In this document: in pieces, positions 1 through 64,000 of the stretch | Numbering within the stretch: position 1 is the stretch's first letter | Layout: every line of letters begins with the position of its first letter | Assembly: GCF_001547995.1 (NCBI RefSeq) | Contig: NZ_AP014690.1 | Coordinates: 1,422,001-1,486,000, forward strand | DNA from: Asaia bogorensis NBRC 16594 | Lineage (GTDB): Bacteria; Pseudomonadota; Alphaproteobacteria; Acetobacterales; Acetobacteraceae | DNA: 64,000 bases | Direction of reading: 5' to 3' | Translations under genes and position numbers: made by a program | Notes under the pieces: generated by a model | Database searches by the model: none | What the model was told of the DNA's origin: nothing | The model's input: only the letters and a program-made list of their open reading frames with translations

Positions 1-264
1 TTCGGCCATTGGCGCCTGCGCCTGCAAATTCTGCTCAGTGGGCGTATGCCCATGAACAAGGTGTGGCATACGCCCTGGTACGAAACACCCAATATCCATC
101 CATGCACCATTCAGGACTTTCTCGAGCTGTGCGAGAGCGAGGGCTATGTGATCGATCGCTGGCTGGCCATTGATGAGGCTGGAGAGCGCGCTCCTTGGCG
201 TCGTTCGATCCGCCTGGCCAATCTGTTTGGCGAGCAGGCGCTCTTTCTTTTACGCAAGCGTTAA
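1..264 (+). CDS. metW: MetW, methionine biosynthesis protein, C-terminal part
   Basis: This is the last 87 codons of a gene that begins before the window; the reading frame is open from base 1 and stops with TAA at 262-264. The visible part begins FGHWRLRLQ and continues through SGRMPMNK, a WYETPNIHPCTI segment and a final ANLFGEQALFLLRK, which are hallmarks of the MetW family. MetW is a cytoplasmic SAM-methyltransferase-fold protein that works with the homoserine O-acyltransferase MetX, normally encoded just upstream, in methionine synthesis. The ATG at 46 lies inside the conserved core, so it is not the true start. The SAM-binding N-terminal half is outside the window. Confidence 0.9.
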   Translation, partial: FGHWRLRLQILLSGRMPMNKVWHTPWYETPNIHPCTIQDFLELCESEGYVIDRWLAIDEAGERAPWRRSIRLANLFGEQALFLLRKR

Positions 265-401
265 GCGGGCGCATCCGTCGCGAAGGCATATTACGAATTT
301 AATCGAAATATCGCTTTACGCCGGCGTGAACCCTGTGTTTGCATGATGCGTTTCCTGAGCTCCACAACCCTGCCGGGGTTCTCAGGATAGCGGAGTTATT
401 C

Positions 402-1010
402 ATGACAGACATTCTGACTGCCATCGCCGAACGTCGAGCGACCAAGCGTTTCGAGCCGGATGTGACGATTCCCGAACATGAGTTGCGCGCCATTCTCGAT
501 GCAGGCCGTCATGCACCCACAGCATTCAATATCCAGCACTGGCGCTTTGTCGTTGTGTCGGACCCTGCGCTGCGCAAGGAAATCCGGGCAGTTTCATGGA
601 ACCAGCCGCAGGTGGAAGAGGCAAGCGCCCTTATCGTGCTCTGCGCCGATTTCAAGGCTTGGGAAAAGAACCCGGCGCGTTACTGGGCTGAAGCCCCCGA
701 GAAGATGCAGGCGACCTATGAGGGCATGATCCAGAAATTCTACAGCGGCAACGAGCAGATGCAGCGCGACGAGGGTATCCGGTCATGTGGCATGGCAGCG
801 TATGCCTTGATGCTTGCCGCAGCGGCCCATGGCTATCAGAGCTGCCCCATGGATGGGTTCGACTTCAAGGCCGTTGGCGAGTTGATCAACCTGCCCAAGG
901 ATCATGAAGTCGTCATGTTTGTCGCTATTGGTAAGAAGGCAGGCGATTATCCTCCGCATGGCGGCCACCTGCCGCTGGAAGAGACGATCATTCATAATCG
1001 GTTCGCCTGA
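402..1010 (+). CDS. Nitroreductase family protein
   Basis: A 202-residue FMN-dependent nitroreductase-fold enzyme. The N-terminus has the typical RRATKRFEPD segment (FMN phosphate contact), followed by DAGRHAPTAFNIQHWRFVVV, the usual substrate/FMN loop. Family members are cytoplasmic dimers using NAD(P)H to reduce nitroaromatics, quinones or enones; the physiological substrate cannot be told from sequence. I place the start at ATG 402, which follows a GGAG at about 392-395; an upstream in-frame ATG at 339 would add 21 unconserved residues. It stands alone between metW and the helicase and is followed by a clear terminator. Confidence 0.85.
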   Translation: MTDILTAIAERRATKRFEPDVTIPEHELRAILDAGRHAPTAFNIQHWRFVVVSDPALRKEIRAVSWNQPQVEEASALIVLCADFKAWEKNPARYWAEAPEKMQATYEGMIQKFYSGNEQMQRDEGIRSCGMAAYALMLAAAAHGYQSCPMDGFDFKAVGELINLPKDHEVVMFVAIGKKAGDYPPHGGHLPLEETIIHNRFA

Positions 1011-1016
1011 CGCACT

Positions 1017-1060
1017 GCCCGGCACTGACCATATATGGAAAGAATGCCGGGCGTTTTATT
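1017..1060 (+). terminator. Intrinsic terminator of the nitroreductase gene
   Basis: GCCCGGCA at 1017-1024 pairs with TGCCGGGC at 1045-1052, followed directly by GTTTTATT. The position, 7 bases after the stop codon, fits termination of the nitroreductase transcript. Confidence 0.75.
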
Positions 1061-1305
1061 GACCCGGATCGATCACGGTTTTGTAAGCAGTGTGGCTTGC
1101 AAGAATTCGAGCCTCTGCCTATATGGGCTCTCCCCGGTCCGGATTGATCCAGGTGGCCCGGCTGTCATGCTCGTGACAGCCGCAGAGCAGCCTGTGATGT
1201 CGTTTCTGGATCTTCTCCTATCCTGACGACGTCCGGGCCAAGAGACGTCATCCTGTGAGCTTGCCCCCGTTGGCATCGCTCGTGCCCAAGGAGGCGTTTT
1301 CGACC

Positions 1306-2652
1306 ATGACCAGTTTTGCCGATCTTCAGCTCGCCATGCCCATTCAGCGTGCCCTGAGCGAAGAGGGTTACACCAACCCAACGCCGATTCAGGCAGGCTC
1401 CATCCCGTACCTGTTGCAGGGGCGCGATCTTTTGGGGCTCGCCCAGACAGGCACCGGCAAGACGGCAGCCTTTGCGCTTCCCGCTCTCCATCGTCTTGCA
1501 ACCCATCATCGCCCCCTGACACCCAAGGGTGCCCGCGTGCTCGTGCTTGCGCCGACCCGTGAGCTGGCAGCCCAGATTGACGACAGCTTCAAGGCATATG
1601 CCCGTCATATGAAGCTTCGCCACGCTGTCATCTTTGGCGGTGTCGGCCAGGGGCGGCAGGTCGAGGCAATGCGACGTGGCGTCGATGTGCTGACTGCGGC
1701 ACCCGGCCGCCTGCTCGATCTGATCGGTCAGGGTCATATCGATCTGCATGATCTCGAGATGCTGGTGCTCGACGAGGCCGATCGTATGCTCGATATGGGC
1801 TTCGTCCGCGATATCCGCCGCATCGTGGCACTGCTCCCCAAGGAGCGTCAGACGGTCCTGTTCTCCGCCACCATGCCGAAGGCTATCGAGGAGCTCGCGC
1901 ATTCGCTTCTGCGTGACCCGGCCAAGGTGGAGGTGACCCCGCCATCCTCGACGGTGGACCGCATTCGTCAGGCCGTGATGTTCGTCAAGGCTGAGGACAA
2001 GCGCGCCGCAACACTGCTGCTGGTCAAGAATGAGAAGGTCCAGCGCGCTGTGGTCTTCACGCTCATGAAGCATGAAGCGAACAAGGTGGCCGACTTCCTC
2101 AACGCTGAAGGTATTCGCGCCGAGGCAATCCACGGCAACAAGTCGCAGGGCGCACGTGAGCGTGCGATGGCAGGTTTTCGTGATGGATCGGTCAAGGTCC
2201 TTGTCGCGACTGATATCGCAGCGCGCGGCATCGACGTCGACGACGTGAGCCATGTGTTCAATTACGATCTGCCCAATATCGCCGAGAGCTATGTCCATCG
2301 CATCGGGCGTACCGCCCGTGCCGGGCGTGATGGATGGGCTGTGACCCTGTGCGATGCGGAGCAGCGCGCCTGGCTGCGTGATATTGAAAAGCTTATTGGC
2401 AAGGAAATCCCGGTGGTGAGCGATCACCCCTTCCATTCGCAGGAGGCGCAGGACTCCACAATGCGCCCGCCCGTACTGGGTGGCGGTGGACGTGGCCGTA
2501 ACCAGCCGCGTGGTGGAGGGCAGCGCGCAGGCGGTGGTGGTCGTCCGGGTGGTGGTCAGCGTCCGGGTGGCGGCAATGGTCGCCCCGGTGGCGCGCCGCG
2601 TCATGGCGGTGGGGGTAAGCCTTCGGGAAATCGTCCTCCGCGTTCGCGCTAA
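1306..2652 (+). CDS. rhlE: DEAD-box ATP-dependent RNA helicase, RhlE-like, Gly-rich tail
   Basis: A 448-residue DEAD-box helicase with all core motifs in order: Q motif (NPTPIQ), motif I AQTGTGKT, PTRELA, DEAD in LVLDEADRMLDMGF, SAT, TDIAARGIDV and HRIGRTARAG. The last ~60 residues (2475-2650) are a glycine/arginine-rich tail with repeated RPGGG units, a probable RNA-binding or condensation-prone extension seen in RhlE-type enzymes. It likely remodels structured RNA in ribosome assembly or mRNA decay. The start is ATG 1306, ten bases after AAGGAGG (1289-1295); a GTG at 1255 is in frame but lacks a site. Assignment to RhlE rather than another DEAD-box subgroup rests on motif wording and the tail. 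Confidence 0.9.
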   Translation: MTSFADLQLAMPIQRALSEEGYTNPTPIQAGSIPYLLQGRDLLGLAQTGTGKTAAFALPALHRLATHHRPLTPKGARVLVLAPTRELAAQIDDSFKAYARHMKLRHAVIFGGVGQGRQVEAMRRGVDVLTAAPGRLLDLIGQGHIDLHDLEMLVLDEADRMLDMGFVRDIRRIVALLPKERQTVLFSATMPKAIEELAHSLLRDPAKVEVTPPSSTVDRIRQAVMFVKAEDKRAATLLLVKNEKVQRAVVFTLMKHEANKVADFLNAEGIRAEAIHGNKSQGARERAMAGFRDGSVKVLVATDIAARGIDVDDVSHVFNYDLPNIAESYVHRIGRTARAGRDGWAVTLCDAEQRAWLRDIEKLIGKEIPVVSDHPFHSQEAQDSTMRPPVLGGGGRGRNQPRGGGQRAGGGGRPGGGQRPGGGNGRPGGAPRHGGGGKPSGNRPPRSR

Positions 2653-2667
2653 TAAACTGCCAGCACG

Positions 2668-2693
2668 GGACCTTCGATAGATCGAGGTCCTCT
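2668..2693 (+). terminator. Possible weak terminator after the helicase gene
   Basis: GGACCTTCGA (2668-2677) pairs with TCGAGGTCC (2682-2690) with one bulged T, followed by the short pyrimidine run TCTT. It sits 16 bases after the helicase stop. The poor T-tract makes this only a candidate. Confidence 0.4.
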
Positions 2694-3132
2694 TGCAACC
2701 GCTTTGTCTCCGCTCCGTCACCTCGAGTGGCGGGGCGACATTGCCTGCATATAAGCATTCACCCTGCTCGGCGCTGAATGGCCGAATACGGCAGGCTGGC
2801 CCCTGAAGATGCAATATGGACCCAAGCGGGCGGGGCATCCGCATCTGGACTCAGCGATCCAATATGACAGTGCCACGCTGCACGGTTTGCCCGATCACCC
2901 GGATTTTGGGTAACGGAGATGCATCAGTTTCAGGTGATAAACCTGATCAATGTCACATATCCGTGTATGAATTGCGGGTGATGGGCAAGAAAACCCCGAA
3001 TATACTTGGATTTTCCGGAATCTGGATCAATCCAATCCCTGATTACCGCCATGTTATGTCAAAACCATTAGTTGATCACGCGGTTTAACACTCGGATGCT
3101 GGCAATAAGGCCAGGCAACCCGAGGTTCTTAC
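2694..3132 (+). other. Intergenic region upstream of ackA
   Basis: About 440 bases without a supportable gene. An open frame at 2816-3088 codes 90 residues with no recognisable family, no good ribosome site and atypical composition, so I do not call it. The stretch is more AT-rich than the flanking genes from about 2890 onward and must hold the promoter of the ackA-xfp operon. The short inverted repeat TGGATCAATCCA lies near 3023. I see no convincing FNR/FixK-type TTGAT-N4-ATCAA box. Confidence 0.4.
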
Positions 3133-4329
3133 GTGTCCCAAAGCAGAACAATCCTCACCCTCAACTCCGGTTCATCCAGCATCAAATTCGCCCTGTTCGA
3201 CGAGGATAGCACGAGCGAAAGGCTTCTTTCTGGTCTGGTCGAGTATCAGGCAGGAGGTGCTGTGCTGACCACACGGACCCCGGACGGGGTCAGCAAGCGC
3301 ATGGTGATCGAGGCGACCGGCAAACATGCTTCTGCGCATGGGGATATGATCCGGCACGTTCTGAATTTCGTCGAGGCCCATGAGAGTGGCAGCGAGATCG
3401 GCGCAGTCGGTCACCGTGTGGTTCATGGCGGCAGTTATTTCGAGGGGCCGACCGCGATCAATGGCGAGGTTCTTGAGCGGCTTGATGATCTGATTTCACT
3501 GGCACCGCTTCATCAGCCCCCGAGCATCGCCCCGATGCGCCTGCTGCTTGAGGAAAAGCCCGATCTTTTGCAGGTGGCCTGTTTCGACACCTCGTTCCAT
3601 CACACGATCCCGACCGTGCGCACACGCCTGCCGTTGCCTGCCACGCTGTTGGATCATGGTGCCCGTGTTTACGGGTTTCACGGCCTCTCCTACGACTATA
3701 TCGCCAGTGAGCTCGAGGCGCGCTTCCCGGCTATCGCTTCCAAGCGCGTTCTTGTCGCCCATATCGGAAACGGCGCGAGCCTGTGTGCCCTGATGCATGG
3801 GCGCAGCATTGCCACGACCATGGGGCTCACCGTGCTGGATGGTCTTATGATGGGCACGCGCTGTGGAACGATTGACCCCGGCGCTATTCTGTATCTGCTG
3901 CAGCAGAAGAACCTGACGCCAGCCGAAGTGCAGGATACGCTCTATTATCAGTCGGGCCTCAAAGGCGTTTCCGGGCTCTCCAGCGACATGCGGGTTCTGC
4001 GCGAGCACGAAGCTGATGAAAATGTCCAGCTTGCGCTCGAGATGTTCGTCGAGCGCTTCGTGCAGCAGGCTGGCGGTCTCATTGCCCAGATGGGCGGTGT
4101 GGATGCCATCGTCTTTACCGGGGGTATCGGACAGCACGACGCGATGTTCAGGCGCGCCGTCTGTCAAAGGCTAAAATGGCTCGATGTGCAACTTTGCGAA
4201 GACGCCAATCTCGCCGGACGCCCCACAATAAGTCAGAGATCGGGCAGGGTGACGGTGCTCGTCATTCCTGCTGATGAAGAAACAACGATCTTCCGCCAAA
4301 CAAGAAGAATAATGAAAGGAAAACAGTGA
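3133..4329 (+). CDS. ackA: Acetate kinase
   Basis: A 398-residue ASKHA-fold enzyme converting acetyl phosphate + ADP to acetate + ATP. Family signatures are visible: [13 protein letters not shown] at the N-terminus, HIGNGASL near residue 215, [10 protein letters not shown] near 245 and [10 protein letters not shown] near 330. Length matches the family norm of about 400. The start is GTG 3133 with GAGG seven bases upstream; no ATG is suitably placed. The stop overlaps the start region of xfp, so the two are probably co-translated. Downstream of phosphoketolase chemistry, AckA harvests ATP from acetyl phosphate made from pentose 5-phosphates, which fits an acetate-excreting organism. Confidence 0.95.
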
Positions 4330-4331
4330 TC

Positions 4332-6704
4332 ATGACCGCTCAAGGTCCGCTCTCTGCAAAGCAGATCGCCCTGTTTGATCAATGGTGGCAGGCTGCCAAC
4401 TACCTCTCCGTCGCGCAGATCTATCTTCTGGATAATCCGCTGCTGCGTGATCCGCTCAAGCTGGAGCATGTAAAGCCGCGCCTGCTGGGGCATTTCGGGA
4501 CCACACCGGGCCTCACGCTGCTCTATCTGCACCTCAACCGCATCATCAAAGAGCGCCAGAAGAGCATACTCTTCATTGCTGGTCCGGGTCATGGGGCGCC
4601 GGGTGTCGTTGCCGCAACCTACCTGGAAGGCACGTATAGCGAGTACTTCCCGGAAGTGTCGCAAGACATCGAGGGTGTTGGACGCTTGGTCAAGCAGTTC
4701 TCGTTCCCCGGTGGTATTCCGAGCCATGTGGCTGCGACCACCCCTGGTTCGATCCATGAAGGCGGTGAGCTTGGCTATTCTCTTTCTCATGCCTATGGCG
4801 CCGTGCTGGACAATCCTGATCTGGTTGTAGCCTGCGTTGTCGGTGACGGTGAGGCCGAAACCGGCCCGCTCGCGACCTCGTGGCACAGCAACAAGTTCCT
4901 TGACCCGCGCAATGACGGTGCGGTGCTGCCGATCCTGCATCTCAACGGATACAAGATTGCCAACCCGACGGTGCTGGCTCGTATCCCCGAGGAGGAACTT
5001 CTGGCCCTGTTCCGCGGCTATGGCTATGATCCGGTGATCGTTGCCGGCGATGATCGCGACACCGTGCATCAGCTCATGGCAAAGGCTATGGACACCTGTT
5101 TCGACAAGATCGCCGAGATCCAGAAGCGTGCGCGCAGCGAAAACAGCGCGGATCGCCCGACCTGGCCCATGATCATCATGCGCACGCCGAAGGGCTGGAC
5201 TGGCCCCAAGGAAGTCGATGGTCAGCGTTGCGAGGGCTACTGGCGTTCCCATCAGGTTCCCCTGACGGATCTGGAAAAGCCAGGCCATCTGAAGATCCTC
5301 GAAGACTGGATGCGCAGCTACAAGCCCGAGACGTTGTTCGACGAGAATGGCCGCCTCCATGCCGAGATTGCTGCTCTGGCGCCGGAGGGTACCCTGCGCA
5401 TGAGCGACAATCCTCATGGCAATGGTGGTCAGCTTCGTCGTCCGCTTCGCATGCCGGACATCGAGACCCACGCTCTTGCCGTGTCATCGCCCGGTGCCGT
5501 TCTTGCTGAGAGCACACGAATTCTCGGAGCATGGCTCCGTGATGTGATGCGCATGAACCTTGAGAGCCGCAATTTCCGCGTGCTGTCACCGGATGAAAAC
5601 AACTCGAACCGCCTGAATGACGTCCTTGAGGTAACCAACCGCGCGTGGACGGCTGAGACGTATGCCTATGACGATCATCTGGCACCGGATGGCCTCGTCA
5701 TGGAAATTCTGAGCGAGCATACCATTCAGGGTTGGCTCGAAGGCTATCTGCTGACCGGGCGCCATGGCTTCTTCTCGTGCTACGAAGCCTTCGTCCATCT
5801 GGTTGATTCGATGGTCAATCAGCATGCGAAATGGATCAAGTCGGCGAAGGAAGTTCAGTGGCGCCGTCCGATCGCTTCGCTCAATTACCTGCTGACCTCG
5901 CATGTCTGGCGTCAGGATCATAACGGCTTCAGCCATCAGGATCCGGGGTTCATGGATCATGTGGTGAACAAGAAGGCCGATATCGCCCGCGTGTATCTGC
6001 CGCCTGATGCGAACACCCTGCTCTATGTGGCCAAGCACTGCCTTGAAAGCTGGGATCGTATCAACGTGATCGTGGCGGGCAAGCAGCCGGAACATCAGTG
6101 GCTTGATATCGATGCGGCCATCGCGCATTGCAGCCAGGGTATCGGCATCTGGCAGTGGGCCAGCAATGACAAGGGCTTCGAGCCGGATCTGGTCATTGCT
6201 TCTGCGGGTGACGTTCCCACGGTCGAGGCGCTTGCCGCTGTGCAACTGCTCCGCGAGCATACGCCTGACCTCAAGGTCCGCTTCGTGAACGTTGTCGATC
6301 TCATGACGCTGCAGTCGCCGAGCGAGCACCCGCATGGTCTGGACGACGTGACCTTCGATAATCTGTTCACCAAGGACAAGCCTGTGCTGTTCGCCTTCCA
6401 TGGCTATCCGCAGCTGGTGCATCGTCTGATCTATCGTCGCAGCAATCGTGCCAACTTCCATGTGCACGGCTTCCGCGAAGAAGGCACCACCACCACGCCG
6501 TTCGACATGACCGTGCGTAACAACCTCGATCGCTATCACATCGTACTGAACGCCGTGCGTCGCGTTCCGGCCCTGTCGGGACATGCCGCCTATGTCACGC
6601 AGATGATCAACGACAAGCTTGTTGAGCATAAGCGCTACATTGCCCAGTATGGTGAGGATATGCCCGAGATCCTCAACTGGAAGTGGCAGGGAAGCCGGGG
6701 CTAA
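4332..6704 (+). CDS. xfp: Phosphoketolase (xylulose-5-P/fructose-6-P)
   Basis: A 790-residue thiamine-diphosphate enzyme that splits xylulose 5-phosphate (and often fructose 6-phosphate) with phosphate into acetyl phosphate and glyceraldehyde 3-phosphate (or erythrose 4-phosphate). The Xfp signature EGGELGY lies near residue 142 and the ThDP/Mg motif GDGEAETGP near residue 170, followed by LHLNGYKI. The C-terminal transketolase-like domains are intact and length is normal for the family. An ATG at 4332 (AGGA at 4317-4320) is chosen; GTG at 4326, overlapping the ackA stop, is an equally placed alternative. It forms an operon with ackA upstream and a HAD phosphatase downstream (TAATG overlap). 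Confidence 0.95.
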
Positions 6705-7516
6705 TGAAGCAAGCGGTTCAACTCGTCCTCGCTGACGTGGATGGGACACTGGTGACCAGGGACAAGATCCTGACACCCCGTGCCATCCGCGCCGTTCATG
6801 CCCTTCGCGAGAGGGGTATACGGTTTGCCGTGACAAGCGGGCGACCGCCTCGTGGCATGGCGATGCTGATTGAACCGCTGGCAATCGACATGCCGATTGC
6901 CGGTTTCAATGGTGGCGTTCTGGTCCATCCGGACTGGAGCGTCATCGAAACCAAACGCCTGACCCATGCCCAGGCAGAGCAGGTGCTGAAGATCATCACC
7001 GATCATGGGGCCGACCCCTGGGTCTATACGAGCCATGACTGGTTTGTTCATGACCACGATGCGCCCCATGTCTCGCGTGAAGAATGGACGGTGAAATTCG
7101 CACCCAGAGTAGATGATGTCTCCCGTCATCTGGACGACGTCGTGAAGATCACCGGTGTCAGCGACGATGCTGCGCTGATGCAGAAACTCGAGCGTGACTT
7201 GCAGGAGGCGCTGGGCCAGACAGCGTCAGCCGCGTGCTCACAGCCCTATTATGTTGATGTGACCAATCGGGAGGCCAACAAGGGCGGCGTGGTGACAACG
7301 CTTGAAGCCTTGTTCGACATTCCAGCCGCGTCGATGGTCACATTGGGAGACCAGCCCAACGATATGCTCATGTTTGCAAAGACAGGTATGTCGATTGCGA
7401 TGGGGCAGGCGAATGACACGGTCAAGGCTGCGGCAACCCATGTCTCAACCTCGTGCGAGGAAGAGGGCTTTGCGATCGGGCTCGAACGTTACGTGCTGGG
7501 GGACGTTGCCACCTGA
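6704..7516 (+). CDS. HAD-superfamily (Cof-type, IIB) sugar phosphatase
   Basis: A 270-residue cytoplasmic phosphatase of the Cof/YidA type. HAD motif I is DVDGTL near residue 12, motif II a Thr/Ser in FAVTSGRP, and motif IV GDQPNDMLMF near residue 213, with the large C2-type cap between. ATG 6704 shares one base with the xfp stop (TAATG), and GGGAAG lies ten bases upstream, so it is translationally coupled to xfp. This suggests a role with sugar phosphates around the phosphoketolase step, perhaps clearing toxic by-products such as erythrose 4-phosphate; that role is inference. Cof-type enzymes are promiscuous and the true substrate is unknown. Confidence 0.85.
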   Translation: MKQAVQLVLADVDGTLVTRDKILTPRAIRAVHALRERGIRFAVTSGRPPRGMAMLIEPLAIDMPIAGFNGGVLVHPDWSVIETKRLTHAQAEQVLKIITDHGADPWVYTSHDWFVHDHDAPHVSREEWTVKFAPRVDDVSRHLDDVVKITGVSDDAALMQKLERDLQEALGQTASAACSQPYYVDVTNREANKGGVVTTLEALFDIPAASMVTLGDQPNDMLMFAKTGMSIAMGQANDTVKAAATHVSTSCEEEGFAIGLERYVLGDVAT

Positions 7517-7541
7517 TCAACTGTGATCAGGAGTTCGACGC

Positions 7542-8177
7542 GTGATTGATCTGTATTACTGGCCAACGCCTAATGGCCACAAGATAACGCTTTTCCTCGA
7601 GGAGGCTGGGCTGGATTACCGGATCATTCCGGTCAATATCAGCAAGGGCGATCAATTCGCTCCCGCATTTCTCAAGATCTCGCCTAATAACAAGATGCCA
7701 GCGATTGTCGACCACGCGCCTGCTGACGGCGGTGAACCGATCAGCGTGTTTGAGTCCGGCGAGATCCTGCTTTATCTGGCCGAGAAGACCGGATTATTCC
7801 TCTCTTCCGCGCCACGTGAGAAGATCAAGACCCTCGAGTGGCTGTTCTGGCAGATGGGGGGCTTCGGGCCCATGCTGGGACAGAACCATCATTTCTCGCT
7901 CTATGCTCCCGAGAAGATCGCTTATGCCATCAAGCGCTATCAGGACGAGACGAAGCGCCTCTATACTGTGCTGGAGACACGCCTGAGAGAAAGCGCCTTC
8001 GTAAGCGGAGAGCAATACGGCATTGCCGATATGGCGACCTATCCGTGGACGCGCACCTGGAAGGAACAGGGGATCGATATCGAAGCCTTCCCTGCGGTAA
8101 AGGCATGGCGCGAGATTGTCGAGGCTCGACCGGCCACGCAGCGTGCCCTTGCGCGGGCCGATGAAGTGAAGTCCTGA
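7542..8177 (+). CDS. Glutathione S-transferase, YfcG/YghU-like (Nu class)
   Basis: A 211-residue GST with an N-terminal thioredoxin-like domain and an all-helical C-terminal domain. The TPNGHK motif at residues 8-13 is characteristic of the YfcG/YghU/Ure2p group, whose members show disulfide-bond reductase activity with glutathione rather than classical conjugation. The glutathione gamma-glutamyl contact appears as FESGEILLYLAEKTG near residue 70. The start is GTG 7542, preceded by CAGGAG at about 7528-7533. It lies 25 bases after the HAD gene and may be the last gene of the ackA operon, ending at a strong terminator. Confidence 0.88.
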   Translation: MIDLYYWPTPNGHKITLFLEEAGLDYRIIPVNISKGDQFAPAFLKISPNNKMPAIVDHAPADGGEPISVFESGEILLYLAEKTGLFLSSAPREKIKTLEWLFWQMGGFGPMLGQNHHFSLYAPEKIAYAIKRYQDETKRLYTVLETRLRESAFVSGEQYGIADMATYPWTRTWKEQGIDIEAFPAVKAWREIVEARPATQRALARADEVKS

Positions 8178-8231
8178 GAGCTCAAACAGTGGGGCAGAAT
8201 CATGGGGTTTGCCCCCACTCCTGTTCCGAAG

Positions 8232-8269
8232 AAAAACACCCGGCACCATTACGGCACCGGGTGTTTTTT
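8232..8269. terminator. Bidirectional intrinsic terminator between gst and the SDR gene
   Basis: AACACCCGGCACC pairs with GGCACCGGGTGTT, with A-run on the left and TTTTTT on the right, so it can stop transcription from both sides. It sits exactly between the convergent gst (+) and pentitol operon (-). Confidence 0.9.
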
Positions 8270-8313
8270 GCTCAAGGCCGCAATCAGCAGGTTGCGGCCC
8301 GTTTCCCGTCAGA

Positions 8314-9087
8314 TCACCAGACGGTAAAGCCACCATCGACACTGACGATCGAGCCGGTCATCAGGCTTGCGGCATCCGACGCAAGGAACTGGACAACCGA
8401 GGCCACTTCTTCGGGCTGTCCAACGCGGCCCATCGGGGTACCATCGACCCAGCGGTCGTATAGCGCGGGCTTCTGCATACCAAAGCGGGTAAGGGTGGTT
8501 TCGATATAGGTGGGGGCAACGGCATTGGCACGGATGCCATGCGGGGCCCACTCGGCGGCCAGTGAGCGGATGTACTGATGCACCCCTGCCTTCGAAGCGT
8601 TATAGGCGGCCTGCTCCTGCGGACGGTTGACGATAAGGCCGGACATGGACCCGATTGCAACAATCGCGCCTGACTTCTGCTTGATCATCACGCGTCCAAC
8701 GGCCTGGCAGCAGCGGAACACGCCGTTGAGATTGACATTGATCTGCTTGAGCCACTGATCTTCCGTCATGTCCTCGGCCTTGACCTCGGAGATGCACAGA
8801 CCGGCATTAGCGACCAGAATATCGAGGCGGCCATGACGCTGGACGATGGTATCCACGGCCTGGGTGACGCTGCTCTCGGAAGTGACATCCATCGCGACGC
8901 TGCAGGCTTTCATACCCGAATCGCTCAGGCTCTTGGCCGATTCAGCCGCCTTGGTCGCGTCAAGGTCGGCGATGACCACATGGGCGCCAGCCTCGGCCAG
9001 CGCGGTAGCACAGCACAGACCGATGTTCTGCGCGCCGCCCGTGACCACTGCAACACGACCATCGAGGCGAAGTTTTTCCATATACAT
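8314..9087 (-). CDS. SDR-family polyol dehydrogenase (probable pentitol 2-dehydrogenase)
   Basis: A 257-residue classical short-chain dehydrogenase. It has the cofactor motif TGGAQNIG near residue 18, an acidic DLD after beta-2 (suggesting NAD+), NAGLCIS, and the catalytic triad as SMSG with YNASK. The C-terminus ends with VDGGFTVW. It is the last gene of the kinase/ABC operon, 17 bases after the ATPase gene, which argues for oxidation of the imported polyol to a ketose. Because the operon kinase carries a D-ribulose-type motif, ribitol or D-arabinitol to D-ribulose is the likeliest reaction, but substrate is inferred. Start ATG 9087 (MYMEKLRLDG) is preferred over a longer frame to 9171 that would overlap the ATPase gene. 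Confidence 0.87.
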   Translation of the reverse strand: MYMEKLRLDGRVAVVTGGAQNIGLCCATALAEAGAHVVIADLDATKAAESAKSLSDSGMKACSVAMDVTSESSVTQAVDTIVQRHGRLDILVANAGLCISEVKAEDMTEDQWLKQINVNLNGVFRCCQAVGRVMIKQKSGAIVAIGSMSGLIVNRPQEQAAYNASKAGVHQYIRSLAAEWAPHGIRANAVAPTYIETTLTRFGMQKPALYDRWVDGTPMGRVGQPEEVASVVQFLASDAASLMTGSIVSVDGGFTVW

Positions 9088-9104
9088 GGGGAGTGACTTT
9101 CTTG

Positions 9105-10208
9105 TTAACCGGCGAGACGGTGGCGCACGAGCTTTGTCAGCGCCATCCCTCTTGCGTCGAAGAGGTGACAATTTTCCGAGAGCAGGCGCAGACCGACCGT
9201 GGCATCGACTTCGCCACCGTGATCGCCATCTGTCTGCACGATAATCAGCGCGCCATCCGGAAGCGCGACGTGCAAGAGCGTGAGGGCTCCAAGCCGCTCG
9301 ACCATGCGGATCACACCTGAGATCTCGCCATGCGGGTCGAGCACGATATGCTCTGGTCGAACACCCAGTGTCATGGCTTCGGCAGAAGCGGACTCACCCG
9401 GTAGCACGGGCACCGTGATGGGCGTTCCGTGATCGAGGGCAACGGTCATGCCTTCTTCACCGATGCTGCGCACGGTCACGGGCAGGAAATTCATTGGCGG
9501 TGAGCCGATGAAGCGCGCAACGAACAGGTTGCGGGGGTGATGGTAGAGCTCGAGCGGTGAGCCAACCTGCTCTACGACACCCTTTTGCAGGACCACGATC
9601 TTGTCAGCCATTGTCATGGCTTCAACCTGATCATGGGTGACGTAAATGGTCGTTGCCTTGAGGCGACGGTGCAGGGTGGCAAGCTCGACACGCATCTGGC
9701 CACGCAGGGCAGCATCGAGATTGGAAAGGGGCTCGTCGAACAGAAACACCTTGGGGTTGCGCACAATGGCACGGCCGATTGCAACGCGCTGCCTCTGGCC
9801 GCCCGAGAGCTGGCCTGGCTTGTGCTTGAGATAGGAATCGAGCTGCAGGGTCTTGGCCACGTCGGTGATTTTCTGGCGACGTTCGGCTTCGGGCATGCCG
9901 GCCAGCTTCAGGCCGAATTCCATGTTCTGGTAGACATTCATATGCGGGTAGAGCGCATAGGACTGAAAGACCATCGCGAGGCCGCGCTTGGCGGGCTCGA
10001 CATCATTGACGCGCTTGCCGTCAATCAGCAGGTCACCGCCAGAGATCTCTTCCAGTCCGGCGATCATACGCAGGAGAGTGGATTTTCCGCAGCCTGAGGG
10101 GCCAACGAAAACCACGAATTCCTCATCGTTGATCTCAAGGGAAACGCCCTTGATGATTTCTTCGGCGTGATAGGTCTTGCGGATATCGCGCAGTTCAACT
10201 TTAGCCAT
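9105..10208 (-). CDS. ABC sugar/polyol importer ATPase (MalK/SmoK/UgpC type)
   Basis: A 367-residue ATP-binding subunit energising the two permeases encoded just upstream. Walker [10 protein letters not shown] lies near residue 37, the ABC signature [14 protein letters not shown] near 134, Walker [13 protein letters not shown] near 154 and the switch His in [14 protein letters not shown]. The C-terminal third is the TOBE regulatory domain typical of carbohydrate CUT1 ATPases. It acts on the cytoplasmic face of the inner membrane. Position in an operon with a kinase and an SDR indicates polyol or sugar uptake. ATG 10208 is preceded by the spacing from permease 2 of about 54 bases. Confidence 0.93.
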
Positions 10209-10262
10209 TGTTCACTCCGAAAGAGCGTGAGGAGCCGAAAGGGAGGGTCATTTCAGAGAGGG

Positions 10263-11090
10263 TCATTTCACGGCGCCGAACGTAAGGCCACGTACGAGCT
10301 GCTTCTGGCTGAACCAGCCAAAGACGAGGATCGGAGCGACGGCAAGCGTGGAGGCGGCGGAAAGCTTGGCGAAAAACAGTCCCTCAGGCGACGAGAACGA
10401 GGCAATGAAGCTCGCCAGAGGGGCAGCGCGCGACGAGGTGAGGTTGAGCGACCAGAAGGCCTCGTTCCAGCACAGGATGAGGGAGAGCAGCGCTGTAGAG
10501 GCAATGCCGGGCAGGGCGAGCGGAAGCAGCACGACGCTGATCTCCTGCCAGCGATTGGCCCCGTCCATACGTCCAGCCTCAAGGATTGGCACCGGCACTT
10601 CCTTGAAGAAGGTGTAAAGCATCCAGACGATGATCGGCAGGTTGGTCAGCAGATTGATGATCGCTAGACCGATCACCGTGTCGAGCATGTGCGTCGACCG
10701 CGCGATCAGATAGACCGGCACGAGCACGCCGACAGGCGGCAACATGCGCGTCGAGAGCATCCAGAGCAGGGTGCCACGTGTGCGTTTGGTGGGAAAAAAC
10801 GCCATCGAATAGGCTGCTGGAACGCCAAGAAGCAGCGCGCCGCCAGTGGCAAGCACCGACATGAACACGGTGTTGAAGGTAAAGTGCCAGTAATTCTCCT
10901 GGGCAAAGACGTCGTGATAGCTTTGCAGCGTCGGCTTGAAGATCAGATGAGGCGGTGTCGAGATTGCGTCCATCTCGCTCTTGAAGCCGGTAAGGACCAT
11001 CCAGAGGATCGGAAAGAAGATCCACAGCGCGACGGCCCAGCCGACGACACCGAGCGCGATTTTGGGGAGGAGTTGCGTTTTCCGGGCCAT
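10263..11090 (-). CDS. ABC polyol/sugar importer permease (MalG/SmoG-like)
   Basis: A 275-residue inner-membrane permease with about six transmembrane segments. The EAA loop that docks the ATPase reads EAGRMDGANRW near residue 190. It pairs with the permease encoded just upstream, and both belong to the CUT1 class that imports mono-/disaccharides and polyols. Start ATG 11090 (MARKTQLLPK) lies four bases after the preceding stop and follows GGAGG within the end of that gene, showing tight coupling. The longer frame beginning at 11165 is rejected because it overlaps the upstream gene by 70 bases with non-membrane sequence. Confidence 0.92.
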   Translation of the reverse strand: MARKTQLLPKIALGVVGWAVALWIFFPILWMVLTGFKSEMDAISTPPHLIFKPTLQSYHDVFAQENYWHFTFNTVFMSVLATGGALLLGVPAAYSMAFFPTKRTRGTLLWMLSTRMLPPVGVLVPVYLIARSTHMLDTVIGLAIINLLTNLPIIVWMLYTFFKEVPVPILEAGRMDGANRWQEISVVLLPLALPGIASTALLSLILCWNEAFWSLNLTSSRAAPLASFIASFSSPEGLFFAKLSAASTLAVAPILVFGWFSQKQLVRGLTFGAVK

Positions 11091-11094
11091 GATC

Positions 11095-11988
11095 TCATGC
11101 CTCCAGATTGCGGGCGACCGCACGAACGAGGAATGCGGCGATGATATTGGCGATGATGATTGCAATCACGCCACCGGCCGAGGCACCTCCGATATCGAAT
11201 TGCAGCAGGGCGCGTGAATAGATCAGGAAGGCCAGATTGGTGGAGGCAACGCCCGGTCCGCCTGAGGTCGTGACCGAAATTTCAGCGAATACGGTCAGCA
11301 GATATATGGTCTCGATCATGATCACGACCGTGATGGCGCGGCTCAGATGCGGCAGGATGATGTAGCGAAACCGGGCGATCGGCCCCGCGCCATCCATACG
11401 TGCCGCTTCTTTCTGCTCATGGTCGAGTGACTGGACCGCTGTAAGCAGGATAAGCACGGCAAAAGGCAGCCATTCCCAGGCAACAATCATCATGACTGTC
11501 TGCATGGGATAATGGGCAAGCCAGTCGATGGGTTGCAGCCCGACTGCCCGCATCATGGCGCTGTAAACGCCATAAATCGGATGCAGCATCAGGTTTTTCC
11601 ACAACAGGGCTGACACTGTGGGCATGACGAAGAACGGCGAGATGACCAGCACACGCGCAATACCGCGCCCGAAGAAATCCTGGTCATACAGCACGGCCAG
11701 TAGTACGCCGCCGCCAACGCTTATGACGAGAACCCCGAGCACGAGCAGAACGGTATTCAGCAGCGCGTAGAGGAAATCCGGGTCAGTCAGCAGGTAGACG
11801 TAATTACTGAACCCGGCGAAACCCTTGAGGGTCGGGTCGACCAGATTATAGTTCTGGAACGAATACCAGAGTGTCAGGACGAGGGGGATCAGAGACCAGA
11901 TCAGCAGGATGATGACCGCAGGGGAGAGGAATACACCTGCTCCCGCTTTGCGCTTCACCCGCTTTGGTGTGGCGATGACAGCTTCCAT
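11095..11988 (-). CDS. ABC polyol/sugar importer permease (MalF/SmoF-like)
   Basis: A 297-residue inner-membrane permease with a basic cytoplasmic N-terminus (TPKRVKRKAG) and six predicted membrane helices. The EAA motif EAARMDGAGPIARF lies near residue 200. It forms the heterodimeric channel with the following permease. The start is ATG 11988, with GGAG eight bases upstream; TTG 11994 is in frame but less likely. In related mannitol/sorbitol operons a periplasmic substrate-binding protein gene directly precedes this permease. Here only a 111-base gap with a GC hairpin separates it from the kinase gene, and no binding protein is encoded. Confidence 0.92.
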   Translation of the reverse strand: MEAVIATPKRVKRKAGAGVFLSPAVIILLIWSLIPLVLTLWYSFQNYNLVDPTLKGFAGFSNYVYLLTDPDFLYALLNTVLLVLGVLVISVGGGVLLAVLYDQDFFGRGIARVLVISPFFVMPTVSALLWKNLMLHPIYGVYSAMMRAVGLQPIDWLAHYPMQTVMMIVAWEWLPFAVLILLTAVQSLDHEQKEAARMDGAGPIARFRYIILPHLSRAITVVIMIETIYLLTVFAEISVTTSGGPGVASTNLAFLIYSRALLQFDIGGASAGGVIAIIIANIIAAFLVRAVARNLEA

Positions 11989-12071
11989 AGGCAAGCTCCA
12001 CGAGCGTAAGGCCGCTCGTCCTGGCTGTAAGGGGAAAGTTCAGCGTGTCTTGTGGGGAGTCCGGATGATGT

Positions 12072-12090
12072 CCCCCACGTGGCGTGGGGG
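12072..12090 (-). other. Perfect GC hairpin between kinase and permease genes
   Basis: CCCCCACG (12072-12079) and CGTGGGGG (12083-12090) form an 8-bp stem with a 3-base loop. There is no T-run on either side, so it is not a normal intrinsic terminator. Such stems in ABC operons commonly follow the binding-protein gene and protect the upstream mRNA; here it follows the kinase stop codon by ten bases. Confidence 0.7.
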
Positions 12091-12099
12091 CTTGAAGGT

Positions 12100-13737
12100 C
12101 TAGTGGGCGAGGGCTTCGGCCATCAGGGCACGATGGTGAAGCTGCTCGTCATGCATCGCCTGAAACACGGCAAATTTAGCGTTGTGATAACGTGACGTGC
12201 TGGTATCAGGCGCGACTTCTGCGCCGACACGGGTCATCTGCGACATGGCCACGCGCATGTCGCTGTAAACACCGCCTGCAACAGCGCCGAGGATCGCCGA
12301 GCCAAGGAGAACAGCATCGGGCTCCTTTGGCAGCATGATACGGCATCCCGTCGCATTGGCATGTTCACGCAGGAACACGGGGTTCTTGGTGCCGCCCCCT
12401 GTCGCGAAAATGGTGTCGATTGCGTAACCCTTGGCATTGAGCGCGCGGATGATATCGCGCGTGCCATAGGCCAGGCCCTGAATGGTCGCGAGATAGAGCA
12501 TCACAAGATCATCGAACCCGGCTGAGAGGCTGAGCCCGCTCACCATGCCGCGCAGGGTCGGGTCGGCGTGGGGCGACCGGTTGCCATGATAATCTGGCAG
12601 CACGTGGAATTCCGCTGTCAGCGAACCGGGCAGGGCGCCTTTTTCGAGTTCGGCCAAGCGCTCATTGAGCAGCTCGTAAACGGTACGACCTTCTGATTTG
12701 GCCTTTTCGGCCAGTTCAGGGCCATAGGCATGGCTGGAAATCACGAAATCGACGAGTGAACCTACGGCAGACTGACCGGCTTCGTTCAGCCATGTGCCGG
12801 GGATCATGGCCTCGGAATAAGGGCCCCAGATCCCATCCACATAACGTGCCTCTTTCGACACGGCCATATGGCAGCTCGACGTTCCACCGATCAACGCAAG
12901 GCTGCGGTCGAGTGCGGCATCATCAACCGTTTCACCCGATGCGGAGCCGATCACACCGATGCCACCGGCATGGGCGTCAATCGCGGATACACCGACAGGG
13001 ATACCGGCTTCGAGCCCGAGTTCATGCGCGGCATCGGCACTTAGGCCGTTTCCGACGGTCTCGCCCAGCGAACGCACATTCTTGCCGATGCGCTGGTACC
13101 CTTCATCAACCAGTTCGCCCAGACCGATTGCCTTGAAGTAGGACTCATCCCAGCCCTTGGAATGGGCGAGATAGGTCCATTTGCACACTGTCGAGCAGCA
13201 GCTGCGGGAGTCTGCGCCGGTTGCGCGCCATGTCAGGTAATCGGGAAGATCAAAGAAATAGCCAGCTTTGGCGAAGGTCTCCGGCATATTGCGCTTGAGC
13301 CAGAGCAGCTTTGGCGTTTCCATCTCGGGAGAGATGGTGCCCCCGACATAACGCAGCACCTCATACTGGCCAGCGTTGATTTCCTCAGCTTCTTTCATCG
13401 CGCGATGATCGGCCCAGAGGATGATGTCCTGCTCAGCTGCCCCCTTGGGATCGATGGAGAGGGGTTTGCCCTCGCGATCGAGAACGACGAGCGAGCAGGT
13501 GGCGTCAAACCCGATGCCGCGCACTACAGGGTTTTTGCCCTCAAGCTCGCTCATCGCAGTACGGATGCTCTTGCAGATGGCACCCCAGATGTCCGTTGAG
13601 GATTGCTGGATGAAATCTGCCTCAGGCCGCCAGGTACGGGTGGGGGTCACGCAGGAAGCGAGCTTCTCTCCAGTGAGGGAAAACACGCCGGCGCGTGCAC
13701 TGCCTGTGCCGACATCGACGCCAATAACAACTTCCAT
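12100..13737 (-). CDS. FGGY-family carbohydrate kinase, D-ribulokinase type
   Basis: A 545-residue cytoplasmic sugar kinase of the FGGY family, with two actin-like ATPase domains. The N-terminal phosphate loop reads GVDVGTGSARAGVF, and the sugar pocket segment GFDATCSLVVLD near residue 74 contains TCSLV, a motif linked in the literature to D-ribulose preference. The catalytic Asp is in SAIDAHAGGIG near residue 258 and the ATP-site glycines in ATGGGTKNP near residue 437. It would make D-ribulose 5-phosphate from the ketose produced by the SDR encoded at the end of the operon. ATG 13737 follows a promoter region bounded upstream by the TonB-receptor terminator, so this is the first gene of its transcript. 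Confidence 0.9.
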   Translation of the reverse strand: MEVVIGVDVGTGSARAGVFSLTGEKLASCVTPTRTWRPEADFIQQSSTDIWGAICKSIRTAMSELEGKNPVVRGIGFDATCSLVVLDREGKPLSIDPKGAAEQDIILWADHRAMKEAEEINAGQYEVLRYVGGTISPEMETPKLLWLKRNMPETFAKAGYFFDLPDYLTWRATGADSRSCCSTVCKWTYLAHSKGWDESYFKAIGLGELVDEGYQRIGKNVRSLGETVGNGLSADAAHELGLEAGIPVGVSAIDAHAGGIGVIGSASGETVDDAALDRSLALIGGTSSCHMAVSKEARYVDGIWGPYSEAMIPGTWLNEAGQSAVGSLVDFVISSHAYGPELAEKAKSEGRTVYELLNERLAELEKGALPGSLTAEFHVLPDYHGNRSPHADPTLRGMVSGLSLSAGFDDLVMLYLATIQGLAYGTRDIIRALNAKGYAIDTIFATGGGTKNPVFLREHANATGCRIMLPKEPDAVLLGSAILGAVAGGVYSDMRVAMSQMTRVGAEVAPDTSTSRYHNAKFAVFQAMHDEQLHHRALMAEALAH

Positions 13738-13817
13738 GGGGACCCATCCAAACTCTTACGAATTCGTCATATTCCCACTCAGCTTCTGGGATGCAATTCA
13801 CCAATGCGTGTGATCTG

Positions 13818-13834
13818 TCTCAATATGTATGAGA
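13818..13834. promoter_or_regulatory. Inverted repeat upstream of the kinase operon, candidate operator
   Basis: TCTCAATATGTATGAGA is a 5-bp-arm inverted repeat with an AT-rich 7-base centre, about 80 bases upstream of the kinase start. A second palindrome, ACGAATTCGT, lies at 13758-13767 closer to the start. Either could bind a sugar-responsive repressor; no regulator is encoded beside it. The assignment is inference. Confidence 0.35.
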
Positions 13835-13842
13835 TATCGCAC

Positions 13843-13872
13843 AAAAAAACCCGGCACCTTGAGATGCCGGGT
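13843..13872 (-). terminator. Intrinsic terminator of the TonB receptor gene
   Basis: On the minus strand ACCCGGCA and TGCCGGGT form an 8-bp stem with an 8-base loop, followed by TTTTTT. It lies 30 bases after the TonB receptor stop and separates that gene from the kinase operon. Confidence 0.88.
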
Positions 13873-13901
13873 CGATAGCCTGTCATGTTTGCCAAAAGGG
13901 A

Positions 13902-16844
13902 TCAGAAATTGACCCCGGCCTGGACGAACACGTTACGGCCCATGAAGAGATTGCCGTACTGGTAAACGTTGCTGTTCGTGGCACCATCAACGACGTAGGG
14001 GGGCTTCTTGTCGAACAGGTTGCGCACGCCTGTCTGGAAGTTCCAGCGGTTCAGCTGATAGGCCAGCGTGATGTCATGCGTGAAGATGCCCGGCGTCTTG
14101 TAACGGCCAACAGTGCCCTTAACGAGGTCCTCAGACTGGTTGTTCCAGACCATGCCGCCCGTATAGCTCATCATATAGATGAAGCTGAAATCGTCATGAC
14201 GCCATGTTGCCGTTGCGTAGTCACGCACGCGGGGCTGACCCGTGCTGTTGTTATACAGCAGGCGACCATCATAATTGTACCACTGACCGCCCGGCACATA
14301 TTGCTGCTGATAGCTTACCAGCTGCTGGAAATTGTTGCTCAGGTTCAGGCGATCATGACGCGTGATACGGAAGGTATAATCCAGATCGAAGTCGATACCG
14401 CTCGTGTGTAGGCCGCCGAGGTTTTCATACATCGCGGTGGCAGTCTGGATCTGCTGGGTCTGCGCGTTACGCACGATTGCCGAGCAATAGCCGGTGTTTG
14501 CGCCGGTATAGCACTGATCAAGCAGATACTGCGTCCCGATGACGCTGATCATGTTCTTGAGCGTGTAATGCCAGTATTCGACCGAGAGCGACAGACCCGG
14601 CACCCAGTGCGGCGTCAAGACAGTACCGAACGTATAAGTGCGGCCGGTCTCGGGCTTGACCTGCGCGTTACCGCCCTGGAGAGTCGGAACCTGAGCCGAG
14701 TTGCGCATCTCGAAGCCCGGGCTGATGCCCTGGCGAGCGCATGTGGCAGCAACCGTCGGGGAGGATGCACCATAGCTGCCCATCTGCGAGCAGGGATCAT
14801 AGGCGGTTTCATAGCTCAACTGCTGACCACCGAAGAGCTCGAAGATGTTGGGCTGGCGGTAGGACGTGCCCAGCGTTCCGCGGAAGCGGATATCACGGTT
14901 GGGTGCCCAGTTGATCGCGACCTTCCAGTTCTTTGCTGCACCGAAGGTATTGTAGGACGAATAACGGCCCTGCGCGTCGATCGTCAGATCCTTGGCCAGG
15001 AAGGCATTCTTCAGCAGGTTCAACTTGCCTTCAAGATAGCCTTCGGAAACGTTGAATCCACCACCGGTATAGGCCTGGGTGTTGGTCAGCGTGAGACCCT
15101 GTGCCACCAGCGGGTCGGGGCTGTCGCTCATCTGCTCGCTGCGATGTTCCATGCCGAGCGCGATACCAAGCTCACCACCGTTCTTCCAGGGCATCGAAAC
15201 GACGTGGTTGTTATGCACACGGAAGTTGGTGTCGCGGAACTGGTACTGGATGTTTTCGGCTGTCGTGTAATTGGTATAAGCAGCGCCCTGCGGCGTCAGC
15301 TTGCCAAACGGTGAGGAGAGCTCACAACCTGCCGATGCCTGACATACACTCGGATCATAGACGAGGCTGGTATCCGGGTTGCCGGGATCGGTTGCGCGCA
15401 GACCCCAAGTGTTGAGCAGATTGGCATAATTGCCAATGTTCAGACTGCGAACGTTCTCACGGTTAACACCATAGGTATAGGATGCATCATACATCCAACC
15501 ATGGGTGATCTCACCCTTTGCGCCGAACATGCCGGTCACCGTGTCCGAGGCGCGCTCATAACGGCGGGGGCCCCATTCACCCATGCGACGATAGACGGTT
15601 GTGTCCTCACCGAACGGGTTGCCGGGATAATCGCCGGGAACCACGACCGCGCCGGGAAGGGTGCTCGGCGGGATCGAGCCGGACATGGGCTCGGGCGCCA
15701 TGAAGCTGTTTGTGGTGCGGTGGCTGTAAAGCACGTTCGCATAGACTGTCAGGTGCTTGTTCACATCGTAATGTGCATCACCCGAAAGCGAAGAGTCCTG
15801 ATAGTTGTTGGTCAGGCTGGAATCGCGATTGAAGGGGTAGCGATCTGCCTTTGTGAACGGCACGACCGTCTGGCCATTATCATGGGTCGTGTAGCCCTTG
15901 CCATTGCCGCTATCGGGGTAGAATACGCCGTTCGTGCTGTAGGAGGAGCCATAGGTCGGCTGGCCTGAGACCGGGTTCGTCAGCGCCACGGGGTTTGCCC
16001 AGGCGCGGTTACGCTGCATCACGCCGGTTGAGGTCAGGTACTGACCGAACAGGGTGATGTTGCCCTTGCCATGGTCGAAGTTCCAGCCCTTGAACGCTGA
16101 GAGCATGCCCTCGGGCGCATCGCCATATTGCGAGATGCTGCCGCGCATCGTGATGTTGCCGGTGTTCACGTCGTGACGCATCTTGATGTTGATGACGCCC
16201 GACACGGCATCGGCACCGTAAAGTTCCGAACCGCCATCCTTCAGGATTTCCACGCCAGCCACCTGCTGAAGCGGAATGGCGTTGAGATCGACGCAGTTCG
16301 AGTTGCCATTGATGGTTGTGCGCTTGCCGTCGATCAGCACGAGAACGCGGTTGGTCCCGAGGTTGCGCAGATCGGTACAGGACACACCGCCGCCGCCATT
16401 AGTGACAGCGTTCGTCGTGGCACTGGAGCCGACGGACGGCAGACGGGCAAAGAAATCACCGAGGTTGTTCACACCCGTCTGGGCGATCTGCTTGGAGGTG
16501 ATGATCTGCACCGGGTTCGAGTTAGTGTTGTTCGACGTGCTGAGCGCCGAGCCAACCACCGTGATGCTTTCATTGCCAGCCGGGGCGGGGCCGGAAAGCG
16601 ACGTCAGGCTGCTGCGACGTGCGCTAACTGGCGCTGCCGTCGTGACAGCCGCCGGGGTTGCTGTGATGCCCGTGCTGACCGGACGTGCAGACGAACGTAC
16701 GGCGCGTTTTGTGCTGCTCTTGTGGCTTGCCTTGTGATGGGCCGTGGTCGCGGTGGCGGCCTGAGCCGTGAAGCTCGCACCGGCGAGGATCGTTGCACCG
16801 AGCAGCATGGAGGCGCGGCAGATGCGTGTGCGGGAAATGGCCAT
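13902..16844 (-). CDS. TonB-dependent outer-membrane receptor
   Basis: A 980-residue outer-membrane gated channel. It has a signal peptide (about residues 1-29, cut after SFTAQA), then a long basic Ser/Ala/Thr linker rich in Lys, Arg and His, a TonB box ESITVVG near residue 92, and a plug domain with NPVQIITSKQI and a conserved RVLVLIDGKR segment. The C-terminal 22-strand barrel ends in Phe. Substrate is unknown; siderophores, cobalamin or carbohydrates are all possible, and position next to a polyol operon and edd/eda makes a carbohydrate conceivable. It is transcribed alone, divergent from edd, and closed by its own terminator. Confidence 0.92.
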   Translation of the reverse strand: MAISRTRICRASMLLGATILAGASFTAQAATATTAHHKASHKSSTKRAVRSSARPVSTGITATPAAVTTAAPVSARRSSLTSLSGPAPAGNESITVVGSALSTSNNTNSNPVQIITSKQIAQTGVNNLGDFFARLPSVGSSATTNAVTNGGGGVSCTDLRNLGTNRVLVLIDGKRTTINGNSNCVDLNAIPLQQVAGVEILKDGGSELYGADAVSGVINIKMRHDVNTGNITMRGSISQYGDAPEGMLSAFKGWNFDHGKGNITLFGQYLTSTGVMQRNRAWANPVALTNPVSGQPTYGSSYSTNGVFYPDSGNGKGYTTHDNGQTVVPFTKADRYPFNRDSSLTNNYQDSSLSGDAHYDVNKHLTVYANVLYSHRTTNSFMAPEPMSGSIPPSTLPGAVVVPGDYPGNPFGEDTTVYRRMGEWGPRRYERASDTVTGMFGAKGEITHGWMYDASYTYGVNRENVRSLNIGNYANLLNTWGLRATDPGNPDTSLVYDPSVCQASAGCELSSPFGKLTPQGAAYTNYTTAENIQYQFRDTNFRVHNNHVVSMPWKNGGELGIALGMEHRSEQMSDSPDPLVAQGLTLTNTQAYTGGGFNVSEGYLEGKLNLLKNAFLAKDLTIDAQGRYSSYNTFGAAKNWKVAINWAPNRDIRFRGTLGTSYRQPNIFELFGGQQLSYETAYDPCSQMGSYGASSPTVAATCARQGISPGFEMRNSAQVPTLQGGNAQVKPETGRTYTFGTVLTPHWVPGLSLSVEYWHYTLKNMISVIGTQYLLDQCYTGANTGYCSAIVRNAQTQQIQTATAMYENLGGLHTSGIDFDLDYTFRITRHDRLNLSNNFQQLVSYQQQYVPGGQWYNYDGRLLYNNSTGQPRVRDYATATWRHDDFSFIYMMSYTGGMVWNNQSEDLVKGTVGRYKTPGIFTHDITLAYQLNRWNFQTGVRNLFDKKPPYVVDGATNSNVYQYGNLFMGRNVFVQAGVNF

Positions 16845-17145
16845 TGGTCACTTTCGCGAAAAGAATTGAGGGCGGAATAAGCTCCGGATTTGACCCCGCA
16901 GATGGCACATGGTGATCAAGAGTTTCAATCTCGTAACGTAGAGTCACCCGCCGCCATTGTGACATTTCCATTGCGATGTGTTCCCGATGCAACAGGCTGT
17001 TGCATGGATGTTGATAGGAAGTTTTAAAACTGACGCATGTTTGGGAATTTTATTACCAGCCAGTACTTGACGTGCTGATCACGGAAACTTTACAAGGGCG
17101 CAGCTCGCGAAAACGCGAGCACGAAACTGCTTCCAGCGAGCCGCC
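16845..17145. promoter_or_regulatory. Divergent control region between TonB receptor and edd
   Basis: A 301-base intergenic region that must contain promoters for both directions. It holds a perfect inverted repeat at 16987-17005 and, for edd, a plausible TTGACG (17067-17072) with TACAAG 18 bases further on (17091-17096). It is more AT-rich than the flanking genes, notably between 17020 and 17055. Confidence 0.5.
16987..17005. promoter_or_regulatory. Perfect 8-bp inverted repeat, candidate operator
   Basis: ATGCAACAGGCTGTTGCAT has 8-bp arms around GGC. It lies midway in the divergent region, 141 bases before edd and 143 before the receptor gene, where one regulator could act on both. No T-run follows, so a terminator is unlikely. 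Confidence 0.5.
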
Positions 17146-19134
17146 ATGACCGTTCATCCCGTCGTTGCTTCCGTCACCGAGCGCATCATCGAGCGCTCCG
17201 CCGTGTCGCGGCGTCGCTATCTCGCCCTCATGGAGCGAAACCGTCAGAAGGGCATCTCGCGCCCGCGCCTCGCCTGCGGCAATCTGGCCCATGCTCTCGC
17301 GGCATCGGGGGAGGACAAGGCGCGCCTCATGCGTGGGGGCGGGGTGAATCTGGGTGTCGTCACCAGCTACAACGACATGCTCTCGGCGCATCAGCCTTAT
17401 GCGCGCTATCCCGATCAAATGCGCCTTTTCGCTCGCGAAATGGGTGCGACAGTGCAGGTGGCTGGGGGCGTGCCGGCCATGTGCGACGGCGTGACGCAGG
17501 GGCAGGAGGGTATGGAACTCTCTCTGCTGTCGCGGGACAACATCGCCATGGGCACGGCCATCGGCCTGAGCCACGGCATGTTCGAGGGCGTGGCGCTTCT
17601 TGGCATATGCGACAAGATCGTGCCCGGATTGCTGATGGGCGCGTTGCGCTTTGGCCATCTGCCCGCGCTGCTCATTCCGGCGGGCCCCATGACGTCGGGG
17701 CTGCCGAATAAGGAAAAGCAGCGCGTGCGGCAGCTTTATGCCGAAGGAAAGGTGGATTCGAGCGCCCTGATGGAGGCCGAGGCTGCCTCCTATCACAGTG
17801 CCGGAACCTGCACCTTTTATGGCACGGCCAACACCAATCAGATGATGGTGGAGATGATGGGCCTGATGTTGCCTGACTCTGCTTTCTGGAACCCCAGTAC
17901 CCGCATTCGTCAGGCGCTCAACCGCAAGGCAGTGCATCGCCTTGTCGAGATCTCACAGCCAGGCTCGGATCATCGCCCCCTCGCGCAGATGGTGGATGAA
18001 AAGGCGATTGTGAATGCGGCGGTCGGTCTACTGGCCACGGGTGGGTCCACCAATCACGCCATCCACCTGCCGGCCATCGCGCGTGCGGCAGGTATCTGCA
18101 TCGACTGGAGCGATCTCGATGCGCTCTCCGGGGCCGTGCCGCTGCTCACGCGGGCTTATCCCAACGGTTCGGCCGATGTGAATGCCATGCAGGAGGCCGG
18201 TGGGCTTCCAACCCTGATCGCTGCGCTGAGCGAGGGCGGGATGTTGCACCAGGATATCCTTACGGTGTCGAAGGGTGGCTATGCGGATTACGCCTGCCGT
18301 GCCCGACTGGAGGGAGAGGCCCTGCTTTACAGTGCGGCGCGCGCGTCATCCGATCGCAGCGTGCTGCGCGATACACGCGAGCCTTTCCGTCAGGATGGCG
18401 GGATGCGTCTGGTGCAGGGCAGTCTCGGCCGTGGCATCTACAAGACGAGTGCCGTCGATGATGACCGCCAGACCATCGAGGCACCGGCTGCAGTGTTTCA
18501 TCGTCAGGAAGATGTCATCGCCGCTTTCAAGGCAGGCAAGCTGAACCGTGATGTCATTGTGGTGGTCCGTTTTCAGGGGCCGGATGCAAACGGCATGCCT
18601 GAGTTGCATCGCCTGACGCCCACTCTGGCAGTCCTGCAGGACAAGGGCTATCGCGTGGCGCTGCTCACGGATGGTCGCATGTCCGGCGCAAGCGGGAAGG
18701 TGCCAGCCGCCATCCATATCTGCCCAGAGGCCCAATCCGGCGGCCCGATTGCCCTGATCGAGGATGGCGACATGCTGCGCATCTGTGCCCGCCGTGGGCA
18801 GATCGAAGCGCTGGTCGAGCCCGCCATCTGGCAGGCCCGTCAACCGGCCTTGCCGCCCTTGCCCGGACTGGGTACGGGACGCGAGCTTTTCACACTGATG
18901 CGCAGCCGGTCCGATACGGCAGAGAAAGGTGGCTCAGCCATGCTCGCCGCTCTCGAAGACACGATGGACCTGCATGCTACAGAACTCGACAAGGAATTCT
19001 TCGATGCTCGACACGACTCTGCTCGACTCGGTCATGACGCGTTGTCCGGTCATTCCGGTGCTGGTCATACCGGACCTGTCGCTGGCCCGGCCGATCGCGC
19101 AGGCGCTCGTCGCGGGCGGGTTGACCACGCTTGA
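17146..19134 (+). CDS. edd: 6-phosphogluconate dehydratase with unusual C-terminal run-on
   Basis: Entner-Doudoroff dehydratase: 6-phosphogluconate to 2-keto-3-deoxy-6-phosphogluconate. It is an IlvD/Edd-family iron-sulfur enzyme; candidate ligand cysteines are in AMCDGVTQGQ, GICDKIVPG and SAGTCTFYG, and the family motifs GSTNHAIHLPA and GRMSGASGKVPAA are present. Edd proteins are usually about 600-610 residues, and the recognisable homology here ends near residue 600 (AEKGGSAML). The frame nevertheless continues to residue 662, the last ~43 codons overlapping eda in another frame. That tail is rich in Gly, Ala, Arg and His, as expected from out-of-frame reading. It is either a lost stop codon or a sequence error; neither alternative frame has a stop near the expected end. 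Confidence 0.9.
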   Translation: MTVHPVVASVTERIIERSAVSRRRYLALMERNRQKGISRPRLACGNLAHALAASGEDKARLMRGGGVNLGVVTSYNDMLSAHQPYARYPDQMRLFAREMGATVQVAGGVPAMCDGVTQGQEGMELSLLSRDNIAMGTAIGLSHGMFEGVALLGICDKIVPGLLMGALRFGHLPALLIPAGPMTSGLPNKEKQRVRQLYAEGKVDSSALMEAEAASYHSAGTCTFYGTANTNQMMVEMMGLMLPDSAFWNPSTRIRQALNRKAVHRLVEISQPGSDHRPLAQMVDEKAIVNAAVGLLATGGSTNHAIHLPAIARAAGICIDWSDLDALSGAVPLLTRAYPNGSADVNAMQEAGGLPTLIAALSEGGMLHQDILTVSKGGYADYACRARLEGEALLYSAARASSDRSVLRDTREPFRQDGGMRLVQGSLGRGIYKTSAVDDDRQTIEAPAAVFHRQEDVIAAFKAGKLNRDVIVVVRFQGPDANGMPELHRLTPTLAVLQDKGYRVALLTDGRMSGASGKVPAAIHICPEAQSGGPIALIEDGDMLRICARRGQIEALVEPAIWQARQPALPPLPGLGTGRELFTLMRSRSDTAEKGGSAMLAALEDTMDLHATELDKEFFDARHDSARLGHDALSGHSGAGHTGPVAGPADRAGARRGRVDHA

Positions 19135-19624
19135 GGTGACGCTGCGCACCGAATGCGCACTCGACGCCATCCGGGAAATGTCCAAGGTCGAGGGCGCTCA
19201 TGTCGGGGCGGGCACTGTGCTGAACGGTGACGATCTGGCACGCGCTGTCGATGCGGGCTCGCAGTTCATCGTAAGCCCCGGTCTGACGCCAGAAGTAGCC
19301 GCTGCAGCCCAGCGTCATGACGTGCCGCTTCTACCGGGGGTGGCCAATGCGGGTGATATCATGCGAGGGCTCGACCTCGGACTGAGCCGTTTCAAGTTCT
19401 TCCCGGCCATGGCCAATGGGGGGCTACCCGCGCTCAAGGCGCTTGCCGCCGTGTTCGGCAAGGCCCGTTTCTGCCCCACGGGTGGGATCACGGAAGACAA
19501 CGCCAGCGCCTGGCTTGCCGAACCCGCTGTTACATGTGTGGGCGGTTCCTGGCTTACGGCTGGTCCGTTCGATGCTGCCGCGATTGAGGCACGTGCCCGC
19601 AATGCTGCGAAGCTGGCAGGCTGA
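19004..19624 (+). CDS. eda: 2-keto-3-deoxy-6-phosphogluconate aldolase
   Basis: A 206-residue class I aldolase splitting KDPG into pyruvate and glyceraldehyde 3-phosphate. Motifs: PVIPVLVI near the start, TLEVTLRT with the catalytic Glu, GAGTVLN, FIVSPGLTPEV, the Schiff-base Lys in SRFKFFPAMANGG and FCPTGGIT for phosphate binding. The length is normal. Start ATG 19004 is supported by AAGGAA about eight bases upstream; the same frame stays open upstream to 18929 but without homology. It overlaps the end of the edd frame by 131 bases, so the two are strongly coupled. Confidence 0.95.
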   Translation: MLDTTLLDSVMTRCPVIPVLVIPDLSLARPIAQALVAGGLTTLEVTLRTECALDAIREMSKVEGAHVGAGTVLNGDDLARAVDAGSQFIVSPGLTPEVAAAAQRHDVPLLPGVANAGDIMRGLDLGLSRFKFFPAMANGGLPALKALAAVFGKARFCPTGGITEDNASAWLAEPAVTCVGGSWLTAGPFDAAAIEARARNAAKLAG

Positions 19625-19757
19625 GGCCAAACGCGAGGAGAGAGAGATCTTCTGACGGACGAGCGACGATGGGCCAGGTTCGCGCGGCTCTGATGCGCGC
19701 TGAGATGTCAGGCAGGATGCGTGTTTTGAGTGCCGCGCTGTCTGGCCGCCTGTCTTG

Positions 19758-19778
19758 TGGGGTGTGTTCGCCACCCCA
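19758..19778 (+). other. Hairpin downstream of eda, weak terminator candidate
   Basis: TGGGGTG (19758-19764) pairs with CACCCCA (19772-19778), 7 bp with a 7-base loop. No T-run follows, so intrinsic termination is doubtful. The remaining bases to 19964 become AT-rich (19845-19870) and probably carry the efflux-operon promoter. Confidence 0.4.
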
Positions 19779-19964
19779 AGGAATAAGAAAGACTGTCCCT
19801 GGGTTTACGGTCTGCACTGGGGTACGTCCCTGATCCGTCAGTAAGAAATTATAACTTAGAATTTAAGATCGGGATCATTGCCAAGTCGAAGCCTTTCGAC
19901 GGATAGACACAGACATGCCCTCCTCAGAATTCCGTCCGGATCCCCACGGCTCTCAGCCGCTTTC

Positions 19965-21524
19965 ATGACAAAGCAGGGGCGATCCTATTTCGGATTGGCT
20001 GGTGTCATCGTGCTTGCGATGACAACCGAACTCAACGAGCAGGTCTCGTCACAATCACTTCCTGATATCCTGGGCGGACTGGGCATCAGCCACGATCCCG
20101 GGACCTGGTTCAACAGCCTTTATCTCTCGGCTGAGGTCATGGGGATGTCGCTCGCGCCCTGGATGGCGCTGACCTTCGGTGTCCGCCGCTTTGCGGTGGT
20201 GGTAGCGATGATTGCCAGCCTTTCGGCCGCCTGCATCCCGTTCAACCACAATCTGACCCTGCTCTATGGGTTGCGCCTTATCGAGGGGCTGGCTGGCGGG
20301 TTTGCCGTGCCGTTGCTGCTGCTGGTGGCCCTGCGCGTGCTGGCACCCCCTGTGCGGCTTTATGGCCTTGCGGCTTACTCCCTTACGGCCACGTTTTTTC
20401 CCAATCTCAGCACGGCGTTGGCAGGTCTGTGGACCGATCTTGTCGATTGGCGCTTTGTGTTCTGGCAAGCCGTGCCTTTTGGCAGTCTGGCAATTTCGCT
20501 CATCTGGTATGGTATCGCGCCGGAGGAGCCCAATTACAAACGCTTCCGCAATTTCGACTGGAAGGGCGCGCTCCTCATATTGTTCGGTTTCGGGGCGCTC
20601 TCCACGATGCTGCAGCAGGGAGACCGGCTGGACTGGTTCAATTCACCCGCCATCTGCGTCATGGCCCTGGTGGCGGTGGTGTGCATACCACTCTTGGTGA
20701 TCAATGAATGGGAGCAGCATACGCCGCTATTTCGTATCCAGCTTCTCGGTCGACGCAATTTTGCCTACGGGGCAACGACGTTGCTCATCTTCCTTGTGGT
20801 GTCTCTGGCCTCATCGACCCTGCCTGCGACATTCCTGCAGGAAGTGGCTGGCTACCGGCCTGAACAGATCTACCCTGTCACGCTGGAGATTGCCTGTATC
20901 CAGCTCGTCATGCTGCCTCTTATGGCTGTCGTGCTGAACAGCAAGGCGGTTGATAGCCGCGTGGTCAGCCTGCTGGGCATGTGCCTGATCTGCATGGCGT
21001 GTATTGGCGACAGCTTTCTGACGGTCGGATGGAACCGCAACGAGTTCTATCTGTGGCAGATTTTCATGGGCGCGGGTGAGGCGATGATTGTCATGCCACT
21101 GCTCATGATGTCCACCAACTCGCTCGTTCCCGCCGAGGGGCCGTTTGCCTCCGCAATGGTCAACACCCCGCGTGCCGTGTCGCAGGCTATCGGCGTCTGG
21201 ATGCTCCAGCTTATCCATCGCTGGCGCGGTGGGCTGCATTCCAACCGCATTACGGACCGCATCGGGCTGGACCGCTACCGCACCTTTCAGGCAAATGCCA
21301 TTCCTTTGCAGCGCCCGGCGCCTTTACTGCCTGACGGTACCCCGCGCAGCCCGGATGCGTTGCCCACCTTCAAATATCAGGTTGCCCATCAGACGACCGT
21401 TCTGGAACTGTCTGACGCCTATCTCATCATCGCCGGGATTACGGTGTTCCTCATGGCATGGGTCATTCTCCTGCCTCAGCGGACCTATCCCCCCCGCCTC
21501 ATGTTCGTGAAGAAAAAATCCTGA
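19965..21524 (+). CDS. MFS multidrug efflux transporter, DHA2 (EmrB-like) family
   Basis: A 519-residue inner-membrane drug:H+ antiporter with 14 predicted transmembrane segments, the DHA2 number. The N-terminus GLAGVIVLAMTTELNEQVSS leads into the first helix, and an RLIEGLAGG segment resembles the MFS motif in TM4. It is followed at once by a membrane-fusion protein and an outer-membrane factor, so the three form a tripartite EmrAB-TolC-type pump. Start choice is uncertain: ATG 19965 (MTKQGRSYFG) gives a normal short N-terminus, while TTG 19878 would add 29 basic residues. Substrate unknown. Confidence 0.88.
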   Translation: MTKQGRSYFGLAGVIVLAMTTELNEQVSSQSLPDILGGLGISHDPGTWFNSLYLSAEVMGMSLAPWMALTFGVRRFAVVVAMIASLSAACIPFNHNLTLLYGLRLIEGLAGGFAVPLLLLVALRVLAPPVRLYGLAAYSLTATFFPNLSTALAGLWTDLVDWRFVFWQAVPFGSLAISLIWYGIAPEEPNYKRFRNFDWKGALLILFGFGALSTMLQQGDRLDWFNSPAICVMALVAVVCIPLLVINEWEQHTPLFRIQLLGRRNFAYGATTLLIFLVVSLASSTLPATFLQEVAGYRPEQIYPVTLEIACIQLVMLPLMAVVLNSKAVDSRVVSLLGMCLICMACIGDSFLTVGWNRNEFYLWQIFMGAGEAMIVMPLLMMSTNSLVPAEGPFASAMVNTPRAVSQAIGVWMLQLIHRWRGGLHSNRITDRIGLDRYRTFQANAIPLQRPAPLLPDGTPRSPDALPTFKYQVAHQTTVLELSDAYLIIAGITVFLMAWVILLPQRTYPPRLMFVKKKS

Positions 21525-21527
21525 ATC

Positions 21528-22622
21528 ATGGCTTCAGACGACCAGAAAAGCAGCCCCGCCAAATGGCCTTTCCTTGTGACAGGCTTCATCCTCGTGGTGT
21601 TCTGCGGGATCATCCTTGCGATCATTTTCGTGCCAAACCGCAAGGTCTGGACCAATGATGCCTATGTGACGGCCCATTACGCCACCATTGCGCCGCGTGT
21701 GCCGGGACAGGTGGTCGAGGTGCTGGTTGATGATAACCAGAGCGTCAAGGCGGGGCAGGTCATGGCACGGCTCGATCCACGCGACTACGAAACGGCGCTT
21801 ACCCGCAGTCGTGCCCAGCTCGCACACGACGAGGCGCTCGTGCTCGATGCCGAGGCGGCGGTGGATCGTCAGCCGAGCATGATCGAGGAAAGCAAGGCAG
21901 AAGCCGCGCGGATTGAGGCGCAGCTCGTCTATGCCAGGCAGAATGCCCAGCGCTATCACAACTTGGCCCAGACCGGCGCAGGGTCCGCGCAGGAGCGTCA
22001 GCTTACCGATGCCTCCATGCGCGAAATGGAAGCCAATCTGAGGAGCATGAAAGCGCGGATCACGGCAGCGCAGGATGAGATCCCGATCCTGCGGGCACGC
22101 CATGAGGCGGCGCTCAGGACGCTCAAGATCGACCACGCCGTGGTACGGCAGGACGAGCTCAACCTGTCCTATACCGAGATACGCGCGCCGTTTGACGGTA
22201 TGGTGGGCGAGAAGACCGTTCAATCGGGCAATTATGTATCGCCGGGTGCCGCCCTTATGGCGCTTGTGCCGATGGATCAGCTTTGGGTCATGGCGAATTA
22301 TCGTGAGCTTGCGCTGCGCCATATGCGTCCCGGACAGCACGCCCGTATTCATGTCGATGCCTATGATATGGATCTGGACGGCATTGTTGACAGTATTCCC
22401 CCGGCTTCGGGTGCCGCCTTCGCCCCGATCGCCCCGGAAAATGCCACGGGTAATTTCACCAAGATCGTCCAGCGCCTTCCCGTGAAGATCGTCGTGGCCC
22501 CGAACCAGCCTCTTGCCAGGCTGCTGCGTATGGGCTTTTCGGTCGAGACGACGGTCGATACCCATCTTGAAAATGTCGTGGATGAGCAGCGGCATAGCGC
22601 GAACGGGATCACCGCACGATGA
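21528..22622 (+). CDS. HlyD/EmrA-type membrane fusion protein
   Basis: A 364-residue periplasmic adaptor anchored by one N-terminal transmembrane helix (about residues 14-35). It then has a biotinyl-lipoyl half-motif (RVPGQVVEVLVDDNQSVKAG), a long alpha-helical hairpin of about 100 residues, the second lipoyl half (YTEIRAPFDGMVGEKTVQSG) and a beta-barrel domain (MDQLWVMANYRE). It bridges the MFS pump to the outer-membrane channel. It starts three bases after the MFS stop, and its own stop overlaps the next start by four bases. Confidence 0.92.
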   Translation: MASDDQKSSPAKWPFLVTGFILVVFCGIILAIIFVPNRKVWTNDAYVTAHYATIAPRVPGQVVEVLVDDNQSVKAGQVMARLDPRDYETALTRSRAQLAHDEALVLDAEAAVDRQPSMIEESKAEAARIEAQLVYARQNAQRYHNLAQTGAGSAQERQLTDASMREMEANLRSMKARITAAQDEIPILRARHEAALRTLKIDHAVVRQDELNLSYTEIRAPFDGMVGEKTVQSGNYVSPGAALMALVPMDQLWVMANYRELALRHMRPGQHARIHVDAYDMDLDGIVDSIPPASGAAFAPIAPENATGNFTKIVQRLPVKIVVAPNQPLARLLRMGFSVETTVDTHLENVVDEQRHSANGITAR

Positions 22623-24109
22623 GAACGATCAGGCGGCCGGCTGTTCTGCGCAGCGGAATAGCGCTGTGCTGCCTTGGTAGCATGGTTGCGGCCTGCACGA
22701 TGGGCCCTGATTTCAAACGTCCGGATGTGATCTCGCCTGCGCAGTTCGGGGCGGAGCCGCAGGATGTGGCAGGAACGACCTACGGCGGTCCGGTCGATGT
22801 GGCCTGGTGGAAGCAGTTCAATGACCCTGAGCTCAATTATCTGATTGATCGTCTTGCAGTGCAGAACATCGACCTGCAACGCGGGATGCAACGTATTGCC
22901 GAAGCCCGGTCGCAAACACGTATCGCGGCCGCGCAGGGGCTCCCTAGCCTGAACTGGGCCGGGTCCTATACCCGCACCCATCAGAGCGAGACGGGGTTTA
23001 TCTCGCTTGTGCAGCCACGCAATGGCGCGCCGAACGAATATGATTTCTTTCAGAACACGCTTGGCGCGTCATGGGATCTCGATCTTTTCGGGCAGATACG
23101 CCGTGCCGTCGAAGCCCAGCACGCAGCACAGGAGGCCGCAGCCGAGGCACGCCACGGCCTTGCCCTGAGTACGATCGCGACCCTGGTTGACAGCTACATG
23201 CAGCTTCGCGGAGTTCAGGACCAGATTGCAATTACCGAGCGGCACATGGCGGTTTCCGATCATGATCTGGCCCTCGTGCAGTCACGTTTTGGCAACGGCG
23301 CAGCGACCACGCTCGATCTGGCGCAGGCCCGTACGGAGCAGGCCAATACGGCCTCAGCGCTTCCCACCCTGCGCAACTCGGAAAGCGCGCTGATCAACGC
23401 CATTGGTCTGCTTCTGGACGAACCGCCGCGAAGCCTCGCGCAGGAACTGGCACGCCGTGATGGCACGATGCCGATCATCGTCCCGGCTGCGCCGATCGGG
23501 GTGCCCTCAGCCCTGGCTCGCAGGCGCCCTGATATTCGTGAAGCCGAAGCCAAGCTGCATATGGCGACTGCTGGTGTCGGGGTCGCCATCGCTGCATTTT
23601 ACCCGGATATTACCCTGACGGGGCAAATGGGCACGCAGACCCTGTCTGCAGCGAATTTCTTTTCACTGCCATCTCGTCAGTTTGCGACGGGGCCAACCCT
23701 GTCTGTCCCACTCTTCGAGGGCGGACGCCTGCGCGGGACGCTGGCACTGAGACGGGCCGAGCAAAAAGACGCGGCGCTTGCCTACCACCAGACCGTGACG
23801 ACGGCCTGGAACGAGGTCGACAATGCCTTGACGGCTTATGCCCAGTCCCAAAAGCGCCTCGTGCAGACGCGGATCGCGTGGCAGGAGAGCCGCAAGGCTG
23901 TCGAGGTGGCGCAACAGCGCTATCGCGAAGGGGCTGTGAACTTCCTCCAGGTCGACACGGCAGAGGCTGCGGCGCTGGCCGCGGAGGCGACTTTCTCGGC
24001 CAACAGGATTCAAATTGCGACTGCTTTCGTCTCGCTTTACCGGGCGCTGGGTGGAGGCTGGGAGTATCCGGCTTTTTCAGAAGATAAATCTTCAAAATCA
24101 GAAGGTTAG
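22619..24109 (+). CDS. Outer-membrane efflux lipoprotein, NodT/OprM family
   Basis: A 496-residue TolC-like outer-membrane factor. The signal peptide ends at a lipobox VAAC (Cys near residue 26), predicting lipid anchoring, followed by TMGPDFKRPD, a typical NodT-family N-terminus. Two repeated helical OEP domains follow, with RRPDIREAEAKL near residue 302 as the conserved loop. It forms the exit duct for the MFS/HlyD pair encoded upstream. ATG 22619 overlaps the HlyD stop (ATGA). Confidence 0.93.
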   Translation: MRTIRRPAVLRSGIALCCLGSMVAACTMGPDFKRPDVISPAQFGAEPQDVAGTTYGGPVDVAWWKQFNDPELNYLIDRLAVQNIDLQRGMQRIAEARSQTRIAAAQGLPSLNWAGSYTRTHQSETGFISLVQPRNGAPNEYDFFQNTLGASWDLDLFGQIRRAVEAQHAAQEAAAEARHGLALSTIATLVDSYMQLRGVQDQIAITERHMAVSDHDLALVQSRFGNGAATTLDLAQARTEQANTASALPTLRNSESALINAIGLLLDEPPRSLAQELARRDGTMPIIVPAAPIGVPSALARRRPDIREAEAKLHMATAGVGVAIAAFYPDITLTGQMGTQTLSAANFFSLPSRQFATGPTLSVPLFEGGRLRGTLALRRAEQKDAALAYHQTVTTAWNEVDNALTAYAQSQKRLVQTRIAWQESRKAVEVAQQRYREGAVNFLQVDTAEAAALAAEATFSANRIQIATAFVSLYRALGGGWEYPAFSEDKSSKSEG

Positions 24110-24358
24110 GGTCATTGTTTTGACCAGTGTGTGAGAAGCTGTCTCTTCGAATCATGCTTTATCAATAACGATCAAATCTCTGATATTATACGATTCCTGA
24201 GTCCAAGATTTGTTCCTTTGGGGTTTGAGAGAACAAACTGCGATCCTTGAGCGATCCTTGCGCGATCATGGTGCCAATCTGAACTACATATTTTTCTAAG
24301 AGTCTTGTTTAGAATCATAGGCCTAGACGGAAATGATCAAGTGGTGCCATAAGGCGGC
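24110..24358 (+). promoter_or_regulatory. AT-rich intergenic region with inverted and direct repeats
   Basis: No gene seen. TTTGTTC (24209-24215) is inverted as GAACAAA (24231-24237) with a 15-base spacer. Just after it, GCGATCCTTG occurs at 24240-24249 and 24251-24260, and GCGATC again at 24262-24267, giving an 11-base period, one helical turn. These lie about 90-150 bases upstream of the next gene and could be a binding array. Confidence 0.4.
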
Positions 24359-24919
24359 ATGAATGGACGTTCTCATATCGTTCTAGGTTTGGCCTGTGGA
24401 ATAACGGCGGCCGCTGCCGGCTATGTGCCGTTCACATTCGCCTCTCTGGGAATGGCTGCCCTGGGGAGCCTGACACCTGATATCGACACCGAACGTTCCA
24501 TGCTCGGCTGTCGCCTGCCTTGGCTTTCGCGAACGCTTTCCCGTTGCATAGGCCATAGGACAGTTACCCATTCTCTGGCGGTGCCATTGCTGCTGGGTCT
24601 GGCTGCGATCCATTTTGGTGGAATGGATCTCTTGTGTTCCGCTGTGGGAAGTTTCCTGATCGGATATGCGAGCCATATCGCAGGTGACCTCGTGACCGGC
24701 GGATGCTGGGCGCTCTACCCATTATCCCGCAACAGGATCTCTCTCTGGCCATATGCTAGGGTGGGCAGCCTGCGCGAATATATGGTCCTGCTTGTTAGTC
24801 TCGGGTTGTTGGGAAGCGTGACGTATCATCTCCTGACCCATGAGACACGTCAGTCCGGCCATCACACATCAATCGGATCTCACAGCGGCAAAGCCCGCCG
24901 CATGGCTTTTATTGCGTAA
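24359..24919 (+). CDS. YdjM-like membrane-bound metal-dependent hydrolase
   Basis: A 186-residue inner-membrane protein of the YdjM/DUF457 family. It begins MNGRSHIVLGL, has PDIDTERS near residue 40, HRTVTHSL near 62 and HIAGDLVT near 103; these His/Asp clusters between hydrophobic segments are the putative metal ligands. Four or five membrane helices are likely. The family's reaction is not established; some members are linked to DNA-damage responses and others to phospholipid hydrolysis. The tail after residue 160 is polar and poorly conserved. It stands between the efflux operon and purH, with a poor ribosome site. Confidence 0.8.
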   Translation: MNGRSHIVLGLACGITAAAAGYVPFTFASLGMAALGSLTPDIDTERSMLGCRLPWLSRTLSRCIGHRTVTHSLAVPLLLGLAAIHFGGMDLLCSAVGSFLIGYASHIAGDLVTGGCWALYPLSRNRISLWPYARVGSLREYMVLLVSLGLLGSVTYHLLTHETRQSGHHTSIGSHSGKARRMAFIA

Positions 24920-24974
24920 AACGGCTCGGACGCCTATGAGCACCTCTTGAAATCCAGCCATTCCGGAGCCCGTC

Positions 24975-26555
24975 ATGACCTCTCCCGATCGCCTGCCCGT
25001 CCGCCGGGCGCTTCTTTCCGTTTCAGACAAGACCGGTCTGATCGATCTGGGCAAGGCGCTGATCGCGCATGGCGCGCAGCTTCTCTCGACGGGCGGATCG
25101 GCCAAAGCCCTGCGTGATGCCGGACTGCCTGTGACCGACGTTTCCGATCACACGGGCTTTCCCGAAATTCTGGATGGTCGCGTGAAGACGCTGGTGCCGC
25201 AGATCCATGGCGGTATTCTTGGCCGTCGTGATCTGGACTCTCACAAGGCACAGATGGCTGAACACAATATTGCGCCAATCGACCTCGTTTGCGTCAACCT
25301 CTACCCGTTTGCCGCGACCGTCGCGTCGGGGGCAGGCCCGGAGGACTGCATCGAGAATATCGATATCGGTGGGCCTGCCATGATCCGCGCAGCAGCCAAG
25401 AATCATGACCATGTCGTGATCCTGACTGAGCCCGCACAATATGATGCGCTCAAGGCATCGCTTGATGCGGGCGGTTCCACCCTGGCCGAGCGCACGGCCT
25501 GGGCAGGTGCCGCCTATGCCCATACGGGTGCCTATGATGCGATGATTGCCACCTGGTTTGCGGGCCAGCGCGGCGACGCCCTGCCAGAAACCATGACGCT
25601 GAGTGGCACGCGTCGTGAATCCCTGCGCTACGGTGAGAACCCTCATCAGCAGGCCGCTTTTTATGTCACCGGTGAGAAGCGTTTCGGCATCGCGACGGCA
25701 ACGCAGATTCAGGGCAAGGCGCTCAGCTACAACAACCTGAACGACACGGATGCGGCTTTTGAGGCTGTTGCCGAGTTCGACAAGCCGAGCGTGGTGATCG
25801 TCAAGCATGCCAATCCCTGCGGTGTGGCCAGCGCCGAGACGCTCGAGGCGGCATGGAAAGCTGCACTCAAATGTGACCCCGTTTCGGCCTTCGGCGGCAT
25901 CGTCGCGCTGAACCGTACACTCGATGAGGCGACAGCCGAGCAGATTGCCACGATCTTCACCGAGGTGATTGTGGCCCCTGACGCCACCGAAGGCGCACGC
26001 GCGGCGCTGAGCCGCAAGAAGAGCCTGCGCCTGCTCCTGACGGGGGGCGTGCCTTCCGCCACGGCTGAGGGCATGACTTTCAAATCGGTTGCAGGCGGCT
26101 TCCTGGCACAGAGCCGTGATGCCGGTCAGGTGACCGAAGCCGATCTGCGTGTCGTGACCAAGCGGGCACCGACCGACGCTGAAATGGCCGATCTGCTTTT
26201 TGCTTTCCGCGTTGCCAAGCATGTGAAATCCAATGCCGTGATCTACGCCAAGGATCGCGCCACGGTCGGCATCGGAGCCGGGCAGATGTCACGCGTCGAC
26301 TCAGCGCGTATCGCGGCGCGCAAGAGTCTCGACGCAGCCGAAGCTGCAGGTGAGACAGTGGCACTGACAGAAGGGTCGGTCGCGGCGTCTGACGCGTTCT
26401 TCCCCTTCGCTGACGGCCTTGAGAGCGTGATTGCAGCCGGTGCCATCGCCGTTATCCAGCCGGGCGGTTCCATTCGCGACCAGGAAGTGATCGATGCTGC
26501 CGATGCAGCTGGCATTGCCATGGTATTCACCGGTATGCGCCATTTCCGTCATTGA
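24975..26555 (+). CDS. purH: Bifunctional AICAR formyltransferase / IMP cyclohydrolase
   Basis: A 526-residue enzyme for the last two steps of purine synthesis, AICAR to FAICAR to IMP. The N-terminal MGS-like cyclohydrolase domain (residues 1-200) shows [21 protein letters not shown] and VNLYPF. The C-terminal transformylase has the catalytic Lys-His in [11 protein letters not shown] near residue 276 and ends [27 protein letters not shown] and a FTGMRHFRH tail. Length and motifs are standard. ATG 24975 follows GGAG at 24965-24968. It appears monocistronic or first before a small exported protein. Confidence 0.97.
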
Positions 26556-26585
26556 AACTGGTCTGCGTTGTCGCTTTCCCGATTG

Positions 26586-26615
26586 CCCGGTGCCTCGGAC
26601 TGAAGTCGCACCGGG
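26586..26615 (+). other. Hairpin after purH
   Basis: CCCGGTGC (26586-26593) and GCACCGGG (26608-26615) pair perfectly with a 14-base loop. There is no T-run after it, so it may stabilise or only partly terminate the purH transcript. Confidence 0.45.
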
Positions 26616-26681
26616 TAACGGGGCGTCAATCAGTCGGTTGTGAAAGACAGGGCTGAGATAGCTCTCACGGAGGGGGGAAAC

Positions 26682-27428
26682 ATGAAGATCAGAACCGGTT
26701 TGCTGGCAGGGCTCGTTGCTGCGTTGGTGGTTGCGCCTGCTGGACGTGCCGCTGCTCAGCCGGCCATTTCAGGGGATACGATGCCTCAGGGGACCATGTC
26801 GCAGGCAGTTCTCGGCTCACTCCCGGCGGGATGTGTTTTCGATCTGACAAGTCTCCCCCGTTTTTCTGGCAAGATAGACCGCCTATTGCCGGGCACACAG
26901 GGTGATGCCGTCGGTGCCTTGCTCAAGGATGGCACCGAAATCGAAATGCCCCCCGGTCTGGCCGCGCAGGATCACCACATGCGTGCTGGGGCGACCATTA
27001 CCGTTCGTGGGCTTGCCGCTCCATCGCTTCGTCTTGTTCGGGCCTTTGCGCTGAGCAACGGGCAAGAGCTTTGTGCCTCGCCGATGCCGGAGCTCGTGAC
27101 GGCAGCGCCCCCCGCCAGCACACAGGGCCGGATTGCGCGGCTCCTGCATGATGGTGATGGGGCGCTGAATGGAGCCTTACTTGATAATGGCACCGTGCTG
27201 CGTGTGCCTGCCTCCGGCGCCCGTACCTCTTTCCTGCGTCTCGGGGCGCCGATCTATGCGGAGGGTTACGGCTATCAGACGGCCTATGGCAAGTTAGTCG
27301 TGGCAAGGCGTCTTGGGCCCGACAGGCTGCAGGCCATTCATGTTTCAGATGAACCGCTTGTCCCCCGCGGCGCTCCGCCGGGATCGGCGGGTTACGATCA
27401 GATTGAGGCGCCCGGAGGCACTGAATAA
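26682..27428 (+). CDS. Exported protein with tandem duplicated beta domain, unknown function
   Basis: A 248-residue predicted periplasmic protein. The signal peptide covers about residues 1-26 (MKIRTGLLAG core, cut after GRAAAQ). The mature part holds two similar ~65-residue units: one beginning GKIDRLLPG with GALLKDGTEIEMP, the other GRIARLLHDG with GALLDNGTVLRVP; both then read LGA/AGA and a Y/V-rich strand. This looks like a duplicated OB-like beta domain, a pattern also seen in DUF5666-type proteins. Two Cys (in PAGCVFD and ELCASP) could form a disulfide. Start ATG 26682 follows GGAGGGGGG closely. I do not recognise a function. Confidence 0.75.
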   Translation: MKIRTGLLAGLVAALVVAPAGRAAAQPAISGDTMPQGTMSQAVLGSLPAGCVFDLTSLPRFSGKIDRLLPGTQGDAVGALLKDGTEIEMPPGLAAQDHHMRAGATITVRGLAAPSLRLVRAFALSNGQELCASPMPELVTAAPPASTQGRIARLLHDGDGALNGALLDNGTVLRVPASGARTSFLRLGAPIYAEGYGYQTAYGKLVVARRLGPDRLQAIHVSDEPLVPRGAPPGSAGYDQIEAPGGTE

Positions 27429-27466
27429 GGTCCTCTCAGCGGTTTAGCCTGTGTATCGATAAGGAA

Positions 27467-27500
27467 ATGCCGGGTGGCGTTACCATCCGGCATCTTTAAT
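27467..27500 (+). terminator. Intrinsic terminator after the exported-protein gene
   Basis: An 11-bp stem (27467-27477 with 27483-27493, one G-T pair, 5-base loop) built around ATGCCGG/CCGGCAT is followed by CTTTAATT. It lies 38 bases after the stop and between convergent genes. Confidence 0.75.
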
Positions 27501-27536
27501 TCGACCCGCTGGGGCGCTATCGATCGCGTGATGTCC

Positions 27537-28793
27537 TCAAACGATGTCTGACTCACGCAACGCGAGTGTAAGGCAAGGCGACAGGGGGAGAATGGGGGCA
27601 ACCGTCGCCTGGAAGGCGTGATACAGATCAGCCTTGTCCGGGTAGACCTCGCCTGAATAACGGCCTTGCGCGTCCACCTCATTACGCCATCCACCAAATT
27701 CATGGTCGATCAGTGTGCTGGCGATATAGTCCCAGACCTTGCGATACCATGTTTCATAGGCAGGGCTGCCCGTGCGCTTAAGCAGGTTCACTGCGGCGGT
27801 GACAGTTTCCGCCTGCACCCAGTGCGCCCGCACTGTGACCACCGGCTTATGGTCCCAGTCGATCGTGTAGATCATGCCAGGCTCTCCATCGGGTGCCCAC
27901 CCAAAGCGCAGCGCTGAGTCCAGCAGGGCGCGGGCATCATGCAGCATCCAGCCGGGGGCGGTCCCTTCGCGTCGCAGAAGAGCGGCCTCTACCTTCAGAG
28001 TGAGGTGAGCCCATTCTGCGAAATGGCCCGGTGTCATGCCATAGGGGCGCAGGGGGTCTGTCGTCTTGTCTCGGTTGTAGTCCTTGAGGAGTGTCCATTC
28101 CCGGTTGAAATGCTCGGGCATGCAGTAATCATGGTTTCCCGCGATCTCGTGCACAAAGCGGTGCACGATACGATGGGCGCGATCGAGCCATTTCTCATCC
28201 CCTGTGATATCAGCAAGGGCGAGGCAGGATTCTGTGGAGTGCATGTTGGCGTTTGCGCCGCGATAGTCCTCCTCGTCGCTCCAGTCGAAGGCGAAGCTCT
28301 CACGCATGACGCCTTCATCTTCGGACCAGTAATGGGTCTCGAGAACTTCGGTCGCCAGGCTGAGAAGCTTTTCGCCCCCTTCAACACCCAGCAGGGTTGC
28401 CGACGAGCCGGCCAGGGCCACGAAAGCATGAAGATAGGCCTGTTTGCGGCCCTCGCGTGCTGCAGGTGATTCGTACCAGCCGCCGTGATCCTTATCATGG
28501 AGCGGGCCGAGAAGAGCCTTGACGCCATGACGTACAAGCGGGAGGCAGCCCGGTATGCCCTGCAGGGCTGCCATGGAGAAAGCATGGACCATACGGGCGG
28601 TCAGGATCCCGTCTGGCAACGCGCCCTCGGGCAGGGTGCCGTCGCGGCCAAGAGCGCCAAAACCGCCTTCCATGCGTGATGCCATTGCGAAGCGGAGCAG
28701 GCGGCGGCCCTCGGCGGCCAGCCACAGGCGATGGGCGGAACGGCGCACCCAGCTTGTTTCAGGCAGAAGCATGGGCGAGAGAAGATCGGTCAT
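27537..28793 (-). CDS. AGE-family sugar epimerase/isomerase (mannose isomerase-like)
   Basis: A 418-residue (alpha/alpha)6-barrel enzyme of the N-acylglucosamine 2-epimerase superfamily, closest in motif wording to the YihS/mannose isomerase branch. Visible signatures are HDKDHGGWYESP near residue 110, QAYLHAF, RGANANMHSTESCLAL near 187 with a conserved His, MPEHFNREW and PGHFAEWAHL with another catalytic His, and RAHWVQAE near 321. It probably interconverts an aldose and ketose such as mannose and fructose in the cytoplasm. Start ATG 28793 follows GGGAC; the frame extends upstream to 28820 without support. It is transcribed alone, convergent to the preceding gene. Confidence 0.83.
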   Translation of the reverse strand: MTDLLSPMLLPETSWVRRSAHRLWLAAEGRRLLRFAMASRMEGGFGALGRDGTLPEGALPDGILTARMVHAFSMAALQGIPGCLPLVRHGVKALLGPLHDKDHGGWYESPAAREGRKQAYLHAFVALAGSSATLLGVEGGEKLLSLATEVLETHYWSEDEGVMRESFAFDWSDEEDYRGANANMHSTESCLALADITGDEKWLDRAHRIVHRFVHEIAGNHDYCMPEHFNREWTLLKDYNRDKTTDPLRPYGMTPGHFAEWAHLTLKVEAALLRREGTAPGWMLHDARALLDSALRFGWAPDGEPGMIYTIDWDHKPVVTVRAHWVQAETVTAAVNLLKRTGSPAYETWYRKVWDYIASTLIDHEFGGWRNEVDAQGRYSGEVYPDKADLYHAFQATVAPILPLSPCLTLALRESDIV

Positions 28794-29113
28794 AGAAACT
28801 GTCCCGTTATCGGCCGCCAAAGGGGCCTCGCATTACATGAACGGCAATGATCACGCATGGAAACGCGTTGAGTTGCGCGACAGAATATTGCGCGTCGTTT
28901 CAGGAGACCGGAAACGGCGAACCCGGAAGGGTTCCGCTTCGGATACGTATAACGCGTGACAAGAGCACGTTAACGCCTGTCGCGATCCTGCGTCCTGTCT
29001 GCTCGGCAAGTCTGTCACAAGAATTCACTATGGCTTGGCATTGGCGCGTCTTATTGTGCGGCATCAACGCGTTAGCGCGTAAGTATTATTGCATCAGGAC
29101 GACAAGAAAAGAC

Positions 29114-30589
29114 ATGGCGCCGTCACAGTCAGTAAATCCGCCCCCGGTTGATCTTCTTGGTTATGGCAAGCTTCCGTTGGAAGTTGCTCGCAACAAGGGA
29201 ATCTGGCCTGCGCCGCATTATCAGCATTCACTGGTAGCCTGCGCGCGCTGGGAGACGGAAAGCGTCGTGGAATGGCTCACCTATCATCGGTCGATCGGGT
29301 TCGACCATGTCTATCTGTACTGTAACGATGATGATCCGACGGCACTCTATGAAGCGGTGATGCCTTTCATTATCGCCGAAAAGCCATTCGTGACCTTCCA
29401 TCACTATCGCTATGTGGGCGAGCAGTTTCAGATGTATCGCCACTTTCTACGCCACCATGTGCATGAGACGCGCTGGTTGATGTTTCTGGATATCGACGAG
29501 TTTGTGTGTTTGCCAGGCAGCAACGACATCAGCAGTGTAAGCACCCGTTTCGGTGCAGATCACGACGCGGTCTATCTCAACTGGTGCGGCTATGGCTATG
29601 GTGGTCATGTCGAGCGGCCGGGCGGAAGTGTCCTGCGTCATTACCGCCATCGCGAGAGCGGTGCCTCACCTTTTACCAAGATCCTCGCCAAGGCGGAGGC
29701 CGTGTCCTATCGGCGTGCCTGCGAGAACCCGCATGTGGCCATCCATCACGATCTATTCGGCTTGGGCGCGCCGCTGCGCGCCTGCAACATGCTCGGTGAA
29801 TCGATGGAGGGTTATTACAATAACTTCCCTGACCACGCGTGGTCTTTTCTGAACGCCGACAATAGGCGTGAGCGCCTCGTTCAGGCTGGCTATATCGCGC
29901 ATTTCAATATCCGCTCGGAACAGGATTTCGCGCGTCGTGTTGCCCGGGGATGCCAGGGAGACTTCGCTGCCCAGACCCATTGGCAGAACAAGAATGTGCA
30001 GGAGCGGGCCGAGTATCACGCTGCAACCAATGCCGTGCTCGATACCTATCTGTCCGACTACTGGGAGGCGATGATCGGCAAGGGATGGCAGACGAGCATC
30101 GTGCCCTGCTCGCAATGGGACCTCCTTTCGAGAGGGAAGCGCGCCACGCAGAGTTCCACCATGCATCAAGGCTCGCGCGATGACGATGCCAGTCGGGCCG
30201 TATCAGGTTTCCTGACGGGGCACCCGCAGCATCACACAACCCTTGAAGACAACCCCTGGTGGATGGTTGATCTCGAAGTGCTCAGCCACATTCATCAGAT
30301 CATGATTTTCAACCGGCTGGATGGCGTTATGGAGCGGTTGGCGAGCTTCAAGGTCGAAGTTTCGCATGATCGCATCATATGGAAAACGATTATCGATCGG
30401 CAGGACGGCCCGGTCTTCGGCGGGCTTGACGGGACGCCATTCAACTGGATCGACGAGGCGGGCGTTCTCGGACGCTTCGTTCGTGTCACCATACCGGGCA
30501 GGCAGGTCTATCTGCAGACCGATCAGATCGAGATTTTTGGCCGCCCATTTTCTCTTGACGACTTCAAGGCCGCCAACGCCCCTGACTAG
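29114..30589 (+). CDS. Glycosyltransferase fused to F5/8-type-C (discoidin-like) domain
   Basis: A 491-residue two-domain protein. The N-terminal half is a GT2/GT92-like transferase: VACARWETESVVEWLTYHRSIG, then YLYCNDDD, and a metal-binding D-x-D as LDIDEFVCLP near residue 132; conserved GASPFTKIL follows. From about residue 345 the sequence switches to a discoidin fold: GKRATQSST, WWMVDLEVLSHIHQIMIFNR, SFKVEVSHD, GRFVRVTI and a final DQIEIFG. That domain usually binds sugars. I see no signal peptide or membrane helix, so it probably works in the cytoplasm on surface polysaccharide or glycan precursors. Starts at 29030 and 28847 are also in frame; no ribosome site is strong. Confidence 0.82.
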   Translation: MAPSQSVNPPPVDLLGYGKLPLEVARNKGIWPAPHYQHSLVACARWETESVVEWLTYHRSIGFDHVYLYCNDDDPTALYEAVMPFIIAEKPFVTFHHYRYVGEQFQMYRHFLRHHVHETRWLMFLDIDEFVCLPGSNDISSVSTRFGADHDAVYLNWCGYGYGGHVERPGGSVLRHYRHRESGASPFTKILAKAEAVSYRRACENPHVAIHHDLFGLGAPLRACNMLGESMEGYYNNFPDHAWSFLNADNRRERLVQAGYIAHFNIRSEQDFARRVARGCQGDFAAQTHWQNKNVQERAEYHAATNAVLDTYLSDYWEAMIGKGWQTSIVPCSQWDLLSRGKRATQSSTMHQGSRDDDASRAVSGFLTGHPQHHTTLEDNPWWMVDLEVLSHIHQIMIFNRLDGVMERLASFKVEVSHDRIIWKTIIDRQDGPVFGGLDGTPFNWIDEAGVLGRFVRVTIPGRQVYLQTDQIEIFGRPFSLDDFKAANAPD

Positions 30590-30662
30590 GGCGCATCACG
30601 GCGCGGCATCGCCACGGGAGGTCAAGGCAGAGCCCTTTTTGCAAGAAACGTGCCAGGGCGGC

Positions 30663-30690
30663 CTTGGAAAAAGCCGCAATGTTCCCATGT
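30663..30690 (+). promoter_or_regulatory. Sigma-32 (RpoH)-like heat-shock promoter of clpB
   Basis: CTTGGAAA (30663-30670), a 12-base spacer and TCCCATGT (30683-30690) match the RpoH consensus CTTGAAA / CCCCATnT at 7/8 and most -10 positions. It lies about 90 bases upstream of clpB, a classic RpoH target. Recognised by eye. Confidence 0.7.
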
Positions 30691-30779
30691 TCAAGTTATG
30701 ACGAGGCGAGAACTGCCTGAGAGGGGTTCTCGTTGTCGTAACCAGCCGCCTTTACGGGGCATAGGAGCATTGCGAAAAC

Positions 30780-33383
30780 ATGAATATTGAGAAATTTACC
30801 GAGCGTAGCCGCGGTTTTCTTCAGGCCGCTTCGACAATTGCACTGCGTGACTTCCACCAGCAGCTGACCCCCGAGCACCTTTTGAAAGCGTTGCTCGATG
30901 ATCCTGAGGGCGCTGCCTCGGGCCTGATCCGCGCAGCCGGGGGTACACCCGAAACAGTCCGCAAGGCTAATGATGCCGCACTGGCTCGTGTTCCCAAGGT
31001 GCAGGGCGGCGGGGCTGGTCAGCCTCAGGCAACGCCTGACCTTGTGCGTGTACTCGATAGTGCTGAGCAGGATGCCCAGCGTGCCGGTGACAGCTTCGTT
31101 GCGCAGGATCGCCTGCTTGTGGCGCTTGCTGCCAGCAAGACTGGCGCTGGTCAGGCGCTGAGCGAAGGCAAGGCCGATGCGAAGGCCCTTGAGCGCGCGG
31201 TGGCGGAATTGCGCAAGGGACGCGTGGTCGATAGCGCCAACGCCGAGGCGGGCTTCGATGCCCTCAAGAAATATGCGCGGGATGTGACGGCCGTGGCCCA
31301 ATCGGGCAAGCTCGATCCGGTGATCGGTCGTGACGAGGAGATCCGTCGCGCCATTCAGGTTCTGGCACGCCGCACCAAGAACAATCCTGTGCTGATTGGT
31401 GAGCCCGGCGTGGGCAAGACCGCCATCGTGGAAGGTTTGGCGCTGCGTATCGTCAATGGCGACGTGCCGGAAGCGCTGCGCAACAAGAAGCTGCTCTCGC
31501 TCGATATGGGTGCCCTGGTGGCTGGCGCGAAATATCGCGGTGAGTTCGAGGAGCGCCTGAAGGCTGTTCTCAAGGAAATCGAAAGCGCCGAGGGGCAGGT
31601 TATCCTGTTCATCGACGAGATGCACACGCTCGTGGGCGCGGGACGCTCCGATGGCGCAATGGATGCGTCGAACCTGATCAAGCCCGAACTGGCACGCGGC
31701 GTGCTGCATTGCATCGGTGCCACCACCCTCGACGAGTATCGCAAGTACATCGAAAAGGACGCGGCGCTGGCCCGTCGTTTTCAGCCGGTTTTTGTGGGTG
31801 AGCCCTCAGTTGCTGATACCATCTCGATCCTGCGTGGCATCAAGGAGAAATACGAGCTGCATCACGGTGTGCGTATCACCGATGGCGCACTCGTGGCTGC
31901 CGCGACGCTCTCCAATCGCTACATCACGGATCGGTTCCTGCCGGACAAGGCCATCGACCTTGTGGATGAGGCGGCAAGCCGTCTGCGCATGCAGATCGAT
32001 AGCAAGCCCGAGGCGCTCGATGAACTCGACCGTCGTATCATCCAGCTCAAGATCGAGCGCGAGGCGATCCGCAAGGAAGAGGACAGCGCGAGCCGCGAGC
32101 GTCTGGTGAAGCTGGAAGCCGAGCTGGCCGACCTGCAGGAACAGTCGGACACCATGAGCGCTGCTTGGCATGCCGAAAAGGACCGGGTGAATGCAGTTCA
32201 GAAGCTCAAGGAGCAGCTTGATCAGGCGCGTTCGGATGTCGATATTGCCCAGCGCAAGGGCGATCTCGCCAAGGCGTCCGAGCTTATGTATGCGACGATC
32301 CCAGGCCTTGAGCGTCAGATCGAAGAAGCCCAACAGGTCGAACAGCAGGATGCTGCTCAGGCAGGATTGTTCAGCGAGGCTGTGACCGATCAGGGAATTG
32401 CCTCTGTCGTGTCGCGCTGGACAGGTGTGCCGGTGGACCGGATGCTGGAAGGTGAGCGCGCCAAGCTGGTGCGTATGGAGGACGAACTTCGTGAGCGCGT
32501 AGTCGGTCAGGAGCCTGCGCTCAAGGCGGTGTCCAACGCCGTGCGTCGTGCCCGTGCAGGTTTGCAGGATCCCAATCGCCCCATCGGTTCGTTCCTCTTC
32601 CTCGGTCCGACCGGCGTCGGCAAGACCGAACTGGCCAAGGCGCTGGCGCAGTTCCTGTTTGACGACGATCGCGCCATGCTGCGCGTGGATATGAGCGAGT
32701 TCATGGAGAAGCACGCCGTATCCCGTCTGGTGGGTGCGCCTCCCGGCTATGTCGGCTACGAAGAGGGTGGCGTGCTGACCGAGGCGGTCCGTCGCAGGCC
32801 GTATCAGGTCATCCTGTTCGACGAGGTCGAGAAGGCGCATGAGGATGTTTTCAACATCCTGCTGCAGGTGCTCGATGACGGCCGTCTGACGGACGGGCAG
32901 GGGCGTGTGGTGGATTTCCGCAACACGATCATCATCCTGACCTCCAATCTCGGCTCGGACATACTGGCGCAGCAGCCCGATGGGGAGAGCACGGACCTCG
33001 TACAGGCTCAGGTGATGGCGGTGGTGCGTAATCATTTCCGCCCTGAATTCCTGAATCGTCTGGACGAGATCGTTCTGTTCTCTCGTCTGCAGCGGGCGGA
33101 TATGAACCGTATCGTCGCCATTCAGCTCAAGCGCCTGCGTGAGTTGCTGGCTGACCGTAAGATCACACTCGACCTCGATCAGGCAGCTGATAACTGGCTG
33201 GCAGAGTCCGGTTATGATCCGGTTTACGGCGCGCGCCCGCTCAAGCGCGTCATACAGCGCAGCCTGCAGAACACGCTGGCAGGGCTGCTCCTGGATGGGA
33301 CGATCTTTGATGGTCAGACCGTGCATGTCTCGGCCAACGACAAGGGGCTGGTCATCAATGGCCAGCAGGCCGAGCTGAACTGA
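30780..33383 (+). CDS. clpB: ATP-dependent protein disaggregase ClpB
   Basis: An 867-residue Hsp100 chaperone that rescues aggregated proteins with DnaK/DnaJ/GrpE. Domains in order: Clp-N repeat domain (1-150), AAA+ 1 with Walker [14 protein letters not shown] near residue 207 and ARRFQPVFV, a coiled-coil middle domain (about 405-525) rich in Glu/Lys/Gln, AAA+ 2 with [14 protein letters not shown] near 610, and a C-terminal domain with [13 protein letters not shown]. Length is standard for ClpB and the presence of the full middle domain excludes ClpA. An RpoH-like promoter lies upstream and a strong terminator downstream, so it is monocistronic. Confidence 0.97.
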
Positions 33384-33460
33384 TTGGCCGCAGGGCCATT
33401 GCCATGCCATAGGCCGGTTCATCCGGCGAGCGGCATGGCAAAGAAAGGCATCTGAAGTAA

Positions 33461-33496
33461 AGGGGGCGCACCTATGGCCGGGTGCGCCCCCTTTTT
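33461..33496. terminator. Strong intrinsic terminator after clpB
   Basis: GGGGGCGCACC and GGTGCGCCCCC form an 11-bp stem, followed on the plus strand by TTTTT. The minus-strand side has a weaker T-rich flank, so it may also stop the convergent SDR transcript. Confidence 0.9.
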
Positions 33497-33531
33497 CGTT
33501 TGATAAACGCTGCCTGAGAGGGGCGTCGCTG

Positions 33532-34581
33532 TTATCCGGGCATACCTGTGCCACCAGTTAAGCCGTAGATCTGTCCGGTGATGTAACTTCCCTCCGTGGA
33601 GGCGAGCGTGACATAGACCGGTGCGATCTCCGCAGGCTGGCCCGGACGCCCCATGGGCACGGTGGTCCCGTATTTCTCGACGGCAGACATGGGCTGGCCG
33701 CCACAGACCTGAAGTGGTGTCCAGAAAGGTCCGGGCGCCACGGCATTGATGCGTATGCCCTTTGGCAGAAGCTGCTTGGCCAGAGATTTGGTCAGGTTGG
33801 CGATGCCAGCTTTTGTAAGGCTGTAATCAATGATGATTTCCGACGGATTATAGGCGTTGGAAGAAGCCGTGTTCACGATGGCGCTGCCCGGTGGCATATG
33901 CGGGATAGCGGCCTTGATGATCCAGAACAGCGCATAGAGATTGGTCTTGAGTGTCCAGTCGAATTCCTCGGTAGAGAGTTCAAGGATACTCTCATGGTAG
34001 TGCTGCCGACCGGCACAGTTCACCAGCGTATCAAGGCCGCCGAGTTGTGACGCAGCGTCCGACACAAGCTTCTGACAGAACGCTTCGTTGCGAATGTCGC
34101 CCGGCAGGGCAATGGCCTTGCGTCCTGCCTTGCGGATGAGGGCCACAACCTCGCGCGCGTCTTCTTCTTCCTGCGGGAGATAGTTGATCGCGATATTAGC
34201 CCCTTCCCGTGCGTAGGCAATGGCGATGGCGCGCCCAAGGCCTGAATCGCCGCCTGTGATCAGGGCACGGCGTCCAGTCATGCGGCCGCTGCCTTTGTAG
34301 CTTGTCTCTCCGCAATCCGGTTTGGGATGCATGCGCGATTGTAGGCCCGGCCATTCCTGGGGTTGGGACGCAAACGGGGCGTGGGGATAGAGTTTCTGCG
34401 GGTCGGCCAACGGTGCGGAGGCGGCAGGCGCATTTGGCGCAGCCTGCGCACGGCTTGACCCGGCAACCAGCCCTGCAAGACCAAGCGTTGCTCCTTGCAT
34501 CATGCTGCGTCGGTTGGTGGCGGGGCTGGCCCCTTCAGGCGTGATGGTTCTGAGGGTTTTCTTGTCGATCGGATCGGTCAT
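33532..34581 (-). CDS. SDR oxidoreductase with Tat-type signal (YghA-like)
   Basis: A 349-residue short-chain dehydrogenase of the YghA/GsiB-like group. The N-terminus carries a twin-arginine motif NRRSMM at about residues 23-28, a hydrophobic stretch GLAGLVAG and a cleavage-like AQA, suggesting export in folded form by the Tat system. The Rossmann motif TGGDSGLGRA lies near residue 107, NCAGRQ near 190, and the active site as NTASS with YSLTK; the C-terminus has GGTGMPG. A conserved PKPDCGETSYKG segment precedes the fold. NAD(P)-dependent enzymes are not expected in the periplasm, so either the cofactor is carried along or the arginines are not used. It faces clpB across a shared terminator. 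Confidence 0.85.
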   Translation of the reverse strand: MTDPIDKKTLRTITPEGASPATNRRSMMQGATLGLAGLVAGSSRAQAAPNAPAASAPLADPQKLYPHAPFASQPQEWPGLQSRMHPKPDCGETSYKGSGRMTGRRALITGGDSGLGRAIAIAYAREGANIAINYLPQEEEDAREVVALIRKAGRKAIALPGDIRNEAFCQKLVSDAASQLGGLDTLVNCAGRQHYHESILELSTEEFDWTLKTNLYALFWIIKAAIPHMPPGSAIVNTASSNAYNPSEIIIDYSLTKAGIANLTKSLAKQLLPKGIRINAVAPGPFWTPLQVCGGQPMSAVEKYGTTVPMGRPGQPAEIAPVYVTLASTEGSYITGQIYGLTGGTGMPG

Positions 34582-38121
<3,540 letters not shown>

Positions 38122-38205
38122 GGCAGGATGCTGAGACCCTGACGGCGGGCGAGGCTGCCATCACGCGCCGTCTATATCTTCGCGTCCGATTGATGCCTGT
38201 GACGA

Positions 38206-38880
38206 TCAGTCGGGACGTGATAGATCATAGATCAGGCGAGGGAGCTCGGCGATACTTCCTGCGACAGCAGTGGCATGGGCGCTCATGCTCCGATCGCCGT
38301 AACCCCAGCTCGCGAAGAGCGAAGGCATGGGAACGCCCATCGCCGCCATGATATCATTCTGATGATCGCCGATCATGATGCCACGTGTTGGCTCGGCGTG
38401 AATCAGGCGCATCGTGTTGCGGATGTGGTCGGGGTCAGGTTTGCGTGTGGCGAAGCTGTCGCCGCCACCTATGGCATCGATCAGGGAGGCGACCCCGAGC
38501 TTTTCGAGAATTGTCTGTGCTGCCTTGACCGGTTTGTTGGTGCAGACGACGCACGCGATACCGCGCTCACGCAATGTTGTGAGCATGGCCTGCGTGTCGG
38601 GAAAGAGATGCGTCTTCTCGGTCGCCCTCGGCTCGTAAATTTCCAGAAAACGACGGGTGGCCTCATCGCGATCGATGCGTTTCTCGTCTCCCCCGTAAAT
38701 CAGCAGTCGGTCGACCAGACGATGTGCCCCGTCTCCAATCATGCCCCGTACGTCTTCCTCAGTCGGGAGATGCAGATCGTAGGATTTCAGAAGGGCAATG
38801 CCGCTCTCTGCGAGATCGGGCAGGCTGTCAATCAGTGTGCCGTCGAGGTCGAATACGGCGGTCTTTATCTCGGTGCTCAC
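38206..38880 (-). CDS. gph: Phosphoglycolate phosphatase (HAD family)
   Basis: A 224-residue HAD phosphatase (subfamily IA) that removes phosphate from 2-phosphoglycolate formed by DNA repair or oxygenation. Motif I is FDLDGTLIDS, motif II CTNKP near residue 111, motif III Lys in TRKPDPDH and motif IV GDHQNDIMAA near 173; the cap between motifs I and II is the small helical type. Start GTG 38880 follows AGGAAAA closely; the frame stays open to 38913 without support. It is divergent from glmU, 105 bases away. Gph versus a related PGMB/pyrophosphatase rests on motif wording and is likely but not certain. Confidence 0.85.
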   Translation of the reverse strand: MSTEIKTAVFDLDGTLIDSLPDLAESGIALLKSYDLHLPTEEDVRGMIGDGAHRLVDRLLIYGGDEKRIDRDEATRRFLEIYEPRATEKTHLFPDTQAMLTTLRERGIACVVCTNKPVKAAQTILEKLGVASLIDAIGGGDSFATRKPDPDHIRNTMRLIHAEPTRGIMIGDHQNDIMAAMGVPMPSLFASWGYGDRSMSAHATAVAGSIAELPRLIYDLSRPD

Positions 38881-38985
38881 GGTCGATTTTCCTCGTGATG
38901 AGGGAGGCTGCAATAAACAGCAATCCGAAGTGACGAAGCAGCCGTTTGACAGAGCCCTGTCGCGTTGGCTACGCCACGTAATGAT

Positions 38986-40353
38986 ATGACATCATTTTCC
39001 TTTTCCGACGGCCAGCCCGTCCACCATCACAAACCGACGACTGCCGTCATCCTCGCCGCAGGACTCGGCACGCGCATGCGTTCCGCGCTTCCCAAGGCGA
39101 TGCACCCTCTCGGCGGCCGCCCCATGATCAGCCATCTCATCGAGACGGCAAGTGGCGTGTTCGAACGAATCGTCGTGGTGGTCGGCCCGGATATGCCATC
39201 CCTCGAAAAGGCCGCCGCGCCCTGGCCCTGCGTAGTGCAAGTCGAACGCCTGGGCACGGGCCATGCGGCCCGCATGGCTGAAGCGCTTTTCGGAGAGGGC
39301 GATGTCGCAATCCTTTACGCCGATAACCCGCTGATCACAGTGGATACGATGCGCGCGCTGCTCTCCACCCGGCGGGCTGAAGGGACATCGCTTGCCCTGC
39401 TTGCCATGCGCCCTGCCGATCCCGCTAGATACGGACGTGTTATCGTTGAAAACGGCTTCGTCAGAGAAGTCATCGAATTCAAGGATGCAGCCGAGGAACA
39501 GCGCGCCATTGGCCTATGCAATGCGGGCGTTCTCTGCGCGTCATCCGACGATTTGCGTCGCTGGCTTGGAGACGTGCGCAACGACAACGCACAAGGTGAA
39601 TATTATCTGACCGACGTGGTGGCACTGGCGGCAAGCGAAGGCTTAGTGCGCCATGTCGAAGCCCCTGCTGAGGAACTGGCAGGAATCAATTCGCGGGCTG
39701 AACTGGCAACTGCGGAGGCGACGCTGCAAAAGCGCCTGCGTCTCTCAGCGCTCGAGGCGGGCGTCACCCTGATTGCACCGGAGACCGTGTTTTTCAGCGC
39801 GGACACCATCATCGAGCCTGATGTCGTTGTTGAACCCAATGTGGTTTTTGGCCCCGGGGTGACGGTGCGCAGTGGCGCGCGAATTCGCGCCTTCAGCCAT
39901 CTGGAAGGATGCGTGGTGGGCGAGGAGGCCTTGATAGGTCCCTACGCCAGGCTCAGGCCCGGCACGATTTGTGGCAGGGCTTCCCATGTCGGCAATTTCG
40001 TCGAGCTCAAGGCAACAGAGCTTGGAGACGGCGCAAAAGCCAATCATCTGACCTATCTTGGAGATGCGCGTATCGGTCAGCGCACCAATGTCGGTGCCGG
40101 CACGATCACGTGCAATTACGACGGGGTGTTCAAACACCGTACGACGATTGGGAGCGACGTCTTCGTGGGGTCTGATTCCATTCTCGTGGCGCCCATATCC
40201 GTGGGTGACGGCGCCTTGCTGGCTGCTGGCAGCGTGCTGACCGAAGATGTGGAGCCAGGTGCGCTCGCCTTGGGGCGATCAAGGCAGATCAACAAGGCAA
40301 TGCGTGGGCAGGCGATAGCCTCTGCCCTTCGTGCAAAGAAGGAGAATGGCTGA
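38986..40353 (+). CDS. glmU: Bifunctional GlmU (GlcNAc-1-P uridylyltransferase / GlcN-1-P acetyltransferase)
   Basis: A 455-residue cytoplasmic enzyme making UDP-N-acetylglucosamine for peptidoglycan and lipopolysaccharide. The N-terminal nucleotidyltransferase begins VILAAGLGTRMRSALPKAMHP. The C-terminal left-handed beta-helix is made of hexapeptide repeats and contains GNFVELKATELGDGAKANHL, LGDARIG and NVGAGTITCNYDG with catalytic His/Asn. The TGATG overlap places glmS directly after it, coupling two successive enzymes of amino-sugar synthesis. ATG 38986 is chosen; an upstream TTG 38965 is in frame. Confidence 0.96.
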   Translation: MTSFSFSDGQPVHHHKPTTAVILAAGLGTRMRSALPKAMHPLGGRPMISHLIETASGVFERIVVVVGPDMPSLEKAAAPWPCVVQVERLGTGHAARMAEALFGEGDVAILYADNPLITVDTMRALLSTRRAEGTSLALLAMRPADPARYGRVIVENGFVREVIEFKDAAEEQRAIGLCNAGVLCASSDDLRRWLGDVRNDNAQGEYYLTDVVALAASEGLVRHVEAPAEELAGINSRAELATAEATLQKRLRLSALEAGVTLIAPETVFFSADTIIEPDVVVEPNVVFGPGVTVRSGARIRAFSHLEGCVVGEEALIGPYARLRPGTICGRASHVGNFVELKATELGDGAKANHLTYLGDARIGQRTNVGAGTITCNYDGVFKHRTTIGSDVFVGSDSILVAPISVGDGALLAAGSVLTEDVEPGALALGRSRQINKAMRGQAIASALRAKKENG

Positions 40354-42176
40354 TGTGCGGCATTTGTGGCGTTGTCGGCCATCAGAACGCGACACCCCTT
40401 GTTGTCGAGGCGCTGCGTCGCCTTGAATATCGCGGCTACGATTCAGCGGGTATTGCGAGTCTGGTAGACGGGCGTATCTCGCGCCGTCGCGCGGCGGGCA
40501 AGCTCGATAATCTGCAGGCGGTCCTGGATACGCAGCCGCTGGAGGGGATAACGGCAATCGGTCATACGCGTTGGGCCACCCACGGGCTGCCCAACGAGGC
40601 CAACGCCCATCCGCATGCCACTGATCGTGTGGCGATCGTGCATAACGGCATCATCGAGAATTACGAAGAGCTCAAGGCCGAGATGCTGGCGGTAGGGCGC
40701 CACTTCACTTCCGAGACGGACACGGAGTGTGTTGCCCAGCTGGTCGATTTCTATCTCGATCAGGGACTTTCCCCTCGCGAGGCCGCCAGCAAGACATTGG
40801 GGCGCCTTCAGGGCGCCTACGCGCTTGCCATGATCTTTGCCGGGCATGAGGGGCTCATGATCGGCGCCCGTCATGGGGCGCCCCTCGCCGTCGGCTTTGG
40901 TGAGGGCGAGATGTTTCTCGGTTCGGACAGCCTCGCTCTGGCACCACTCGCCCGCAAAATCGCCTATCTCGATGATGGCGACTGGTGCGTGCTCAGACCC
41001 GATCAGGTCGAGTTCTTCGACGCCGCCAACCAGCGCGTGCAGCGTCCCGTACAGACGATTGCCCTTATTGCAGGAACCGTCGGCAAGGATGGCTACCGCC
41101 ATTATATGGAAAAGGAGCTGCACGAGCATCCGGTCGTGATCGGCCAGACGTTGCAGCGCATCATCGATCCGGTCACGCGCGAGATCAATCTGCCAGCTTT
41201 CCCTTTTGAGCTGGCTGAACTGCCGCGCGCCATCATCACCGCCTGTGGCTCGGCCTTCTATGCTGGTCTTGTCGCCCGTTACTGGCTTGAGGCCGAGGCG
41301 CGACTTCCGGTCGATATCGATGTGGCCTCCGAACTGCGCTATCGCAATCCGCCCCTGACCCCGCGTGGTATGGCGCTGATGATTTCCCAGTCTGGCGAGA
41401 CGGCCGATACGCTTGCTGCCCTACGCAGCCTTCGCGAACGCGAGCAGCACATCGTCTCGATCCTCAATGTTGAGGGCAGTACGATGGGCCGTGAGAGCGA
41501 CGTGGTTCTTGGCATGGTTGCAGGACCCGAAATCTCGGTCGCGAGCACTAAGGCCTTTACCGCGCAGCTCGCGGTGCTTGCCGTACTCACGATTGCCATT
41601 GCGCGGGCCCGTGAGACAATGTCGGAAAAGCGTGCGGGCGATTTGCTGGCCCATCTGCTCGACCTCCCTTCGCGTGCGTCAGAAGTGTTTTCCCGGGCGA
41701 GTGATATCCAGGACATGGCGGCCTCGGTGGCTGAGGCGCGCGATGTGCTCTATCTCGGGCGTGGGATCTGTTTCCCGGTCGCTCTGGAAGGGGCGCTGAA
41801 GCTCAAGGAGATTTCCTACATTCACGCCGAGGCGTATGCCGCGGGCGAGATGAAGCATGGACCGATCTCCCTTATCGACAAGGATGTGCCGATTGTGGTG
41901 ATTGCGCCCTCGACGATCCTGTTCGACAAGACGCTCTCCAATATCCAGGAGGCCAAGGCCCGCGGTGGTCGTATCATGGCCTTTACGGATGAGAAGGGGG
42001 CTCAGCGCCTGAGCGGTATCGCAGAGCATATGGTGATCCTGCCTGAGGTCGATCCTTTCGTGGCACCGATCCTCTACACGATCCCGGTGCAGATGCTGGC
42101 CTATGAGGTGGCGTTGCGCCGCGGGACAGACGTGGACCAGCCGCGCAACCTCGCCAAATCCGTGACTGTGGAGTAG
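40353..42176 (+). CDS. glmS: Glutamine:fructose-6-phosphate aminotransferase
   Basis: A 607-residue enzyme making glucosamine 6-phosphate from fructose 6-phosphate and glutamine. The class II glutaminase domain starts MCGICGVVGH, Cys2 being the nucleophile, with HTRWATHGLPNEANAHPH. Two SIS isomerase domains follow, with ITACGSAFYAG, SQSGETADTLAAL and a C-terminal RNLAKSVTVE. The length is the family norm. It overlaps glmU by one base. No glmS ribozyme is expected, as those occur in Gram-positives, and none is possible here since the gene has no leader. Confidence 0.97.
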   Translation: MCGICGVVGHQNATPLVVEALRRLEYRGYDSAGIASLVDGRISRRRAAGKLDNLQAVLDTQPLEGITAIGHTRWATHGLPNEANAHPHATDRVAIVHNGIIENYEELKAEMLAVGRHFTSETDTECVAQLVDFYLDQGLSPREAASKTLGRLQGAYALAMIFAGHEGLMIGARHGAPLAVGFGEGEMFLGSDSLALAPLARKIAYLDDGDWCVLRPDQVEFFDAANQRVQRPVQTIALIAGTVGKDGYRHYMEKELHEHPVVIGQTLQRIIDPVTREINLPAFPFELAELPRAIITACGSAFYAGLVARYWLEAEARLPVDIDVASELRYRNPPLTPRGMALMISQSGETADTLAALRSLREREQHIVSILNVEGSTMGRESDVVLGMVAGPEISVASTKAFTAQLAVLAVLTIAIARARETMSEKRAGDLLAHLLDLPSRASEVFSRASDIQDMAASVAEARDVLYLGRGICFPVALEGALKLKEISYIHAEAYAAGEMKHGPISLIDKDVPIVVIAPSTILFDKTLSNIQEAKARGGRIMAFTDEKGAQRLSGIAEHMVILPEVDPFVAPILYTIPVQMLAYEVALRRGTDVDQPRNLAKSVTVE

Positions 42177-42220
42177 GCTTGCCAAAAAAATAGCCTGAGC
42201 TGCAGCGAGGAGCGTTCGAC

Positions 42221-43192
42221 ATGACTGGACCGGGACCGAAGGTGCTGATCAAGGGGGCAGGGGTTGCTGGTCTGGTCACCGCTGTCACGCTGGCAGAACG
42301 CGGGGCGCAGGTCACGCTGCATGAAGCGGGCTCCCGTATCGGTTCGGGCGCGTCCTGGTTCGCGGGCGGCATGCTTGCACCCTGGTGCGAGGCTGAGTCA
42401 GCGCCGGAAGAAGTGACCCGTGACTCGCTCAGTTCGCTTTCCTGGTGGTCTGCTCATGTGCCGTCTGTTCTGCAACAGGGCAGCCTCGTTGTAGCCCCCC
42501 CTCGCGATCAGGTGGAACTTGCCCGGTTCGGCAGAAGAACCAGCCATTTCGAGACGATAGATGCCGAGCGTATCGGCCAGCTCGAACCCGATCTGGCCGG
42601 GCGTTTTGATCGTGCGCTCTTCTTTGCCGAGGAAGGGCACGTTGACCCCCGGATCGCTCTGAAGGGGCTGGAAGCCCGTCTGGTGGAACTGGGCGGCCAT
42701 TTCAGATTCGATGCGGATCCGATGGAAGAGACGTTCGACTGGGTGGTCGATTGTACAGGTATCGCAGCAAGGGAAAGTGTTGCCGGCTTGCGTGGGGTGA
42801 GGGGGGAGATGATTCTCGTTCGTTGCCCGGAAGTCACCCTTCACCGTCCGATCCGTATGCTTCATCCGCGCATACCCATCTATATCGTCCCGCGTGAAAA
42901 CAAGGTCTTCATGGCGGGAGCGACGATGGTAGAGAGCGACGATACGCGCGAGATCACTGTCCGCGCCATGAGCGAATTGCTCAATGCGCTTTACACGCTT
43001 CATCCGGCTTTTGCCGAGGCTGAGATCATCGAGGCCAATACAGGCATACGACCTTCCTATGCCGATAATGTCCCAAGGGTGCACCGCGAGGGAAACAGGA
43101 TTTCTCTGAATGGTATGTACCGTCATGGATTTCTGCTGTCCCCCGCCCGAGCTGCTGAAGTGGCTGCAATCGTGTTCCCCACGCCGGGTTGA
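42221..43192 (+). CDS. thiO: Glycine oxidase / FAD-dependent ThiO
   Basis: A 323-residue flavoprotein of the D-amino-acid-oxidase fold that oxidises glycine to iminoglycine for thiazole synthesis. The FAD-binding GAGVAGLVTAVTLAERG lies at residues 12-28, GGMLAPW near 49, and the C-terminal GNRISLNGMYRHGFLLSPARA near 290 is typical of ThiO. It starts 45 bases after glmS, following GAGGAG, and is followed by thiS, thiG and thiE, so it opens a thiazole operon that may be read through from glmUS. No TPP riboswitch sequence is visible before it. Confidence 0.9.
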   Translation: MTGPGPKVLIKGAGVAGLVTAVTLAERGAQVTLHEAGSRIGSGASWFAGGMLAPWCEAESAPEEVTRDSLSSLSWWSAHVPSVLQQGSLVVAPPRDQVELARFGRRTSHFETIDAERIGQLEPDLAGRFDRALFFAEEGHVDPRIALKGLEARLVELGGHFRFDADPMEETFDWVVDCTGIAARESVAGLRGVRGEMILVRCPEVTLHRPIRMLHPRIPIYIVPRENKVFMAGATMVESDDTREITVRAMSELLNALYTLHPAFAEAEIIEANTGIRPSYADNVPRVHREGNRISLNGMYRHGFLLSPARAAEVAAIVFPTPG

Positions 43193-43313
43193 GAGGTTCG
43201 CCCCGGCAGCTTAGGGTGGCCAGACCATAGTCAGTAATGTCCGAGCCGGTAGGAAACGACCACCTGTGCGAACCGGGACGGCCATGAACACCAGATAGTG
43301 CAGGAGACTCACC

Positions 43314-43511
43314 ATGATGATTCTGGTGAACGACGAAACGAAGATCATCAAGAACCATTCGCTTGCGGATGTCCTTATCGAGCTCGGATATGGTGAGACG
43401 AAGGTTGCGACGGCTCTTGACGGGCAATTTGTTCCGCGATCCGCCCGTGCCTCACGTATTCTCAGCGAGGGATGCCGGCTGGAAATTCTCGCTCCCATGC
43501 AGGGAGGCTGA
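43314..43511 (+). CDS. thiS: Thiamine sulfur carrier ThiS
   Basis: A 65-residue ubiquitin-like sulfur carrier. It begins MMILVNDE, has LADVLIELGY in the middle and ends with the obligatory diglycine (MQGG) that is adenylated and thiocarboxylated by a ThiF-type enzyme. AGGAG lies about ten bases upstream. The stop is three bases from thiG. A 121-base gap separates it from thiO; I see no gene there, only a weak possible long-range pairing of GGTTCG with CGAACC. Confidence 0.93.
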   Translation: MMILVNDETKIIKNHSLADVLIELGYGETKVATALDGQFVPRSARASRILSEGCRLEILAPMQGG

Positions 43512-43514
43512 GCC

Positions 43515-44282
43515 ATGCTGGCCTACGGCACGGAACTAAGTTCGCCGCTTATGCTGGGAACGGCACTGTATGACAGCCCAGCCATTCTGGCTGAGTCCGT
43601 TCGGGCGGCGCGGCCCGGTGCAGTAACCGTATCGCTGCGACGTGAGTCTGCTGGTTTGCAGGCAGGACAGGCTTTCTGGGAACTGGTCCGCAGCCTGAAG
43701 GTGCCCGTTCTGCCCAATACAGCAGGCTGCCACACGGTGCGCGAAGCCGTGACCACGGCCCAGATGGCGCGCGAGGTTTTCGAGACGGACTGGATCAAGC
43801 TGGAGGTGATCGGCCAGGGTGATCTGCTCCAGCCGGATGTGTTCTCGCTGGTTGAGGCGGCGCGCATACTGACGGAAGAGGGTTTCAAGGTCTTTCCTTA
43901 CACCACCGAGGATCTGGTCGTGGCAGAGCGCCTGTTGCGGGCGGGTTGTGAATTGTTGATGCCCTGGGGTGCACCCATCGGGTCGGGCAGGGGGCTCAAC
44001 AATCCCTTCGGGCTGCGTGCGCTTCGGGCGCATTTTCCCGATGTTCCGATGGTGATCGATGCTGGCATAGGCAGGCCTTCTCACGCCGTGATGGCGTTCG
44101 AGCTTGGATATGATGCGATCCTGATCAACACGGCAGTTGCCAAAGCGGGAGATCCTGTTGTCATGGCGGAGGCCTTCCGTCTGGCCTGCGACGTCGGATG
44201 TCTGTCCCGCAGGGCCGATCCAATGGACGAGCGTGACATGGCGGTTCCCTCAACACCAACTCTTGGCAAGGCGAATTTCTGA
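43515..44282 (+). CDS. thiG: Thiazole synthase ThiG
   Basis: A 255-residue TIM-barrel enzyme that joins deoxyxylulose 5-phosphate, iminoglycine from ThiO and sulfur from ThiS to make the thiazole phosphate of thiamine. The Schiff-base Lys is in DWIKLEVIG near residue 96; [14 protein letters not shown] near 152, [12 protein letters not shown] near 180 and [16 protein letters not shown] are conserved. It sits three bases after thiS and is followed within two bases by thiE. Confidence 0.97.
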
Positions 44283-44284
44283 CC

Positions 44285-44896
44285 ATGACGTCACGACTTC
44301 CATCCCCGATTTACCCGGTCGTGGATCATCCGCGCTGGGTCGAAAGGCTGGGCGCAGCTGGTGCACGTTTCATTCAGCTTCGTCTCAAGAATCTGGATCC
44401 CGAGATCCTGCGAGCGCAGGTGATCGAGGCCCAGGAGGCGGCAACACGCCACAATGTCCGGCTTGTTCTGAACGATTACTGGCAACTCGCGATCGAACTT
44501 GGCATCGATTATATCCACATTGGGCAGGAAGATCTCGACACGGCCGATCTAGATCAGATCAGGGCTGCACGTATTGCCTTTGGCATCTCGACTCATTCGC
44601 ATGAGGAACTGCAGCGGGCGCTTTCGGTCTCACCCGATTATGTAGCGCTCGGCCCCATCTGGGAGACGAAACTCAAGAAGATGATATGGGGCCCGCAGGG
44701 GGTGGAGAGGTTGCGTGAATGGCGCAAGATCATCGGCCCTGACATGCCGTTGGTTGCGATTGGTGGCATCACGCGCGAACGCGCTCCATCCTGCATCGCT
44801 GCCGGCGCAGATAGTGTTGCCGCAGTGTCGGACTTCATTGCCTCACCCGATCCTGAGGGACAGGTGAAGCATTGGCTTGAAGCCTGCCAGATCTGA
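44285..44896 (+). CDS. thiE: Thiamine-phosphate synthase ThiE
   Basis: A 203-residue TIM-barrel enzyme condensing the pyrimidine diphosphate and thiazole phosphate to thiamine phosphate. Motifs include FIQLRLKN near residue 30, LVLNDYWQLA near 61, YIHIGQEDL near 78, GISTHSHEEL and YVALGPIW. The canonical T-x-x-K after GP reads ETKLKKMIWGPQG. It ends the thiO-S-G-E group. Two bases separate it from thiG, so it is surely co-transcribed. Confidence 0.94.
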   Translation: MTSRLPSPIYPVVDHPRWVERLGAAGARFIQLRLKNLDPEILRAQVIEAQEAATRHNVRLVLNDYWQLAIELGIDYIHIGQEDLDTADLDQIRAARIAFGISTHSHEELQRALSVSPDYVALGPIWETKLKKMIWGPQGVERLREWRKIIGPDMPLVAIGGITRERAPSCIAAGADSVAAVSDFIASPDPEGQVKHWLEACQI

Positions 44897-45026
44897 CTGA
44901 AACAAAAGAGTTCCACACCGTGAATCAGTAATATTTCCTTTATGTTCCGTGTGGTGCACTCGCGGAGTCGTGAAGTTTCGCGTATAGTGAGGGTGTTTAT
45001 GCAGAAATGAGGGAGAACACCCACCC

Positions 45027-47606
45027 ATGATGGTGACGGGACTGGCTGCCGTTATTCTGGCGCTGGCGCTTTTGATGGTTCTCATCAGCGCTGTGCAGCC
45101 TCTAGCCCGACGCTGGGAAGTGTCGGAGACGGTCCTGCTTGCCTTGGCGGGTATTGGTATAGGTGCCGCGGCAGATCTGTTGTTGCGCTCATCCTTGACC
45201 GAAATCTTCGATGGTGCGGCGGAGACGCTGCTCTATTTCCCGGTCAATAGTGAGGCGTTCCTTCTTATCTTTCTGCCGATCCTCGTGTTTCAGGGGGCGC
45301 TTGCGATCGACGTGCGACGTCTGGCGCATGAGACAGCGACCGTCCTGCTTCTGGCCGTCGTGGCAGTTCTGGTTTCGACCCTGACCATCGGCATGGCGCT
45401 TTATCCCTTTGCTGGCCAGACAATGGTGGTGTGTCTGTTGCTAGGGTCGATCGTCGCGACGACCGACCCATCGGCTGTCGCCGGTATTTTCCGCGAGATC
45501 GGAGCGGCTTCGCGCCTCACCAGACTGGTTGAGGGCGAGGCCCTGCTCAATGATGCCGCGGCGATCGCCATTTTCTCGATCCTGCTTGCCTCGGTGACGT
45601 CGCACCGACATATCGAGCTTGGCGAGACGGTTATCGATTTCTTTGCGTCGTTCGGCGGCGCCATGATTGTCGGTGTCGCTGTTGGCCGCCTGACCCTGCT
45701 GATGATTGCGGGTCTCGGTGGATCGGCGGCGGCCGAGATCACGCTGACACTGGCGTTGCCTTATATCGTCTATATCCTCTGCGATGAGTTCCTTGGCTTT
45801 TCTGGCGTTGTGGCCACTGCAGCCTCCGGCCTGACAATGTCGGTTTACGGGCCTTCGACTTTCAGACCTCAGGTCTGGCGCTTCCTGAATGAATTATGGG
45901 TCCAGCTTGTGTTCTGGGCGGGCTCTCTGGTGTTCGTTCTGGCCTCAATGCTGGTGCCGCGCCTGCTGATCGGCATGACGCGATGGGATTGTGTACTGAT
46001 CCTTATCGCGACGGTTGCCGGGTTGCTGGCGCGTGGGGCCGTGGTGTTCGGCCTGCTGCCCATCCTTGCAGCCTTCAAGCTTTCGCCTCCTGTGCCTGCT
46101 CCCTTCAAGACCACGATGGTCTGGGGCGGGTTGCGTGGTGCCATCACGCTGGCCCTTGCGCTGGCGGTGACTGAAAACCAGCGTGTATCTACCTCGACAG
46201 CTCATTTCATTGGCATCATTGCGACAGGGTTCGTGCTGATCACCCTTCTGGTGAACGGCACGACGCTGCGCTACCTCGTGATGTTCCTTAAGCTTGATCA
46301 GTTGCCTGCAATCGATCAGGCGATGCGCCATCAGGTGCTCAGTAGCGGCCTGGCACAGGTTGCCGAACGCACGCACAGCCTTGCTGACGAACTGGGTTTT
46401 GGGGCAGGGACCCAGAAAACCATTATTGGTCAGATCGAACGACGCGCCCAGGAAGAGAGCGAGGCCAATACCTTCGATACCGCTCTCGGTGATCGTCAGC
46501 GCGTGACGCTGGCACTGATCACCATCGCCAATCGCGAGCGTTCGCTTCTGCTTGACCTGTTCCGTATACGGGGCCTTTCGAGGCGGGTCATGGAGACGCT
46601 TCTGCGTTCTTCCGAGGCAATGGTCGATGGAGCCCGCCTGGAAGGCCGGTATGGTTATGTGAGAGCCCTGCGACGGCGGTTGCGCCCTACCATGCGATTT
46701 CGTATGGCGCAGATGTTGCACCGGCGCTTTCACATTGATCAGCCGCTTATGCACTGCATGTCAGAGCGCTTCGAGATGCTGGTTATCGCGCATCTTGTCT
46801 CGCTGTCACTCATGCGCTTCATGCATCAGCGCCTTGAACCGACACTTGGTAACCGCATTGGCGAAATCGTTTCCGAGGTTCTCGGACGTCAGCGCCGTAT
46901 GCTCGACGATGCGCTGGAAATGATGCGCCTGCATTATCAGGGTTATTCAGAGGCGCTGGAAAGCCGCATTCTTCATCAGATCGCCTTGCGCCTCGAGGAA
47001 GAGGAGTATGACGAGCTCCTTTCTGACAACCTCGTCAGCGAGGAGTTGCACCGTGAACTACTCAAGGACGTCGAAAAGCGCCAGGAGCGCCTCGAGAAGC
47101 CACTGCGTTTTAATCTCAAGAGCGGTATCGAGCAGAGATTGCGGTCGTTTCCGGCGTTTCGAGGCGTACCGGACGGCGTTCTTCATGATCTTGCGATGAA
47201 TATCTCGCTGCGTTTCGCTTCGCCTGGTGAGGTCCTGCTCAAGCGCAACGGCAAGATCAGAATGGTCTATGCTGTCGTAGCGGGACTGGCGGAAGTTCAT
47301 ATTGCCGAACAGGATGTGCAGTTTGGGGCAGGGGACCTGATTGGGGCTGCGCCATTGATCAACGAGACGTTCTCGAGGGGTACGGTGCGTACTCTGCAGT
47401 TCTGTCATCTGCTCGCCATACCGGCATCGTTGTTCCGTCGTCTGGTCGAGGATTATCCGATCGTGCGTCGGACAATTGACGAGCGTGCAGAAGCGCGGCT
47501 TGCAGACGGACATCGCCTGTCGCTCGTGCTCGGTGGGGACAAGGAACCGTTCATCCCGGCGAGAGAACTTATCAAGGCGGAGAGGGATACCTCCAAGAGC
47601 TCCTGA
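45027..47606 (+). CDS. CPA1 Na+/H+ antiporter with C-terminal cNMP-binding-like domain
   Basis: An 859-residue protein. Residues 1-430 are a twelve-helix NhaP/NHE-type sodium:proton exchanger, with FLLIFLPILVFQGAL, TDPSAVAGIFREIG, EGEALLNDAAAI (the NHE active-site motif) and WGGLRGAITLALAL. A long helical region follows, then from about residue 720 a beta-barrel segment, FASPGEVLLKRNGKIRMVYAVVAGLAEVHI, resembles a cyclic-nucleotide-binding domain. The phosphate-cassette Glu usually in FGE is not seen (GAAPLINE), though an Arg follows, so ligand binding is doubtful. GAGGGAG precedes ATG 45027. It would exchange cytoplasmic Na+ for H+ with possible regulation through the tail. Confidence 0.88.
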   Translation: MMVTGLAAVILALALLMVLISAVQPLARRWEVSETVLLALAGIGIGAAADLLLRSSLTEIFDGAAETLLYFPVNSEAFLLIFLPILVFQGALAIDVRRLAHETATVLLLAVVAVLVSTLTIGMALYPFAGQTMVVCLLLGSIVATTDPSAVAGIFREIGAASRLTRLVEGEALLNDAAAIAIFSILLASVTSHRHIELGETVIDFFASFGGAMIVGVAVGRLTLLMIAGLGGSAAAEITLTLALPYIVYILCDEFLGFSGVVATAASGLTMSVYGPSTFRPQVWRFLNELWVQLVFWAGSLVFVLASMLVPRLLIGMTRWDCVLILIATVAGLLARGAVVFGLLPILAAFKLSPPVPAPFKTTMVWGGLRGAITLALALAVTENQRVSTSTAHFIGIIATGFVLITLLVNGTTLRYLVMFLKLDQLPAIDQAMRHQVLSSGLAQVAERTHSLADELGFGAGTQKTIIGQIERRAQEESEANTFDTALGDRQRVTLALITIANRERSLLLDLFRIRGLSRRVMETLLRSSEAMVDGARLEGRYGYVRALRRRLRPTMRFRMAQMLHRRFHIDQPLMHCMSERFEMLVIAHLVSLSLMRFMHQRLEPTLGNRIGEIVSEVLGRQRRMLDDALEMMRLHYQGYSEALESRILHQIALRLEEEEYDELLSDNLVSEELHRELLKDVEKRQERLEKPLRFNLKSGIEQRLRSFPAFRGVPDGVLHDLAMNISLRFASPGEVLLKRNGKIRMVYAVVAGLAEVHIAEQDVQFGAGDLIGAAPLINETFSRGTVRTLQFCHLLAIPASLFRRLVEDYPIVRRTIDERAEARLADGHRLSLVLGGDKEPFIPARELIKAERDTSKSS

Positions 47607-47935
47607 CCGGACTTCGCCTTTGTGCCGGGAACGACCCCGGCGCGAAGGTGGTCCATGCAGAATGTTAATGCCGCGTTCAGTGGTCGCCAGCGTAGCGACT
47701 GAGATTTTGCAGGTCCAATTAGCGGCCATATAAGGTTGTGATCTGTGCGCGTCGGAGCCGCCCTTCTTGCGAATATATAAGAGTTCGATAAGATATATTA
47801 TGCCAACTGGTATATCAACTTATAGGCTGGAGGCCTGAGGTTGCAGCGCCGCGCGCGTGGATTTTATCCCTAAATCGTCGGCGCGACAGCCCGTCGCGCC
47901 GGCGTTCCATCCGCCGACGCGCTGCTTGAGTGTTC
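47607..47935. other. Intergenic region with hairpins between antiporter and spoVR-like gene
   Basis: About 330 bases between convergent genes, no gene seen. An AT inverted repeat AATATAT/ATATATT spans about 47771-47800. A GC-rich hairpin CGGCGCGAC/GTCGCGCCG lies at 47879-47901 with a 5-base loop and no T-run. The GC stem could end or protect the stress-operon transcript (-). Confidence 0.5.
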
Positions 47936-49438
47936 TCATGCCAAGGCATAGCTGCCCAGCTCAGCGCCGGTCTGGCTATCAACTTCCTTGAGGATCACGC
48001 CATAGCCCCAGAGCTGGCCCAGATGTTCCAGCGTCAGCCTTGCATCCGTAGGTTGCAACAGCTTCCCCGGTCGCGTGCGGTGCTCAAGCCGCAGGATACG
48101 ATCTCCGGTGAGATCGGCCCCTACGATCTCGATCTCCTCAGCAAGCAGACCGGGATCGTAGGATGCGGCCACGGAGCGACGTATGTCTCGATATCCGCCG
48201 TCATCATGAATTGCGTCGACCAGCAGATAAGGCTGGCTCAGATCATCCTCCAGTCTGAACAAGCGGAAGTCACGGATAACCTTGGGTGAGAGGAATTGCT
48301 GCACAAAGCTTTCGTCCCGATATTCTGCCCAGGCGTGATGAAGCGTGCCCACAGGGTCCTTGTTTCCTGCATGATCGGGAAACCAGCGTCGATCCTCCTC
48401 CGTCGGGTCAGTACAGACGCGTGCGATATCGCTCATCATGGCAAAGCCAAGGGCGTAAGGGTTGAAGTTCGGCCCTCCCCCCTCATCGAAGCCACGCTGG
48501 GTGATCACATTGCTTGTTGAATGGATGACCTCCAATATAGCCGCGTCATCGATCAGTTTCTTGTCATGCAGGCGATGCATGATGAAATTGTGCACCCAGG
48601 TTGCGCACCCCTCATTCATAAGCTTCGCCTGAGGTTGCGGATAGAAATATTGGGCGATCAGGCGCACAATGCGGATAATCTCGCGCTCCCAGTTTGCCAG
48701 TCGCGGCGCGTGTTTTTCGAGAAAATAGAGGATGTTTTCTTCCGGCAGACCAAGGCTTGCCATCTGATCGTCTGTGGCACCGCTCCCCGTGTTCTGACCC
48801 TGTATCTCTGGCAGCGTGCGCCACAGATCGTTGAACTGCTCATCCTCATAGGCGCGCCTTTCACGCGCGCGTTCCTGCTCCTGTCGCAAATCAAGGCGCT
48901 TGCTGCCTGTATGACGGTCAACCCCTTGCCCCTGCAGGGCATGGGCCGCATCCAGAATGCGTTCGACAGCCTTGATGCCGTATTTCTCCTCACAGCGCGC
49001 TACATAGCCACGTGCGAACTCGAGATAGTCCAGGATCTGGGTTGAGTCGGTCCACTCGCGGAAAAGCCGGTTGTTTTTGAAGAAATGGTTATGCCCGAAT
49101 GCCGCATGGGCGATAACGAGCGCCTGCATGGTAGCCGTATTTTCTTCCATCAGATAGCTGATGCATGGGCTCGAATTGATGACGACCTCGTAGGCGAGAC
49201 CCATAAGGCCGCGCTTGTAGGCGTTCTCATGCGATACGAAGCGTTTACCCGCCGACCAGTGCGGGTAGCTGATCGGCATACCGTGCGAGGTATAGACATC
49301 AAGCATCTGCTCTGAGGTGATGATCTCGATACGATTGGGATACGTGTCGAGCCGTAATTCCTCGCTCGCAATACGGTCGATTTCGCCGTAGCAATCCCTG
49401 AGCGTCGAAAATGTCCAGTCGGTGCCGGTATAGAGCAT
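47936..49438 (-). CDS. SpoVR-family protein (YcgB-like)
   Basis: A 500-residue cytoplasmic protein of the SpoVR/YcgB family, of unknown biochemical role, always found with PrkA and YeaH/YhbH. Signatures include GMPISYPHWSAGKRF near residue 60, HAAFGHNHFFKNN near 110, a His/Glu-rich set that may bind metal, and NEGCATWVHNFIMHRL near 280, then FNPYALGFAM. Start ATG 49438 follows GGGGAGTG and lies right after the YeaH stop; the frame upstream to 49573 has no support. Third gene of the PrkA operon, expected to be expressed in stationary phase or nutrient stress. Confidence 0.92.
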   Translation of the reverse strand: MLYTGTDWTFSTLRDCYGEIDRIASEELRLDTYPNRIEIITSEQMLDVYTSHGMPISYPHWSAGKRFVSHENAYKRGLMGLAYEVVINSSPCISYLMEENTATMQALVIAHAAFGHNHFFKNNRLFREWTDSTQILDYLEFARGYVARCEEKYGIKAVERILDAAHALQGQGVDRHTGSKRLDLRQEQERARERRAYEDEQFNDLWRTLPEIQGQNTGSGATDDQMASLGLPEENILYFLEKHAPRLANWEREIIRIVRLIAQYFYPQPQAKLMNEGCATWVHNFIMHRLHDKKLIDDAAILEVIHSTSNVITQRGFDEGGGPNFNPYALGFAMMSDIARVCTDPTEEDRRWFPDHAGNKDPVGTLHHAWAEYRDESFVQQFLSPKVIRDFRLFRLEDDLSQPYLLVDAIHDDGGYRDIRRSVAASYDPGLLAEEIEIVGADLTGDRILRLEHRTRPGKLLQPTDARLTLEHLGQLWGYGVILKEVDSQTGAELGSYALA

Positions 49439-49440
49439 AA

Positions 49441-50751
49441 TCACTCCCCTGCCCGTTCGGCCGCACGACGGGCGAACAGATCTCTGAAAACCGGAAAGAT
49501 ATCGCGCCTGTCCTGAACCTGACGCATGGCGAGTTGCGGCGTGTTGCCAGCGAAATTCTTGTAGCCACGCCACAAATCGGTTTCGCTCCGCAGTAACGCA
49601 CCGCCCATACTGACTTCGACATAAGCAAAATACTGCACGACAGGGAGTATTGCCTCGGTCATCAAGCGGTTGACCTTGTTCATGTCCGATGAAATATTAT
49701 CGCCGTCCGAAACCTGGGCGACATAGACATTCCATTTGTCAGTCGGGTATCGCTCAGTCTGGATCTGATGCATCAATTCCAGCGCGGTGGAGACAACCGT
49801 GCCGCCTGTCCGAGGATCGGTAAAGAACACGTCCTCATCGACTTCTTCGGCGGTTTCGGCATGGCGAACGAAGACGATCTCAAGCTTCTCGTATCGCTTT
49901 TCGAGAAAGACATGCAGCAGGAGGAAGAACTGCTTGCCCAGCTCCTTCATCTTCTCGGTCATAGAGCCGGAGACATCCATGATGCAGAATATCACGGCCT
50001 GTGTGGTGGGTTTCGGAACAGGGGTAAAACGCCGGTAGCGCAGATCGACCGGATCGACCCAGGGAATACGTGCGAGACGTTGGCGCAAAAGGTCACGCTC
50101 GTCACGCAGGCCTTGCAACCGCACGAACTGATCATCGGAAAGAGGACGCGCCTCCTCCAGCGCGGCGATTTCGGCTTCGAGATCGAGTAATTCCTGAAGT
50201 TTGGGACGTTTGAGGCCGATGCGTCGCCCCATTGATCGGCGCATGGTGCGACCGAGATCGATCTGTGAGGGTGAGCCGTCGCTCGTCAGGCCAGACCGGC
50301 TGGTTGCTAGCGTTGTTGTCGAGGCAATCTCGCGCTTGACGAGATCGGGAAGTTCCAGATCGTCGAAAAACAGATCGAGAAACTCCTCGCGTGAGAGAAC
50401 GAAGCGGTAGGAATCCTCGCCTCCACCCTGACCGCCCGCACCACTTCCCTCACCCGCACCCTCGCCTTCACCACCCGGCGGCCGGCGCAGCCTGTCTCCC
50501 TTTACGAACTCCTTGTTGCCTGAGAGCACGATATGGCGGGCACCGGCGCTGAAATGCCGATGAAAGCTCGGCTCGTGAAGGACATCGGCCGGGATCGATA
50601 CAGCACTATCCTGGCCTATTTCTCGTATGCGGCCCTGTGCCGCGGCATCGCGCACGGCGCTCTGTATCGCCTGGCGCGCCCTTGTCAGGACGCGCTGGCG
50701 GTTCTCGGTGTTCTTGCCGTGCGGGTTCGGGCGCCTGTCTATGATTTCCAT
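49441..50751 (-). CDS. YeaH/YhbH family protein (DUF444), vWA-like
   Basis: A 436-residue partner of PrkA. The N-terminus MEIIDRRPNPHGKN is highly characteristic. After a linker rich in Gly/Glu (PPGGEGEGAGEG) comes a region ending in a von Willebrand factor A-like domain with the metal-binding MDVSGSMTEKMK near residue 260, SDGDNISSDM and a closing QVQDRRDIFPVFRDLF. The DxSxS motif implies divalent metal binding and protein interaction. ATG 50751 has GGAG upstream. It lies between prkA and the SpoVR gene. Confidence 0.92.
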   Translation of the reverse strand: MEIIDRRPNPHGKNTENRQRVLTRARQAIQSAVRDAAAQGRIREIGQDSAVSIPADVLHEPSFHRHFSAGARHIVLSGNKEFVKGDRLRRPPGGEGEGAGEGSGAGGQGGGEDSYRFVLSREEFLDLFFDDLELPDLVKREIASTTTLATSRSGLTSDGSPSQIDLGRTMRRSMGRRIGLKRPKLQELLDLEAEIAALEEARPLSDDQFVRLQGLRDERDLLRQRLARIPWVDPVDLRYRRFTPVPKPTTQAVIFCIMDVSGSMTEKMKELGKQFFLLLHVFLEKRYEKLEIVFVRHAETAEEVDEDVFFTDPRTGGTVVSTALELMHQIQTERYPTDKWNVYVAQVSDGDNISSDMNKVNRLMTEAILPVVQYFAYVEVSMGGALLRSETDLWRGYKNFAGNTPQLAMRQVQDRRDIFPVFRDLFARRAAERAGE

Positions 50752-50773
50752 GAAACGCTCCGTGAAAGAGAGA

Positions 50774-52720
50774 TCAGGCGGATTGCTTGACGCGCATGTA
50801 CCACTCGACCAGTCGCCGCACCTGACGTTCGGTATAGCCGCGTGCGACCATGCGGCTGACAAACTCGTCATGTTTGCGCTCGCTCGTGCTGTCCTTCTTC
50901 GAGCCGAAGCTGATGACCGGCAGCAGATCCTCGACCTGACTGAACATGCGTTTTTCGATCACATCACGAATTTTCTCGTAGCTAGTCCAGGACGGATTGC
51001 GGCCGCCATTGCTCGCCCTCGAGCGCAGGGAGAACTTGACCACCTCATTGCGGAAATCCTTCGGGTTCGCGATGCCGGCTGCCTTTTCAGTCTTGCTGAG
51101 TTCCGCGTTAAGCAGATCGCGGTTCATCAACTGGCCTGTGTCAGGGTCCTTGAAGTCCTGATCCTCGATCCAGGCATCCGCGTAATCGAGATAACGGTCA
51201 AAAAGGTTCTGGCCGTAATCATTGTAGCTCTCCAGATAGGCTTTCTGGATTTCATTGCCGAGGAATTCGGCATAACGCCGTGACAGATCGGATTTGAGCG
51301 AGGCCAGATAGGCCGCCTCGACCTCGGCCGGGAATTGCTCGCGTCGCACGGCCTGTTCGAGCACATACATCAGATGCACCGGATCAGCCGAAATCTCGGA
51401 GGGGTCATGGTTGAACGTGGCGGACAGGACCTTGTAGGCGAAACGCGTGGAGATGCCCTCCATGCCTTCATCCACACCGGCACTATCCTTGTATTCCTGC
51501 ATGGCGCGGGCCTTGGGGTCGGTCTCGCGAATGTTCTCACCATCATAGACGCGCATCTTTGCGAACTGCGTCGAGTTGGGGTGTGATTTCAGCCGCGAAA
51601 GCACCGCAAACTGCGCCAGCATCTCGAGGGTGTGCGGCGCGCAGGGGGCGTCGCCCAGAGCCGAAGACTGGATCAGCTTCTCGTAAATTTTCGACTCTTC
51701 GGTCACGCGCAGGCAGTAAGGCACCTTGATCACGCATACGCGGTCGAGAAAGGCCTCATTGGTGCGGTTATTGCGGAAGGACTGCCACTCCGCCTCGTTG
51801 GAATGGGCAAGTATGACGCCGGTGAAGGGTATCGAACCGATATTCTCCGTGCCGACATAATTCCCTTCCTGCGTTGCCGTGAGCAACGGGTGCAGCATCT
51901 TGATGGGGGCTTTGAACATCTCGACAAATTCGAGAATGCCCTGATTGGCGCGGTTGAGGCCGCCGGAGAAACTATAGGCGTCGGGGTCGTTCTGGCTGAA
52001 ATTTTCGAGCTGGCGGATATCCACCTTGCCGACCAGGGCCGAGACATCCTGGTTGTTGTCGTCACCGGGCTCGGTCTTGGCGATAGCGATCTGGCGCAGC
52101 TTCGACGGATTGAGGCGCACCACGGTAAAACGTGAGATATCGCCGTCGAAATCCTCCAGTCGCTTCAGCGCCCAGGGGCTTGCGATGCCAGTCAGGACAC
52201 GGCGGGGAATATTGTACTGCGCCTGAAGCGAGTCCGCGTAGCGCTCCGGGTCGAACAGACCAAGAGGGCTCTCGAACACAGGGCTGATCTGCTTGCCTGC
52301 CTTGAGCACATAAATGGGCTCACGTTCCATGAGGGTCTTGAGGCGTTCGCCAAGCGAAGACTTGCCGCCGCCCACCGGGCCAAGGAGGTAGAGAATTTGT
52401 TTGCGCTCTTCCAGCCCCTGCGCTGCATGACGGAAGAACCCGACAATCTGCTCGACCGCGTCCTCCATGCCATAGAAATCGGCGAAGGCCGGATAGGTGC
52501 GCACGGTGCGGTTCATGAAAATACGGCTGAGACGCGGGTCGCGCGCTGAGTCGAGCATGACCGGGGCGCCAATCGCCTTCAGCATGCGCTCGGCGGCGCT
52601 GGCATAGCAGCTGGGGTCTTCACGGCAGAGAGACAGATAGGAAGCCAGTGACATCTCTGTTTCCCGGCGTTCCTCACGGTAAGAAGAGGCCAGCGTAAAG
52701 ACGTCCGAGAATGCACTCAT
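50774..52720 (-). CDS. prkA: PrkA-family serine protein kinase / AAA+ protein
   Basis: A 648-residue YeaG/PrkA protein: an N-terminal AAA+ module (Walker A GPVGGGKSSLGERL near residue 110) followed by a kinase-like C-terminal domain. The start MSAFSDVFTLASSYREE and later RYADSLQAQYN, GVILAHSNEAEWQSFRNN and FDRYLDYADAWIEDQDF are typical. Members have been described as a serine kinase and, more recently, as an ATP-dependent protease in stress response. It heads an operon with YeaH and SpoVR proteins. Length is as in E. coli YeaG. I see no confident promoter; the upstream 250 bases are AT-variable. Confidence 0.94.
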   Translation of the reverse strand: MSAFSDVFTLASSYREERRETEMSLASYLSLCREDPSCYASAAERMLKAIGAPVMLDSARDPRLSRIFMNRTVRTYPAFADFYGMEDAVEQIVGFFRHAAQGLEERKQILYLLGPVGGGKSSLGERLKTLMEREPIYVLKAGKQISPVFESPLGLFDPERYADSLQAQYNIPRRVLTGIASPWALKRLEDFDGDISRFTVVRLNPSKLRQIAIAKTEPGDDNNQDVSALVGKVDIRQLENFSQNDPDAYSFSGGLNRANQGILEFVEMFKAPIKMLHPLLTATQEGNYVGTENIGSIPFTGVILAHSNEAEWQSFRNNRTNEAFLDRVCVIKVPYCLRVTEESKIYEKLIQSSALGDAPCAPHTLEMLAQFAVLSRLKSHPNSTQFAKMRVYDGENIRETDPKARAMQEYKDSAGVDEGMEGISTRFAYKVLSATFNHDPSEISADPVHLMYVLEQAVRREQFPAEVEAAYLASLKSDLSRRYAEFLGNEIQKAYLESYNDYGQNLFDRYLDYADAWIEDQDFKDPDTGQLMNRDLLNAELSKTEKAAGIANPKDFRNEVVKFSLRSRASNGGRNPSWTSYEKIRDVIEKRMFSQVEDLLPVISFGSKKDSTSERKHDEFVSRMVARGYTERQVRRLVEWYMRVKQSA

Positions 52721-52970
52721 GACTCGTATGCTCCGATGAGGCCTGCCACTAAGTCGGGGGCGAAACGGTCACACCCACCGATAGGAAATCAGGCGATAAG
52801 TCGGGAAGTCAGGCTTTGAGAGACGACAAAGGGTGCGGAAGCAATAAATGCTCCAACATGGTCAGGAACTGGCCGGAATGACCGGATTTGAGGGGAATTC
52901 TCGCTATGAAAATTAGTACCGGACTCACCCGATATGCTGACGCTATCGCGATGTAGAGCCGCGCTTCAAC

Positions 52971-53005
52971 AAAAAAACGGTTAATCGAAGAAATATTTAA
53001 ACCGT
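52971..53005 (-). terminator. Intrinsic terminator overlapping the end of the MBL gene
   Basis: On the minus strand ACGGTTTAA and TTAACCGT pair (one bulged base) around a 12-base loop, followed by TTTTTTT. The stem begins before the stop codon of the MBL-fold gene, so the terminator includes coding sequence. It ends the long housekeeping cluster. Confidence 0.75.
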
Positions 53006-53782
53006 GAGAACCATGCCGTCATAGCCGGGCTCTATACCGTCGGGCAGACGCTGGCGGAGTGTCTCGTAATCGAGCGCAGGTCCCATATGGGTCAGGATTG
53101 TGCGCTCGGGTTTCAGCCGTGCACACCATTCGATAACCAGATCAACCCAGGCATGAGCCACGTGGGGCTCATACTGGAAACACCCGACAATCCAGGTTTT
53201 TACGCCTGAAAGGACCTCCAGCGATTCCTCACTGAGATATTCGACATCGGTCGAATAGGCGAAATCGCCGCAGCGCAGGCCGATCGTCGGGATACGGTAA
53301 TGGCGCTGCTCGAAAAGCTGCAAATCGAGATCGCAGATTGCCAGCTTGTCGGTGGGGGTGATCAGATGCGGCTCCGGCACAGGGCGGAAGAATCCGGTAC
53401 CGCTCCACGGACGGAAGGCATAGCTGTAGCGCGCCTCAAGCTCGTGCATGACCGTATCGGTAGCATAGAGCGGAAGCGGTGCATCGAGCATGCGATTGAT
53501 GGCGCGGAGTTCATCCAGCCCAGCCACATGATCCGCATGTTCGTGGGTGTAGAGAACGGAATGGACCACGCCGATTTTCTGGCGCAGGAGCTGGGCGCGC
53601 AGATCGGGTCCTGAATCCACCAGCAAACGCTTGCCGCTCTCGGCCTCGATGACGATGGAGGAGCGCGTTCGCTCGTTGCGGGGATTGGAGGGGTCGCACG
53701 CGCCCCAGATCCCCTCACCCTGTGCGCCGCCAACCATGGGGACGCCGCCGGAACCACCACAACCGAGGATCGTGATTTTCAT
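52997..53782 (-). CDS. MBL-fold metallohydrolase (PhnP/PqqB-like)
   Basis: A 261-residue metallo-beta-lactamase-fold hydrolase. It begins MKITILGCGGSGGVP and has the dinuclear metal motif HEHADH near residue 80, with conserved Asp/His later (YSTDVEYLSEE, THMG). Cysteines in WGACDPSNPRNERTR are typical of this subgroup, whose members include cyclic phosphodiesterases. Specific substrate is unknown. ATG 53782 overlaps the TatD stop by four bases, and gene order tatD-MBL is common in alphaproteobacteria. Confidence 0.88.
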   Translation of the reverse strand: MKITILGCGGSGGVPMVGGAQGEGIWGACDPSNPRNERTRSSIVIEAESGKRLLVDSGPDLRAQLLRQKIGVVHSVLYTHEHADHVAGLDELRAINRMLDAPLPLYATDTVMHELEARYSYAFRPWSGTGFFRPVPEPHLITPTDKLAICDLDLQLFEQRHYRIPTIGLRCGDFAYSTDVEYLSEESLEVLSGVKTWIVGCFQYEPHVAHAWVDLVIEWCARLKPERTILTHMGPALDYETLRQRLPDGIEPGYDGMVLTV

Positions 53783-54561
53783 GCGGCGCGCTTGAACAAG
53801 GCGTGAAAGTTACGTGTGGTGAGTTCGGCCAGAGCGGTATTCTCCATGCCGCGTTCCATCGCCAGCCGCGCAGCAGTGTGGGCCACATAGCCCGGCGTGT
53901 TGGGCTTGCCGCGTTTTGGCACAGGCGCAAGGAACGGGCTGTCGGTCTCCACCAGCAGTCGCTCCTCAGGTATGGCGCGTGCGACCTCGCGGATGGTCTC
54001 GCATTTCGGGAAGGTCAAGAGTCCTGAAAAGCTGATATAGCCCCCCAGATCAATGGCTGTCCGGGCCAGCTCCATTCCTGAGGCAAAGCAATGGAGCAGA
54101 AAGGGAAAAGCCCCTTTCTCATGTTCGTCACGCAGAATGCCCGCAACATCATCATCGGCCTCGCGGGCATGGATCACCAGCGGCAGCCCGGTCTGGCGGG
54201 CGGCATCGATATGAACCCGGAAGCTATGGGCCTGCACGTCGCGCACCGACGGTGCGCCATGCAGATAATCCAGCCCTGACTCTCCAATGCCGATGACATG
54301 CTCCGGCGCGGCGAGATGGATGATCGTCCCGACCTCTGGCGTTGCTTCTTCACCCACATGGTCGGGATGGGTGCCGATCGCGCACCAGACCCGCAATTCT
54401 GGCGTGTCGAAACGGGTCAGGTCGATTTGCGTCTGCGCCCGTGAGAGGCGCGTGCCAATCGTCACCATGCCTGCCAGTCCATGATCACGGGCGAGTGCCA
54501 ACGCGGCAGGCACGTCGTCCAGACGGTCCAGATGGCAATGGGAGTCGATCAGGCCTGTCAT
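53779..54561 (-). CDS. TatD-family metal-dependent deoxyribonuclease
   Basis: A 260-residue TIM-barrel hydrolase of the TatD/YcfH family, probably a 3'-5' DNase in DNA quality control. Metal ligands are in LIDSHCHLD at the start, the Glu in GIGESGLDY near residue 92, VIHARE, and HCF, with ETDSPFLAP near residue 210. ATG 54561 gives the usual TatD start; GTG 54576 overlaps the metG stop (GTGA) and would add five residues. Confidence 0.92.
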   Translation of the reverse strand: MTGLIDSHCHLDRLDDVPAALALARDHGLAGMVTIGTRLSRAQTQIDLTRFDTPELRVWCAIGTHPDHVGEEATPEVGTIIHLAAPEHVIGIGESGLDYLHGAPSVRDVQAHSFRVHIDAARQTGLPLVIHAREADDDVAGILRDEHEKGAFPFLLHCFASGMELARTAIDLGGYISFSGLLTFPKCETIREVARAIPEERLLVETDSPFLAPVPKRGKPNTPGYVAHTAARLAMERGMENTALAELTTRNFHALFKRAA

Positions 54562-54572
54562 GGGTTGGACCG

Positions 54573-56114
54573 TCACGCTGCAGTCTCGGGCTCGACATAG
54601 CGGGGGAACAGGCCCTGTGGCGCGGGCAGCGTAATACCGGCATCGAGCGGTGTGGCAAGGGAGGCGAAATCGCGTGCAGTCTCAGCGACACCAAGCTGCG
54701 TCAGCAGCTTGTCCATGGTCCCCGGCATATAGGGCTGCAGCAGGATGGCAATATGGCGCATGGCCTCATGCAAAACACGCAGAACCGTGGCCATACGCAC
54801 AAGATCGGTCTTCTTCAGCGCCCAGGGGGCCTGACGGTCGATATAGCTGTTGCAGGCACGGATAACTTTCCAGACCTCTTCCAGCCCGTCAGTCAGGGCA
54901 AAGCGCCCCATCTGGCCGCGCAGGAGTTCGGGCAGCAGCGATGCACTGGCCAGAAGCGCGTTGTCATCTTCGCTACGTGCGTCAAAGGCAGGCAATGTGG
55001 CGTCGCAATTCCGTGCGATCAGGCTCAGTGTGCGCTGGGCCAGATTGCCGAGATCATTGGCGAGCTCGACATTCAGGCGATTGACCAAGGAGCGCTTGCT
55101 GAGATCTGAGTCACCACCAAACGGGACTTCTCGCAGCAGGAAGAAGCGCACAGGGTCGAGGCCGTAGCTGGCCACCAGATCACGCGGGTCGATGACATTG
55201 CCGATCGACTTGCTCATTTTCTCGCCCTCGATCGTCCACCAGCCATTGGCGAAAACCGAATGTGGAAGGTCGATCTCGGCGGCCATGAGGAAGGCGGGCC
55301 AGAACACGGCGTGGAAGCGGATGATATCCTTGCCGACGATATGTGCCGAGGCCGGCCAGTATTTCATGCGCTCAGCGCTGAAATCGGGATAGCCGAGCGC
55401 CGAGAGGTAGTTGGTCAGGGCGTCGAACCAGACATACATGACATGATCGGCATCACCAGGGACCGGGATACCCCATTTGAAGCTGGTGCGGCTTATGGAG
55501 AGATCCTTCAGCCCCTGACGGACGAAACTGACGATCTCGTTGCGTCGTCCCATCGGGCCAAGAAATTCGGGGTGTTGCTCATAGAGCGCCAGCAGCCTGT
55601 CTTCGAACGCGGAGAGACGGAAGAAATAGGAAGGTTCGCGCACCCACTCGACGGGCGCACCCGTCGGGGCTGTCTTGCGGCCATCCGCATGCGTTGTCAG
55701 CTCGTCTTCAGAATAGAAGCACTCGTCGCGCAGAGCGTACCAGCCCTCATAGGCATCGAGATAGATATGACCATTTGCGGCGACTTTTTCCCACAACGCC
55801 TGAGCGGCCTGCTTGTGGCGCGGCTCGGTGGTGCGGATGAAATCGTCATAGGAAATGCCCATCGCATCCGCCATGCTGCGGAAATCGGCTGCGATGCCAT
55901 CCGTAAAGCTCTGGGTATCGATACCGGCAGTCTGGGCGGCCTGTTCCACCTTCTGTCCGTGTTCGTCCGTACCGGTCAGGAAAAACACGTCCTTGCCATC
56001 CAGACGGTTGAACCGCGCAAGCACGTCGGCAGCGATGGAAGTGTAGGCGTGGCCGATATGGGGTGCGCCATTCACGTAATAGATGGGGGTGGTGACGTAG
56101 TAACGTGAGGTCAT
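54573..56114 (-). CDS. metG: Methionyl-tRNA synthetase
   Basis: A 513-residue class Ia synthetase charging tRNA-Met. The HIGH motif is in GAPHIGHAY near residue 17 and the KMSKS loop in EGEKMSKSIGN near residue 290; TPIYYVN opens the Rossmann fold. It is the short form without the C-terminal tRNA-binding dimer domain, and no zinc cysteine pairs are evident, as in one-knuckle zinc-less types. It overlaps holB by four bases and tatD at its stop, so it sits in a tightly coupled operon. Confidence 0.96.
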   Translation of the reverse strand: MTSRYYVTTPIYYVNGAPHIGHAYTSIAADVLARFNRLDGKDVFFLTGTDEHGQKVEQAAQTAGIDTQSFTDGIAADFRSMADAMGISYDDFIRTTEPRHKQAAQALWEKVAANGHIYLDAYEGWYALRDECFYSEDELTTHADGRKTAPTGAPVEWVREPSYFFRLSAFEDRLLALYEQHPEFLGPMGRRNEIVSFVRQGLKDLSISRTSFKWGIPVPGDADHVMYVWFDALTNYLSALGYPDFSAERMKYWPASAHIVGKDIIRFHAVFWPAFLMAAEIDLPHSVFANGWWTIEGEKMSKSIGNVIDPRDLVASYGLDPVRFFLLREVPFGGDSDLSKRSLVNRLNVELANDLGNLAQRTLSLIARNCDATLPAFDARSEDDNALLASASLLPELLRGQMGRFALTDGLEEVWKVIRACNSYIDRQAPWALKKTDLVRMATVLRVLHEAMRHIAILLQPYMPGTMDKLLTQLGVAETARDFASLATPLDAGITLPAPQGLFPRYVEPETAA

Positions 56115-57052
56115 GGAGCACTCGCTATGGCGGCTGCCTGTCTGACAGCCTGATTCTTGTCCAGATTGAACCGCTCGGTCTCGCGCTGTAGCGCCTGAAG
56201 GGCAGAGAAAGCCTCGGCGGCCTGGCTGGCCTCGGCAAGCTTCCCCTGCCCCGCCAATGTTCTGGCGCGGTCTGCAAGCCCCTCTCCTAGCAAAGAACAG
56301 AGCACGGCAAAACCGTCATCGTGACGCAGGAAAGCGGCAAGACTGTCTGCATCGGGTGTTTCGCCGGTTGCCAGCAGCGCCGTGGCGAGATCGCGGGCCG
56401 CTCTGTCTGTGCCCTGATCGGCAGAGAGGATGCGGCCGGGCGCACCATGCGCCTGCGCGACAAGGGTCTGGAGTTCGGCAACGCTTCTGCCCTGCGCCCT
56501 GAGCACTGCGGCCGTCTGCTCGGTGGTTAGCGGGGCCAGCCCCAGCAGACGGCAACGGCTTCTGATGGTGGGCAACAAAGCCGAGGGTGAAGGACAGGTC
56601 AGGAAAAACACCGTATCGGTAGGCGGTTCCTCAAGCAGCTTGAGCAGCGCATTGGCCGCGTTGCGGTTGAGGGTTTCGGCGGCATCGACAATGACGACGC
56701 GCCACGAACCGTCCGCAGCCGTATGATGCAGAAAATCCTGCACGGGGCGGACGTCATCCACCACGATTTCCTGACGCATGCGCTTGCGCTTCTCATCCAT
56801 GCGCCGGGTGATCAGCAAAAGATTGGGATGGGTACCTGCTGTAATCTGTCGTCCTGCACGGCTCTGCCGATCCGTACCATTCAGCAGCACTCTGGCGCAG
56901 TCGAAGGCAAAGCTCGTCTTGCCAATGCCTGAATCGCCATGAATCATCCACCCATGATGCAGGCGACCGGATTCCAGCGCCTGTCGAAACAGGGCTTTCT
57001 CCGCCTCATGCCCGATCAAGGCAGTCGCAGACGGGTTCTCAGGGCTGCTCAT
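56111..57052 (-). CDS. holB: DNA polymerase III delta-prime subunit
   Basis: A 313-residue clamp-loader subunit of DNA polymerase III. The AAA+ P-loop reads GDSGIGKTSFAFDCARVLL near residue 40, and the sensor and SRC region read RSRCRLL near residue 166, typical of delta-prime. A VVDDVRPVQDFLHHTA segment precedes the Walker B-like VVIVDAAETLNRNAANALLKLLEEPP. It is coupled to tmk upstream and metG downstream by ATGA overlaps, the usual alphaproteobacterial arrangement. Confidence 0.92.
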   Translation of the reverse strand: MSSPENPSATALIGHEAEKALFRQALESGRLHHGWMIHGDSGIGKTSFAFDCARVLLNGTDRQSRAGRQITAGTHPNLLLITRRMDEKRKRMRQEIVVDDVRPVQDFLHHTAADGSWRVVIVDAAETLNRNAANALLKLLEEPPTDTVFFLTCPSPSALLPTIRSRCRLLGLAPLTTEQTAAVLRAQGRSVAELQTLVAQAHGAPGRILSADQGTDRAARDLATALLATGETPDADSLAAFLRHDDGFAVLCSLLGEGLADRARTLAGQGKLAEASQAAEAFSALQALQRETERFNLDKNQAVRQAAAIASAP

Positions 57053-57708
57053 GAACCGCAGGGTGGCGTATCGATGTGTGAGCCGATCAAACGAGGCGCG
57101 ACAATGGCCATGATCCCGGCAGCGACCTCTTCGGGTGTCTGCGAGGCATCGACCCGTTTGACCCGGTCCGGATCCTGTTGGGCAACCAGCGCAAAGCCCT
57201 CGGCAATACGGGTGTGGAAGGCTTCCTGCTCCTGCTCGTAGCGGTCCAGCCGTCCGCCCCTTGCAGCCACACGAGCCGCCCCGATTGCCGGGGGAATTTC
57301 GAGCATCAGGGTCAGATCGGGCTCGCAGGCCAGCAAGGCTCGCAAGGACTGGATGAACGCAAGCGTGGAGGTATCGCCTCTGGCGAGGCCATAGCCCTGA
57401 TAGACAAGGGTTGAGTCATGGAAACGATCGCAGATCACGATCTCGCCCCGCGACAAGGCAGGAAGGATGACGCTGTCAAGATGATCGGCGCGCGCCGCCA
57501 TATGCGCCAGAGCCTGCGCCCGCAGGGAAAGAGGCGCCTCGTTGAACAGGATCAGTTCGCGCAGGGCCTCGGCCCCCGGCGAGCCACCGGGCTCGCGAGT
57601 GAGGAGTACTTTATGCCCTGCGGCAAGCAGGGCCGCGTGCAAGAGGCGGGTCTGGGTGGATTTTCCCGCCCCTTCGCCGCCCTCGAAGGTGATGAACAGC
57701 CCGCTCAC
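57049..57708 (-). CDS. tmk: Thymidylate kinase
   Basis: A 219-residue P-loop kinase phosphorylating dTMP to dTDP. The P-loop is FEGGEGAGKSTQTRLL near the start, DRFHDSTLVYQGYG near residue 98 and the LID-type segment ARGGRLDRYEQE near residue 150. Length is slightly longer than the common 205-215. It lies between dacA (three bases) and holB (four-base overlap). Confidence 0.95.
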   Translation of the reverse strand: MSGLFITFEGGEGAGKSTQTRLLHAALLAAGHKVLLTREPGGSPGAEALRELILFNEAPLSLRAQALAHMAARADHLDSVILPALSRGEIVICDRFHDSTLVYQGYGLARGDTSTLAFIQSLRALLACEPDLTLMLEIPPAIGAARVAARGGRLDRYEQEQEAFHTRIAEGFALVAQQDPDRVKRVDASQTPEEVAAGIMAIVAPRLIGSHIDTPPCGS

Positions 57709-57711
57709 GCC

Positions 57712-58947
57712 TTAGCTATGGGGCGCGGCTTTGGGGCCATGGCCCAGTCGTGCAAGGGCCCGGCCCACCAGCCCGAGGCGCGGCACAGCATTGGCGGCGA
57801 CGAGATCGAGGCGGATATCCGGCATCCCCTGATTCTGGAGCACAAGCGCACCGATCGTCTGTCCGGCCATGACAGGGGCAATGGCGGGTGACGGATATTC
57901 CACGCTGATCTTGCTGCGCTGCTGCCAGCCATGAGGCAGGGTCAGCACGATATCACGGGTGCCGACAAGCGCGACCTCGGCGGCCTCGCCCATATAGACC
58001 GGCATATGATCAACCACCTGACCATGATGGAACAGGGTGACGTTCTCAAAATTGGCGAAGGCCCACCCGAGAAGGCGTTCGCCCTCATGAGCACGCTCAT
58101 TCATGGAAGACGTGCCGTTGATCGTCATGATGATGCGACGGCCATCACGCTTGGAGCTGGCGCACAGACCATAGCCGCCAGCATCGGTGTGGCCGGTCTT
58201 GAGACCGTCTGCCAGCCCCTTGTCCACCAGGACGTTACGATTGCCCTGCTTGATATTGTTGTACGTGAATTCCGTGGCCGAGAAGAGATGGTAATATTCG
58301 GGGTAGTCACGGATCAGGTGCATCGCGACGCGGCTGACATCACGTGCGCTCATATACTGCGACTCATCCGGCAGGCCGGTGCAGTTCATGAAGTGAGTGT
58401 TGGTCATGCCAAGCTTGGCGGCCGTCTGATTCATCAGATTGACGAACTGCTCTTCCGACCCGGCAATGCCCTCAGCCAGTACGATACAGGCATCATTGCC
58501 GGACTGAATGACCATGCCTTCAATCAGATCCGAAACGGTCACGCTCTGCCCCAGAGGCACGAACATCTTCGAGCCCTGTGTGCGCCATGCCTTTTCACTG
58601 ACCGGCAGAGACTGGGTCAGGCTCAGATGGCCCGCCCGGATCATGCCGAACGTGATATAGGCGGTCATCATCTTGGTGAGAGAGGATGGCGGCATGTGCT
58701 CGTCCGCTGCTTTTTCCAGCAGGGTTGCGCCCGTATCGAAATCGATGATGCAGGCCCAGCGCGCTACGGTATCGAGCGGGCCGATCGGCGTGGATGCCGG
58801 TGTGGCCGTGCTGGCTGTGGCAGCAGTCGGGGTGGCTGCCGCCGCAGCGCTGGACGCTACCTTGCCACGTCGCGGGCGCGCGAAAGCAAACTGACTTGAA
58901 ACGGCTAACCCAGCCGCACCCGAGAGCAGAAAACGTCTTGTCCGCAC
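57712..58947 (-). CDS. dacA: D-alanyl-D-alanine carboxypeptidase (PBP5/6-like, DacA family)
   Basis: A 411-residue periplasmic penicillin-binding protein trimming peptidoglycan pentapeptides. The N-terminus MRTRRFLLSGAAGLA looks like a Tat signal (RRFLL), then an Ala/Thr/Pro-rich linker. Catalytic motifs: SSLTKMM (S-x-x-K) near residue 87, SGN near 148, and KTGHTDAGG near 252. The C-terminal PBP5-type domain follows, but no clear amphipathic anchor is seen at the end. Start is GTG 58947. It follows rlpA by nine bases in the cell-wall part of the cluster. Confidence 0.92.
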   Translation of the reverse strand: MRTRRFLLSGAAGLAVSSQFAFARPRRGKVASSAAAAATPTAATASTATPASTPIGPLDTVARWACIIDFDTGATLLEKAADEHMPPSSLTKMMTAYITFGMIRAGHLSLTQSLPVSEKAWRTQGSKMFVPLGQSVTVSDLIEGMVIQSGNDACIVLAEGIAGSEEQFVNLMNQTAAKLGMTNTHFMNCTGLPDESQYMSARDVSRVAMHLIRDYPEYYHLFSATEFTYNNIKQGNRNVLVDKGLADGLKTGHTDAGGYGLCASSKRDGRRIIMTINGTSSMNERAHEGERLLGWAFANFENVTLFHHGQVVDHMPVYMGEAAEVALVGTRDIVLTLPHGWQQRSKISVEYPSPAIAPVMAGQTIGALVLQNQGMPDIRLDLVAANAVPRLGLVGRALARLGHGPKAAPHS

Positions 58948-58956
58948 GTCAACACC

Positions 58957-59823
58957 TTACCTGGCCACAATATGCGCGCCTGTGCCACCGCATTGGCGCG
59001 CCTGGGCTAATGCCCTGTCCGCCTCGGATACAGCGGTGAAGGGGCCCAACGCAACCGTCCACGGCAATGATCCCGCCACACCCGCCGTCTGGCTGATGTC
59101 AGCGCCACATTGTGCAGCCACACGTGCAGCCGCTGCATGCCCCGAGAAACTGCCAAGAATCACACGGTAATAGGGCATCTGGGCCTGTCCCTGCATGACC
59201 GTTTGCGGCATGTCGGGCACATAAAGCGTCTGGCGTCCGGCCTCACGGTCGTTCTGTTTCATGCCAAGCGTCTGCGTTGTGCCATCATCAAGCGACTGCG
59301 CCGTGATGGCCTCGCGTGGGGCTGCGCTGATTTCGAGTTTCGGTGCATTCGGATTGGACTCGGCAATCTGGCGGCTCATGGCCTCGTCCTGAACAATCTC
59401 GACCGGCGTCGGGGTTGTATCCATGCCAAGAAGGGTCGCCACGCGCGGCGTGACGGCGAGCACCCGTGCCGCGCTTGATGGGCCACGATCATTCAGCCTG
59501 ATCCTGACCATGCGGCCATTGGCAAGATTGCGCACCGTGACCACAGACGGAAGCTGAAGCGTCTGATGCGCCCCCGTCATGGCATCAGGCGACCAGATTT
59601 CGCCATCTGCCGTAACGCCCCCTTTCGGCGCAGTGGCAATTATTGCAAGACCTGTCTCGTTGAGATCGAAATGCTCGGCAGGATAAAACCAGCTGTCACT
59701 TCCCTGCCAGGCGCTGCCTACCATGTAATGGGGTGCGGCCTGTCTGGGTGTTTCATGATGATGGCACCCTGCGAGTCCGATTGTTGCGCCCAGAAGCGCC
59801 GCGCTACCCTTAAGCGACCGCAT
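58957..59823 (-). CDS. rlpA: RlpA-like septal ring lipoprotein with SPOR domain
   Basis: A 288-residue lipoprotein. The signal peptide ends with lipobox LAGC (Cys near residue 20). The double-psi beta-barrel domain has WYPAEHF-like YPAEHFDLNETG, MVRIRLNDRGP and a following VTPRVATLLGM, then a linker and a C-terminal SPOR domain (YRVILGSFSGHAAAARVAAQC) that binds denuded peptidoglycan. RlpA proteins act at the septum, some as lytic transglycosylases on naked strands. ATG 59823 overlaps the end of mltB by 14 bases. Confidence 0.88.
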   Translation of the reverse strand: MRSLKGSAALLGATIGLAGCHHHETPRQAAPHYMVGSAWQGSDSWFYPAEHFDLNETGLAIIATAPKGGVTADGEIWSPDAMTGAHQTLQLPSVVTVRNLANGRMVRIRLNDRGPSSAARVLAVTPRVATLLGMDTTPTPVEIVQDEAMSRQIAESNPNAPKLEISAAPREAITAQSLDDGTTQTLGMKQNDREAGRQTLYVPDMPQTVMQGQAQMPYYRVILGSFSGHAAAARVAAQCGADISQTAGVAGSLPWTVALGPFTAVSEADRALAQARQCGGTGAHIVAR

Positions 59824-60847
59824 AGCCGAGCAACCCAACGCCGAGAGCATAGAAATCAGACGGGTTATAGCGCCGGATCACATCGAAATTGCGATAGACC
59901 ATGAAGGCGTCCGTACCGGGACCATCTGGGCGAATGACAGCGCCCGTTACATCGCTGCGCGAGAAGGCTGAGCCATCTTCCCGGCGCACGCCAAGCGCCA
60001 TCCATGAGGCGAGCGTCTGCTTGTTGCCTCGTCCGAGCTGCCCCTGCGGGATGTCCTTTGTGAGCGTCACGGCCTGTCCCCAGGGGGCGTCGGGTTCCCA
60101 GCCACTGCCATGCAGATAATTGGCAACAGAGGCGAATACATCCTGCTCGCTGGTCCAGATATTGCGTCTGCCATCATGGTCGGCATCAACGGCGTAGTGC
60201 AGATAGGCGCTGGGCATGAATTGCGGCTGCCCCATTGCCCCTGCGTAAGAGCCGAGCATCGCTTCTGGCTGAATGTCGCCATGATCGAGAATCTGAAGCG
60301 CCTTGAACAGCTCGCCACGGAAGAAGCTGGCGCGCCTGCCGTCATAAGCGAGAGTCGCGAGTGCATCGATAACCGAGAATGTGCCGATCTTGCGACCGAA
60401 ACCTGATTCCAGCCCCCAGATGCCGACGATGACCCGTGGATCGACCCCGTACATCTTGCCTGTGGCTTCAAGCATCTGCGCGCGCTGCTGATAAGCGGCC
60501 TGCCCCTGGCTGATGCGTGTCGTGCTGATCACACGTTCGCGATACTGAGCCCAGGTCAGGGTAAATTCCGGTTGATGCCGGTCAAGCTTGATGACGCGCG
60601 CATTGGGTTCGCGTGTCAGGGCAAAGGCACGCGACAGAGTCGAAGCGGCGATTCCCTTGCTGATGGCCTCGCTGCGCAGAGTGTCGAGAAAGGCGGCATA
60701 ACTACCGCCCGATGCACCGGAAGTGGCCTGCTTATGAACATGGGCACTCCCTTTGTGCCCAAGCGTTCCGGCGAGGCTGGTCCCGTACAGGCAGGGGGCG
60801 GCCGCTGTCGCGGCCAGTATAGAGCGTCGGGTAAGCACCAGTGTCAT
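59810..60847 (-). CDS. mltB: Lytic murein transglycosylase, MltB family
   Basis: A 345-residue enzyme cleaving peptidoglycan glycan strands. The N-terminus TRRSILAATAAAP suggests a Tat-type signal with cleavage near residue 29. The SLT-fold catalytic Glu lies in IWGLESGFGRKIG near residue 140; YAGAMGQPQFMPSAY and HGSGWEPDAPW are MltB hallmarks. It has no C-terminal peptidoglycan-binding domain, unlike some relatives. ATG 60847 is preferred to the 60925 start, which would place charged residues before the signal. First gene of the cluster of at least eight genes reading to 52997. Confidence 0.9.
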   Translation of the reverse strand: MTLVLTRRSILAATAAAPCLYGTSLAGTLGHKGSAHVHKQATSGASGGSYAAFLDTLRSEAISKGIAASTLSRAFALTREPNARVIKLDRHQPEFTLTWAQYRERVISTTRISQGQAAYQQRAQMLEATGKMYGVDPRVIVGIWGLESGFGRKIGTFSVIDALATLAYDGRRASFFRGELFKALQILDHGDIQPEAMLGSYAGAMGQPQFMPSAYLHYAVDADHDGRRNIWTSEQDVFASVANYLHGSGWEPDAPWGQAVTLTKDIPQGQLGRGNKQTLASWMALGVRREDGSAFSRSDVTGAVIRPDGPGTDAFMVYRNFDVIRRYNPSDFYALGVGLLGYAVA

Positions 60848-60890
60848 CCTTGCCTGTTTATCTGCCAGAGGGTGCCGCCCCCGGTTCAGC

Positions 60891-61346
60891 TCAGGGATGA
60901 AGCTTTCGACCCTCGGCAGCACCATGCATGATGAAGTGCAGGAATGGATTAATCGTCAAGGGAATGTCCGGGTTCGCAGCAATATATTCGGCGACGCTGA
61001 AATGGCCATTGGGGTCGCGGCCTTCGAGATAGCCATGCGTCATGAAGTGCTCGACCGCGTCCAGACCGCAGGCTCCGACATCGGGATATGCGGCGAGATA
61101 CCAGTTGGCATCGAAGTAAAGAGCCTCGGCAGGATACCCGCAACCTGACGGTGCAGCCGGCTCGGCTACCGGGGCCGGCGACGTTACCGCAGCTTCGTCC
61201 GCCACCGGTGCAGCGGCCTTGGAGACCTGATCGAGCAGGTCGGTCGCGGTAGAGGGCGTCTTGACGCCTGCCTGGGCAGAAGCAGAGGTGTCTGTCTGAT
61301 TTTTCTTACGGGCTGTGGTCGTCCGGGACCGGGCTGCTTTTGCCAA
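60891..61346 (-). CDS. Small protein with two 'PDV/EGRDPN' repeats, unknown function
   Basis: A roughly 151-residue protein with two parts. Residues 1-80 are basic then Ala/Pro/Val-rich and disordered (MAKAARSRTTTARKK). After that come two ~38-residue repeats: one reads FDANWYLAAYPDV..., GLDAVEHFMTHGYLEGRDPNG, and the next HFSVAEYIAANPDI, LHFIMHGAAEGRK. This repeat is known from the tails of some bacterial glycosyltransferases and surface proteins, here without the enzyme. No signal peptide or membrane helix is visible. I read the start as TTG 61346, following GGGGGAT, because no ATG or GTG gives a complete start; TTG 61361 is alternative. Confidence 0.65.
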   Translation of the reverse strand: MAKAARSRTTTARKKNQTDTSASAQAGVKTPSTATDLLDQVSKAAAPVADEAAVTSPAPVAEPAAPSGCGYPAEALYFDANWYLAAYPDVGACGLDAVEHFMTHGYLEGRDPNGHFSVAEYIAANPDIPLTINPFLHFIMHGAAEGRKLHP

Positions 61347-61812
61347 GAGAGAATCCCCCAAAATAAAATATCGCTACGCGCGTTGAACGCTTTTGATGGC
61401 GGGAGGCGTATTTCCCGCCAATGCCTTGCAACATGGTCCGGATATCAGCCTAGTATTGGCTCATCGCCGGAGTGATCGTTAATGACCGTTTCCTGTTTAC
61501 CGTTTCGTAACCATTCTGGATGAATTCGCGCCGGGACAGTCAAAACTTGAGGCGGTTTTTATGACACGGTTAATGTGTGGTCCAGTGACAAACTGCATAG
61601 ATATCATAGGTTTGCGAAGTATTACAAAACGATAATGACGATATTCAATCTGTTTGCAAAATATTGCCATGCGATTGCCAGCGTGTTGGCCGCGCAAAGC
61701 GGGCCTTTCGATACCGAAGGTACGGGATTTATTCTGGAGTCTAACCGATCTTCCTGCGTCTTTTCGTCTATTTTGTTAACCGATCATTTTCGAACTGTGA
61801 GGTCTTTAACGC
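61347..61812. promoter_or_regulatory. Intergenic region with inverted and direct repeats
   Basis: About 466 bases with no supportable gene, AT-richer than surroundings. TGGCGGGA (61397-61404) with TCCCGCCA (61413-61420) forms an 8-bp inverted repeat. ACCGTTTC occurs twice, at 61485-61492 and 61499-61506, 14 bases apart. TAACCGATC occurs at 61742-61750 and 61777-61785, 35 bases apart, just before the LacI-type gene. The last pair is a plausible autoregulatory site. Confidence 0.45.
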
Positions 61813-62835
61813 ATGAAGTCTGATCAGAGCGGCGTCTCTGTCAATCTGCTTGATGTCGCGCGTGAGGCCGGTGTCTCACGCGCGACGGCCTCTCTCGTGT
61901 TGCGCAACAGCCCGCTGGTTGCCGCGGCAACGCGCGAGAAGGTCCAGGCTGCCATGCAGAGCCTTGGCTACATCTACAATCGTGGCGCGGCCAATCTGAG
62001 GCAGAACCGCACGGGAACCATCGGTCTTGTCCTGTCGAATATTGCCAACCCATTCTTCAGCACGCTGACGGCAGGCGTGGAGGAGGTAAATGACGCGCAA
62101 GAGATCGTGTCATTCATCGCCAATAGCGGTGAGTCGCCGGAACGACAGGCGAAGCAGATCCAGCGCCTGCGCGAACACAACATCGACGGCCTGATCATCT
62201 GCCCGGCGATCGGCAGTGATTCCGCATTGATAGCGGAGCTGGACCGGCTAGGCCTGCCCTTTGTTCAGGTATTGCGTGAGGTGCCTGGCGTCCAGCGTGA
62301 CTACGTGACTGTCGATTATGCTGCCGGGATCGATGCGGCCCTCGCCTATCTCGTCAGCACAGGGCGGAGGCGGGTGGTTTATGTGGGGAATATGGAAACG
62401 CATTCCGCAGCTCTGGCGCGCGTGCAGGGATTCCGTGAGGCGGCGGCTCGCCTGGGTCTGTTGGATGTGGCGATCATCGATGGCACGCGTGACAGCCGCT
62501 ACGATGAGCGCAAGGTTGATGCCCTTCTGGACTCTCCTGGACCGCCAGAAGCTGCCATCTGCTACAATGACATCATGGCGCTCGCGCTGATGAACCAGCT
62601 TCGTCGGCGCGGTGTCGTGATGGGCAACCATGTAGGAAGCGGTTTTGCCGTGATCGGCATGGATGATCTTCCCGCGGCATCTGCCTCCTATCCCGCGCTG
62701 ACCACGATCGCCACAATGCCACGGCTGGTCGGGGCTGCCGCGGCGCGCCTCCTTCAAAAGCGGATGACACGACCTGCACGGCGCGAGGAAAGGCAAGTCA
62801 TCGTACCGGAGCTGATTTTGCGTGAAAGCGCGTGA
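61813..62835 (+). CDS. LacI/GalR-family transcriptional regulator
   Basis: A 340-residue repressor. The HTH is at residues 11-30 (NLLDVAREAGVSRATASLVL), followed by the hinge region with EKVQAAMQSLGYIYNR, and then the periplasmic-binding-like effector domain (TGTIGLVLSNIANPFF, IDGLIICPA, NRRVVYVG-like GRRRVVYVGN, CYNDIMALAL). It should bind a palindromic operator and respond to a small sugar-like molecule. ATG 61813 has a GAGG at about 61799-61802. The gene 330 bases downstream is an MHS-type transporter, a possible target. Confidence 0.92.
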   Translation: MKSDQSGVSVNLLDVAREAGVSRATASLVLRNSPLVAAATREKVQAAMQSLGYIYNRGAANLRQNRTGTIGLVLSNIANPFFSTLTAGVEEVNDAQEIVSFIANSGESPERQAKQIQRLREHNIDGLIICPAIGSDSALIAELDRLGLPFVQVLREVPGVQRDYVTVDYAAGIDAALAYLVSTGRRRVVYVGNMETHSAALARVQGFREAAARLGLLDVAIIDGTRDSRYDERKVDALLDSPGPPEAAICYNDIMALALMNQLRRRGVVMGNHVGSGFAVIGMDDLPAASASYPALTTIATMPRLVGAAAARLLQKRMTRPARREERQVIVPELILRESA

Positions 62836-63164
62836 TCAGCCAAGTCTGATCGTGGCAGCGATTTAACGCCGCATCACAGATCATTGATAGATGTGTCACA
62901 TTTAGGGTGTGACTTTTGTTTCGAAAAAGCGTTCAACAGTCATTACAGAATTGTAAGTTCCACAAAAGTCTCCTCCATCCCCGCGGTTAAGCCTCCGAGA
63001 TCGTCTGATAATTTCCTTTTGGATCGATCTAAATGGTTTCGTGGCGGTCGATGGAGTGAAGCAAGGCGGTATGTGATGACTTTATTCCAGCTTACGTCGA
63101 GCCTCGTTCAGCGCCCCGGAAATGACCTCCACATTGTGTCTCCTCACAGTGCGGAGAAAGTCTG
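62836..63164 (+). promoter_or_regulatory. Intergenic region upstream of the MHS transporter
   Basis: A GATCAG/CTGATC hairpin (62834-62851) begins at the LacI stop without a T-run. GTCACA (62895-62900) with TGTGAC (62908-62913) is a 6-bp inverted repeat around a 7-base centre, 250 bases upstream of the transporter. A frame at 62884-63165 has no homology or ribosome site and is not called. Otherwise nothing recognisable. Confidence 0.45.
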
Positions 63165-64000
63165 ATGGTGAGTCTGGCTCTTCAGCGAAACAGCGCAACG
63201 GTCGCCATGCGTTCTCCTCCAACCGAGGCCAACGACGCGCTGCGCCCCGAGATGTCGGCTCAGGAACTGCGCCGGGCCGCCTGGACCTGCTCGATTGGTA
63301 GCGCGATGGAGTACTATGACTTTGCGCTCTATAGCCTCGCCTCTGCCCTGATCTTCGCCCCGCTCTTTTTCCCGAGCAATATTCCCGGCCTCGGTCTGGT
63401 AGCGAGCTTCGCCACCTATTTTATCGGTTTTGCGGTGCGTCCTCTAGGCGGGATCTTCTTTGGTCGTCTGGGCGATCGCTACGGTCGCAAGCGCGTATTG
63501 CTGCTCACTGTCACGCTGATGGGGCTTGCCAGCGCCTTTATCGGCCTTATCCCGACTTACAAGAGCATCGGCATCATGGCGCCCCTTCTGCTCGTTTTCC
63601 TGCGTATGGCGCAGGGCTTCGGCGCGGGCGCGGAGCAGGCCGGGGCTGCCGTCATGATGACCGAGTGTGCCCCGCGCAAGCGTCGTGGCTACTACGCGGC
63701 CCTGCCCTTTCTAGGCATCCAGATCGGGACGGTCTCGGCCGGACTCATCTATTATGCCATGCTGACCGGTGTTCCGGATATCACCCAGACCATGCTCTGG
63801 CGTGTTCCCTTTGTCGGCAGTGCTGTCCTGCTTCTCATAGCGCTTTACATGCGCATGAGGCTCAAGGAGTCACCGACTTTCGCCAAGATCAAGGAAGATG
63901 AGCGTCATGAGGAGACCGGCTCGCTGCGTGAGACGCTGACGACCTCATGGCGGCCGATCCTGGCCGGAATGGGTTTACGTATGGCCGAGAACGGGGGCTC
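63165..64000 (+). CDS. MHS-family MFS transporter, N-terminal part
   Basis: The first ~278 codons of a metabolite:H+ symporter (ShiA/ProP/KgtP-like), running off the window. A polar N-terminus (MVSLALQRNS) precedes TM1 (CSIGSAMEYYDFALYSLAS, typical of MHS proteins). The loop 2-3 signature is GRLGDRYGRKRVL near residue 109 and TM5 has RMAQGFGAGAEQAGAAV, both MHS hallmarks. Six helices and the central loop (RLKESPTF) are visible. Start ATG 63165 follows GGAG nine bases before. Substrates in this group are carboxylates, shikimate or betaine; which one here is unknown. Confidence 0.9.
   Translation, partial: MVSLALQRNSATVAMRSPPTEANDALRPEMSAQELRRAAWTCSIGSAMEYYDFALYSLASALIFAPLFFPSNIPGLGLVASFATYFIGFAVRPLGGIFFGRLGDRYGRKRVLLLTVTLMGLASAFIGLIPTYKSIGIMAPLLLVFLRMAQGFGAGAEQAGAAVMMTECAPRKRRGYYAALPFLGIQIGTVSAGLIYYAMLTGVPDITQTMLWRVPFVGSAVLLLIALYMRMRLKESPTFAKIKEDERHEETGSLRETLTTSWRPILAGMGLRMAENGG

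Follow-up and report, generated by a model that had tools for sequence, protein, structure and literature searches.

A gene of Asaia bogorensis NBRC 16594 encodes a protein of 491 aa in which a GT-A glycosyltransferase is joined to a C-terminal jelly-roll domain, an architecture confirmed by structure prediction, and this C-terminal half resembles F-type lectins, by its modelled fold and its sequence profile, more closely than discoidins and carries the fucose triad. The combination can be read as a GT92-type transferase that would act inside the cell and clamp the acceptor glycan with its lectin-like domain, a reading to which we give a probability of about 0.6. The gene lies in the 64,000-nucleotide stretch analysed here (the window), itself part of a single 3.2 Mb contig (G000:C1:1422001-1486000), with the following features:

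29114..30589, plus strand: coding sequence, 491 aa, GT92-type glycosyltransferase with a C-terminal F-type-lectin-like domain (open reading frame, Pfam, start column of the alignment)
29210..30106, plus strand: GT92-type GT-A catalytic domain, residues 33-331 (Pfam PF13704/PF01697, domain-only model, structural match to GalS1)
29489..29500, plus strand: DxDE metal/nucleotide-sugar motif, D126, D128 and E129 (invariant in 28/28 rows, aligned with DVDE of GalS1)
29900..29902, plus strand: H263, putative catalytic base or third ligand of the metal (invariant in 28/28 rows)
30110..30553, plus strand: F-type-lectin-like jelly-roll domain, residues 333-480 (F5_F8_type_C; FBP32, lectinolysin, SpX and eel lectin by profile and fold)
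30233..30337, plus strand: predicted fucose-binding motif H374-X26-R401-X-D403-X4-R408 (gap-free alignment to FBP32 domain 1)

The start at ATG 29114 is supported by a methionine at the same alignment column in five Asaia and Swaminathania rows (L034, L035, L036, L039, L041); the frame is open upstream as far as an ATG at 28847. The alignment (A1) comprised 28 rows, i.e., the window protein and 27 of the 42 loci with matches in named genomes, the remaining 15 having been left out as frameshift-split, multi-module, cut by a contig end or matching in one half only. Pfam recognised Glyco_tranf_2_4 (PF13704) at residues 46-141 (52.7 bits against a gathering cut-off of 27.5, E 6.5e-14), Glyco_transf_92 (PF01697) at 49-157 (26.4 against 23, E 6.3e-6) and F5_F8_type_C at 344-462 (39.8 against 28.2, E 5.9e-10), while an NCBIfam search of the 491-aa protein gave no family match. 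The AlphaFold2 model of the full protein had a mean pLDDT of 88.6 and showed two confident domains in one chain; with both halves above their cut-offs and confidently modelled, a chance Pfam match was ruled out. Neither a signal peptide nor a membrane helix was evident, the highest 19-residue Kyte-Doolittle mean being 1.09 (a heuristic, not SignalP), in agreement with the first-pass annotation, whose reasoning that such a lectin must bind a nascent glycan or acceptor in the cell holds up as reasoning.

That the catalytic half is of GT92 type, as had been proposed, is borne out by the Pfam cut-offs passed, by the DxD motif and by the predicted fold. Modelled alone (pLDDT 91.8), the domain had as its nearest solved structure the Populus galactan synthase GalS1 (Z 18.0, rmsd 3.6, 237 aligned residues, 15% identity); the second enzyme in the structural comparison was the fucosyltransferase WrtF (Z 13.2), and other GT families were placed lower in the GT fold searches. 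PF13704 serves as a GT92 marker in the available text of PMC11765706. The metal motif first noticed as LDIDEF proved invariant in A1 (D126, D128 and E129 in every row), its DxDE pairing with the DVDE of GalS1. Two histidines, H65 and H263, are likewise invariant and H212 is kept in 27/28 rows; a histidine acts as the base in GalS1, according to the portion of PMC11062476 consulted.

For the C-terminal half, the proposed discoidin-like F5/8-type-C domain stood in so far as the fold is a lectin-type jelly-roll, confidently predicted, and Pfam F5_F8_type_C was matched; what changed was its nearest kin. Single-sequence comparison placed residues ~335-476 closest, among solved structures, to FBP32 (a striped-bass fucolectin), the lectin domain of streptococcal lectinolysin, pneumococcal fucose-binding modules and eel agglutinin, with FBP32 matched at E 4.8e-12 and, when the 28-row profile was used, at 3.8e-27. 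The profile gave F-type lectins between 4e-27 and 5e-13, the next match being neuropilin at 1.2e-5 and factor V/VIII and neuropilin standing at 1e-5 or weaker, and in Foldseek all of ranks 1-11 were F-type lectins (3e-12 to 8e-10), followed at a distance by the best CBM32 (6e-8) and neuropilin (1.5e-7). The best nine rows of the structural comparison were also F-type lectins (Z 20.6-18.7; FBP32 20.6 with rmsd 2.2 over 142 aligned residues, lectinolysin 19.4, SpX 19.0), other carbohydrate-binding modules reaching Z <=17.7; eel agglutinin, at 17.7, was level with a chitosan-binding module, so that F-type lectins and other modules are not sharply separated there. Discoidin, factor V/VIII and CBM32 domains were thus set aside as nearest solved relatives, being outranked in Foldseek and profile alike. 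Of the two outcomes that the first-pass annotation named as refuting, a C-terminal part without the jelly-roll was not what the model showed, and a normal GT92 tail was also ruled out: GalS1 aligns to model residues 19-327 and the lectins to 333-481.

The segment from H374 to R408 aligns without gaps to FBP32 domain 1, with an H-to-R spacing of 26 as in the FBP32 alignment; the F-type motif is printed with X24 in the part of the review PMC5712786 that was available. Shuffling the C-terminal 148 residues 200,000 times produced H-X26-R-X-D-X4-R/K in 768 cases, so the motif by itself is modest evidence, and it is its placement in a homologous alignment that carries weight. The triad H/R/R(K) is intact in 18/28 rows of A1, 17 of them also having the Asp, and in all eight aligned Asaia/Swaminathania rows; H374 is kept in 26/28. 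It is broken in the other ten, including a seven-row Acidocella-type clade in which R401 is replaced by T. The F-type calcium motif, in which small hydrophobic residues precede D, G and a small hydrophilic residue, is absent: residues 362-366 read AVSGF, with Ser for Asp at 364, and Asp occurs in 1/28 rows, for which reason the domain is termed F-type-lectin-like.

Among 60 related genomes, 25 had some match and 16 had both halves (G000-G009, G016, G018, G022, G025, G031, G033), i.e., 9/9 Asaia (G000-G008), 7/27 family members outside that genus (G009-G035) and none of the remaining 24. Several copies are interrupted: that of G007 is in pieces and those of G006 and G033 have in-frame stops, two of these (G006, G007) being Asaia drafts, and in G018 the match is in two segments of one frame. 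In the G007 draft (Asaia platycodi, L043) NodT and purH are split as well as the GT92-lectin gene, which suggests sequencing errors. The named genomes gave 42 loci, some frameshift-split, of which 34 had both halves, six the GT only and two the lectin only; carriers named to genus were mostly Acetobacteraceae or kin such as Acidocella, with Methylorubrum outside. An even draw from the class yielded matches at 1e-40 in 2/385 genomes, one being the window's own, and three other genomes of the same family in that draw had no match at that threshold. The fusion had been called uncommon, which is apt for the class, only partly so for the family, and wrong within Asaia.

The genes purH, orf262, an AGE-family epimerase, clpB, SDR and gyrB are mostly constant neighbours in Asaia and Swaminathania; we take purH, clpB, gyrB and NodT to be such from reading their sequences, and the epimerase and SDR were identified by Pfam. 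The epimerase (27537-28820, minus strand) has as its nearest NCBIfam model D-mannose isomerase, below cut-off (581 against 600 bits). The 262-aa reading frame orf262 (26640-27428) adjoins the locus in both genera, is more diverged than its neighbours and had no Pfam or NCBIfam match. None of the Asaia-type neighbours was found beside the gene in the other loci fetched, except for weak matches to NodT (L045, 31%) and SDR (L059, 30%). Ten flanking ORFs chosen from six other loci included, in L051, a GT2 protein together with an FkbM methyltransferase; L042 and L044 had separate glycosyltransferases and L047 a tandem GT92-lectin copy, the remainder being unrelated proteins. There is no support for the gene being part of an operon or of a polysaccharide cluster; the adjacent ORFs examined form no cluster of the latter kind. 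The suggestion that the fusion marks an unusual pathway gained nothing from the immediate neighbours: only the epimerase is sugar-related, and in loci outside Asaia and Swaminathania it was not found beside the gene.

Comparison with A. bogorensis GD-01 revealed that the gene belongs to a strongly diverged segment:

26300..30649, approximate limits, no strand assigned: allelic block (end of purH, orf262, AGE-type epimerase, GT92-lectin gene), strong divergence from A. bogorensis GD-01

Per 150-base step, identity is 91-99% in the left flank (24950-26300) and 90-100% in the right (30650-36500), and falls to 45-86% within the block; there is a smaller dip at 24050-24950, around a ydjM-like gene, with 59-81% in 4/6 steps. 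The synonymous divergence of the block is roughly 4- to 10-fold above that of its flanks: dS is 1.79 in orf262, 1.18 in the epimerase and 1.55 in the GT92-lectin gene, against 0.17-0.31 in NodT, purH, clpB, SDR and gyrB (clpB 0.24, gyrB 0.17). Rapid amino-acid diversification was ruled out as the source of the strain difference because dS itself is high, which suggests instead an exchange of old alleles. The two GT92-lectin proteins are sisters in the tree. Between Asaia sp. W19 and A. krungthepensis the gene has a dS of 2.12 against 0.34 in clpB, with NodT (1.83) and purH (0.97) diverged too. Between the window protein's gene and its GD-01 counterpart, dN and dS are 0.12 and 1.72 for the GT half and 0.11 and 1.71 for the lectin half, and the resulting dN/dS of about 0.07, rough given nearly saturated synonymous sites, indicates that both halves are constrained.

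Neither route to GDP-L-fucose was found in this genome, which counts against fucose as the ligand. No gmd was detected (best 74 bits against a cut-off of 415), and in only one of nine Asaia genomes, that of A. platycodi (G007), did a gene exceed the cut-off (437.7 bits). The fucose salvage family PF07959 (fucokinase/GDP-fucose pyrophosphorylase) was found in 0/36 genomes, this one included, by a search that matched 5/14 controls and placed one above cut-off. With neither gmd nor the salvage family, the cell probably makes no fucosylated glycans, and the sugar bound may be one other than fucose; in this Asaia it is probably not endogenous fucose. Genes of dTDP-rhamnose type (rmlB, rmlD) and of galE type (TIGR01179, 374.7 bits against 262.3) are present above TIGRFAM cut-offs. 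In some other carriers of the fusion, gmd-like genes narrowly miss the cut-off (G031, 412.5 bits; G009, 411.2; G025, 373.4), and in these fucose could be the ligand.

Related proteins extend the architecture. Ten ORFs, picked as long or odd and so not a random sample, were scanned with Pfam, and 7/10 had at least two GT domains:

L053:4819-8124: GT61-GT92-GT92-lectin
L056: GT92-lectin-GT61, lectin under the Pfam cut-off
L058: GT61-GT92-lectin
L060:250-3474: three GT92 domains, then lectin
L064:6001-8886: GT92-GT92-lectin-GT2
L065: GT92-GT2-lectin, lectin under the Pfam cut-off, from an isolate genome
L071: two GT92 domains, no lectin match
L057: one GT92 and two lectin-type domains
L055: one GT92 and one lectin-type domain
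L072: a glycosyltransferase, no lectin match

Apart from L065, the multi-GT ORFs (6/7) come from metagenome assemblies, and some of the joins could be assembly artefacts. Ten further ORFs, hand-picked from matches reaching the lectin half and again not a random sample, showed F5/8-type domains on these partners:

L074: on a GT17
L021: on an FkbM methyltransferase
L020: on another methyltransferase
L015, L019: on GT92-type proteins
L075: on a sulfatase
L028: on a PEP-CTERM protein

In L026 the Pfam scan assigned no partner to the domain. Two proteins of ~430 aa (L022:706-1992, L032:625-1965) have a C-terminal lectin-type domain and an N-terminal part without a Pfam match; the L022 ORF is among three matching frames in succession at 795-798 kb of G021:C1.

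Each half has precedents in known systems. GalS1 (8d3t/8d3z), a plant beta-1,4-galactan synthase, combines CBM95 with GT92, as described in the accessible part of PMC11062476. Like it, the Asaia protein has a GT92 GT-A domain and a carbohydrate-binding module on one chain; in GalS1 the CBM95 is N-terminal, with a stem and plant pectin substrates, whereas the Asaia module is C-terminal and F-type-lectin-like, on a bacterial enzyme without an evident membrane helix. With FBP32, eel agglutinin (AAA), lectinolysin and the SpX modules the domain shares the jelly-roll and the fucose triad with the spacing of FBP32 domain 1, but it differs in being on an intracellular-looking transferase and in its missing calcium-motif Asp. 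The solved F-type lectins are secreted or extracellular. Bishnoi et al. 2015 (as cited in PMC5712786) placed prokaryotic F-type lectin domains, including those of Proteobacteria, on glycoenzymes and methyltransferases, fusions that resemble this one in joining the domain to a glycan-acting enzyme or a methyltransferase; a glycosyltransferase is not named as partner in the portion of that review consulted. To the extent that these sources were available, then, bacterial glycoenzymes and methyltransferases that bear F-type lectin domains are known, and the GT92 and multi-GT forms were not met: literature searches, with poor coverage of subscription papers, found no paper on a fusion of GT92 with an F-type lectin or on a multi-GT fusion. 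GalNAc-transferases are guided to already glycosylated acceptors by a lectin domain within their own chain (PMC5716993, in part), and by analogy such steering is proposed here, with a different GT family and a different lectin fold. The polypeptide GalNAc-transferases are Golgi enzymes that combine GT27 with a ricin-type lectin and act on protein acceptors, and it is from the eukaryotic Golgi that lectin domains steering glycosyltransferases are best known. A further GT92 enzyme, the animal GALT-1, is likened to the Asaia protein by family, not by sequence comparison; we know of no lectin domain in it. GALT-1 of C. elegans galactosylates alpha1,6-fucose (PMC7614267, as far as available), and with this and the modular GalS1 in view, a GT92 enzyme bearing a module that resembles fucose lectins would fit an acceptor clamp.

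In such an arrangement the enzyme would be cytoplasmic or peripheral on the inner face of the membrane, and its GT92 half would be nucleotide-sugar-dependent and presumably inverting, galactosyl transfer being a first guess. Within GT92, GALT-1 and GALS carry out UDP-galactose-dependent beta-1,4 transfer. The lectin half would serve as a built-in clamp, holding the terminal sugar (fucose-like or galacto-configured) of a growing chain and so positioning or retaining it for the catalytic site, where the GT92 half would add the next sugar; the product may be a cell-surface glycan extended or decorated during its intracellular building. The clamp would act in the way proposed for the lectin domains of eukaryotic GalNAc-transferases and for the CBM95 of GalS1. 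Both domains with their predicted folds, the catalytic motif, the triad, the constraint on both halves and the recurrence of the fusion favour the clamp, while the missing fucose donor route, the broken triads, the calcium-motif Asp replaced in 27/28 rows and the absence of a polysaccharide cluster among the adjacent ORFs examined count against it. The latter facts, other than the last, speak for a rival reading in which the C-terminal domain would be a lectin-derived stabilising or oligomerising module that no longer binds sugar, with the GT92 half alone active. We consider this unlikely, because the full triad persists in every Asaia/Swaminathania row despite near-saturated synonymous sites, so that selection appears to hold it, and because H374 is kept so widely.

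The jelly-roll might instead anchor the enzyme, itself soluble, at the inner membrane or on a lipid carrier, as the C2 domains of factor V/VIII do on phospholipid; these are of the same fold superfamily, they and neuropilin domains are among the weaker matches, and the enzyme has no evident membrane helix of its own. The higher ranking of F-type lectins by Foldseek E-value and by sequence, and the triad preserved in the Asaia clade, make docking quite improbable. Asaia associates with plants and has been described, in sources available in part, as belonging to the mosquito microbiome, and a protein exported without a signal peptide could modify fucosylated glycans of an insect or plant host, which would suit a triad predicting fucose binding and leave the missing GDP-fucose pathway unproblematic. 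Such export is very hard to credit, given that no export signal is evident, that nucleotide-sugar donors are not expected extracellularly and that the multi-GT relatives look like intracellular assembly enzymes. The acceptor clamp, by comparison, is fitted by chains that carry several glycosyltransferases with a lectin, or a similar domain on a GT17 or methyltransferases, all of which could dock on a shared glycan. A broader version of the clamp is possible but doubtful: Acetobacteraceae and close kin would use F-type-lectin-like domains as intracellular clamps, multi-GT chains would work as a processive assembly line in which the lectin passes the nascent chain between active sites, and the Asaia clamp would read a fucose-like or galacto-configured sugar, not fucose.

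An apparently soluble bacterial GT92-lectin would offer a simple, expressible system for studying lectin control of acceptor choice and chain length, which the multi-transferase relatives would extend to one-chain glycan synthases. The contrast between the intact triad and a genome lacking GDP-fucose pathways opens a possible new F-type lectin specificity to direct test. The same contig has a further pair of adjacent ORFs (L076:4667-6838 and 6703-8790, minus strand; G000:C1 ~1394.7-1398.8 kb). Each has an F5/8 type C domain in its N-terminal part, and the long second part, for which Pfam gave no match, is possibly another type of glycosyltransferase.
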